Source: Tetrahymena thermophila SB210 | Lineage: Eukaryota > Ciliophora > Oligohymenophorea > Hymenostomatida > Tetrahymenidae | Length of the DNA: 64,000 nt | NCBI RefSeq assembly: GCF_000189635.1 | Contig: NW_002476434.1 | Span: 1,674,001 to 1,738,000 of the forward strand | Reading direction: 5' to 3' | Shown here: positions 1 through 64,000 of the stretch, piece after piece | Position numbering within the stretch: the stretch's first letter is position 1 | Layout of the letters: each line of letters starts with the position of its first letter | Made by a program: the position numbers and the translations under genes | The notes under the pieces: generated by a model | Told to the model about the DNA's origin: nothing | Seen by the model: only the letters and a program-made list of their open reading frames with translations | Databases searched by the model: none

Positions 1-142
1 AATGAAGTGATATAACCTTAATTGAGTATTAGTTTTAGTTATCATTAGCAATTACTGTGTATTGTTGACCTGGATTATCTATATATGACTTAGTAACTTT
101 TATTTACTTATGAGTCTCTAATTACTTTATTATTAATTCCAT
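1..142 (-). CDS. Kinase-fold/TPR protein paralogue, 5' end only (runs off left edge)
   Basis: The reverse strand starts with ATG at 142-140 and encodes a protein beginning MELIIKQLETHKQI, nearly the same as the start of the complete gene at 933-2777. Both share the segments VTKSYID and QYTVIA followed by a lysine-containing strand (YSIKVISL) that resembles the beta-3 lysine strand of a protein kinase N-lobe. Only 47 codons lie in the window; the rest is beyond base 1. TAA and TAG codons inside are read as Gln. The similarity continues upstream of the ATG for roughly 150 bases, so the duplication included the 5' flank. This is a tandem paralogue in the same orientation. Identity as a kinase-fold protein is inferred from the complete copy. 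Confidence 0.8.
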
Positions 143-932
143 TTAAACTAAATATCAATATCTATTTAAATCAATGTTAATTAATTTCAACTTAATATTT
201 AATTAATTTCAGGTTACATCAAATTTTAGTTATATATTCATGCTATTGGTATTTGCAAGTATAATTCAGTAATTTAGCAATAAACATCATATATTATTGG
301 TAGATATCTATCTACAAATATTTACATATTTATATATACATTTTTTTAATAACAAAGAATAGCTTTTTAACCATTTAAACTCTTTCTTAAAAACTAATTT
401 ATATGCAATATTCAATTTTAGTATATATCTATCCTTTAAATATTCTATTAAGAAAAGCACAATGTTATATTTAATGGTTTTGGTTAAAAAAATGAATAGA
501 TAGAAGTATTTAATAAAACTAAATATTTTTTTATCTCCTCCTAAAAAAAAATTTTTAAGTTTCTAAAATAATTCAAAAATCAGTGAATTTATCAACCTAA
601 TAAATTTTATTGATATATTTTATTTAAAAATACTTTTAGAATAAAAACTATCAAAAACTTTAATAGGCTATTTATTTTTGATGAATACTATGCAGATGAC
701 ATTAAATTCAAATATTAATCACTTGGAAACTGTATAGAGAAGAAAAATTGTATTTATTTTAATAAGAAAAATTAATTCATGATTATTAGCAGGTTTATAA
801 AACTGAAAAAATTCAAATATTGTAAAAAAATGATTAAATTGAAAGTCATTTTTTAATTTAAAATTATTTTTTTATCAAATATTAATATTTAAACAAATAA
901 AACTAAAAACAAATATATAAATTCAAATAAAA
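143..932. other. Intergenic spacer with duplicated 5' flank
   Basis: A+T-rich non-coding DNA between two tandem paralogues. Bases 143 to about 315 resemble 2778 to about 2960, the 5' flank of the downstream copy, and so probably hold the promoter and 5' UTR of the left-edge gene. The rest is presumably the 3' UTR of the gene ending at 933. I see no other gene. Confidence 0.6.
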
Positions 933-2777
933 TCAAATTTCGCTTTTTGTTTCTCTAATTCTTTCAAGTAGCAATTAATCTAGACTCTTAGAAATCTTGG
1001 AATATTTTATTATTTCTGACTACTTTTCTTATTCGAAGAAAGAATCCACTAATAAATAGAATGGTTCAATTAATTGCGGCTCTAATTTAATTTATTATTT
1101 TAAATAATGAATAGATTTGTGTAAATTCTTTAAATTATCTTGCTGAATTAAAGTTAGAGCTAAGTAATAATTTGTTTATTAAGATCCATTTATTTTTAAC
1201 CTATTTTTGAAGTAATTTATTGCATAGTCATATCTCTGCAATTTCATGCAAGCAAACCAAATATTATGATTAATGCTTGCTGATAAAGGATCGATTTAAG
1301 AGGCTTTTTCAAAATGAATAAGTGCCTATTCAAATTAACTTTAATTGCAATTGACAACTCCTAAATTTGTGTAGGCATCAATATAATTAGGATTTGTTTC
1401 AATAGCTTTTTCATACCAATTTTTAGATTCTTCATCTACTTTTTTTTTAAGGTATATGTTTCCCAAGTTAAACAAAGGAATGCATTATTATGGACATAAG
1501 CTATTAGCTTTGATGTAGCTCTCTGCTGCATTTTAAGTGTCACCTATATTATGGTAGCATACACCTAAAAGATTATAAGCATGAGAGTATTCTGGATTAT
1601 ACATCACTGCTTTGTTAAGATTTTCGATTGCGGTTTCATATTATTTTAGATTTAAATAGCTATGGCCTATTGATTTGTAAGCAATTGGGTTCTCAGGAAA
1701 AACATTTATTGATTATGTAAAATAATTAATAGCTTCATTATATTTGTTATTTTCAAAGTAGTTATTTCCAATGAGATTAAGACTTTAATAAGATGAAGGA
1801 TTTATTTGAATTGCTTCTTTCAATACTTCTATAGATTCTTCAAATTACTCGTTGCTGTACAATTCCTTGCCTTTATTGTATTTATCTATAAATTCTTACT
1901 CATATTCATCTATTATTTAGGAAACTTGAACTTTCTATAACTCTTCGAAAGATAAAATCAGATCAGAAATTTTAGGTCTTAAATTTTTGTTCAACCAAAA
2001 GCTATTCATTAAGACTTTATTTATGTCCTTATCTATCTTTTCTTAAAATACATAAAATCCTGTTCCTTTCGTAAGTCTTTTTATAAATACCAAAGTTGCT
2101 TCAGCTAAAGCATATAAACAAACGCAAGCTACCCATACATCTCCTTCCTTTTCTTACAATACCTTGCTCTATTTAGCTATTTTATTTTTAGAAAAATCAA
2201 ACAATTCAGGAGGTAAATAAAATGAGATATTATCCACTCTTTAGTCCATAAACTGTTTAGAAATCTCAGAAGGTATAACTTCTTATGGAAAGCCAAAGTC
2301 GCACAACTTAATATTATAATCTTTATCCAAAAAAATATTCCTTAAAGCTAACTCTTAAAGTACATAATTCTTAGAGTGAATATGTTCCAATGCATGCAAT
2401 AATTACAATGAAAATTAAATGAATATTTTTCTATCAATCTATTTTTTTAATTTATTCTTCAACTACCAATCTATCAAATTCATTTCAAATCTTTCTAATA
2501 AAATAAAATAGTTTTCTTCTATCTAAAATTCTCCAAAATATTTTGCAATATTTTCATGATTGCAAGACTTTAAACTATGAGCTAATTACTATGCATAATC
2601 AAGTCTTTATTAAGATATTTATTCATCTTAATTTTAATGCAATGATATTACTTTAATTGAGTATTAGTTTTAGCTATCATGAGCAATAACAGTGTATTGC
2701 TAATCTGGCTTATCTATATATGACTTAGTAACTGTTATTTACTTATGAATTTCTAATTGCTTTATTATTAATTCCAT
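933..2777 (-). CDS. Divergent protein kinase (probable pseudokinase) with C-terminal TPR repeats
   Basis: A single exon of 614 aa, from ATG at 2777 to TGA at 935-933. Residues about 30-270 follow a protein-kinase fold: a beta-3 strand YSIKVISL with the usual Lys, a catalytic-loop position reading YVLQELALRNIFL, and an intact DFG motif (KLCDFGFP). The normal HRD is LQE, so the catalytic Asp is replaced by Glu, and no glycine-rich GxGxxG loop is visible before the Lys. Residues about 290-540 hold six or seven TPR units with the typical pattern, for example NPSSYQSLNLIGNNYFENN and YIDAYTNLGVVN. Kinase-TPR fusions are a large family in Tetrahymena. By residue content this member may bind rather than phosphorylate, although activity cannot be excluded. 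Upstream in-frame sequence lacks another ATG. A tandem copy lies at 1-142. Confidence 0.85.
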
Positions 2778-3927
2778 TTAAACTAAATCTAAATATCTAT
2801 TTAAATTACTGCAAATTAGTTTCAACTAAATATTTTTTAAATTTCTGATTATATCAAAATCCAAAAACCAATTTTAGTAATATATTAATAGATTGGCGCA
2901 ATGCTAATTATGAATCTTTTTTTTATTAATAAACATCATATATTTTTGGTAAACATCTATTGTTGATTATGTTCATAACATTATTAAAAGTATTCAAATA
3001 ATAGCATATTATTATTTTTTAAAACAAAAAATAGCCTTTTAATGATGATTGAATAAAAACTTATAATAAACATTAAAAATAGCAAGATTAAATAAAAAAT
3101 AAATATTTTTAAAATAATAAATATCTTAAAAAAATTAAAATTTTTATTTATTTATTTGAGAAAAAACTCAAATAAACTTTTTAAGATAACTTTTTATTAT
3201 TGTTACAAAAATTAAAAAGTATCCAATTAATATTTAATTTATGAGCTAAGCATTATCCTTTGCATAAAAGTGTAAAATCAGTATTTGTTTTCTTAAAAAT
3301 AAATAATATTTATGAATTAATTATCAAACAAATTTAAAAAACTTAATAGATTTAAATTCATTCAAAAATATATTATTTAAAGATATTGTTTCAACATATA
3401 AATTTAAGATTATATTTATATAACATCTATTAATACATAAGAAGAAAGCAATAAGATAAAAAGAAATTAATTATCAGATTTAATATATAGTCAAAATAGA
3501 TAATAAATGAATGAAAAAAATATAAAATTTGTATGGATTTAATATTTTGTTTGTATTTCGTCCTAAGTTAGTTAAAATTATTAATAATGAATGAATAATA
3601 ATTATAAGTTTTTATGTGTCCTAAAAAATTTAATGTGAGCCATGATCAGAAAAAGAGACAACAAACACATGAATTTAATTTATTGTTAATTTTAGCTTTT
3701 AGTAATAAGATTCTATTTAATAACCAGTTGAAATTAATTTTAATTAGTTTTGTTAAGAAATATGGTTATCGGATTATGATTTTTATTGGCGTATTTACTT
3801 TTATAGGTTTTTGATTAGGGCTTTTATTACTTTTTGTAAAATTAAAACTTTTGCAATTAAGATTTTTCCTCTCTAAACAAAATTAGTGAAAAATAAATTA
3901 AAAAAGAATTAAAAAAATTAATTAAAA
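2778..3927. other. Intergenic region, divergent promoters
   Basis: A+T-rich spacer between two genes transcribed away from each other, so it should contain both promoters. A 66-codon frame at 3614-3814 has no supporting features. No repeat or RNA gene was recognised. Confidence 0.5.
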
Positions 3928-5865
3928 ATGAGTCAAAAAAAAAATATATTTTTCGGTATAGTTTTGATATCTTTACTGATCAACGCATGCTTGTCTCAAC
4001 AGCTAAGAAAGGATGAATTTAAAAGTAAGATAAGCTAAAAAATATAGCAACTTTAAAAGGACCTAAGAGGTGAATTATATGATAAGAATACTCACTTTAC
4101 TCCTTTTCCTCCCAGATTCGATCATTAAAAAGGACTATATGGATCTTACATTCATGGAAATATCATAGATAAAGATAACTCATATCTCACTCATTTAATT
4201 AGAACTAATTTTAAATGTGATGATAATAACATGTTTGTTAGTAATTTTGTCTTAATGGCTTTGCTAGACAGCTATGAATTAGGAACTATTGATCTCTAAT
4301 TAGAAGAATTTGAGTGGACAATAGATGCTATTTTGGAGTTTAGAGATAAAAATAAAGAATAAGGAATTCCTGTTTATTCATTTTGGTCATAAAAACTTAT
4401 AAATGGCACTTGGGGAGCTGCACCTAGCAATTTAGAGCATGTAGCTTAATTGGCTGCTACTTTTCCCCCATGGTTGAAGAATTGGCTTGATGCTATAGGA
4501 TTTTCTTATATTTCTCATGCCAGTGATATGTCAAAAGTATTTAGAGTTCCTCCTGATGCTGATGATAGTTCTGTAAATGTTGCTTTAGGTTAAAGACTAA
4601 AATAATTCTAATCTCTAACAAAAATTGAATAAAAGTGGAATAAAATGAATTTTAATACCAGTGCTTATTATGAATTACTTAAATAACACGCTTATAGACC
4701 ATTTGCTAATCTTACAGGAGATTTAGAAAAGAAATATAATAATACCGATATAATTGATCCTAGATCTTATTTAGCTTTTTATGATTTTTTTGATGAATAA
4801 TACTAAATAGCTTTAAAAGAATAAAGAAAACCCGTTTTAAGCTTTTTTTCAACCTGGATTTTAAACTATGAAGAACAGGTAAAAGATATTGTTACAATCC
4901 CCGCTTAAACCAATAATATTGATGTTTCTGTAAATGCTAATGCAATATTTGGTTTAAATAACGTATTAATAAATGATAAAAATGCAAGTGATTACTTTGA
5001 CCAAGAGCTTCAAGGAATGTATTTAAATGTAACTAATTTAATTGCATATACTATTAAATCAGGTAGAGTTATTCAAAGACCAGATATCGTCATGCTTTAC
5101 TATCCTTCCATTTTTGATTTTTACTGGTTTGCTGCTAGAAATGCTCACCTTTTAAATTCTTATGATAGCGAAATTAGATTTGAAGTCATGCGTTAAGCTA
5201 GAGATTCTCTAAATCAAGCCTTAAGAAATTAAGGAACCTAGTAAATTCTAAGCGAAATAAAGTATGATAAATAAGGTAATGCATACTGGGATGAATTTTT
5301 AGGAGATTATGCTGATAAAGTTAGAGGAGAAGATAGAAACTTCGCATCTGCTTTAGCTTTAAATGCACTTCTTGATATTTGGACTATCAGTGAAAAGGAT
5401 CTAAAAACAGGTAAAGTTATCAGAAAGTTCATCTAAAACACACCTAAAAACGTAACCGATGCCATTGATAAAGGAATCTAAAAGATCATAAATTACAAGC
5501 CAAATTTCTTTGAAACTCATGATGAAAATGTTTTCTTTTCTGGTAGTTTGAAAAACAATGCTTCTAATTAAATGTTTATGCCTAGTAATTTTAACAATTT
5601 TGCAAATGGCACATCTGTTAATCCTCATACCACAGAATTTAATTGGGATTTCTTGAAAACCTTGAGATTAGCAGTTAAAGGTTTTATCCCTAAAGACTAA
5701 TATGAATAAATGATCTAAGAAACATGGTTCCAAGAATAAACACCAGTTGATTTCCCTGGATATAATGTTGGTGAAGGTTTTACCTTCCCATATTGGTCTT
5801 CACCTGCAATAACATATTCAATGTCTCTTTTAGCTCTTTCTAAGCATATTTCTATAATAAATTGA
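3928..5865 (+). CDS. Secreted protein of unknown function
   Basis: A single-exon gene of 645 aa, ATG at 3928, TGA at 5863-5865, with many in-frame TAA/TAG Gln codons. The N-terminus is a clear signal peptide: a short polar start, hydrophobic core FFGIVLISLLINACL, then SQQ. The mature protein has no further obvious membrane span. It is rich in aromatic residues and helical segments with motifs such as GLYGSYIHGN, WGAAPSNLEH and GFTFPYWSSPA. Alternating helices and the Trp/Tyr-rich ends would suit an alpha/alpha-barrel-like fold, but I do not recognise a family and assign no activity. The start is chosen because it is the first ATG before the signal peptide. It stands alone between the kinase/TPR gene and a tRNA. 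It could be a lysosomal or secreted hydrolase-like protein; this is a guess. Confidence 0.85.
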
Positions 5866-6026
5866 TACAAAAGCAATTTATATATTAAATATATATCAAT
5901 CTATCAATTAAAATGATTTTTCATTCTTATAAATTTATTTTATTAAGCATTTCCTAATATTTTTTTTATTTAATTTGAATTACATTTGAATTACTTTTTG
6001 TACAAATAAAAAATACAAAAACATCT

Positions 6027-6033
6027 AAAAAAA
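6027..6033 (-). terminator. RNA polymerase III terminator (T-run) of tRNA-Gly
   Basis: Seven A residues on the plus strand, so a T7 run on the tRNA strand, directly after the discriminator base. This is the usual pol III termination signal. Confidence 0.8.
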
Positions 6034-6104
6034 TGCACCGACCGGGAATCGAACCCGGGTCAAAGCGATGGCAACGCTCTATTCTACCACTAAACCATCG
6101 GTGC
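6034..6104 (-). tRNA. tRNA-Gly (anticodon GCC)
   Basis: 71 nt that fold as a complete cloverleaf. The acceptor stem GCACCGA pairs with TCGGTGC, followed by discriminator A. The D arm contains GGTTTAGTGGT, with the A box. The anticodon stem AGCG/CGCT carries loop TTGCCAT with anticodon GCC (6070-6072). The T arm contains GGTTCGATTCC (B box). No intron. CCA is not encoded, as expected in eukaryotes. This is the only locally G+C-rich stretch for several kilobases. Confidence 0.97.
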
Positions 6105-6721
6105 TTTCGTTATTAAAACTGCTAAAAGCTCGATTATTTTATTTAATTGATTAAAAATTAAAAAATTTTAAATGATGATAATTAATTTGTTTGAATGGAG
6201 CCTAACTATTATTTAAAACATAACTGTATTCTAAATTGCCTTTATTTTTATTTAGAAAAAAGTTAAGATTTGTTTATAAATTTGTAGAAAGCATTAAAAA
6301 AAATAAATCTAAAAAGATATCAAAAACATTTTAAACAATTTAAAAAAGATTTTTAAATTTCAAATAATTTTAACAAAGAATCAATTTTTTTTAAAACAAG
6401 GGAAATAAAATCTGTGTAATTAAGAAGATGATAATTTGAAACTAGTACTAATTACATATGAGTTCTATAAAATAACTAATATAAGTGTATATATTATATT
6501 ATATTAAATTTATTTGTTTTAGATTTTTGTATATTTTTAACAGGAATCATCTAAAGAATTTTATTTGATAAGATTTATTTATGTTAAATTAAAACTCTAT
6601 ATGAAAAGCCACATTAGTGGTTCTTGTTTATTTATGGTTGAGAATTATAATTATATATTTTAATGTATTTTTTTATAGAGAAGTTTGTCTTAATTAAAGC
6701 ATGTTTCTTTATCAAAAATCA
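6105..6721. other. Intergenic region
   Basis: A+T-rich DNA between the 5' end of the tRNA and the 3' end of the minus-strand kinase gene. It holds the 3' UTR of that gene. I see no gene or repeat. Confidence 0.5.
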
Positions 6722-11275
<4,554 letters not shown>

Positions 11276-11928
11276 TCAATTTTTGAGAAGGTCTTTAATT
11301 TGAATAGGCGTACCTCCTTTTTATTTTTAATAAGTTAGAAATTAAAATCTAGTAGTCAGTTTTAGATTAATTTTGAATTTGAATTCACTTTAAATATGCT
11401 CACAAAAATAAGGCTAAGTTTAAATTGCAAAAAAAAAAAAAAAATTCAAATTGCAGAACAAGTAGATCATAGAAAAAATGTATGGAAGAAATAAAAAAAA
11501 GATTTTTATGTTCCTAATAGTGAATGAATGCGAAAAGAATAATTTAGAAGCAAAAAAATATCAGTTTAGATTTCAATTGAATTTGTTTGATTATAAAAAA
11601 AATAATGCAATAATAAACAATCAAACAAATAATCAAAAAATAATGATTGTAAAAAAGAGGATGTTTTTATTTGGGGAGGCTGCCTATCTTATTTTTGAAT
11701 TTGAAAGTAAATTTGATTAAAAATCTTTGAATGTCCTAAAAAAATTTATCTTTTCTTAATTAATTTTTTTACACAACAAATCAAAGAGTATTCAAATTAT
11801 TATTTATTTATTTAGGTATGTATGTATCTATTTACTTATTCATCTATCTAATTTAACTATTTTGAATTTATCAAAAATATTGCGCTTTCATTCATCTTTC
11901 AGTGTTGCTAAATAACGAATTTACTCAC
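11276..11928. other. Intergenic region between two minus-strand genes
   Basis: Holds the promoter and 5' UTR of the kinase gene and the 3' UTR of the next gene. A plus-strand frame from 11478 (80 codons to the first TAA) is Lys/Asn-rich with no family resemblance, and with TAA read as Gln it would run into the neighbouring gene. I do not accept it. Confidence 0.45.
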
Positions 11929-13416
11929 TCATTCATAAATACATTAAATATATTATTAATGTGTGCATTTATTTTAAACTAAATCAAAACCTAAATTTTA
12001 AGATTTTAACAACCATATACCCTTTGAAATAATAAAATCTATAGAACGAATATCTTTTCGCATTTAAACTTTAGCTTTTTGAATATTCATTATGAATTTA
12101 AATTCATTGATAAAATGATATGAGCTATCTTTTTGTTATTTAATTTACTGTGCTGATGGCTGAGTTGAAAGACCTGTAGGTTAATTTGATATGGAAGAAT
12201 TAATAATCTAACCAGTTTAGTATTTGTTGCTTATTGAGTGACTCTTTTTCTTGTAAAAAGAGTTTTAAGAAGTGCTGTTGTTTGTAGAAGCTTAGGCGTA
12301 AGACTGTATATTTTCTTAATTGTTTTTTAAATCCTCTTTACTCATCTTCTTCATAATAATATTTGTGACATAATTTTTCAGTCCTTCGGAAGCCTTAGCT
12401 CCAGTTCTTTCAATCATTTTGTTTACATTATTTTAGTTAGAGTATTATTGGTTAATTATACCCATAGATCCATTAGCTATGTTAGTATTTTATGATAAAA
12501 TGCTTGTGTTTGTAGCTGTATTGCTATTGCTTTATTAAGGAGATTTTGAATTTCTTTTGTAAAAATTATCAAGCAAGTCCTTCAAGTTGCCCTTAGAACC
12601 TGCATTATTCATGTTATTGCTGCTTAGATTATTTGCATTTTACTATAATTAGACATTCCCTCCTATTTATATCCCTTAATTTAAACCATTTCCATTTCCC
12701 TAACTGCTTGAGGGTGTATTTCCAACTTAGTTTCTATACATTTTGCGTATTCTTTCTGCCAAAGACGCTGATGAATTATTATTCTTAGTTGAAGAGTACC
12801 CCTTATCTTTTATCAAAAGTATTAAAATGAATATTTGTTTCTCGATAAAAAAAATTTGAATTCAAAAAATTTTTATTTAAACTAAATGAAAATGTTTCAT
12901 CATATTTCTTTTTGTTTTTGTTTAAAATAGTCAAGTAAATTAGTAAGTACTCATCATAGCTTAGATATCCTCCATGCGAATATTCTTGTATTACTATTTA
13001 GTGCTGCTGCATCCAGAATATGCGTCCATGCTTGTAAATATGTAATTTTTATAGCCTTCTAAAAGGAATATATGCTTTGTTATATTGTTTTCTGTTGAGA
13101 ATGATGTTCCTCTAAGACCTATTTTGAAACCCTAATATATAAATAAATATTATACAATTAAGTCTCCTTCTTTGATTTTATTTGTTTGTATTTTATTTGC
13201 TCTAGTAATTAATTACAAGTAATAAATTAAATCAAATAATGTATTTAACAATATTCATTCTTAATAATATTACTTTTTGTTTTAAGACTGGCTTTTTATT
13301 TAAGTGAATAGCTATTCAATTTTTCTTTCTTTCTTGTTTCTTAATTTGTTTGTTTGTTTGCTTATTTATTGTTTGATGAATACATTTTTAATTTTTGATT
13401 TGATTTCAATAATCAT
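11929..13416 (-). CDS. Asn/Gln/Ser-rich protein of unknown function
   Basis: A three-exon model of 423 aa. Introns lie at 13202-13273 and 12807-12950; TGA at 11931-11929. The middle exon, containing EGYKNYIFTSMDAYSG and YKNIRMEDIQAMM, and the third exon, with NSSASLAERIRKMYRNQ and KMIERTGAKASEGLKNYVTN, read convincingly as protein. The junction at 12950/12806 restores the frame (AMM to NKGYSS). The first exon (13274-13416) is low-complexity and chosen mainly because its splice phase matches, so the start is uncertain. The last 60 residues are also low-complexity and end at the only in-frame TGA. The composition resembles the neighbouring kinase's disordered tails. No family is recognised; it could be a nuclear or RNA-granule protein. 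Confidence 0.6.
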
Positions 13417-14599
13417 CAATATCAAATTTATTCATTCTACATATTTAAAAGAAACAAGAATTAAAAAATAAAGATATTTTGCATAACAGCACATAAAAAT
13501 CAAAAAATAAATAAATAATTGAAAAATAACTTTGTAATTTGAGTTTCTCTAATTAATTTAAGTCAAATTTTAAATGATAAATATTGTTTTAACTTTAACT
13601 GAAAAAAAATGCTTCATATAATTTTTTACAAAGTATTTATTTAAAAATGATATAAGTTGTGTCTAATTCTATATTTAGAAATATCAGATTACTTTCGAAA
13701 TTATTATATTTTTCATGCTGATCAAACTATAAATTTAAACTATCTCTCTTTTACTTTAATAAAATATTTAAATTTAAAAATTAATCAATATATTTTTTTA
13801 ATCAAAAAATAAATGAGAATAAATTATTACAATAAAGCTCTTATTTATTTATATTTTAAAATATTTTTAAATAAAAATTATTGATTTTGATTTTAGTTTA
13901 TTGTTTTTCATAATCAATTACTTTTTTTGATAATAAAATAAACACCTAATTTAAATTTGAAAAAATTAATATCAAAGAATTTATGATTCTGATTTTTTTA
14001 CCAAAGCCTAATAAGCATTCAAAAAAAATTATTTTGGAACAAATTATATTTATTTGCAAATTTATATTTAATCTAATTTAAAATAAAATTTAAAATAATT
14101 ATTTTATGATTTTTCTTTTTTTTTTATAATTAATGTTAAATGTCATTAAAAAATTAAGTGTTTGTTTATTTACAAAGCATAGCTCAATAATTTAGAAAAA
14201 TTTAGATATTTAAATTTTATATTGAATCTGTTAATGATCTATAATATTTTTATGTATATTACTTGAAGAATGTTATTTTTGATAAAATTTTTACAAATTA
14301 TTTTTATTTAATAGAAATTCTATTTGATCTATAACAACGTATATACTGAATTATTTTATACATGATTATTAGAATTTATAGTATATATACTTTTTTTCTC
14401 TGTTTTTAAATATAACTGCTTGAAATTTGTCAAACTTTGATTTTTCTATTTTGGGTTTGTGATCATTAGTTGGCAAAATTTTATCCAATAATTTTTAAAA
14501 CTATAATATGTTATTATAATTATTAATATTATAAACTAATTAAAAAACTGATAGATAAATAAATAAAATAAAATTTTTTAATTCTTAAATTTAAGTTTA
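13417..14599. other. A+T-rich intergenic region
   Basis: About 1.2 kb of extremely A+T-rich DNA with no gene, RNA or clear repeat recognised. It includes the promoter of the gene ending at 11929 and grades into the repeat array beginning near 14600. Confidence 0.4.
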
Positions 14600-15481
14600 G
14601 TCATGTTAAAATTATTTTTTAAATATTTTAAAGTTTAAAATAATTTGTAATTTTTAATTAAAAAATTGTTTTATTCAAAAGTTAAACTAATTTAATTTTT
14701 TACAAATAAATCGCCAGTTATCTAATACCAAATAATTAAAATATTTTTTTTTTATTAAATTTTTTCCTGTAATTGATTGTATAAAATTTGATAATATTAT
14801 TATTTAAATATATATATTTAATAAATATGACTATTTTTTAACTTTAAATCATTAAAAATATATTTATTATCTGATTTTTTTATTTTGAATTAAAAATCTA
14901 ATATTTACTCTTAGCTTTGTAAAGATAAATCATCCGTCCATCCTTCCATCTATCCAAAACACAAATCAAATACTTAATTTTTAAATAAATATATTTTGAA
15001 AAAAAGTTTGTAAACAAATTAATCAAAAAGCAAAATTATTATGATAAGTAAAAAAAAAAAGCAATATAAATATAAATATAAATAAGATTAATACTAGAAT
15101 TATTTTAAAGTTTTTATAAATAATTAAATATTTTGTAATAGCAACTAAATTATTAATATACAAAATATAAGCTTTTCAAAGGAATTTTTAGCATCAAAAA
15201 TAAAAGTAAATTGATGATGTTTTAATTTAACTATATTGAAATTCAAATTAATAAATATTAATTACATGGTATTTTTTAGAAAAATTTAAAAATATGAAAA
15301 ATTATGATTAAGCAGAATTATTGTTTTATTTGAATAAGACTAATAAAAATACGTACATAAAAAAATATATTAATACATGAGCTCAAGAGTTTCCATTTTG
15401 TAAATAGAAGCTTCCTTTTTTAAATGTTAATAATCTTACTGAAACTTGCTTTTTTGAATGTCAATAATAATAATAAAATTT

Positions 15482-15784
15482 TCATTAGTCCTAAATCGAG
15501 TTTTGTTACCTCTCTGCTTCAATTTTAGATTCTGATGCTTAATTTTCAGAAAAATTAGCAAGTTAGTTGCTCTAATCATTATTTTAAGCACCATAAGATT
15601 CGTTTTAGGAATTTTAGTTAGAAATAAGATTCATCTGATTTGTTTTTTGATAATATTAAACCAGCTGTTATTATTCAGCAAAAATCTTGTGTAATTCAGC
15701 CAAAAAAATTCTTAGTCTTACGTTTTCATCTCTAAGGATCCTTTTTTATTCTTAATAAAGTTTATATTCTTGTTGACTACCCAT
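15482..15784 (-). CDS. Small coiled-coil protein, array copy 1
   Basis: A complete 100-aa frame, ATG at 15784 and TGA at 15484-15482, with 18 TAA/TAG glutamines. It is invisible with the standard code. The N-terminus MGSQQEYKLYQEQKRILRDE leads into heptads NVRLRIFLAELHKIFAEQQQ, a short coiled coil, then a Gln/Asn/Ser-rich tail with SYGAQNNDQSN and ENQASESKIEAE that is shared by the other array copies. The start is supported by its conservation in copies 2 and 4 with the same upstream bases (CAATATTTTT-CAAAAATG). The basic-plus-leucine pattern at residues 14-40 vaguely recalls a leucine zipper, but no DNA-binding basic region is convincing. The function is unknown. Transcription is not proven, but the open frame is preserved among diverged copies. 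Confidence 0.65.
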
Positions 15785-16257
15785 TTTTGGAAAAATATTG
15801 TTATTTTTTTGTATCAAATCAATTATTAGTAAAATTTTATAATTAATTATTACTTTGATGATGAGCGATATTCACAATTATAAAATATTGGTTTTTTAAA
15901 TTATTAACAAATTTTATGTGGGTAAATCTCATAATTAAAGAAAGATAATAAAATTTATTGATTCTTATATTTTAGAAGATTAAGCAACTTATTATTACTC
16001 TTAATTAACATAATTTAGTTATTTTTTGAGGAAAATTAATTTACTGTTAAAGGCTTTAACATTTTTCTTCTGTTAACTATCCACTGCAAAAATATTGTGA
16101 GAAAAGGTAAATTTAAAATAGCGATTCTTATTTTTTATTAATAATTTATATTTTTGATTATGTATTATTTAAAATTTACTTTTGATAGTGATTGATAAAT
16201 TTTAAAACTAAAAATTATAAAAAAATCCTTTTAATAAATATTATAAATAGGGAATTA

Positions 16258-16440
16258 ATTAGGGGGAGGTGCTGGGGGGTTTTGTTAACTTTGTCAAAGA
16301 ATTTGTCTTTGATGATTAAAAATTTGTTAAAAAGTTTTTAAAAATGTTGTAAAATATTGCCCTCCAAGTGAAATGCTTGGAGGAAAAAAATTAGGCATGA
16401 TAGGTCTTGGTTTCGATCCTATTAACCTTAAAACACTCCG
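16258..16440. ncRNA. Possible structured RNA or unusual G-rich insert (tentative)
   Basis: A locally G-rich segment inside the A+T-rich array. It contains AGGGGGAGGTGCTGGGGGG near its start and three hairpins: TCAAAGA/TCTTTGA (16294-16312, 7 bp, 5-nt loop), CCTCCAAG/CTTGGAGG (16361-16383, 8 bp, 7-nt loop) and ATAGG/CCTAT (16400-16422). The last lies around GGTTTCGATCC, which resembles a tRNA B box. No complete cloverleaf can be built. The other array units lack this segment. It could be a small RNA gene, a tRNA-derived relic or an inserted element remnant; I cannot decide between these. Confidence 0.25.
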
Positions 16441-17376
16441 ATTGTAAAATTTCTCTTCATTTAAGCTTTTAGCTTAGTTCCATTAATATTTAATTAGATA
16501 ATTTAATTTTGTTTTAAACTATACTCATAAAAATTTAATTAAAAGCATTTTTCTTCCTTTACATATTTTGAGAAAATATTTAGTTTAATAATACAGACCT
16601 TAAGTTAAATCATATTAAAATTATTTTTTAAAGCTTTTGAAGTCATTATTTTTAATTTTTTAATTATAAAATTGTTGTATTTAAAAGTAATACTAATTTC
16701 ATTTTTTACAAATAATTCCCAGTTAATTAATATGAAATCCATCCAATTAAAATATATTCTTTTTTATTATATATTTTTTCTGTAATGGTTTGCTTCTGAA
16801 ATATATATTTTTACTAAAAGCTGCTTATTTTTTAACTTTAAATAATTAAAAATTAATTTATTTATTATCTTATTATTTGTTTTGAATTAGAAATCTAATA
16901 TTTATTCTTCACTTTTTAAAGAAAAAACATCAATCCATTCAAAATACAAATCAAGTACTTAATTTTTAAAAAATATATTTTGAAAAATAGTTTGAAAGCA
17001 AATTAATAGAATAGGAAAATTATGATTAGGAAAAGTAAAAAATATAGCAATAAAAATTAAATTAATATAGAATTCTTTATTTTATTTATTTAATATTTTA
17101 TAATAGTAGATGATGTTTTTATTAAAGAATAATTTTTCAAATTGATAAATAATAATTGCATGGTATTTTTTAGAAAACTTTTAAAAAATGTTTAAAATTT
17201 AGAAAATAGAACTAAAATTTGGCTGGAATAAGATCACGAAAAATATGTATAAACAAAAACAAATACATGAGAGCAAGAGTTTTAATTGTAAATAATAAAT
17301 AAATGATTCCTTTTTGAATGTATATAATTACAATTTTTTTCATTAGTTCTAAATCGAGTTTTGATTCCCCTTAGCT

Positions 17377-17835
17377 TCAATTTTTAGATTTTGATGCTTA
17401 ATTTTCAGAAAAATTAATTACTTGGTTGTTCTAATCACTGTTTTAAGCATCATAAGATTGATTTTGGGAATTTTACTAAGCAATCAAATTACGTAGTTAT
17501 TGGAGTTCTTCTTACATCTTGTCTTTTTCAGCAACGATCTGTTAAATATACTAGTCTTTTTCAACAAAAATCTGTTTTTTTTCAGCAAGAATCTGTTAAT
17601 ATTCAGCAAGAATCTGTTAATATTCAGCAAGATCCCGTTTTTTTTCAGCAAGAATTAGTTCATTAAACTAGTTTTATTCAGCAATAATCTTTTATGTTTG
17701 AGCAATTGTATGTTGTTTTTCAACAAGAAGCTTGCTATATATGTCAAAAGTCTTTAATAGTCTTTAGTTTTCAGCTTTAAAATCTTTTTTTTAAATATTT
17801 TTTTAATATATTTGATCTTCTTGTTTACTTTGCAT
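17377..17835 (-). CDS. Small coiled-coil protein, array copy 2 (longest coil)
   Basis: A complete 152-aa frame from ATG at 17835 to TGA at 17379-17377, read with TAA/TAG as Gln. After MQSKQEDQIYQKN comes an extended coiled coil of about ten heptads, including exact repeats ILAEYQQ ILAEYQQ and variants ILAEKKQ, IFVEKDQ and IVAEKDK. Each heptad is coded by a 21-bp unit (plus-strand core CAGCAAGAATCTGTT), so the coil is a coding minisatellite. The tail SQNQSYDAQNSDQNNQ and ENQASKSK matches copies 1 and 4. Copy 2 stops about 12 residues earlier than copy 1 because one extra A precedes the homologous TTGAAG, a frameshift relative to copy 1 that changes only the last residues. Function unknown; probably a self-associating structural or regulatory protein. 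Confidence 0.65.
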
Positions 17836-18469
17836 TTTTGGAAAATATTGTTAATATTGTTATTTTTTTATTTCAAATCAATTATTTGTATAATTTTACA
17901 TACAATTCCTTGATGATGAGCAAAATTCACTATTATAACGTTATAGTTTTTTAAATTATTAAAAAATTTTAAGAGTATAAACCTCATTATTAAAGTTAAA
18001 TATTGATATTTAATAGAATCTTATGTTGCATAAGTCTAACCAGCTTAATAGTCTTAATTCCCATCATTTAATTATAGATTTGAGGATAATTCACCTTTCT
18101 AATACTGTTCTTCTTTACCCTATCTTGAGCAAAAATATTCTGAGAAAATTTAAAATAGGGATTATTATAGTAGCAAAATTATTAATATAAAAAAAAGAAG
18201 TTAATATAATTTTTAGCATCAAAAATAAAAATAAATAGATGATTTTTTAATTAAAGTATAATTCTTTCAAATTAATAAATAATAATTACATGGTATTTTT
18301 TAGAAAACTTTAAAAAATAGATAAAATAGAACTAATTTTTGATTAGAATAAGATCAATAAAAATATGTACATAAAAAAACATATTAATACATGAGCGCAA
18401 GAGTTTTCATTTTATAAACAATCAATAAATGAAGTTTCGTTTTTTGAATATCAATAATTACAATATTTT

Positions 18470-18720
18470 TATTAGTTCTAAGTCGAGTTTTGATACCCCT
18501 TAGCTTCAATTTTTAGATTCTGATGCTTAATTTTCAGAAAGATTAGCAACTTTGTAGTTCTAATCATTATTTTAAGCACAATAAGATAGATTTCAGGAAT
18601 TTTACTAAGCAACAAAATTACGCAGTATTTGAATTTCTTCTTCTTTTTCAGCAAGAATTTGTTTCATCTACTAGTCTTTTTCAGCAATAATCTTGATTTA
18701 TTCGGGTATAGTCTATTTTT
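18470..18720 (-). pseudogene. Coiled-coil gene, array copy 3 (5'-truncated relic)
   Basis: The minus strand keeps heptads IIAEKDQ, ILAEKEE and IQILRNFVAQQNS, then reaches a TGA (18595-18593) where copies 1, 2 and 4 continue with Gln codons. Beyond it the tail motif ENQASESK is still recognisable. The N-terminal half and start codon seen in copies 1, 2 and 4 are missing; the sequence upstream is unrelated or 5' flank. It is best read as a decayed member of the array. Confidence 0.6.
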
Positions 18721-20093
18721 TTATATCAAATTAATTATTTATAAAATTTTACTGATAATTCATCTTATGATGATTATGATTTGACTTGCAAATGATCCTA
18801 CCTATTTAAATTATTAAAAAATTGTAAGTGTGTAAACCTCATTATTAAAGTTATTTAATGAGTTTAATTAGTATATTAAGCTTCAGAAGACTAATCATCT
18901 TATTAGTCTTAATTCCCATCATTTAGTTATTCTTCTGAGGAGTTTTCATCTTCAGAAACTTTACTAACAATTTTTTAATTGCTATATTGAATTGAATAAA
19001 TGTTTTTATTATTGTTAAAAATAAATTAAAAAAATCTAAATAATCTAAAGTTAAATAATATTCATTTAATACAATTTCTTCTAGTATTAATTTATGCTTT
19101 TAGCTTAGTTCCAGTAATAATTAAATTAGATAAATTAGTTTTGTTTAATACTACACTCATCAAAATTTAACAAAAATCATTTTTTATTTATTAACATATT
19201 TTGAGTAAATATATTATTTAATAATACAGATCTTAAGTTAAAATCATTTTAGAATTATTTTTCAAAGCTTTTTAGTAATAATTTGTATATTTTTAATTAA
19301 AAAATTTTTGTATTTAAAAGTAATACAATTTCATTTTTAACAAATAAATCGCCAGTTAATAAATATGCCCAACCAATATATTTTTTTTATTTTAATTTTA
19401 TTAAATTTCTGTAATGGTTTGATTAAAATTTGATAATTTTACTATTAAAATATATGGATTTACTAAAAACTGCCTATTTTTTAATTTAAATCATTAATAG
19501 TTTATTTATTTATTTTCTTATTTTTTGTTTTGAATTAAAAATCTAATATTTACTCTTAGCTTTTTAAAGGTAAATCATCCATTCATCTATCCAAAACGCA
19601 AATCAAATACTTATTTTAAAAAATAAATTTAGAAAAATAGTTTGTAAGCAAAATTATGATTAGGATAAATAAAAAATATAAATAAGATTAATACTAGAAT
19701 TATTATAAAGTTGTTATATAAATAATTAAATATTTTATAATAGCAACTAAATCATTAATATACAGAATATAAGCCTTTCAAAGGAATTTTTATCATCAAA
19801 ATAATTCTAAATTGATGATGTTTTAATTTAAGTATGATTATATTCAAATTAATAAATAATAATTATATGGTATTATTTAGAATACTTTAAAAGATAATAA
19901 AAATTTAGATTAAGTAGAATTAATGTTTTATTTGAATAAAACCAATAAAAATGCATACATAAAAAAACATATTAATATATGAGTGCAAGAGTTTCAATTT
20001 TGTAAATAATCAATGACTGAAACTTCCTTTTTTAAATGTCAATAATCTAACTGAAACTTGCTTTTTTGAATGTAATTAAAAATAATAATATTT

Positions 20094-20513
20094 TCATTAG
20101 TTTTGTTACTCGTCAGCTTAAATTTTAGATTCTGATGCTTAATTTTCAGAAAGAGCAATTTAGTTGTTCTAATCATTATTTTAAGCACCACAAGATTAGT
20201 TTTAGGAATTTTAGTTAGTAATAAGATTAACCGTATTTGTTATTTGTTCATGTTAAGCTTGGTATTCTTCTTCTTCTTTATTCTTTATTTCAGCAATATT
20301 CTTGTTATTTTTAGCAATTGTCTGTTAAACTTCAGCATTAAACTGTAAAAATTCAGCAGCAAATCATTAATTTTTTTCATCAGCAATCTGTTAACATTTG
20401 AAATATTAAGCAATAATCTTTTATTATTCAGCAATAATCTTTCTTAGTATTTCGTTTTCAGCTCTAAGGGTCATTTATTATTAATAAAGTTGGTATTCTT
20501 GTTGACTTTGCAT
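20094..20513 (-). pseudogene. Coiled-coil gene, array copy 4 (in-frame TGA)
   Basis: A 140-codon frame from ATG at 20513 to a terminal TGA at 20096-20094, colinear with copies 1 and 2. It starts MQSQQEYQLYQQQMTLRAEN, has heptads KIIAEQQ and KIIAQYF, and ends with ENQASESKIQADE. Codon 50 is TGA, the only true stop in this code, in the middle of the coil; the frame is otherwise intact on both sides. A truncated 49-residue product, stop-codon readthrough or a pseudogene are possible. I favour recent inactivation, because the rest of the frame has not decayed. Confidence 0.6.
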
Positions 20514-21539
20514 TTTTGAAAAAATATTGTTATTTTTTTTATATCAAATAAATTATTTGTAAAATTTTATAATTAATTATTCTAATAATAAGAGAAATTC
20601 ACAATTATAATATCTTTGCTTTTTAAATTATTAATAAATTTAAATTGGGTAAACCCCTTTATTATAGTTAGATCATGACATTTAGTGATTCTTGTATTTA
20701 AGAAGATTAAGCACCTTATTATTACACTTAATTCCTACCATTTAGTTATTTTTTGAAGAAAACTAATTCATTTATTGATCCTTTATATTTTAGATCATTA
20801 ATTATTAATTATTTATTTTGGGTAGTGATTGATCTAAATATTTAGAAATTAAAATATTTTTTTAATGATATTATTAAATTTTTTTCTGTTATGGTTTGTA
20901 TAAAATTTGATCATTTTACTATTAAAATATATGTATTTACTAATAAATGCCTATTTTTTAACGTTAAATCATTAAAATTTATTTATTTATAATCTTATTT
21001 TTTGTTTTGAATAAGAAATCTAATATTTACTCTAATATTTTTAAAGATAAGTAATTCATAAATCAATCCAAAATTCAAATCAAATACTTAATTTTAAAAA
21101 AATAAATTTTGAAAAATATTTCGAAAGAAAATTTATAGAAAAGCAAAATTATGATAAAGATATGTAAAAAATAAAACAATATTAATATCAATAAAATTAA
21201 TACTAGAATTTTTCAAAGTTATAATAAATAATTAAATATTTTATAATCACAATTAAATTATTAATGTACAAAAAAGAAGACTTTCAAAGGAATTTTTAGC
21301 ATCAAAAATAAAGTAAATTGATGAAGTTTTAATTAAAGTATATTTATATTCAAATTAATAAATAATAATTACATTTTATTTTAAAGAAAACTTTAAAAGA
21401 TATTAAAAATTTAGATAAAGTAGAATTATTGTTTGAATCGAATAAGATCATTAAAAATAGGTACATACAAAAACATATTAATACTTTAGCTCAATAACTG
21501 AAGCTTCCTTTTTTGAATGTCAATAGTCATAATATTTAC

Positions 21540-21600
21540 ATTAGTTCTAAATCGAGTTTTGATACCCTTTAGCTTCAATTTTAAGATTCTGTCTATAGAA
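21540..21600 (-). pseudogene. Coiled-coil gene, array copy 5 (3' stub)
   Basis: Only the last 50-60 bases of block B survive. They match the 3' end of copies 1 and 2 (minus strand AATTGAAGCTAAAGGG and AACTCGATTTAGAACTAATG). The coil and start are deleted, joining this stub to unrelated sequence. The matching block A (21673-21825) is still present upstream. Confidence 0.55.
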
Positions 21601-21672
21601 TTTTTTGAAGTAAATTCATCTAAATAGGATCCTGGCTTTTTAAATAATTAAAATACTTTAAGAATATAAAGC

Positions 21673-21825
21673 TCATTATAAAGTTACATTTTAGCATTTA
21701 ATAGATTCTTATATTTCAGTAGGCTAAGCACCTTATTATTAGTCTTAATTCCCATCACTTAGTTATTCTTTTGAGGATAATTCAACTATAGAGGTTATAA
21801 AATTGTTCTTCTGTTCACTACTCAT
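21673..21825 (-). other. Block A of array unit 5 (short 50-codon frame)
   Basis: ATG at 21825 opens a 50-codon frame ending with TGA at 21675-21673. The core ELSSKEQLSDGNQDQQQG is recognisable in the same frame in the other four units (about 20.73, 18.93, 18.07 and 16.02 kb; unit 3 reads EEQLNDGNQDQQDDQSSE). The ATG is not conserved in the other units, so block A may be a 5' exon of the coiled-coil gene or a conserved leader rather than its own gene. Units 2 and 3 carry a donor-like AG|GTTTA after block A that would join in phase to an AAAG acceptor just inside block B in unit 2. Its nature is unresolved. Confidence 0.35.
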
Positions 21826-21960
21826 GAGCAATTATATTCTAAGAAAAGATAAAATAGGTATTTTTATTTTTTATTGATAATTTATTTTTTGATTATTTAT
21901 TATTTATTATTGAATTTAGACAGTGATCGATTAATTTTAAATCTAAATATTTTTGAAAAA

Positions 21961-22662
21961 ATTCTTTCAATAAATATTATTAATCAAAATTTAAAAGATA
22001 CACTAAAATTAAGTAAATTCTTGCTTTACCTTTTTAGCTAAGCTAAGTAGAAATAACAAAGTTTAAAAAATAATTAAATTCGATTATATTAAAATAGTAA
22101 CTCTATCCCAGAATTTTGGAAGAAAAAAAAAATCATCACCAAGGCCATTATTCAAAACTCTCAAAAGTTTAAAAAAATATTAAATTTTCTATTTGAACAC
22201 TTTTTATAATATACATTTATTTAATGTTTTCAATTTATGAATTATGTTGATTAGTAAATTTACTTACTTATTTATAAAAACTTTTTTCATTTTAAATTAA
22301 ACCTAATATAGGTATCAAATATAATGCTATCCAGTTCATATATTTTATGAGGATTACAAATATTTTTAAAAAAATCTATAATAAATTTGAATATTTATTT
22401 ATTAAATATTTAACTAGTTGATGTAAGATAAGGTTACAGAAAAATAATAAATAAAATAATATATATAATAAAAATTATAATTTTAAAATTAAATAATAGT
22501 ATGAAGGTATTTAAATTTATAATTGACTTAATAAATTAAATTAACTTGCTAAACTAATTAGCTACTTTTCTTAAATATTAATCTTTTTAAGTCAAAAAAC
22601 TTTAATCATTTTAATTAGTAAATTTCAAAATGGAAACTATAAAGAAATTAAAATCTAGTGAC
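21961..22662. other. Intergenic region
   Basis: A+T-rich spacer between the repeat array and the 3' end of the phosphatase-like gene. No gene or structured element recognised. Confidence 0.45.
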
Positions 22663-23847
22663 TCAATTGCCTTAATTTTAAGATTCTTCTTGATCGTATG
22701 ACTTGTAAATAAAGGAGCAATTATTAATAGCTTTGTGTTTTTCCTTAAAACATTTTCGAATAAGTGTATCTATAAAGTATCCATGAGAAATAACACAAAC
22801 CATTGATTGTTTTTATTTTTGCAGACTTTATTCTTTTAATTTTAATGAATACCTCTTTATGCATTTATTTGTATGCAAAACTCTTCTTACGAAGTTAAAA
22901 TGATTTTCTAAAGGCTAGTTTTTGTGATACTCCATTAAATTCATAATAGTGGTTGTATCAGCCATATGTCTCTATATTTTATTGAATTATTATTATACTT
23001 CTTCTTCGCCATTAATTTCTTAATCACTATCTGATGAAGATGATGCAGGCATTTTTAAAAGTTATTCATCAATAATGTTTGCCTGCCAATTATGCTAGTA
23101 GAAATACCTGCAATTAAAGGATATTCCATCTTTCTAATAACTAGTTTTAATGAAATCAATGAACTTATTTGAGTCAAATATATCAGAGACTTTTGTTAGC
23201 TGTTCTGAAATTTATGGCTAAACAATAAATTGTATTTTTCTTTTGTTTGGATGGTTCCTAAATAATTCTACGCAAGTTTATAAAGTCCTTTGCATCGGCG
23301 AAACATATACAGTTTATATTCTCAATTTATGAAGCTGAGGAGCTTTATTTTTACACTATATTATTCCATAAGGATGTAAAGGTGTATCTACAAATTCTTA
23401 AGAGTTGCTAAACATTTTATCCTTAATTAATTATTTTAATTTCTTGCTATTAATAGTTTATGAATTTATGTATTTGTCAACGAAATAGTTGTGAAAAGAG
23501 TAAGCATGTCTTATAAAAATAACATTCCCATCATCGCTAGTGAACTAATCATATGGATTTAAACTAATACCCAGCTGTTACACTTCACTTTCATCAAAAA
23601 CAAAATTTTTATGTAATTCCCTAATTTTTAGCTCGCTAGGAGTATTTTGGTATAATAATGATTATGTAAGCAAAAATCTAAGCTATTCTTCATTTATTTA
23701 ATCCTCTTCACTTAGCTCTTGCTAGTTCTTTTCCTCTTAAATGCTTTTATTATTTTATTTTATTTGATCCTGTGAAAATTTATAGAATGGCTAGCTACTT
23801 AGCGTTTTAGAATTTAAAATAAATCTTTTGGCTAACTTTGATATCAT
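22663..23847 (-). CDS. Histidine phosphatase superfamily protein (phosphoglycerate-mutase-like)
   Basis: A single-exon reading of 394 aa, ATG at 23847 and TGA at 22665-22663. Family hallmarks are present: the first catalytic motif VIFIRHAYS near residue 110 (RHG type with Ala for Gly, holding the phospho-accepting His and its Arg), the core motif VYVSPMQRTLQTCVELF near residue 200, and the second catalytic His in VCVISHGYFIDTL near residue 354. A Ser/Asp/Glu-rich insert (SSSSDSDQEINGEEE) lies between the latter two. These enzymes dephosphorylate small molecules or proteins; the substrate here is unknown. The frame stays open upstream, and a 62-nt intron at 23937-23998 would join in phase to protein-like sequence up to about 24110, so the real N-terminus may be longer. 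It starts close to the 3' end of the large cysteine-rich gene on the same strand. Confidence 0.8.
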
Positions 23848-24374
23848 TTGATTGCTTTATTTAGTGGTTTTAATATTATTGAATGAAATCAATACCAATT
23901 TCTTTTATATCAATATTTAATATTTTTTAGAAACTTCTATAAATTAAAAAAAAAATTAATAGTAACTAACTAATAATTCAACTTCTACAATTTAGTACCT
24001 ATCTCATATTCTATTATTTTTTCTATTAAGCCATACTTTTGCTACTACTTGAAGATTTAAATAAATTAACTTGAGTTTGTGATTTTATAGGAGTCTTTAT
24101 TTTAAGATTTATAAAAAATTATTTTACAAAATCAATGAATTTTATATGTTAATTTTTTCTATAAAAATAAAAGACAAGTTAAATTCTCAAAAAATATCAT
24201 AAATAAATTCAAACAATTCAAATATGTAAATTTTAATTAGAAATAGAAAATGTTTTTTTAAAATAAAAGTGGTTATTTGATTTTTAGATTGATTACATTA
24301 TATATATTATTAAATAAAATTTTTAAATTGAATAAATTGAGTAAATTTATATAATTATTTGCTTTTTATATTAG
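23848..24374. other. Spacer with possible 5' exon of the phosphatase gene
   Basis: Minus-strand sequence around 23999-24110 reads as protein (KYGLIEKIIEYEI) and would splice in phase to the phosphatase frame through 23937-23998. No ATG is visible for it before an in-frame TGA, so a further exon would be needed. The rest is the 3' UTR of the upstream gene. Confidence 0.3.
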
Positions 24375-27300
24375 TCAGTCTTCTGTAAGAGACCTAGAAT
24401 TTTGTTGCTAAACTTAATTTTGTTTTTGCTTCACCTTATAAGAGTGAATTTTAATATTTGAGTTACTTAAACTCCAAATATTAATTGTCTTTTCTTAAGC
24501 TACTTCTAACAAAAGCTATCCATTCTTTTTTTCTTGCTATTTTTTAAGCTTTCTCTGTAAAAGTTTTTATTATATTTTCTTTAAAAAATCAAAAGTGCTG
24601 ATTAAGAAGCGTATAAAAAAAAGAATTAAACTTAATGCTAAACATCCAATAAGCATGAAAAATAGTATAAAGCTAAGCTTTTCTAATTTTTTAAGTTCAT
24701 CATTTTCTATTATTGATTTTTGCATCATGTTGATCCAATTATTGCAAGTTACAGCTAAAACTATAAATGTTACTCCCACAAAAAATTCTTAAAATATTTT
24801 GTAATATGTAATAACTTTATACTTGAAGAATCTATAAAAAAGAATGTAAAAGCCATGCAAAAAGAATGCAGCAGAAATAATAGATGAGCACATTACAGGA
24901 TTAGAAAATGTGGTCAGGAATATAATTATCACAAAATATTTCTTCATATAGCTAACTAAAATATAAGATTTACTTCCTTTCGCCTAAAAATTTATATTTT
25001 CAAGAAAATTTGGTATATTGAGCTCAATATATTTGTTGTCTTTTTTGAACATCACAAATGCCATTAATATCATAAAAAATAAATGTATAAATGCTTGAAA
25101 TATAGCTAATCCCCTAGAGTTTTAAAATTGCATAGAAAAATAAATACTGAAAATCGTAGCAGTTAGGTATCCTTGATTTAAGTTAGACATAACGTTTAGA
25201 AGTGTATTTACTATCAATATTGTGTATTGCTTTCCTTTCATAATAGCTCTTGCAAATAAATTTAAAAATATTAAAACTGAAGAAATTACAAGCGATAAAT
25301 GTGCAAATATGAAATTAGAATATAAATTTTATTTCAGCCCAAGTTGATGAAGATATTTTGTTTGGTGAGAGTATTTGTTTTCACTATTATCTTTCTTATC
25401 TTCTTAGTTTTCTGATTAACTTTCAATGGTATAACTTAATTCTTAATTTGAAGGTATATCTTAAAAGATAAAAGAAGCTCCTAAGAGGGAATAAGTAAAT
25501 ATTTAAGGAGGAATACTTTCCTTTAATATAACGATTGGTCCCAAAACTTGAATAAAATTAGATAAAATGCAAAGTATTTAAAAATTTTTTAAGACCAGCA
25601 TAACATTTTTTGTTGAAGGATCTTCTGGCACGAATGTTTGAGACATATTGCTTATTGACTCATCTCTTTCTTATGAAGATTTATTATTTTTGTTATATTC
25701 TTCAGTTGTTAGAACTGTATTTAAGAGTTTTAACAAATTAACTTTTTTATTGAGAGTTATTTATATTTCGTTTATTTTTCTGTTCTAATTTACAGATATT
25801 TCAAAGTAAATTTTATTATTAACGATTTTTTTATCTTTTATAAAATAATCCTAGTCCACTTTCATGGTTTTTGGGTCTATTAAGATAGCTAAATCTTCTA
25901 GCTCATCAGAAAATGGGTCTCTATTAAGAATTATTGTTAATAAATTACTATCATTTTAAACTGACAACTAAACAGATACTATTTTTAATATGGGAACACA
26001 TGTTTTCTCTTTAATTCTAATTACATAGCCAGGTTTGCATTTGCACTAGGGATAAGGACCAGAATCATCTTCTTACAAACCTTCTCCATCACCACATTTC
26101 TCTATACATCTTCCTTACCAGCTGTAAAATTACTTTTAGCATATCTAACATGAAGATTAATCAAGGCATGTTTTACAATTTCTATTGCATTAAACACATA
26201 CTTTTTATTTGTTGCAAAAATATCCATCAACCATGTCTTTTGAGCAGAAAATAAGTTTTGTTTAATTTTATTTTAAATCTATTTCTTACTAGATATTAAA
26301 ATAATCTGAGCTCTAAGCACATTCGCACTACTGGCTAATATTATTAAACTTCAAATTATTTCCTAAATCTTTACAATCAGATATGCAAGCATTAAGCTCG
26401 CTCTGCAACAAATAACCATTTTTGCATCTAATGCACTTAGCTTTTAATTAATACTATCCACTTACTGAATCTTTTTCGCAATTATTTTTATGATCTTAAC
26501 AATTATCAACTAACTTAAACTTATCTTCGTTCGGACATCTTACACAGCTTCTATCTTTGTCTAGAATATAATAACCATCAAAACACGTTAAACATTAATT
26601 TTTTTGAGAACCATCACAAGTTAAACATTCTGAATTACATTTAGAACATTTTGTCCCTTCTATGAAATACCCTTCATTAATATCACATTTTTCACAAATT
26701 TATTAACCTGCTTTATTTATTTTCAAACTTAATCCTTATTGACATTAGGTACATTCACTAATGTCTGGTCCTGTGCATTACTAGCAATTAATAGCACAAG
26801 GAAGGCATTACTTATTATCCATATCTACATAAAACCCATTATTAGTATCACATTTCACACATTCACCTTTTAAATTTTTAGTTAAATCCCCAAAGCATTC
26901 TAAGCAATCGGTTTCATTAGGACCAGAGCATGTTTAGCATTTAGGATTACATTTTAAACATTACCCATTATTTATATATTTTCTATCTTAAATATCACAA
27001 AAATTACAGATTTTTGTATTTCCATCAAAGTAAAAACCAGAGGCACAGCTAGTGCATCCATTTAGATCACAGCCATTACATTTATCATCACACTTTAAAC
27101 AGTTTAAATTATCTTTTCTATAATTTCCTGAGCAATTTCCACATGTACCATCTGAATATTTATATAAACCATTCTTTATATCACAAGTTAAGCAATTGTT
27201 TGTGAGAGGACCATCACATGTTAAGCAGCTTGGGTTGCATTTTTTACAAAATTAATCTCCATTGTCTACATAATTATTTTGAAGGCAAGTATCACATTTT

Positions 27301-30300
27301 ACATCAACACCGTTTGCTTATAAAATAAGGTATGTATTTTTAACACATTTTTTACAAATTGTTTTGTTATCACAAACTTAACAATTTGCATCACACTTTT
27401 CACATTTATAAACTGTGTCATAATATGAAAAATATCCATTATTTAAATCGCAACTAGTTAAACATTATTATTTTTCATCAATATATATTGGACTAGAATT
27501 ATTAACTTTGCAAACCTAGCAGGTAGATTCATTGTCACATACACTACAATTTTCAATGCATTCTTTGCAATTCCCTAAACTGTCTTTGAAGTACCCGTCT
27601 CCACAAATAATACATTTTTTCTTACCATCTTATAATGTTAATAAATTAAATCCATCAAAGCAAGTTTCACATTCAGTATCTAATTCTCCTGAGCAGGTTT
27701 AGCATGATGTATCACATCTTTTGCAAATCTTATCATCTGATATATAATAAGAATTACTGGTTGTAGGACAGGAAATGCACTAAGTTAGAGCTTCATCTCT
27801 TACTAAAGAACTTATACATTCCTCACATTTTAAAGTAGATGCTTATAATGAACATTTTTAGCAGTTAGAAGGACATTTTAAACATTCTGAAGAGTTTTTA
27901 TAATATCCATTTTCAATACATTATGTACAACTATTATCATCCTTTTTTAGAAATTTACCATTTAGACAACTTAAACACTGATTAGGATCTGAAGGACTTT
28001 TACAAGTCTTACAGGAAGGATCACAAGGTAAGCAATCACCACCCATTTATATATATTAATCTAAGCTTGAACATTCAACACATGTCTTCTATCCAGATTT
28101 GTTAGTTAAGAAACTATAAGACTCTACACACTTTAAACAACTAAACTCATCAATATCAGAGCACATTTCACAGCTTGCATGACAATTTTTACACTCCTTA
28201 TTCAAAAGTACTTATTTATCAGGGCATGGTTAAGGACAGGATTTATCTTATAATTAAATACTTGGTGGACAACTCAAACAATTATTTTGGCTAAGTCCAT
28301 CACATGTTAGACATGTTTTATCGCATTTTTTACAAGATTTAGAAACATCATCCCCAAAATATCCCACTGGACAAGTCTAACAGAGAGAGTCATTAAATAT
28401 ATACTTTCCAGTAGGACAAGTTTCACATTTCGTTAACTATTTACAAGTTGAGCATGAAGGATCGCAAGGTTAACAAACATTATTTGAAGGAAAAGTTTTA
28501 TCAGGACAATTTTCTACACACATGTTTTATGAATTTAAATTTAAAGACCCTGTACAGCTTAAACAATTATTATCATTACTCCCATTACAAGTTTTACAGC
28601 TACTATGGCATTACAGACAAAGATTGTTACTTTTATAAAATCCATCTTCATTACATTAGACACAAGTATTTTATTTTAGATACATATTACTTTAGCAGGC
28701 TGTACAAAAGTTAGCATTTCCTTAACACTACAAGCAATTATTATTACAGTTTTAGCAGAGTTGATTTGAATCTAAAAATTAAGAATTGTTTGTTTTACAT
28801 ACTTAACATATTTTATCTGTACCTTACTAAAAGAAATATAAACCATCAACGCAAGTTTTACAGGAAGTATTTTTATCATCAGAGCAAGTCTTGCATGTGG
28901 GATGGCAATTATAGCAATCAGATAAATTTGCATATTAGCCTGAGCTTATATTACATTATACACATTTAAATTTTGATCCATCTGTTGGGTTCATTCTTAA
29001 GAATGAAGATTTACAGCTTGTACAAGAATTTTCCGCGCCATCAATGCAGGTCAAACAGGTAGCAAAGCATGGTTAACAGCGATTAGTCTTGGTATCAATA
29101 TAATAGCCATTTTATGTTTAGCATTCATTACATGTATTATCAGGATAAAGAAATTTATTTGCAGGGCAACTAAGGCAACTATTTTTAGCAGAATTAGAAC
29201 AAGTTTAACAAGAGGGATCACATGGAAGACACTTCTTTTGATTTTTATCTTGATAATATTAAGTATCTGTGCACTGAGAACAAGTTCCATCAATTTTCAA
29301 ATATAAATTTGTTCCACATGATAGGCAATTATTTGAGTTATCTCCATTACACGATTTACATTAATTATTACATGGTTTGCATATACCAGAGGAATTAATA
29401 TAATATCCATTATTTGTATCACATGTTTAACATGTTTTATCATCTCTTAAATATTTATCTTAATAGCAAGATATGCAATTATTTGATTTAGATCCTTAGC
29501 ATGTTTTACAAGAAGAATCACATTTTTAGCATTTTTTTGAACTATCTAAAAAGTACCCATTTTCAGTGTCGCACCTAATGCACTAATTATTTTAAAGAGT
29601 TGAGTCAGATCTACAACTTTTACAGTTTTTACTTGATGAATCACAAGTTAAACATGAAGAGTCACAAGCAGTGCAAATCTTTTTGGATGATACAAAAAAA
29701 CCATTTTTAGTATCACAAATAACGCATTAATTTTATTAGTCAAGAACTTTAGAATCTTTGCATTTAGTGCAAGATGTACTAGATCCTTAACAATCTTCAC
29801 AATTTTTATCACATTTACTACACTTAAAATTATCAAGGTAGTATCCTTCATCACAATCTTTACATTTATTACTATTATTGTCTTAACAATCATTGCAATT
29901 GCTTACATAACAGTTAAGAATTCTAAATTATTATTTTTTCTAAATTTAGTATTAATTTTTTAAATAATTTTCTGGTGTTTTTGGGCAATCAAGTGACTCC
30001 TAAACTAAAGTAAATTAGAAAGAAGTCGGAAAATCATGCGATTAATTTTTATTTATCAAGGAATTATAAATTCTGATATTTTTAAAAAATAAAAAATTAG
30101 TTTATTAGTAAAATATCTTCATTTTTAAAAATTTGATTATCATAAAAGAATTAAATAAAATGTTCATTTACTTTATGTACTGATAAAAATTTTATTTTAA
30201 GACCTTTTCTTTGAGAGAGAATTTAAATTTTATTTGAATCCATCTTTAATTATTCAAATAATTAGGGCAATTTAGTATCTTAATTTGATAACTGTTATTA

Positions 30301-30745
30301 TTTTTCATTTATTCTACAGTATTTATCTTACTTTGAAAAGAGCCAACTAAATAATCAATTTCTCTTTTTAAAAAATAAATGTGCTTATATTTTTGATTCG
30401 CTATTAAAAATATTTACATTTGATTCTAAATATATGGATCAAGCTCAACAACCACCATTTGTACATTATCTAATGCATCATCTAGCTCAATTTTAATCAT
30501 AAAAGCATTACTTTCTAAATCAATATCTAGCTGATACGAAGTTATGACTTTATTTTCCATGTCTGATTTAATATTTTTTTCATCTGATTAAAGCTCGAAA
30601 TAATTTTTAGCACATGTACATGTTTAAATAAATCCAATCAAAAGACAAATAAATCCTTTTGAAGTAAATAATTATATTATATATTTTTATAGACATAGAA
30701 TTATTTAAAAAAATTACTTATAATTTAAAATTTATTTGTAATCAT
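24375..30745 (-). CDS. Giant cysteine-rich multi-pass membrane protein (furin/GFR-type repeats), paralogue 1
   Basis: Two exons give 2102 aa: a 28-nt first exon (ATG at 30745), an intron at 30656-30717, then one open frame to TGA at 24377-24375. Splicing creates a signal peptide MITNKFQIIRFICLLIGF followed by IQTCTCA. Residues about 26-250 form a non-repetitive ectodomain. Residues about 255-1555 are dozens of Cys-rich modules of the type CxxCxxxCxxC (for example CKTCQGSKSNNC, CLTCDG), like furin/growth-factor-receptor repeats. Residues 1556-1690 form a linker with NRDPFSDELEDLAILIDP. Residues about 1690-2030 contain seven or so hydrophobic spans, for example FILFFMLIGCLALSLILFF. The cytoplasmic tail is Lys/Gln-rich and ends SRSLTED. 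Similar huge proteins are numerous in ciliates. A surface sensory or adhesion role is plausible but not shown. A paralogue lies at 37257-43875 in the same orientation. Confidence 0.9.
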
Positions 30746-33155
30746 TCAACAAACAACTCTAGTTATCTCAGATTTTCTCTAACTTTTTTGTTATGAAAAT
30801 TAGCTCAATTAATGTTTTTCTGTGAATTTACAATTATAAATTAAAGCGACTGGATAAAATGATGTTATCATGTTAAGAAGAAGTAATTATTTATTTGAAT
30901 TTTACTTTAATTGTTTGTGGTTTTTTATTAATCAAATCGATTAAAAATATCACAATTACGATTTGACATTAATTATCCAAATCATATTAAAAGAAATTAA
31001 GAATAACAATATATTAGCTTACAGAAATATATTTTTAATATTTCCATACAACTTAAAGATACAAAATTTATATATAAACAAGAATATTTATCTTTTGATT
31101 TTATTTATCTATTTTAGGGATCAAAAAATTAAAGTTTTTATGGTTAAATCGTAGAATAAAACCATTAACACGAAGTATTTCTTTAAGATTAATAAAATTT
31201 ATCTTTTGCTTGAAGTTATTTACTGAAATCAATTATTTGTAAGCTGCGATCAATTTTTTTGTCTCTAATTAATAAAAGAAATTTTTTTCACTTGTTGTTT
31301 TTCTTAATATTTTCCAATAATTTTAAAAAGAAATTCTATTTAATTTTCTTATTATTCCTAATTTATATTTTAAAAAAACCTTATTTAAATTAGTATTAGC
31401 TACGATAAGATTAATTTTGAGCTTTTTAACTGCAACCATACTAAAACGTGTAATTGTACATTAATATAAATTTTATTAAAACTTCAAATTATAATAAAAT
31501 CTGTTATTTTTTACCACTAAAAATAAGTAAAAGAATAATTAACAAAATAAAGGGAAAATTTTTTTTAAACTTAATTATTTTCTTTATTAAAGTAGAAGAT
31601 TAGAAACAAGAGTATAGGCTGCAAATTCATTATTAACTATTGTCTCTAATCAATATTTTTTTAATGAGATTGCTATTTTGACTTTAAAATGAAAATCAAT
31701 AATTAAAGCCTCATAAAATAAATTTTTTTAACTTTTTGTTTTTCTAAATATTTTCTAATAATTATAATAAGAAATATTATTTAATTTTCTTATTTATATT
31801 TTAAAAAACCTTATTTAAAAAAGTATTAACTACAATAATATTAAATATAGAGCATTCAAACTGCAACAATACTATTATTTGTAATTGAACATATATATCA
31901 ATTTTATTAAAACTTTGAATAATAGTAAAATATGTTATTTTTAACCACTGAAAATAAGTAAAAGAATAATTAATTAACAAAATAAAGGGAAAATTTTTTT
32001 TAAACTTAATTATTTCCTTTATTAAAATAGAAGATAGAAACAAGATTATAGGCAGCAAATTAATTAAATAAGTATTATCTCTAATCAATATTTTTTAATA
32101 GGATTGTAATTTTACTTTGAAAATACTCATAATCAAAATTAAATAATATAAACTAGATAAAATATAATTTTATTGAATAATAAATAATAAATATGATTTA
32201 ATATTTTATTTTTTTTTTAATGAAAATTAAAATAAACTAATTCTATTGAAATTTAATTAGATCTAAAAACTGAACTAGCAAAACAGCTATTTGATTAATT
32301 TTCATACTTAGTTAAATATTTCTTATAATTATATGAAATTATAAACACTTTAAAGTGCCATTGATTTAAAATTTTAAATTAGATTATGTTTTAGATTTTT
32401 CAAAAATGTTTGGGTTAGATTAAAAATTACATACTATTAAAAATGTTATAAACTTAGGTCTAATGAAATAAAAATCCTTAAAGATAGAACTTATTATTTA
32501 ATAAATTAAAATAAATAAAATCCTATATTTTATGACAATTAAAACTTCAACAAGCAGTGACTATAAATATGAACAGACTATAAATTAATAAATAGTACAC
32601 TATTTAATAAACTTTCTAAAATTGCAGAAAATAGCAAATTAGTGTGGACTTAACTTTTGAGAAATTATTATCCTTTTAATATAATAAACTTAACTAATTA
32701 ATAATTTTATTTTAATATACAAAGATATTTTAATAATTTTTTTATTAAAAGAAATATAATTATTTTTTATTTTACTAATTTTGATAATTTTATTATTGCT
32801 TAAATTCATTTTAAAAGATTATTTTTTAAAAAATAAAAATAAAAAATAAAATATTTAAATTATCATTTTATCTTAAAAAATAATAATTTAATTCACAAAT
32901 TTTCCAATTGTAAAATTTATTGTATAATTATATATATAATAGCTTTTATTTCAAAATTTATCAGATTTTGATTGAAATTTCAAGCGATCCTTCATTATTA
33001 ATTTAAAATTTTTTTGTAAATCTTTTATTATTAATTTAAATTTTAGGTGGGAGATCACATAAAACAAACTGAACTCTATAAAAAGAATAATTTAAATATA
33101 ATAATAATAAATCTAACAAACACCTAATAAAATAAAAATCAAAACAAACATAAAA
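30746..33155. other. Divergent intergenic region with tandem duplication
   Basis: Lies between a minus-strand and a plus-strand gene, so both promoters should be here. It contains the roughly 440-bp head-to-tail duplication 31261-32145. No convincing gene; short open frames near 30963 and 31801 lie in low-complexity DNA or in the repeat. Confidence 0.5.
31261..32145. repeat. Head-to-tail tandem duplication, two units of about 440 bp
   Basis: Unit 1 (about 31261-31705) and unit 2 (about 31706-32145) share long stretches in the same order, among them AAAATAAGTAAAAGAATAAT, AACAAAATAAAGGGAAAATT and TCTCTAATCAATATTTTTT. They differ by scattered substitutions and small indels. No coding frame is conserved between the units, so this is non-coding duplication. 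Confidence 0.8.
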
Positions 33156-34028
33156 ATGATTCACTTTAGTAACGATACATTCTAATAAAATAATTACCAA
33201 AAAATAAAAAAATCAATAACTTAAAGGTTTTAAATTATTTTTCAGAGAGTTGAATAGAAAAATAATATTATTAAAGAGAGGATACTTAACACTTTTACTA
33301 AAAAAATTTAGGAATCAGCTTCTAATAATGACTCAATCATAAAAATGAAAAATTTAATTGAAAAATAAGAATCATAAATAATAAGATTTACTGCTAACAA
33401 ATCTTTTAATTTCTTATATAGAGATGTGCTTTAGGAAAGGTTTGACAAAAATGTTGAATAAGATGGCTTTTAATAGACTTTGGCTTGTAATATGGCTTCT
33501 GGTGGAATATCAGGAATGCTTTCTTACATAATAACTTATCCTATATAAAAAATAATAGATTTTTCTAAAAGTGTTCAAACAAATCCTGCTAACTAAGATG
33601 AAAACAAAGAGCGTTTGCAAAATCAAATCGAAGAATTTCAAAGAAAGAAAATGTTTAAAATGACTTTCTTTTTCTACTCAGGACTCTATTTTGGCTTTTA
33701 CGATACACTGTAACAAATATTTCCTGTTAAAGAGAAAAGAGATTTTAGATTAAGAGGTTGGGAAGCACTATTGCTAGCTAAATTTGTTTCTTATCCTGGA
33801 GAATTTATTGCAAAAAAAATAAAAGCTTACAAAGATTAAGAGTCTAAATATAATAGTCACCATAGTGAGAATTTGAGGTAGCTAATAGAAAAAGAAGGCT
33901 GCAGGGTAATATCTAGAAGTCCTTTATCCTTTTTGACAAGATTGCTATCCAATTTTGCTGCTATTACAGGATATGACTTTTTACTATTTGGGGTCAAAGA
34001 ATAAGACCCTTTTATAAACAGTTATTGA
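33156..34028 (+). CDS. Degenerate mitochondrial-carrier-like protein
   Basis: A single exon of 290 aa, ATG at 33156 and TGA at 34026-34028. Two segments align clearly with the ADP/ATP carrier 1.2 kb downstream: ACNMASGGISGMLSYIITYP against [20 protein letters not shown], and YSGLYFGFYDTLQQIFP against [17 protein letters not shown], followed by LAKFVSYPGEFIAKKIK where the carrier has [12 protein letters not shown]. The carrier signature Px[DE]xx[KR] is weak or altered (YPIQKII, YPGEFIAKK), the RRRMMM adenine-nucleotide signature is absent, and the first module is replaced by a Lys/Gln-rich stretch. The frame is intact, so it may be expressed with a changed function rather than as a pseudogene. 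Transport activity is doubtful. It is a same-strand neighbour and probably a diverged tandem copy of the gene at 35261. Confidence 0.75.
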
Positions 34029-35260
34029 AATTAATTAATCATAATTATCTACATAGCTCAATACTTTTTATTTATTATATATTTTAAAAATTTCTGTTTA
34101 TTTCTATATTAATGTATTTGAATTACAATATTTTAAAAGTGATACTTAAAATTTTATGATATTTATGTGATAAAATAGAAAGCTAATTTTCATAAACAAA
34201 AAAAAATGTTTGAAAATGCACAAATTATTCATCTAAATATTAACTTTTTCATTCAATTGAAAATTTGAGTGCAATGAAAATTTCTTATTTTTACTTTTAA
34301 AAGAGCAAAGGATTGAAAGAAGTTTTTAGAATGAGAAAGAATGTTTGAGAAAAAAAAATTAGAATTTTCTAAAATTTTAAATATTAGTCTATAATATAAC
34401 TCAAAAATCAATTAAATTATTAGTCTATTATCTTCTTTTACCATTGAAATTCAATAAGATAATAAATAATCTTAATTTTTAATTTTTATTGAATAGAAAC
34501 TTTTTTAGCAAAGCTAGGTACTCTAGGCTTCTTATAATTAAAAACAAAATTCATATAAGGATATAAAATATTTTTTTTATAAGTATTAGATAAAAAATAT
34601 CATTCTTTTATAAATTTATGTTTAAATAAAATTGCTAAAATTTTTTTGTTTTTTGCTATAGAAAGAAAAATCTTCTAAATTTAAATATCAGATAGATCAA
34701 ATAACATTAAAAATTTTTTGCTTTAATATTAGATATTAAGTTTTTTTTAAAATGTTTTAAATTCCTAAAAGGTACTTTTGTAAAATAAATTAAAATACTA
34801 ATTATTTGATTAAAAAATATTATTTATTTTTTATTTCTATAATTTACACTTTATTCTCTTTATTTATATTTTAGAGCAGAAAAAATGATATTAATTAAAA
34901 ATTTTTTTACCTTTATTAGATAAAATTAACGTTTAAAGTATTTTATAGGTTATTTTATAGATAAATTTTATTTACAGATATTAATAATAGTATATCCTTT
35001 TTATTCTATTTAAAAAGTAAAAAAGCTATATTCTTTAGAATAGTCACAAAATATCTTACTATTCTTAAGAAATTTCAAATTTATGTAGGTTTCTTAAAAA
35101 TTAAAATAGAAAGTTGTGAAATTTCTGGTTTTTTTGTTAGTTCTATTTTAATAAATTAATTTAAAAAGTTAGAAAGAATTTTCATTTTTTAAGATAACAA
35201 ATTAATAATAAAATATATTACAATAAATAATAAATAAAACTTTAAATTTTTTTATCTATA
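34029..35260. other. Intergenic region
   Basis: A+T-rich spacer between the two carrier-family genes. No gene, RNA or repeat recognised. It should contain the promoter of the downstream carrier. Confidence 0.5.
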
Positions 35261-36196
35261 ATGAACAAATAACAAAATTAGTAAGTCTATGATTTTTTCG
35301 TTGACTTTATGACTGGAGGTATATCTGCATCTATATCAAAAACTATAGCTTCTCCAATAGAAGTTGTCAAAATGAGAATTCAGTTGATGGATGAAATGGT
35401 TAAATAAGGTAAACTAGACAAAGCCTATAACAATATCTATGATTGTTCTAAATAGATTTACTAAAAAGAAGGAATAGCTGGCTTCTGGAAGGGAAATTAC
35501 ACTAATATTGTAAGATACTTTCCTACTTAGGCTTTTAACTTTGCTTTTAAGGACAAATTCAAGAAGATGTTTAATAAAAACAAAGAAAAGGATGGGTATT
35601 ATCAATGGCTAGCTGCTAACATGGCTTCAGGTGGATTAGCTGGCTCAGCTTCCCTCGCAATTACATATTCTTTAGATTATGCTAGAACTAAGCTAACTAA
35701 TGATACTAAAAACCCTAAAAATGGGAATAAGCAATACTCAGGACTTATTGATGTCTATAGACAAACTTTAAAAACTGATGGTTTTGTAGGTTTGTATAGA
35801 GGTTTTGTCATTTCATGCCTTGGGATAGTAATTTACAGAGGACTTTACTTTGGATTGTATGATTCTATTAAACCAATGCTTCCAGAAAAGTATAAAAATG
35901 ATTTCAAATCAAATTTTGCTTTAGGATGGGTGGTAACCATATTAGCTGGTTTAAGTTCTTATCCTATTGATACTATAAGAAGAAGAATGATGATGACATC
36001 TGGCACTCTGATAAAATATAGAGGTTCTTTAGACTGTGCAAAATAAATTTATCTGAATGAAGGCATGAAATCTTTCTTCAAAGGAGCTGGAGCTAATGTT
36101 ATTAGAGGAATAGCCAGTGCTGGTGCCATCTCAGGCTACGATTAAATATAAAGACTACTTGGTATTTAACAAAGTACTTCTTCATCAGTTTACTGA
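35261..36196 (+). CDS. Mitochondrial ADP/ATP carrier
   Basis: A single exon of 311 aa, the usual family length, from ATG at 35261 to TGA at 36194-36196. It shows three carrier modules with the signatures [18 protein letters not shown] and YPIDTIRRR. The third is followed by MMM, giving RRRMMM, the diagnostic motif of adenine nucleotide translocases. The conserved GFWKGN, GLYRGF and FFKGAG segments follow each signature as expected. The protein should sit in the inner mitochondrial membrane and exchange cytosolic ADP for matrix ATP. The N-terminus is short with no cleavable presequence, which is normal. A glutamine-rich start (MNKQQNQQ) precedes the first helix. A degenerate paralogue lies upstream on the same strand. 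Confidence 0.95.
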
Positions 36197-37256
36197 AAAA
36201 TTTAGTTCGATTATAAAAATACAATACTATTAATCCTCATAATATCTCACCAAAATAAAAAAAATTCACTAAAAAACAATTTTTTTCAGAAAAAATTCTA
36301 TATTCTACCAAATTTGATAAAGAAAATGTGAAAATCAATTAGGTAAAAATCCATAAATTGCTAAATTAAATTAATATAGAGTAGATTTGATAACATATTA
36401 AATTATTTTATTTAATATGGCTTTAAAATTTTAACCCTCTATATGTACTTTAGATTGTGAGGAGGGAGTTTAAAAATATAAAAGGATATATTGTATATTT
36501 TTATAATTTTTCAAATATAAGTTTTATATTTTTGTCAAATATAGATTTTGTATTTGAATTAATTCTAATTAATCTAAAATATTTTTTTTTCAATAAAAAA
36601 ATCTTATAATTATTGAATGACTCATATTTATTTAAATTGCGAAGTATAGAAAGAAAAACTTATTTTTAAGCTAATATTTTAAATGATTATTTATTTTTAT
36701 AAATAAAAAATATAAAAAAGTAAAAATAAATTTAAAAAAAAACTATGAAATAAATGAATTTTTAAGCTTCTTTTTATTTTAGAGTAGATAAATATCAATT
36801 CTAAACTTTATCTTTAAATTTAAGTCATAATCGAATCTAAATTTCAAAAGAAATGTATTTGATATTAAGTTTTTAAATATTGCTGAAAATAAAAATTAAA
36901 AGAAAATTTATAAAATTTAATTTTAATTAATTTTTAATATATATTTTTAATGTTTGACTTAAGATTTGTTATTAATTCATTTTTTTTGGTAATTAAAAAT
37001 TTAAATTTATTTTAAAAGCTTTAAAATATTATTTAATTTTAATTTAAGTGGTTTTACTACTATTTTTAGCGTCATTTATCTTGAAAATTTTATCAAATAT
37101 AAAAAAAATATTTTTTATGATTTATTTAGAATATTACTGATTTTTATAGAACGAAAAAACATTTTAAATAAAATTTAATTATAAAATGTAATATTAAGAT
37201 AGATTGAATATAATTTGTTAAAGATTTTAGAAGTAAAAATTTTTGTTATATGTGTT
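36197..37256. other. Convergent intergenic region
   Basis: Between the 3' ends of the ADP/ATP carrier and the second cysteine-rich gene. It holds both 3' UTRs; no gene or repeat recognised. Confidence 0.5.
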
Positions 37257-40200
37257 TCAATTATGTGTATCTTAAAAAGATACTAGATTCACTTATTTTG
37301 TATGTTAAAGTTCTACATATTTTTATTATTTGATATATTTTATTGTAGGAAATTTATTTTTTTGATTGGTTTGGAAAATTTCTTATAACATTTATTCATT
37401 TTATAAGCTTAATAATGAGCTATTTGATCTCTTTTTAAAGAAGGCTTTAATTTATCTGAAAACTTAAAGTAGGGATATAAATAAACGGATCAAAAAAAGA
37501 ATCAAGCTTATCCCTAGACAAGCCAAAAGCATAAATAATATTATAACACTTTATTTCTCTATACTGCTTAGATCTTCATTACTTATCGTTGTACTTCCCA
37601 TAATTTCAGTGTATTTCTTGCTAGTGATTGAAATCATAACAAAAGTTATTCCAACGCTAAACTCTTAGAACACTTTATAATAGGAAATGAAAGAATATTA
37701 AAAAAATCTATAGTAAAGAATATAGATGCCTTATAAAAAAAAGGTTATAGATATAATTATGCATGATGTTACAACATTTTTTGAAAGGGTTAGAAAAATT
37801 AGAACCACAAAATATTTTTTAGCATAGCTTATTAGTATGTATGATTTACTGCCTTTTGCTTTGAAGTTTATGTTAACTAAAAAATTAGGAATGTGATTTT
37901 CGATATATTCATTATCTTTTTTGAACAAGATATAGGTGATTTCAATAAAAAAGAACAAATGAATAAAAGCTTAAAAGACAGCTAATCCTCTGCTTTCGCT
38001 AAATTATAGAGAAAAATATATACTGAATATTGTAGGTGTAATATATCCTTAATTGAGATTTGACATAACATTAAGAAGAATATTTACTATTTGCATAGTG
38101 TATTATTTACCCTTCATTATAGCTCTAGCAAACAAATTTAAAAACACTAATACTGTGCATAAAACAAGAGATAAGTGTGGAAATAAAAAGTTTGAGTACA
38201 AAAACTTTTACAATCCAAACTGAGTTAGAATTTTTAATTAATCAGAATCATATTATTCAGATTAGTTGTCATTATTTGATTAGTTTGTAGTAGATTCTGA
38301 ACTTATTTAGCAATTGACTTCTTGGAAGGAAGGAATAGCTTCAAATATAAAAGAATCACCGAGTAAGGAGTAGGTGTATATCGATTATGGTATATTGTCT
38401 TTGAACATAGCTATAGGTCCTAAGACCTATAAAAAGTGAGAAAGAATAATTAAGATTTAAAAATCTTTGAAAATAGAAATAACTTTCTATGCTGAACCAC
38501 TATCAGGAACAAGTATTTAGGAAGCATCATTAATATTTTAATTTCTTTGCTAGGAAGATTGGTTGCTTTTATTAAACTCTTCTGTTGTGAGAATTGTGTT
38601 ACTAAGCGATAAAGTATTTATTTGTTTATTAAGTGTTACTTAAATTGTATTGATTTTTCTGTTCTAAGTAACTTAAATCTCATAATAAATTTTGTTATCA
38701 ATAATACTCATGCTTTTTATAAAATAGTCTTAGCTCAACTTCATTGTTTATGGATCTATTAGAAGTTTTAGGTCCTAAGACTCATCATTAAAGGGAGCTC
38801 TATTTAAAGTTATTGTTAGTAAATTGTTGTCATTTTATATTGTCAGTTTCAAAGAAATAATTTAGAGCTTTAAAACACAGATCTTATCTTATTCCCTCAA
38901 GACGTATCCTTATTTACAGATACATAAGTTTGAAGGAGTCAAAGAATTATCACTATTAACTATCAAACCTTGACTATCTTCACACTTTTAAATGCATTAG
39001 CCTTGCCACAAATAATACTAGCTTTCACATTAGCTACAAGAGAAACGACTTTAACACACTTTACAATTGCTGTTGCATTAATAGCACTTCTTATTTTAAT
39101 TACAAAAATATCCATCGATAGGTTATTAGGAACAAAAAATTGATTATATTTGTTAATTAGCTTTATTAGGAATATTATAATAATACATCTAAGATTAGCA
39201 TTCACATTATTTTGTAACTGTATTAAAGACAAGATTTTCTCCAATGTCATTACAGCCAGATATGCATGCATTAGGATCTTCCTATAATATGTAATCTTAT
39301 TTACATTTATTACACTTCTGTAGTAAAACATAATTCCCAGAACGTATACTTTACTAACAAACAATCTCATATTATTCACAATTTTATGAGTACCTTCCTC
39401 GAATGATATTATTTTAGTCTTCTGTAGGACATTATACACAGCTTTTATTACTTCCTATGATGAAATATCCAGTAAAGCATGTTAAACACTCACTTGATGA
39501 AGTTCCATTACAAGTTTTACAGCTTGAGTCGCATTTAAGGCATTTATTTATACTAATAAAATATCCATTCTAAATATTGCATTCTTAACATACTTAATTT
39601 CCTGCATTATCGTTACTTAAATAAAGATCTTTTGCACACTGAGTGCATTCGCCTATACTTGGACCAGTGCATTTTTTACAATTTTGAGCACATGGAAGGC
39701 ATCTCTAATTAATACTATCAATATAAAAACCATTATCAACATTGCAAACAACACATTAATTGTTTATATCTCTAGTTAATTATCCATTACAGAGTATACA
39801 ATCTGATTCACTAGGTCCTGAACATGTTTTACATTTTGAATTGCAACTTATACATGTTAAACTATTCTAAATAAACTTGCCATTTTAAATGTCACAAGTA
39901 TTGCATTGTTTAGAACCTTCAACAAAATAAAAACCAGAAGCACAACTTTTGCAGCCAGTAGAATCACATCCGTTACATTTCGGATCACATTATACACAAT
40001 TTTATCCTACAATCTTAAAATTTCCTGTGCAAGTGCTACAAGAATTATCAGGCTATTTATAGAGATTTTATGATTAGTCACATGTTAAACAGTCAGTGCT
40101 TAGAGGACCTGAGCAAGTTAAGCAACTTGAATCACATTTTTTGCAAAACTAATCCTATGGATCAATATAATTATTTTAATTACATACTCCACATTTAACA

Positions 40201-43200
40201 TCAACATTATTTGTTTGCAAAATAAGAGAGGTATTGTTCATACATTTTTTACACAAATTTTTGCTTTGGCATTATTAGCAATCAGTATCACATTTTAAAC
40301 ATTTTAAAACTCCATCATTCTAAATAAAGTATCCTCCATTTTAGTCACAACTACTTACACATTGTTTGTTTTCATCTAAGTAAATAGGTTGAGAATTACT
40401 TGTATTACAAACTTAACAAGTACTTTAATCATTGCATTATCTACAATTTTAGATACAGGCTGAACATTTACCAGGGGAATTAATAAAATAACCATCTCCG
40501 CATACAATACATCTTTTTTCTGAAATTAACAAATTCATTCCATTAAAACAAGATTAACAATCAGTATCTTTTCCTCCTATACAAGTTTTGCAAGAACTAT
40601 CACATTTTTTACAGATTTTATCATCTGGAGAGTAGTAAAATGAGATGTCACCAGAGCATAATACACATTGAGTAAGGGTTTAATCTCTAATATAAGGATT
40701 TGAGCATAAGTCACAAATTAAATTAGATCCTTAAACACTACATTTATCGCAATTAATAGGACATTTTAAACATAAAGAAGAACTCTTATAATAGCCACGT
40801 TTAGTGCAATCAGAACAGCTTTAATCATCTTTCTGAAAAAACTTACCAATTGGGCAGCTTAAACATTTATTAGGGTCATTTTGACGATTGCAAGTCAAAC
40901 AAGTTGGATGACAAGGTAAGCAATCATTTCCCTATTTAAAATAATAACTTTACTGGGAGCAATCTACACACTTTTTCTTTCCACCTTTATCTTGCAAGAA
41001 AGCATAGTTAGAATTACTGCAGCTGATACAACTATATTCATCAACATCAAAGCATGAATTACAAGAAATATCACATTGTAGGCATTAATTATTCTTCTAA
41101 ATATATTTGCTAGGACACTAAGATGTGCAAGTTCCTGACTATAAGGTTATATCACCTGGACAAGACAAACAGTTTGAACTACTAGGTCCATTGCATGTTA
41201 AACAAGAAGAATCACATGGTTTACAGCTTTTACTAGCATTGTCTCCATAATAATTAGAAGGACATGTTTAACATAAAGCATCATTAAAAATATATTATCC
41301 ATCAGGACAGGTGCTGCATTTTCCAGCTTAAGAGCATGTAGCACATGAAGGATCACAAGCTTAGCAGACATTACTTAATGCGAAAGTTCCCTCCGGACAT
41401 TAATCTACACATTAATTAATTGAATTTAAATTTAAAGATCCACTGCAAGATAAGCAATTATTTTATTTATCTCCGTTGCATGTTTTACAAGAACTATCGC
41501 ATTTTAGACAAAAAGATCCATTTATATAAAATCCATCCCCACAAGATCCACAAGTATTGTCTAGTTTCTTAAGGTATTACCCATCCTAGCAATCAGTGCA
41601 AGTATTAGCATTACCTTAACATTTTAAACATTGGCTACTACAATTTTAGCAAAAAAAATTTGAATCAACAAACTATTAACCATTAATTTGGCAGCTCTAA
41701 CATAATTTATCCATTCCTGATTAGACAAAATACAAACCATCAGCACAGGTTGTACATGATTTATTATTTCCATCTGTGCAAGTTTTACAAGAAGAATGGC
41801 AATTGAAACAATCTGTTTGGGTTCCACCTGATGAAGTAGTATATTAACCTAATGAAGTATTGCATTAAATACATTTAAAGTTTGTTCCAGAATATGGATT
41901 CATTCTCAAATATGAGGGTTTACAAGCAGTACAAGAGCTTTATCCAGCATCTACACAAGCTTAACATGTGGAAAAACATTTTTAACAACGAGGGATGCTC
42001 GGATTAGTTTTGGTATCTATATAATATCCATTTGAAGTTTAGCAGTCTTAACAAGAGTTATCAGGATATAGATATTTTCCTGAAGGACAGCTAAGACAGC
42101 TATTGCTATTTGAGTTAGAACAAGTTAAGCAAGATGGATCACAAGGAAGGCATTTCATTTAAGTTTAATCTTTAAAATATTTAGAATCAGTACAGTCAGA
42201 GCATGTGCCATCATTTTTTAAATAATTGTTAGGGTAACAAGAGAGGCAGTTGTTTGAGTTATCTCCATTACATTTTTTACAACTAGAATTGCACTATTTA
42301 CATATACTAGAGCTTGTTAAATAGTATCCGTTTTAAACATCACATGCTTAACAAGTATTGTCTGTTCTTAAATAGGTATTTAATTGACAAGTAATGCAAT
42401 TATTTTTATTAGATCCATTACATGTTTTGCAACTAGGGTCACATTTAGTACATTAGCCATTATTTAAATAATTACCATTAGTAGTATCGCATGTTATGCA
42501 CTGTTTATTTGATAAAATAAAATTTGTTTTACAGCTATTACAGTCTGTTTTGTTAGGTCCACTGCATGTTAGACACGAGGCATCACAAGGATTACAAATA
42601 TTTTAAGGCGAAACAAAATATCCATTATTTTAATCACAATTTACACATTGAGATGACAAATTTAAAATTTGAGGGCTCTTGCAAGAAATACAAGTAGTGC
42701 TTTAAGCCTAGCAAGTTAAGCAATTATTATCACATTTTAAACACTTTCCATCACTAATATAATAACCCTAAGCAGTATTGCAAGTTTAGCATGAACCATC
42801 TTAAGCAAGGAATAAATTTTATTTGCAAGAAGTACAATCTTATTTAGATCCTCCTTAACATTCCTAACAAGATTGATCGCATTATTAGCAGCTATATGTT
42901 TGGGAACGCCTACCTCTTGACTATTAATTATCATTATAAAAGCCTGATTAACATGAAGTGCATTCCTTCCATCTTTAACAGTTGCAACCATTAGGACATT
43001 AATTATTTCCTCCCCAGTTTCCTCCTCCACCATTTCCACCCCACTATCCTCCTCCTCCATACCCATTAAGGATTCTTGTTTATTTAAGCTTAGGATAGAA
43101 GATAATGTTATTTTTTTAATGAAGTTCTTCAAGTTAATATTCTTATTAATAATAATCATAAGAATTTCCGCATTATTATTAAATTTCAGTATTAGTTGAT

Positions 43201-43875
43201 ATTTATCTGGTGATTAAAGTAATTCTAATTATATATCAAATTTATTTAGCTTATATTAAATTTAATAAAATTTTTACTTTATCGAGTCTATTCTTTGGGT
43301 TTAAAACATTTCCGTTAGTTACTTGATAATATATGGAGAATTAATTTTTATAATTATAATAATTTAGTGATCTTACAAGTCGTTTGCTCTACAAAAAGTC
43401 AATTTAAATTGTTAAATTTATTTTAATTTGTCTTTCTAAACATTTACTAAGCTTTAAAAGTTTGTTTATATTTATATTTATCTTGCGAATTTTCTATTTT
43501 AAATTAGGAAAAAAACAATTAGGAAAGTAGACTTTTGAGAAATAAGTTGAAAATACAAATAGAATGAAAGAGCATGATTAAATTAAATAGTATATTCAAA
43601 AGATATTTAAGGAGAGAGAGTTATTTTAGCTTGACTGATATAAAGCTTGACATAATTTATATCATCGGATTCAACTTAAATTTTTTCATTTATATGCAAT
43701 TAATTTATTTTAGAACTGAATTCTGAGTCTAAGACTTAAATTTGTAAGTCTTTTTCACTTTCAGGAGTTGCAAATACAAGCCTAAGATATCCTAATAAAA
43801 TTATGTTACCTTTTAATTTAAATAAAATAATTAAAATATTTTATTTTAATAACATTTTTAATAACCTAATAACAT
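37257..43875 (-). CDS. Giant cysteine-rich multi-pass membrane protein, paralogue 2
   Basis: Three exons give about 2169 aa: a 10-nt first exon (ATG at 43875), introns at 43810-43865 and 43225-43277, and TGA at 37259-37257. The first junction builds a signal peptide MLLGNIILLGYLRLVFA followed by TPESEK. The first intron has the same phase (1) and position, inside the signal peptide, as in paralogue 1. The ectodomain spans about 20-230, then comes a Gly/Trp/Asn-rich stretch (YGGGGQWGGNGGGGNWGG, about 234-251) absent from paralogue 1, and Cys-rich repeats about 252-1614. A linker with NRAPFNDE follows, then about seven membrane spans (about 1765-2100) closely matching paralogue 1, for example KGSKSYILISYAKKYFVV. 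Tails differ between the two. The first exon is very short, and the next ATG upstream (43932-43930) is in the same frame, so the start could be longer. Function unknown; probably a surface protein. Confidence 0.85.
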
Positions 43876-46062
43876 ATATGTGAAGCATAGACAATTGCGT
43901 CCATATAAAAATTATGGAACAGTTACTTTCATAAAAATAGACTTCTGATTATTTATATATATTTAATTTGCTTTTTGATCAATTTTTATTTTTTAGAAAT
44001 GTATTCAAAAAGAAAATTGATTATCATAAAAATGCACTCATCTAGTAAGTATTATAGTTCATTCAAAAAGTCTTTGAGCCAATTTAATTAAAAATTCACT
44101 TTTTATTAGATTTTGTTTTAATGTTTAATCTTATATGTATTTACTGTAACATAATTTTTTTGTGGTTGTTTTTGAATAAATTCCCCCACTATTTAAAAAC
44201 ATGATTTAGTACTATAAAAAATTAATTTTTAATTTCAATGTAATATGCCCATGAACAATTAATTACTAATACTTTACACAAAAATTTGTTTTAAAACATT
44301 CAAAAGTCTAATACCTTGAATGCTAACTAAATAATTTAAATGTATAAAGCTTTTAGAATAAATACTACAGTTTTATGGATTGTAAAATGTATACTCTTGC
44401 TTTAAAAATAACTTATCGAGACTGATAGTTTAATGAAAATTAATAGAAAAAAATATATGTTTAAAAATAAACATTTTTTTATTATTTTTATGACAAATAA
44501 ATTAAAAACTCAAAAGTAATAAGCAAAAATGTAATTTTAGTAGTTGAATGATAAAGAATTTCATTTAGAATTTAATTGTATCTCATTTTTGTTAAGTCAT
44601 GAAAAGGTTAATGGAGGAAATAACATAATTAAAAATCAGAATGTTATTTATTAAAAGAGAAAGAAAAGATATTGATCTAAAAATGAAAAAAATAATTTGG
44701 TTCAAATAGCTTAAATCTTTTTCGTTTTCTTTTGATAATTATGCAAATATTATGATTCATTTACCTTCTAAATAGTTCAAATATCCATATCAAATATTTA
44801 TAAAAGAATTAGTAGTATTTCATGCTATCAACTTCATCTATTTAAAGTTATAAAAACAAAAGTTAATTAGATTAATTTTATTCTTTAGTGATTCCTATTT
44901 TATTTCTAAAATGTATACAGTACTCTTTCTCTTTTTTTTATGTAATATATTTTTGTCATATTTTGTTGTAATTAACTATTTTTTCTTAATAAAATTAAAT
45001 ATAATTTTTACCAATAAATTTGCATAAAAAATAATAACAAAATAAAAACGTATTGTAAATGCAAACAATTCTTTTATATTTATCTAATTTTTGACACATC
45101 TAGCTTATCTTCTTTTTTATATCTGTAAGCTTTGAAAGTATTTAAATAAATTTTAAAATAATGTAATTTGCATATGACCATATAATTTCAAAATAATTTA
45201 AGTTTTCATAAATTATTTTTATAATTTACTAAATTATTGTTTTTATAAATATTTATCATAAATATACATAAGTATAATAATTTATTAAATGTATCAAAAA
45301 GATTGCTTTACATTAGATCCTCTTTCATACTTTAAAATCCATGAAATTAGCACTTTTATCAAATAAAGTTATTGATACTAATAAAAAATTTTAAGGACTA
45401 ATTTAATAATTTAATTGAAATAAAAATTCTATAATTTAATTTAAAGTAATGTAACCCAAATATTTTATTTTATTTAAAAAAATAGATTATAATTTAAATT
45501 TAAATGTTAACTTATTGAAAATCTAAATATTAACATTTTTTTTTATTGATAAATACTAAATTTAAAGCTAATTTATATTACCTCTATGATACATTAGTAT
45601 CTATTACTTAGATTTAAATTAATTATTAATACAAAAAAATGGGTTGGAATTAATCAAGTAAATAAAATTTATTTTTTAAATTTGTTAATAAAAAGTTATT
45701 AAAAAATTATATTTGGTAATTTAAAAAATATTATTTTAATTTATGCAAGTGATGTACAATTACTTAAAATAAAAAAATTATAATTTTAAATATAAAGTAT
45801 TTCATTATTTTATCTTGCATAAACTTTCTTACTTTTAGTATATGTTATTAAGTTTTTAAATGTTAGAATAAATAATTTTACTTTAAACTCTAAATTTAAG
45901 GTTCAATATCTTAATGAATTGTTTATCTTTTGGAAAAATATCTTTAAATAATCAATAAGAAAGATGATATTTCAAATATATTTTATTTATTTTAGTTTGA
46001 AAAAAATAAATTCATTCAATTTAATTTGTAAAAAAGTTAATTTTTCATTCATATATTTTAAA
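43876..46062. other. A+T-rich intergenic region
   Basis: About 2.2 kb containing the promoter of the minus-strand cysteine-rich gene. No gene, RNA or clear repeat recognised. Confidence 0.45.
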
Positions 46063-46404
46063 ATGGCTGTTTTGAATTTATACATAACTGATAAAGCTAT
46101 TATTTCAATGTATCATCAACTATAGAATATAATAGATGCAAAATTTCAAATTTAAATACCATCAATCTTGATAAACTAAGGTATATTGATTGAGGGCATT
46201 AAGATAAGAGGCTGGAAAAAAAACAGTTTAAAAAACTCAAGTTTTGGTTTACTTCATAAGCCTTAAGCAAACTTTAAAAATGGAATACAGTATATAATTA
46301 CAGTAATTAGTTTTAGATTCAAAAAGTCTTATTTTTAAATATTTATTAGTAGATTCTTCTACTAATAAGTGTTTCATTTCATTCTATAAAGAATGGAAAA
46401 TTGA
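46063..46404 (+). CDS. Small protein of unknown function
   Basis: A 113-aa frame from ATG at 46063 to TGA at 46402-46404, read with TAA/TAG as Gln. The central part reads as genuine protein rather than A+T noise: MAVLNLYITDKAIISMYHQL, then ILIEGIKIRGWKKNSLKNSS and a strand-like IQYIITVISFRFKKSYFQ. The strand-turn-strand character could suit an OB-like beta barrel, but this is speculation. It stands isolated in A+T-rich DNA with no partner gene. It could also be a single exon or a fragment of a longer gene. Confidence is limited because it has no recognised family. Confidence 0.4.
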
Positions 46405-47234
46405 CTATTTTTTATTTTTTTATAATACTCAACTTGAAAAGGTTTATTAATAAATGTGAAAATGAAGTAAATATCGAAAATTAGAGTTGTATAAATAACT
46501 ATAAAAATTTACATTATAAATAATGAAACATTAAAATCAAAAAATAATTTGCAAAATCTTTATTTAGAAAATTAATTCTATTAGCTTTTGAACTCTGATA
46601 TTAAATAGCTGCTAAATATCATATTTTTATTTTTAGATACATTAAATTATTTTGAGCTCTATTATTACTAATAAATACCACTGATTGATTACAATCTATT
46701 ATTTATTTTTTAGTAACTTTAGGTAATAAATTACTATCAAATATTACTTTAAATTTAGATTTTTTTTAATAATAAATAAAACATATAAAATTTTATTAAA
46801 TAAATCATTTTTCTTAAAAAATATTAGAAATAGAAAAAGTAATTTTCAGTTTTCTGGTTTTATGATTAGATTATTCTAGATAATTTTTTTTTTTGAAAAT
46901 AAATTAAAAAATAAAACCTAATTATTTCTGTTTTCTACTTTAATTTTTAGATTATTCTAGAAAACAAATAAAAAATTATTTGAAATTTTAATTTATTTTT
47001 GATAATCTAAATTCAAAATTTAATTTTGCATACTCATAAAGAAATAAACAACGTCAAATGGATTATAATTATTAGGAACTTGCTAATAAGTATTTTTACT
47101 TATAAAATTAAAAATAGTTTTCATTTTGTTTAATACAAAGTATTATATTTTATCCTTTTTTAGCATATTCTTCATTGAAAGTCTTGAAATAATTTAATTA
47201 TCAAAGAATAATAAAATGTCTTAAGAATAAAATT
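46405..47234. other. Intergenic region, promoter side of TMEM43-like gene
   Basis: A+T-rich. Several T-rich stretches ending in TTTTAG (for example just before 47164) could be acceptors of an upstream exon of the TMEM43-like gene, whose N-terminal membrane span is missing from the model. No exon could be confirmed. Confidence 0.35.
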
Positions 47235-48512
47235 ATGAATTCGATTCCTATAGAGACTAATCTACAAAGAAATACTTAAAACCAATTAATTTATACTTAT
47301 GGCAAAATTGATTATTAAAATAGAAAATTAGCCAATGATGATTTGTTTAAAATTTCTTCTTCTAGCCTTGGATTTTTAGGTTTATATCGCTAAGTAGAAG
47401 TTTTTCATAACTTTTCATTTTATCATAAATTAAACTGCAAATGGCATGACTCGAGATTATTTGAAAATATTTACACCATATCCGATTAGCCATATCTTGA
47501 GAGCAAAGTTGCAACAAATGGAGATATTTTATTGGAAGAATAAAAGCTCACTTCTCCTTTACTAATTTAATTATCTCAAAATAATTCAGTTAGGCGATAA
47601 ATAGATGATGCTCATATTTAGAATGTTATTTCATAAATAAAATAGTAAAAAGAGATAAAACAAAATAATATAATTAAAGAATCTGATTAAAGCTCTCTTG
47701 AAATTGAAGCAACTGAAAACCCACTAGAAAAGCTAATTTTTTCAGGGAGACATGTAGAAATTAAAGATTAGTATATTTACATTATGAAGAACAATAAATA
47801 ATTAAGCAAAGGAGATATTAGAATATCGTTTCATGAAATAAAAACAATAACAACTGCAACTGTATTAGCTCTATAAGAAGAGAGTAACCTGACAGAATTG
47901 AAGTTATTTGACTCAAAAGAAAAAATTGAATATTTTATTCAAGGAAATAAAGAAATTTCTTTTTTTTCTTTGTTCAGTTTTATAACTAAAGGCTTTGTTG
48001 AATATAAGGATTTAATTGACCTTTTTAAGTCTGCTTTGAAATCCACAAAGACAAAGCAATACAAAAATATTTTACTTCACTTCATAATAATTAGTTGTCT
48101 ATATCTCTTTTTAGAATTAACAACAATACATGATGGATATTATAATATTATAGATAAAAAATAACTTTCATTATAAATTGATGAATTATAATAAAATTCT
48201 GAGAAAAGCTCATTTCAAAACAGTTTTAGTTTAAATAAAGAAAATTTAAAAGCCTCATTTATTCAAGCATTAATTCATATCACAAGCTTAAAAGCATTAA
48301 GTATTGGTTTTATACTATTACCTTGTATGTGTTTTAGTGGCCTATTTATCTATGCATTAGATAGATAATCATCATTTAATGAATTAATTAATGAAATTAA
48401 CAATAATTTAGAAGAAATTAGAAAAAATAATTCAGATAATAATATATAATAATTTAAGCTATTGTTAAACAAATAGAATTAATCCAATTCAAAATAGCTT
48501 AACTATGCTTGA
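47235..48512 (+). CDS. TMEM43 (LUMA)-like membrane protein
   Basis: A single exon of 425 aa, ATG at 47235 and TGA at 48510-48512. The region TYGKIDYQNRKLANDDLFKI followed by LGFLGLYRQVEVFHNF matches the TMEM43 pattern: a short lumenal beta segment, then the R-x-V-E-x-[YF] motif. Later come GDILLEEQKL and GDIRISFHEIK, then hydrophobic spans at about 280-300 (LHFIIISCLYLFLEL) and 354-376 (ISIGFILLPCMCFSG), and a charged, Asn/Gln-rich tail. TMEM43 proteins sit in the ER or inner nuclear membrane. The usual N-terminal membrane span is absent. The frame is open back to about 47164, so an upstream exon may supply it. A decayed duplicate of residues about 175-290 follows at 49010-49350. The family call rests on motif recognition only. 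Confidence 0.65.
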
Positions 48513-48809
48513 GAATTTACTAAAAAATAAACTTAATTTTGAGATACATATAATATTTGATAACTTCTAAAATTTACATTATTATGTATTTTTTTAATTA
48601 TTTTTGCCTTTGGTTATTATGAATTTTAATATTATAAATCCAGTTTAATTGTTTTGTAATAATTTATATATGTATATATGCTTGTGTATCCAAGTTAGAA
48701 AAAAATTGTAGGTTGTTTTTCTTTTAAAAAATTAGAGAACTTAATTATGCTGAAAATTATGGTATTTTCTAATGATAAATATCTTATTAATTACATTGGA
48801 TTCTTTATA

Positions 48810-49000
48810 AATTTTTCTATGATTTTTTAAGAATTATTTCAAATTGATCGAAATTATTTATTATTAATTAAAATGAATTTTTCTATGATTTTAAAAGAAT
48901 TTTTTGAAATTGATAGAAATTATTTATTATTTATTAAAATGAATTTTTCTATGATAATAAAAGAATATTTATTATTAATTACAATAAAAATTATTTTTTT
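48810..49000. repeat. Three tandem copies of a 66-bp unit
   Basis: Units begin near 48810, 48875 and 48941 with AATTTTTCTATGAT and continue with a segment ending in GAAATTATTTATTATT; the third is shortened. They lie between the TMEM43-like gene and its decayed copy, within or just after the gene's 3' UTR. Confidence 0.75.
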
Positions 49001-49009
49001 TGTGTTAGG

Positions 49010-49350
49010 CATGTAAATTTTAAAGATTAGTTTTTATAAAATATGAAAAATAAAAGATAGTTAAGCAAAGAATATATTAAAATATCGTTTCATAAAATAC
49101 AAGAATAACAACAGATACTGTATTGGCTCTATTAGAAATAGTAAATTTATATAATTAAAATTTTTTAAATAATTAAATATTTAAAACAAGAAAATGAAGA
49201 AATCTTTTATATTTATTCGTTGGGTTTTATAACTAAAAACTTTGTTGACTATAGTTATTTAATTGATTTTTATAAGTATGCTTTTTATTCCACTAAGACA
49301 AATTTATAAAAAAATATTTTACTTATCTTTAAAGAATTAATGATATTTAA
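49010..49350 (+). pseudogene. Decayed partial copy of the TMEM43-like gene
   Basis: About 340 bases align colinearly with 47760-48090 of the upstream gene, including AATATCGTTTCAT, TGTATTGGCTCTAT and TTTTATAACTAAA, with TTTGTTGA after that. Many substitutions and indels break the reading frame. Neither the start region nor the last membrane span is present. It is a tandem-duplication relic in the same orientation. Confidence 0.75.
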
Positions 49351-49382
49351 TAAGCAATGTTATTTTATAAATAGAAATGGCT

Positions 49383-49897
49383 TAGTGGGAGTTACTTAAA
49401 TTGGAAGCTTAATCAATAGAAATCACTTTGTTTCGAGTTATTAACATCCTAAATAGATATTTGTGAAATAGTAGAAATAATTAATTGGTCCTCGATTGAG
49501 TCAAAGAAAGTCCTCTAAAATTGCTATTTAAAGGAGAGAATATTTCCTATTATTTGAAAGCTAGTTGAGTTAAACAAGCTTAGATAGTATTAGCTCTAAT
49601 CTTAAGATTTTGTATAAAATAACTTGAGTCAAGCTATTTACAATAGTAGAACTAAATTAATTTACTAAATTGCTTAATTGAGAAAACTTCACATTTTTAG
49701 AGCAAGTATAACTAGTAGCGTTTTCTATATAGCTGTAAGGACACATAGGTAAGCACTCATTTTATCAATGTAGTAGTATTTGTTATAATTAGAACTACTT
49801 GAAATGCAAGAATTTGATTACAAGTCAAGTTAAAAGTTAACTTAACACTAACTTCATTAATCAAAATTATATTAAGAGCAATAAGAGTCTCCCACTA
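49383..49897. mobile_element. Possible small inverted-repeat element (tentative)
   Basis: A 9-bp perfect inverted repeat TAGTGGGAG (49383-49391 and 49889-49897) bounds 515 bp of sequence. It is G-rich for this region, so a chance match is less likely, but similarity decays within a few bases inward and no clear target-site duplication is seen. The interior holds the cysteine-rich gene relic below. It could equally be coincidence. Confidence 0.2.
49510..49830 (-). pseudogene. Relic of a cysteine-rich membrane-protein gene
   Basis: The minus strand shows a Cys-containing stretch CISSSSNYNKYYYIDK and, after a frame change, ECLPMCPYSYIENATSYTCS, then NVKFSQLSNLVNQFSSTIVN. The Cys spacing and Tyr-rich style recall the N-terminal Cys modules of the large surface proteins in this window. 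The frame is broken and neither ATG nor membrane region is present. It is probably a fragment of another family member. Confidence 0.45.
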
Positions 49898-52063
49898 CTT
49901 TATTGTATTGTAAATATGATATTCTAAAGCAAAAATACAAAAAAAATATTAGCTTATATTTAAACTCTAATCTCTTCATTTAATTATTTATTTTTTATAT
50001 TAACTTTTCTAATCTAACTGTTTTTATTTGAACCAAAAACATTTAAATTATTAGCATATTATATTGTAAAGCTTTTTAAATAGAATTCTTCAAGCTCATC
50101 TATAAAGTTATAAAAATTAAATTTTAAAAGAAAAATATTTTAATATTTTTTGAACTTAGCAATAAAAAAAATAATAAAATTGTTACTCATAAAATGTATT
50201 CTATATTTATAAATAAATAAATTATTATCATTTAAAAACATAAAATCTACTGAAGCAATTTTTATACAAATAAGTTCTTGATTGGTGATAAATAAATTAC
50301 AAAATTGATTGCAAATGTACTTTATTTAATAAATAACTCTTCTTTACAGTCTTATTATTTATAAAATTTATAGTAATTGAAACAAAATCTAAGAATACCT
50401 GTATTAACTTTTAAAATAATTCAAAAAAGCAATATGTAAATAAAGCATTATGAATGGTAAATTAAATGATCTATTTAAAAAGCTTTTTTTACTATTTAAT
50501 TATGGTTTTTAAATACTTCAAAACAAAAGTTAGACACCTTAGATAAAAACTAATTGCTATAGAAAAATTAATTTACAATTTAATAATTTATTAATGAAAT
50601 AAATTAAAATTTTGGAGAGAAATTGATATATTACATATTTGGGAGATCAATTCCTTTTTTAAATTTTGTTTTAAAAAAACTATTCAAATATAATTAAATT
50701 AAATTTTGATATTTTATGAGCACTTTCTTAATCTATTTATTCAGTCAATAATAATTTAAGAATTAAATAATGAGGAGTTTAGTTTTCCCGATACAAAATA
50801 TAATAAATTGAAGAGATTTAAATTGAATGGAAATAAAAAATAGTCAGTTTAATTTTTTCAAACGCAATATTAAAAAATTAATGATCAAATTTTTGATTGT
50901 ATATGCATTCAAATTCTAAATGATACGTTCAAAAAAAACAAAATATAAAAATAATTTGCTTTTGTTTTCATTTTTATAATAATAGTATACTAATCAATAC
51001 TAAAGATAAAAAATTTTAAATAATTAAACAGTAGATAGATCAGGCATCGAGTTATTTATATATTTTTTCTTAGATATCTATTAAACAAAATATTTTTAAA
51101 TGATTTAAATTTCTTTAAAGCAATTTAAAAAGTTTTTTAAATTATTTAGAGGTAAATATATTTTTTTCTGAATATTTAACACTAACTTATTAAGTTATCA
51201 AATATTAGACCATTAATTTTATAACTAAAAAATGTTAATACTCTTAATTTATATCAATATTCATTAATTATATAAACATAATCATTTAAATTATTTTAGT
51301 AAGGATATATAAGATTGAGGTCAATTTTAGTTTATTAAACAAATTCATCGTAGTGTTAATAAGCATTTTGTATTATTAAAGAAGAAACAATAATTAATCA
51401 ATTATATCATATCAACAATTTTTTAATAAAAAAACTTTTTCCCCCTTCTGTTTCTAGAGCTTTTGCCTTTATAATTTGTGTAAATTAAAAAATTAAGATT
51501 TAAATAATTTAAAGAATGATAAAAATCCATTTTAAAAAATAACAATAATATTTATTACATAGATGGGAGAAGAAAAATCATATGAAGTAATATTTTTATA
51601 CAAAAAATTATGAAGTATTAAATGAAGATTTTGGCTGATTATTATTTTAAAATATTGATGCATAAAATTATATATCTCTACCTTTATTTGTAAAAGATTT
51701 TGTATAATTTTTTTTTTAACAGGTAAAAAATTGATCCTGCTGTTATATTTTCAAATGTTTAGCTTTTGATCATTCTTCTGTTATAAATAATAAATTATTT
51801 ACAGTTTACATTTTTTAAATAAATAAATTTTATATTTCTAAGCTATTTCTTTCTTTGTTTCATAGACATGAAATTGTGTAAATTTAATCAAAATAATAAA
51901 TAATTCAATTTATTTCAACTTTTTTTTATTTAAATGAAACAACGCATTCCCATTTTGTTAATTGATATACTTTTAATTTCAGAGTATAAATTTTATTAGT
52001 AAAATTCATAATATCTAATTTGATTAAGAAAAATTAAAAAATATACTAAAACAAATAGTAAAC
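49898..52063. other. A+T-rich intergenic region
   Basis: About 2.2 kb with no convincing gene. It must contain the promoter of the plus-strand gene starting at 52064. Short frames such as the one near 51564 end within a few codons. Confidence 0.45.
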
Positions 52064-55000
52064 ATGGTTTGGGTAAATAAATAACTAACTTGTTTAATAA
52101 CAATTTCATTTTTCATTAAAGTGATTTTTACTTAAGGTGGATGCAATATCAGCTATTGCTAATAATGTGATGCTTTAAATTTAAATTGCCTTTAATGTCA
52201 AGCTGATTTTATACTAAATCCTTAAAGCAATATTTGCCTATCTAAATGTCTTTTTGGAACTTACTACGACTTTAATGTAAGCTCATGTATTCCTATTTGT
52301 AACAATGGATATGCTTAAGATGAAACTCATAGAGTATGTATTCAAACTTAGCCTTGTCATAGCTTATAATCGCCTAATGGTTTGGTCTATAAATATAATA
52401 AAATTGCATAAATTTACAAAAATTATGTGATAGTCTGCGGCTCTGATGATAATACAAGCAACTCAAATACTTTAAATTTACTCTCCTATGATTTAACAAC
52501 TGGTACAGCTCTTTCTCATATAGGATACTTAAGCTAAAATGGAGGACCAATTATCTTTTTTCATATCTCAACAAATTCTTAAAATCAAGACATTATATAC
52601 TCTTTTAGTAGAACTTAAATTACTGCATTTGAATTAAATTCAGGAATGTAAATTAATTCTTACACTCTTTTGAATGGATTTTTTGTGGACGCTTCTACTT
52701 ACTATATAGACAATAATTACTTAATTGTGTTCTGCTATAGAAACTAGCAATTCGCAGTCTTATAATACCAACAGTAGTTAAGCAATAATTGCGGTTCTTA
52801 ATAGTGCCTAATTACATTTTAGAGAGTTCATATCAATCCTATTATAGGTTTCATACTAGATAGTTAGGGAAATATCATATCTTACGCCCCAGACGGAATG
52901 ATTATATAATGGAGTATTTAGAATTAAAGCTATTAAACTATTCTTTCAAACTAAAACTATGAAATATCAAGTCTATGTCTCTCTATAATTTAGCAAAACT
53001 AATAAGTATTTGCATTTTCTATTTAAAATGATAGCAATAATTAAGTGTACATAAATGTGAATAATAAAGTAAATTCCTTCTAATTGGGTTTTACATCTCC
53101 TATCCTTGAAATATTAGATTATAATCAACTAATTTAATCTAGTTCCAAAAATATGAATTCATACTCAATAATAATTATTAGAAGCTCATCTCAACTCATG
53201 CTAGTAAAATTTTAATTTGGTCAGTAAATAACTACTTAGAATTTGTTATCAGCATCAATTAATCCTATTATCACTAAAGCAATTAAAGGTTATTTCTATT
53301 TGGTACTTTAAGCTAATGGCATATATTCAATCAACCAAAGTAATGGTTAATATTCATTATAGTTAATAAACTAAATTTAGCTAAGTAGTTTTAATTACAT
53401 ATCTGATCTAGAACCATTTACATTAAACAATACCTCATCTGGGTATAGTTTTCTTTTAGTTGCAAAATAGTTAAAAATTATTGCCCCATAAACTTAAACT
53501 ACTGTAGATCCATATAATGGAATATAATAATAAGTAAGTCCCTCTTATTAATAACATCACAAATGGATAAATGGTGTTTTGTATGATCCAACTTTAAATG
53601 TATATCTAAGTTTTAGTCAAGATGGGTCATTTGCAGTTTGGGATATTTTTATGTATGATATATTTAAAATGAAACCTCTATTCTTCGTATTTCCTCCTTG
53701 GTGTTAGCAGTACTAAACCTGTTCTACAAGCATAATCAACGCATTATTGTTTTAAACGGGAATATTTATATGCTAATATTCCAATTCTGTAATAATATCT
53801 TGGAACTACAATAGGATTCAAGCATTTGTTAGATAAACATATGTTATGTAAAATTAGACTGATACTATTAAACAGTTTAAGATGCTTGGCTTGAAATATC
53901 TCTTCTTTTGTAATACTAATGAAATAAGAATTTATGATTTTTCATAAAGCGAAACTAATATAATTAACAATAATTATCAATTTATTTAAGATTATCTTAT
54001 TAAAATCGAATTAGGGTTAGATAATAATAACATTTTGTACTTGATTGAATTAGCCAGATAATAAAGCGATTAATATATATTAAGACTGAGAATAACAGAT
54101 TAATATTATTCATAAATTAATTTAGTTAACTTAACAAGAAAAGGAGTAGATTTGTACTACAATTATCAAAATTAAAGACTCTTCGTAAATGTAGAATAGG
54201 ATTTAATAGGGGCATGTTACTTTCCCTAGTTATAATTTATTTATCTATTCAACGTTGGAAACTCAAACAATTGGATTCGTACCTTTAGTTATTCTTGGTA
54301 AACTGATTAGTTTATTACAATTAATTAAAATGGTTAAATGTGTCTCTGGAAATATATAATTTAGTATAAAACTTATAATGTTGTTATAAGATTACAATAC
54401 CCGATACCGAGAACAAATTATTAACTTTTAGAATAAAAATAAATTTTAGCAGCAAGTCAAGGGTTTGTTATGTATTAAAACACTCAATCTTAATTAATTG
54501 ACAACCAAGTAAAATTTTTAAACATTAATATTAATAATTTTAATTTTTAAAACTAAAAGGTTATCGGTATGGATTTCATTTATTTAAAACCATGTTTTGT
54601 ATATCCATTTAAAAATGAAATTAATGGTATTTACATCTCAGATGATAGTACCCTCTTTATTTCATTCACTAATGGAGACTTATATTTTACTCAATACTCC
54701 TGTTCAATTGAGTAATATGTGTTTGGATAGGCCAATACTACTTAAATTATTCATAACTAATATTTAAGGAAATCTTATTTATTTTAGAAATAATAGGTAA
54801 TTTATTTACTTAAATAACTTAATTTAACATTTAATATTATTTTTATTTGGTTTTCTTTTTTATTAACATATCTTTCATAAATAAATTAAATAGATGGTTA
54901 TTGTCGATTATTATAGCTAGGAGGTAGCTTACAATAATTACCCTCACTAACTAAATACTTATTAAGCCCTTGAAGATACTTAAAATAATTTTCTAGTCAC

Positions 55001-58000
55001 ATATTCACAAGAACAGTCTACAAATCTATATAAATATTCCATGGTAGCTAATACTTACATTTAGTTTCTAAATGGGCATATGTACTCAGTTAACTATGCA
55101 TTTTTAGATATTGATAATGATGTCCTAATTAGTTTTTCAAGTGATCCAAGAGATTTAAACCTAATTTTGTGGGAATATAGTAGCACTTCCTAAATAGTAT
55201 AATTTAGTGATATTCAAATGCACGTTTCTACTAACTCATCAATTTAAATTGTAAATTTATTAATATATAAGTAATAAAATCTGGTTTATGCTCTATTATC
55301 AGATGGATATTTGTTTTAGTTTAATTATGTTTAAAAAGCAGTAAACTTCTTATAGATAGATCCTGGAGCTATAAATTTTTGGATTGATGAGACATACGGA
55401 AATGTTTTCATTTTATTAAATTCAAATGCTTTGTAAGTTAGAACCATTAAGACATTTTAAATAATTGCATAATTAATATTTACGTAAAATGTTAATAACC
55501 CTTAAAATATTATGTATACAAATAATTATGTTTTTGTGTTTCTTTCAAATGCTCTTTCTATCGTGAGCAGAACAAAATTGAGCCAGATCTAATAAATAGA
55601 TTGCTCTGCTTAACCTTGCCTTGATGCATGCTTCTCTGAAAAATTAGACTAATTATTCCTATATTCTTCTTATTAAAGTGATTCAGTATATGTCTATCAA
55701 GCAATATCTGGATAATTACTATATTCGATATATGGAGTATCCGATCTAAACAAAGGATAAATAAGCTCAGTGATAATAGATGATGATGACTATTTACTAA
55801 TTATTGGGAAATTAGACAATTTCATATCAGTTTTTTTTAACTATTATACCAAACAAGAAGTAGGTTATTTTTTTGATTCGATTGTATAGTATAAATACAG
55901 TAAATTTATACCAGAGTTGAATGTTTTCATTCAGTCCCAATTCTACAATTTTGAGTAAAGATTCTATCAACAATTTGCTAATTTTTATTTATTTATTTAT
56001 TTATTTATTTTTAATAGGCCTTTCTCTATTCAGAATATGATAACAAGTACATTTTAAACTTAGAGCTTTTACATCTCGAAATGGTTAGATTACTACACAG
56101 ACTCTAAAAATAACATATATTACGTTGATGGTAGCAATATTATGAGAAAGTATAATTAATAATCAAACTAAATCACTATTATAACCCAACTTCAAAATTA
56201 TAGACAGATATACTACTATAAAAAAACCATTTTTATTTTGTATTATAATTAATTAGTAAAACTTAATGATGATCTAAGTTAAATATAAGGAGTAAACCCT
56301 TATTAAATGAACGGAAGTGATATATTAGGAATATTTGGAAGATATATTTATATTTAAACATTTTAATTTTAAATACTTAAGCTAGATATAACCAATTTAT
56401 CATTAAATTATACTATTCAAAACAATGCTTTCATTTAAAAATATTCGTTTGTAATATAAAAACAAGAGCTATTGTATAGTACGCAAGCTAATGACTTCTT
56501 CCTTTACAACTATAATACTAATTAATTATTAAACTAATTTACAAATGATTTATGGGGTTACTATACTTTCAGCTACAATTTAGATTTTTAATTTATAGTA
56601 TTAGGATCAATCTAAAAAATAGATTTTTATCCTTATCAATCAACAAGCTCTGGTTTAAACACAACTAAAATGATTTCTTTAGATTTTACTAAAAAAATTG
56701 ATTATTTCTGGATGGATTTTGCTTATTTAAAATTTTATATTATTTATAAGGAAGACAGAAAAATAGATATTTATTAAATGATTGTATAATACTAGTAAAA
56801 TATTTTTTAAATAAATTATATTTATTATATTCCAACATTCCCAAATCCACAATCTGTATAACTTGATGTGTAAGGTAATTACATTAGAGTAATGCTGCCC
56901 TGGTCTATTAACTATTATAGAAGAGATAATCACACGCTTTTGATTACTATCTAGGATCAAGCATATATATAAAGTATCAGGCAATTTATTACTGACCCAA
57001 ATTTTCCAGAATTAGTCTTTCTACCCTAAAGCAATTTTCTATCTGTTGTTTATTAGAATCAAACAACATTTAAAATGAATTTACTAATAAAACTCTCATT
57101 AACATATCCAAAAATACTAAACATATAAATATCTAAATCAAGCACTTTATATAGTATTAATTTATTGCTTTTAGCATCAGGAGATATTTGGAACTACAAT
57201 TTTAATCTGAATATAAATCAAAATTAAGTTAGTGTTTCTAACTAATAATAATGTTCTTTATTTATTAACGATCCCTCAAAAAGCTTCTAAGTAGAAAATT
57301 AACTTCTTTAACTATAAAACTACTTTTCTGATACAGGAAATATTTAAAGCCAACCTAATGTAGTTGTAATCAATTTTCTTTCATTTATTTAAAAAATACA
57401 TTTAAATTTATTATTTTAATTTTTTAAATATTTTAGATTTAAGGGGCAGAATTTCTCTTCTATAGTAATATCATGAATGATTTAAAAGCATTAGTTGTTT
57501 ACTAAGGTGATTCAACAGATTCTCTACTAATGCTTTATAATGATTCATTTTCTAAAAATAGTCTTTATACTCTGAATATAAAAAATACTTTTATTACTAT
57601 TAGTAAATAGTCAGCCTAAATAACACTCAATCCATAAACATAAGAGATAAAGTTTTATAATGTCACAATATCTTAAGAATAACCTAATACACCTTCATAG
57701 GCTAGTATTTTAATAACATAAATTGAAAATGCTATTTTGAAAAACATCACTATCTAAAATATTACAATTTCTAATAACACAACTTTTTTAAACTTTAACT
57801 CTGCTACAAACTTAAATATTTAAAATTTAGTAATAAGTAATGTCTAAATGCATATCAATTCAACTTTAATCAGTTTTTAGTAAATAACTAGCTTATAAAT
57901 TAACAATCTCACTTTATAAAATGTTACAATACTTACAGATAATTCGAGCAACTCAAGTTCACTTGCTAATTAAATATTTGTTTTTAATAAAGTAAAATAG

Positions 58001-61000
58001 CTATAAGTGTTAAATACTACTTTTAGCAATATTAAAAGCTAAATAAGGAGTGTGATTTTTTAGTTGATACAAAATCTCGAATGTGCTTTTTAGGGATTGT
58101 TAGTAGATCAACTTTATAATATTTAATTTATCAAAAATAAAAACTATGATTCAAGTACTTAGTTTACTTATATTGATACATAAGACACATTTTAGATAAT
58201 GAACTCAAAATTCTCAAATTACTTTAGTGATTTGGATAGTTTAATATGTTATTAAGGAAGCTTGTTAAATATATAAAATACTACATTCTAAAATTCAAGC
58301 TGTAAATCATGCACTGGAACTGTTTTATAAATCTAAGGTAGTAGTTAAATTCTAATAAACTCCTCAACTTTTTAAAATAATAGTGGGTATAATGGAGGGG
58401 CGATCTCTATTTCAGATTGCTAAAATTCTAATATATAAATAAATTAATGCAACTTTACAAGCAACTATGCTTGGTTCAGTGGAGGTGCAATATACCTGAT
58501 GGATTCAGAAATTTAAATGTAATAAACTATTTTTACAAGCAATATAGCTTTTATAGGAGGAGCTATTCGCTACTTGACATACAAACCATAAATCTTTTAC
58601 TCTTCATCATTATAAAGTCAAGTACAATTTATCCAAAATAAAGCTTATATTCATAGTTAAAATTGGGGATCGTATCCACAATCTATAAATGTAATTTTTA
58701 TTAATTCAATAAGTTCAAGAGTTTTAACTACTAAAACCTATAACTTTAAAAGAAATACTAATCAAAATAGTGATTTTACTCTTAAAAATATATAAAGTGG
58801 TGGTTTTTTAAATTTATCATTTTAGCTACTAGATGAAGAAGGTAATTTAGTAACTTATGATTACTAAAACTGTTTAAATAAAATATATAGCTAAGACTTA
58901 TGTAATGAAATACAATAAATCAGCATTAATTTAATTTCATAAGATGATTCAAAAATGAGAGTTTTAGGATCATATATCACTAAATATTAAGAATTTATAA
59001 TTTAAAATAAAACTTTTTAAATTAATGGAGTCTAATTAGTAGGAAATCCTCTTTCTAATTAAACTATGCTAGTATATGTTAGTGGAATAGTAACATATAG
59101 TAGCAATTTATAGATTTCAAGTATTTACCTATCTCTTTTTATTTTCATTTAATTAATTATTATTATTTAACTAAATAAATTTAGACCCATATTATGCCCA
59201 GGTTTAAGTAGAATTTAGAGATTGTTTAATTGGAGAATTAATTGAATAGTCAAATGATTTTTATGAATGTAATCCATGCCCTTATGGCACTTATTCAATA
59301 TAAAAGCCACAAATAAGTAAAATTAATTTAAATTATTTAGTAACTTATTTATTCATTTATTTTACAGATTAAGCTCAAAAATGTATTAAATGCCCATAAG
59401 AAGCTTAGTTTTGCTAGTAGAATTAAATGACTTTGATCAAAGGTTATTGGAAGAGCTCTAATTTTTCAGATAGTATATACTCTTGTACTTAATCAAAAAA
59501 CTGTGAAGGTAATTAAACAACAAATTATTGTAGCATAGGACATGCTGGACCTTTGTGTCAATTTTGTGATGAAAAAGGAGCGATTTGGGGAGAACAATAT
59601 TAATTTACAGTATCAAATCAGTGTGATCTGTGTTCAGGTTAATCTCAAACTCAATCACTTGGAGTCGCTTTTTTAGTTTGCTTAGGTCTTATAATTTATT
59701 GTACGATAAATATTTTTACAATGATAGCCTCAGGCGAAAAAATATCTTAATCTTACTATTTGAGAAGAATGAAATTAGTAAGTTTAAGCAATACATGCTA
59801 TAAGTAAATTTAAATAAATTTGAGCATAAAATCACTCACAAACTTTATGTAAATGCTAAAATTAATGTCAACTCAAACTCTTCAACTTCCTGTTTCAATT
59901 ACAATAGCCCCTGACTTAATTGGTATATTTAATTATTATATACTTATTATTTTTTTATGGAATTCTTTAAATTAAATAGGTTCTCCATCATCTTCATACG
60001 TATTTTCAACGTCTTGCTTTTTAGCAACTCTTTAAACAGATACTTTTAAGCCACTTTTTATCAAATTGATCTCCGTTTCGATATCGCCATTTATATATAT
60101 TTTATCATTGATAGTTATCTACTTATTTATTAATCCATTTTTAAAAGGCTTTTAATTTTCAAAAGTAAATTAAAATTTAAAACAGTATTTTTATTAAAAA
60201 TATCATATTTATTTTAAAGTCTAAAATTATCAGCATAATAGTCTTCGTTTTCTGGTTTTTGAAACCAAGTATAGTTTATACTTTAATTTAAGGAATATCA
60301 TGTGTGAATTTTGATGGGAAAAAATACATACAATTGGATTATACATATGAGTGTTATACTGAAACACATCTATAATTTATATACTATCTACTAATACCTA
60401 GCTTGATATTTTACATAATAATTGTACCTGGAATAATCTTAAAAAAGATCTCAAGCAATAAAAATAATTTAGACTACGCTACGGTAAGATAGAGTTATGG
60501 ATATATTTATCAAGATTACCGTAAAGTAGGTTTTTATTGGGAGTTTGTAAGATTTACTGTTCAGCTGATTGTAATTTTCTATTAAAATCTAGAATTGATA
60601 TCTTCAAGTAATCATTTTTTTTTTAATAAACATATATTCACTATTTAATAATTTAAGATACAAAATCTCTCCTTACAATGAGTATCCTGATAGTCTACTA
60701 CATAGCATTATCTATCATAAAACCTTTTATGATGAAAAAATATTAAAGAGTGGAGGAGTAAAGTACAATAGTACTTATATTTATTTCAGTTTTAAATTTA
60801 GCACTTGCTAATAATAGCAGTAGTACACGTACATTAGCCTTTTAAGTTGTTCTTTTTGTGCCTTATTATATGAATATGGGCTATTTAATATATTTAATAA
60901 TAACGACATCACTTATCCCTTAGCTTTAAAACTGTTATAGAAAATTCTTAGGAGTGATAAGTAATGAAAAGAAATTGACAAATAACTCTTTATAAATGCA

Positions 61001-61551
61001 AAATCAAATCATTAAATAAAGAGTTTTGTATCTTTGGAAATAAGCTTATCTTAAGTTATTTATCTGTTAAATGAATTAATCAAAGAAAATAGATTAAATG
61101 AATTAAACTTTAGTAAACATAAACTAATAAAGTACAATAGCTTAGAAAAAATTTTCCATAAACTTAGCCAACAATATAAACAGGAAGACAAGAATAAGTA
61201 AATAACTTAGAAGCTATTTTCTCATATTAATCTTAAAATTTTTAATTTAGGCTCCTTTTCACCTAGTCCAACCAATATCAAAAGCAAATTTGCGGCAACT
61301 TTTGAAATGAAAAATAGCATTTCTAGATAAAGATCTATTTATTCAAATGATAGTTTCATTTTAAAATAACGTTCAGGTAAGTTATTTTTAAAATAAAAAA
61401 ATAAATAAATTAATATTATTTATGTATAGATTCAATAGAAACTGACATGAATAATCTATATACTAGACCTTTAGAAACTTTAGAATAAGTAATAAAGGAT
61501 TAAAGAAATCCATACATGTAAAATGCAACCAAAGATAAACCTGAGTAGTGA
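52064..61551 (+). CDS. Giant multi-domain membrane protein (Cys-rich, repeat ectodomain, beta-helix-like, multi-pass)
   Basis: Eleven exons give about 2955 aa. Introns lie at 54797-54893, 55955-56017, 57360-57436, 59121-59184, 59317-59367, 59923-59979, 60165-60219, 60608-60657, 61198-61250 and 61377-61429. All phases agree and TGA is at 61549-61551. The N-terminus has a signal peptide (hydrophobic LITISFFIKVIFTQ) and a short Cys-rich part to residue about 100. Residues about 110-1700 are beta-rich, with recurring NxxLYxxE- and W-containing strands, resembling propeller-like repeats. Residues about 1760-2150 are Asn/Ser/Gln-rich with inward-stacking strands (NNSGYNGGAISISDC, WFSGGAIYLMDSE), typical of a pectate-lyase-like beta helix. 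A second Cys-rich segment (CIKCPQEAQFCQQ; GPLCQFCDE) precedes seven to nine membrane spans (about 2415-2790), starting SLGVAFLVCLGLIIYC. The tail is Ser/Lys-rich. Intron 2 is a multiple of three, so its retention would not break the frame. The architecture is like other ciliate surface proteins; function unknown. Confidence 0.85.
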
Positions 61552-61929
61552 TATAACTATTAATATATATTAATTTGAATTTTTTTGTAATTAAAGTTTA
61601 TTTTAAATTTTTTATGCCTTTTTTAATTGTTTTGAAAAATACTAAATTGATTAAAAGCCATAATATTTAATTATTAATAGTAAATGTTAATTATTAATTT
61701 TATTTTGAACAAATTTTTCCTTAAAATTGCTTTTTGTAAAATTAAAACTTTGAAATACTATTTTAGCTTGATTCATCAAGCTTAAAAATAAAAACTTCTT
61801 TCAAATATTTATTTTTGATAAAGAAATTATTAATATTTTAGTCATATATTCTATGAAGTATAAAATTATATAAATATAATATGTAAAGTGATATTTACAG
61901 TACTATGATAAACACATAGATTTTATTGA

Positions 61930-62002
61930 TAATATATTTATGGCACTTTTTTTTGGGCAAAAAAGATACTTAGTGAATGCCTTAATTAATTAGCATTTAC
62001 AG
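61930..62002. mobile_element. Decayed copy of the TA-flanked inverted-repeat element (right part)
   Basis: Resembles the right half of the element at 63739-63863: GGGCAAAAAAGATACTTAGT followed by the terminal repeat ending GCATTTACAG and then TA. The left terminal repeat is not recognisable here. It is an older, truncated copy. Confidence 0.55.
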
Positions 62003-62079
62003 TATATTATTTAGTGTTAAGAGCTTTCTGGAAACGAATATAATATGAAATAATATTAAGCATTTAAATAAAAGAGTTA

Positions 62080-62290
62080 TTAATATTTTATTATTATTTT
62101 GTGGTAACAAAAGAATATCTTTTTATATAAATGATTTAATTTAATTTAAGAGATAGAAAGATAATCAAAGGTTTTTATAAATTAATTGTTTTTTAAGAAA
62201 TAGTATTATTTTTATTTTATTCTCAGAACTAATAATTAGAATTAAAATTTTAAATAAAAAATAATATTAGAAAAAACATTTTACCTAAAA
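62080..62290. repeat. Direct repeat, left copy (lacks the transposon insertion)
   Basis: Matches 63660-64000 in order: ATTATTTTGTGGTAA, AAAAGAATATCTTTTTATAT, GATTTAATTTAATTTAA, AAGAAATAGTATTATT and AATAAAAAATAATATTAG. The right copy carries about 125 bp of extra DNA, the transposon, between the second and fourth blocks. The left copy therefore shows the empty site. Confidence 0.75.
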
Positions 62291-62419
62291 AAAATCCTTA
62301 ATGCTTATTTAAGAAATTGTAAATAAGAATTAGATAATTTCATCTAAAAGAATTAATCCCTCATCTACTTAGTTACGTCCTATCCTTATCAATGTTTGAT
62401 TGGTATCTAATAAAATACG

Positions 62420-62500
62420 TTTCTTGTTAATTTGGTAAGTTGTGAATTTCTCATTAATTTGATGAGTTGTAAGTTTCTTATTAATTTGATTAGTGGGAAA
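62420..62500. repeat. Three tandem copies of a 27-bp unit
   Basis: Units TTTCTTGTTAATTTGGTAAG, TTTCTCATTAATTTGATGAG and TTTCTTATTAATTTGATTAG, each followed by seven further bases, repeat head to tail. No coding frame. Confidence 0.8.
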
Positions 62501-62739
62501 TTTTTTAATTAATATCTTTCTAAATATTAAGGATATCTTATTTATATTTAATTTAGGTCTTATTTCAAAAATTCTAATGTACTTATAATGAATATTTTGT
62601 TACCTTAAAATAAATTACAATATCATTTAGTTTTCTAAGACTGTATTAATTTTATCATTAAAATTTAAGAGTAATTAATATAATATATTTTAAAAATTAA
62701 TTCATATAAAAGCTTATCTCTATTGTATTAATCCTTTAA

Positions 62740-63290
62740 TTTAAGCTTTATTATTGAAGAAGTATAAATTGTAATTTATTTGTATCACTATTAATAAAAT
62801 AAAATCATATTTTATTATGAATAAGTTTTTGACAAAATAGTTTAACTATATTTTCAAGTATTAATACCTTAGCGAAAAACTTGTGAGTTTTTGAGAAAAA
62901 TAAATGATTTTTTGGGGGTTTAGATTTTGTTTATGGTTATAAAAGGATATTTAATTTTTCTTTAAATTACTAATTTGCTAAGTATTAAAATAACAACAGG
63001 TAAAAAAAAAATATAATTATTTTAATAATTGAAGAAGTTAAAAATAAATAGATGTTTTTATCACTATTTATTATCAAAATATTATTTTATTATACATAAA
63101 TTTTAGACAAAATAGTTAAAGTGTCTTTTCAAGTATAAAAATCCTAACAAAAAATTTGCGATTTTAAGTTTTTGAGATAGTTAATTGATTTTTGGGGGTT
63201 TATATTTTGATTATGGCTATCAAAGGATATTTGGTTTTTATTTAAATTATCAATTTTTTAAGTATTAAAATAGCAAGAGGTAAATTAAGA
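62740..63290. repeat. Tandem duplication, two units of about 270-285 bp
   Basis: Unit 1 (about 62740-63003) and unit 2 (about 63025-63290) share the landmarks GACAAAATAGTT, TTTTTGGGGGTTTA, AAAGGATATTT and AAGTATTAAAATA in the same order and spacing. No gene is present in either. Confidence 0.75.
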
Positions 63291-63659
63291 TTAATTAAAA
63301 ATCAAAATTCGTCCCTATTAGCCACTTTAAGAGTTTATATTAGCAATATTTATTTATTTTATAATTTAAAAAATGGTTCTTAAGTGATATTTTGTATTAT
63401 TAGTTTAATTATTTTATTTAATAATATTTTAAAATTTACTTTCAATTATAAATTATCAAGATAAAGCTTCATTATTATTTTAAAAAAGCAGTAGTATTCT
63501 AAAAAGTGTAAGAGTGTATATTATTAAAAGAAATTATATTTGAATAGGGATGTAAGATATAAAAAGAGTGAGCAAAAAGGAGTATTTTGTTAAATTTAAA
63601 TTTATTTTTTTAAAAATCTATGGAGTAGTAATTCAATTAATATCATATATTATTGATAC

Positions 63660-64000
63660 ATATTTCACTATTATTTTGTGGTAAGAAAAGAATATCTTTT
63701 TATATGAATGATTTAATTTAATTTAAAAAATTTAAATACTGTAAACGCTCGCTAATTAAGGCATATTTTAATAAAGGCGTTTTTTTCTTAAATTTTTTTA
63801 TAAAGCACTTTTTTTGAGCTAAAAAGATACTTAGGGAATGCCTTAATTAATGAGCATTTACAGTAAATAAAAAAAATCAAAGTTTTTTATAAATTAACAA
63901 TTTTAAAGAAATAGTATTATTATTTTTATTTGTTAAAACTAATAATTAAAATAAATTTTAAATAAAAAATAATATTAGCAAAAATATTATTACTAAATTA
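63660..64000. repeat. Direct repeat, right copy (interrupted by the transposon)
   Basis: Counterpart of 62080-62290, about 1.6 kb away in the same orientation, interrupted by the element at 63739-63863. It probably continues beyond the window edge. Confidence 0.7.
63739..63863. mobile_element. Short TA-flanked inverted-repeat transposon (MITE, Tc1/mariner-like ends)
   Basis: A 125-bp non-coding element with 26-bp terminal inverted repeats (63739-63764 and 63838-63863; 23 of 26 positions match) beginning CTGTAAACGC and ending GCATTTACAG. It is flanked by TA on both sides (63737-63738 and 63864-63865). TA target duplication and CTGT...ACAG ends fit the Tc1/mariner superfamily. It carries no transposase, so it would be a non-autonomous element. 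The paralogous site at 62080-62290 lacks it, which supports insertion as the cause. A diverged second copy lies at 61930-62002. Confidence 0.75.

Follow-up and report, generated by a model that had tools for sequence, protein, structure and literature searches.

A stretch of A+T-rich DNA in the genome of Tetrahymena thermophila very probably holds a tandem cluster of small protein-coding genes of a single family together with pseudogenes of that family. The stretch lies in a window of 64 kb, and the G+C content over positions 14000-22600 is about 16-22%. On the best reading, the family turns over by birth and death and its products are small, helical proteins that probably form coiled coils; their function we can only infer. 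In its exon blocks, the window's telomerase gene agrees exactly with the solved chain 6d6v, which we take to be the telomerase chain of Tetrahymena thermophila. In the genome of this ciliate, TAA and TAG therefore specify glutamine (Gln) and TGA is the sole stop.

The array was compared by blastn with itself and with four other loci. The self-comparison resolved five related units whose matching pieces are 70-82% alike (Table 1). Both the A+T-richness of the stretch and the presence of about five diverged units had been called correctly in the original prediction, which also held that every unit carries an open minus-strand frame. The latter is true of units 1 and 2 only. The window has two open frames, one frame closed by a single TGA (unit 4), and two relic units (3 and 5); in unit 3 the head is gone and the in-frame TGA sits in the tail. 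The two frames that had been described as intact, W15 and W17, were recovered exactly. The large frames adjoining the array match protein kinase, TPR, histidine phosphatase, and VSP models, and two neighboring large frames also match growth-factor-receptor / furin-like models below the curated cut-off.

Table 1. Features of the array, in positions of the window. W denotes copies in the window.
Feature	Position	Strand	Description	Basis
Repeat unit 1	14591..16248	minus (coding strand)	groups with unit 4	blastn, tree
Open frame W15	15482..15784	minus	100 aa, ATG to TGA, 14 TAA/TAG as Gln	
Dispersed repeat, ~142 bp	16315..16456	plus	within the array, apart from the frames	
Repeat unit 2	16575..18168	minus	group A	blastn, tree
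Open frame W17	17377..17835	minus	152 aa, ATG to TGA, 17 TAA/TAG as Gln	
Internal tandem repeat of W17 coil, 21 bp (7 residues)	17557..17655	minus	4.7 copies	Tandem Repeats Finder
Repeat unit 3 (W18)	18167..18972	minus	group B; headless relic, in-frame TGA; tail part about 18509-18727	
Repeat unit 4	19087..20768	minus	groups with unit 1	blastn, tree
Frame W20 (unit 4)	20094..20513	minus	full length, closed by one TGA at 20364-20366	
Repeat unit 5 (W21)	20847..21984	minus	relic: mostly 3' flank, frame lost	

How far does the family extend? The genome (101 Mb in 445 contigs) was searched by DNA and by protein, and the match counts are lower bounds. Strong matches were found at four places beyond the window (C91, C50, C138, and C130). 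A search with a 500-bp core gave at least 14 units at the five places: five in the window, two at C91, three at C50, two at C138, and two at C130. Each of the five loci thus carries 2-5 units in tandem, and one of the three C50 units is inverted. The remaining genome matches were short and weak, except for a lone 75-bp stretch at C39. The gene cluster that had been proposed is therefore real in its tandem arrangement but is not merely local. The C138 array lies at most 10 kb from a contig end; the C91, C50, and C130 arrays are not so near.

A tree built from the tail and 3' flank of the units placed window unit 2 with four others (group A) and window unit 3 with three others (group B; support 91/91). 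W15 and W20 formed a further group, as did the C130 pair, and W21 was unplaced. The A-B gene order recurs at four places (the window, C50, C138, and C91). Furthermore, a 1.9-kb segment running from unit 5 into the adjoining phosphatase gene is common to the window and C91 at 88%. The units share a common ancestry, they have duplicated both as single units and as A-B pairs, and some copies have decayed.

The scatter of 14 units over five places, one of them inverted at C50, would also suit a transposable element that has multiplied, with the small frame either carried along as a passenger or encoding a nucleic-acid-binding protein, and a dispersed repeat counted as inside unit 2 points the same way. 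Such an origin is very improbable, because strong matches occur at just five places in 101 Mb, each with at least two units, and because the match between the window and C91 continues into the phosphatase gene as a segmental duplication would. A Pfam scan of the seven open proteins of the family also gave no transposase, reverse transcriptase, or LRR match.

The dispersed repeat has 41 matching rows genome-wide, including one self match and one that matches only past the repeat. It folds better than shuffled sequences, with a z-score of -3.97 on the plus strand and -2.48 on the minus strand. No consensus pairs emerged when 17 rows were aligned, and an alignment trimmed to 14 rows gave five pairs, of which one changed on both sides; a structured RNA is not claimed at this position. 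An Rfam scan of the whole window returned a tRNA-Gly only, and sub-threshold matches to SNORD79 and PK-BYV in the array are taken as chance. No description of the dispersed repeat was recognised in the literature searched.

The ATG end is kept in 11 of the 14 units, the headless ones being W18, W21, and L009a (L denotes copies outside the window). Seven of the 11 ATG-bearing copies have open frames of 100-165 aa (W15, 100; W17, 152; L009b, 165; L010b, 121; L011b, 161; L012a, 119; and L012b, 108), and these seven occur at all five loci and in all four tree groups. The other four are broken, W20 by its single TGA and L010a, L010i, and L011a by frameshifts. Thus, counting W20, one minus-strand frame has been kept at nearly full length in 8 of the 11 start-bearing copies despite many length changes. 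A start context (ATG) is common to the open copies. W15 and W17 share it along with a head of the form M(G/Q)S(K/Q)QE and a SENQAS tail, which bears out the common start and tail motif that had been noted for these two frames. In L010b and L011b, separate deletions near the tail (11 and 17 bases, respectively) remove SENQAS while the rest of the frame stays open. The end past SENQAS-SK is variable because one A is extra or missing.

Open length alone is weak evidence of coding, because under the Gln code 97 frames that begin with ATG in the 64-kb window reach at least 150 aa. Three other properties of the frames, namely the phase of length variants, a deficit of TGA, and the composition of codon positions, exceed chance. 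The first was assessed from distances between conserved anchors in codon-blind alignments, with phase judged against the commonest length. Across the 11 ATG copies, length variants were in phase in 17 of 26 cases inside the frame vs 7 of 47 outside (Fisher p=1.8e-5), although related copies mean that the variants are not fully independent. The p value ranged from 1.4e-5 to 1.1e-4 across four anchor settings. With the three frameshifted copies of group A removed, the counts became 17/19 vs 6/39, a figure helped by the selection of copies known to be open, which is less true of the all-copy figure. Without the main repeat interval they were 11/18 vs 7/47 (p=4e-4, hand count). Of the nine off-phase variants, seven lie in the three frameshifted group-A copies; L010b and L011b contribute one each through their tail deletions. 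Between W15 and W20, the length differences internal to the frame are all in phase; a pairwise aligner breaks up the largest of these gaps, giving pieces that are out of phase but together divisible by three.

In pairwise global alignments with two gap settings, the deficit of frame-shifting indels inside the frame was not significant in 14 of 17 pairs under each setting. A deficit against the flank expectation at P<0.05 appeared in 3/17 pairs under the first setting (W17-L009b, W17-L012a, and W17-L010i) and in 3/17 under the second (W15-L009b, W17-L009b, and W17-L012a). Global alignments of this kind split gaps, and with no such deficit in the other pairs the pairwise count is not used as evidence. 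A global alignment of the 14 units with long flanks was discarded as too gappy.

TGA was counted in W20 and the seven open copies. It occurs once in the 1064 codons of frame 0, vs 11 and 83 times in the other frames of the same strand and 9, 28, and 2 times in those of the opposite strand. The count is not decisive by itself, because opposite-strand frame 3 has only two. In all eight copies G+C peaks at codon position 1, with values of 0.36-0.49 vs 0.14-0.30 at positions 2 and 3. Could the array nevertheless be non-coding repeat DNA, whose frames seem open merely as a result of A+T-rich surroundings with TGA as the sole stop? The many long frames of the window would be in keeping with this, as would the conservation of 3' flanks and the pooled dN/dS of about 1 or more described below. 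It would leave unexplained the 3-base periodicity of length variants, which is present in the frame and absent outside, the single TGA against 11 and 83 on the same strand, and the position-1 peak in every copy. A non-coding array is already disfavoured, and we regard it as very improbable. The family is taken to be protein-coding, at least historically, and the units, as originally predicted, to be genes of one small family.

Divergence of frames and flanks was compared in 18 pairs, which are not independent. In 17 of the 18, all but L012a-L012b, the frame had diverged more than the 3' flank. The 5' flank was more diverged than the frame in 12 pairs, four of them measured on 15 bases, equal in one, and less diverged in five. 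Heavy divergence of the flanks, as first described, therefore applies in part to the 5' side and not to the 3' side. For example, divergence between W15 and W20 was 0.161 in the frame, 0.158 in the 5' flank, and 0.142 in the 3' flank. W17 differed from L010a, L010i, and L011a by 0.106-0.119 in the frame, 0.099-0.139 in the 5' flank, and 0.065-0.079 in the 3' flank. Among W18, L010b, and L011b the frame stood at 0.149-0.239 vs 0.093-0.117 for the 3' flank. Either the frame evolves fast or the 3' flank is constrained or converted.

Pooled dN/dS was 1.47 for the head (12 copies) and 1.17 for the tail (13 copies), from pairs that are not independent and with W21 and the L012a-L012b pair left out. 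The most variable codon position was the first, and dN/dS in the +1 frame was 0.69 and 0.56. In the tail of group A, dN/dS was 0.19-0.36 in 6/6 pairs (among W17, L010a, L010i, and L011a), with few changes. A codon model under the Gln code, applied to 86 aligned codons, gave an omega of 1.58 for eight copies (2dlnL 4.2-4.3 against omega=1) and 1.50-1.52 for all 12 copies (2dlnL 5.0-5.4). For the four group-A copies that include W17, omega was 0.76-0.82, which is not different from 1. Overall purifying selection on residues was found neither by pooled dN/dS nor by the codon model with up to 12 copies. The original prediction had named a dN/dS near 1, together with a lack of transcripts at every life stage, as what would refute it; the dN/dS values came out near or above 1, and the frame was kept even so. 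The excess over 1 weakly suggests diversifying selection across copies, and alignment error could inflate this signal.

These results also bear on a rival reading in which the family once coded for protein but no copy in the window is alive any longer, the two open frames being young pseudogenes that have yet to be hit. Dead copies would agree with the absence of overall purifying selection (omega close to 0.8 for the W17 group, 1.5-1.6 for the larger sets), with the broken state of three of the window's five units, and with that of the other four members of W17's group, which are frameshifted or headless. However, W15 is open and its frame differs in length from that of W20 only in phase, the seven open copies are found at every one of the five loci and in each of the four tree groups, and the group-A tail has a low dN/dS. 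Death of all window copies has a modest chance of being right. This alternative overlaps the reading of the stretch as genes with their pseudogenes, differing only on whether the window copies still work.

Seven residues are invariant among the seven open proteins (M1, Q5, E22, A77, L117, I118, and Q124 in W17 numbering). W17, the sole protein folded, was predicted by AlphaFold2 without an alignment to form a single helix over residues 2-150 with a mean pLDDT of 90.7. Long charged helices often receive such one-helix predictions. Among six proteins (a set that L012b lay outside), a hydrophobic rhythm of 3.5 residues, as in heptads, was significant at p<0.05 in three (W17, L009b, and L010b) and not significant in W15, L011b, and L012a. 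The coil originally assigned to both intact frames is strongly predicted as a helix in W17, and the heptad rhythm falls short of significance in half of the set, including W15. The W15 and W17 proteins had no Pfam match at E 0.001, in accord with the earlier view that no described family matches. At E 0.1, the seven open proteins gave three stray families, one member each. The PDB profile match, to RPRD1B (E=0.0054), is attributed to chance resemblance between coils.

What might such proteins do? Under the birth-and-death reading, intact copies would yield helical proteins of 100-165 residues with a short conserved head and a Q/N-rich tail. The heptad-repeat middle probably pairs as a coiled coil, with itself or with a partner, and the length of the coil would shift in whole residues, partly by gain or loss of 7-residue blocks. 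Duplication and decay would renew the gene set. As residue identity appears barely constrained, function would rest on the layout of the helix or on differing from sister copies, and any part played in recognition or conflict is guesswork. In a stronger and improbable version, residues diverge faster than neutral under diversifying selection; the frame and the general layout stay fixed, and coil length is adjusted by whole residues, often by seven. If this were true, the family would resemble a partner-matching or conflict system (self recognition or prey/parasite interaction) in one ciliate species. In ciliate DNA that looks empty, frames that the standard code hides can be distinguished from chance ones by the phase of indels, the shortage of TGA, and the composition of codon positions, even where dN/dS helps little.

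A text search of the open-licence literature, made by words and not by sequence, yielded no description recognised as that of the array family. Two known systems offer comparisons. Synaptonemal-complex coiled-coil proteins, as characterised in part of one source (PMC8598163), diverge strongly in sequence and keep secondary-structure features. By that description the array family is similar, but its length varies widely, from 100 to 165 aa. Closer parallels come from the species-specific, tandem-duplicated genes of Tetrahymena, which Xiong et al. 2019 (PMC6564038) describe as fast-evolving and mostly silent or lowly expressed, with kinase and TPR as typical domains. The array family is likewise in tandem and fast-evolving with raised Ka/Ks, and its neighbors include kinase and TPR frames. 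Cysteine-rich VSP-like frames and weak growth-factor-receptor matches are also found among these neighbors. Unlike those genes, the array family is without a known domain; unlike the LRR genes with 90-bp exons in the same source, its repeat period is 21 bp and no Pfam LRR match was found. Its omega of about 0.8-1.6 exceeds the medians of 0.25 and 0.30 given there for categories I and II, which come from other comparisons and another method. In arrangement and rate, the array family fits this already known kind, and it adds to the fast-evolving genes of Tetrahymena a family with no recognised domain in which one can trace, copy by copy, how coil blocks and whole genes come and go.

Within the units, the lowest divergence was found in the 3' flank, ~170-290 bases beyond the codon of the SENQAS-SK tail motif. 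In the 14-copy alignment, the mean difference in this stretch was 0.14-0.17 versus 0.22-0.33 in three in-frame windows.

The array also holds a dispersed repeat, for which at least 41 rows match genome-wide, including the repeat itself and one past it. The other copies are 72-91% alike and have a common 3' end. The plus-strand RNA of the repeat folds better than shuffled sequences (z -3.97), and covariation among the copies is small. Rfam returned nothing reaching the gathering score for the repeat, and ARAGORN found no tRNA in it.

Both in the window and at C91, another array place in the genome, a histidine phosphatase-like gene adjoins the array, and the segment common to the two places extends into this gene. 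Separately, a lone 75-bp match to part of the relic unit 5 (92% identical) is present at G000:C39:456480-456554, apart from all five array places.

Features of the window and the matching segment at C91
Feature	Position	Strand	Basis or remark
Kinase/TPR frame	933-2939		
tRNA-Gly (gcc)	6034-6104	minus	
Kinase frame	7315-9921		
Dispersed repeat, ~142 bp	16315-16456		genome-wide matching rows
Conserved 3'-flank stretch, unit 2	~17093-17213		
Duplicated segment	21737-23663 and C91 1250274-1252218 (L009)		88% identical
VSP-like frame	24375-30560		cysteine-rich, very large
VSP-like frame	37257-42158		cysteine-rich, very large

Species-specific Tetrahymena genes have been described, and the domains listed for them include kinase, TPR, and growth-factor-receptor cysteine-rich domains (PMC6564038).
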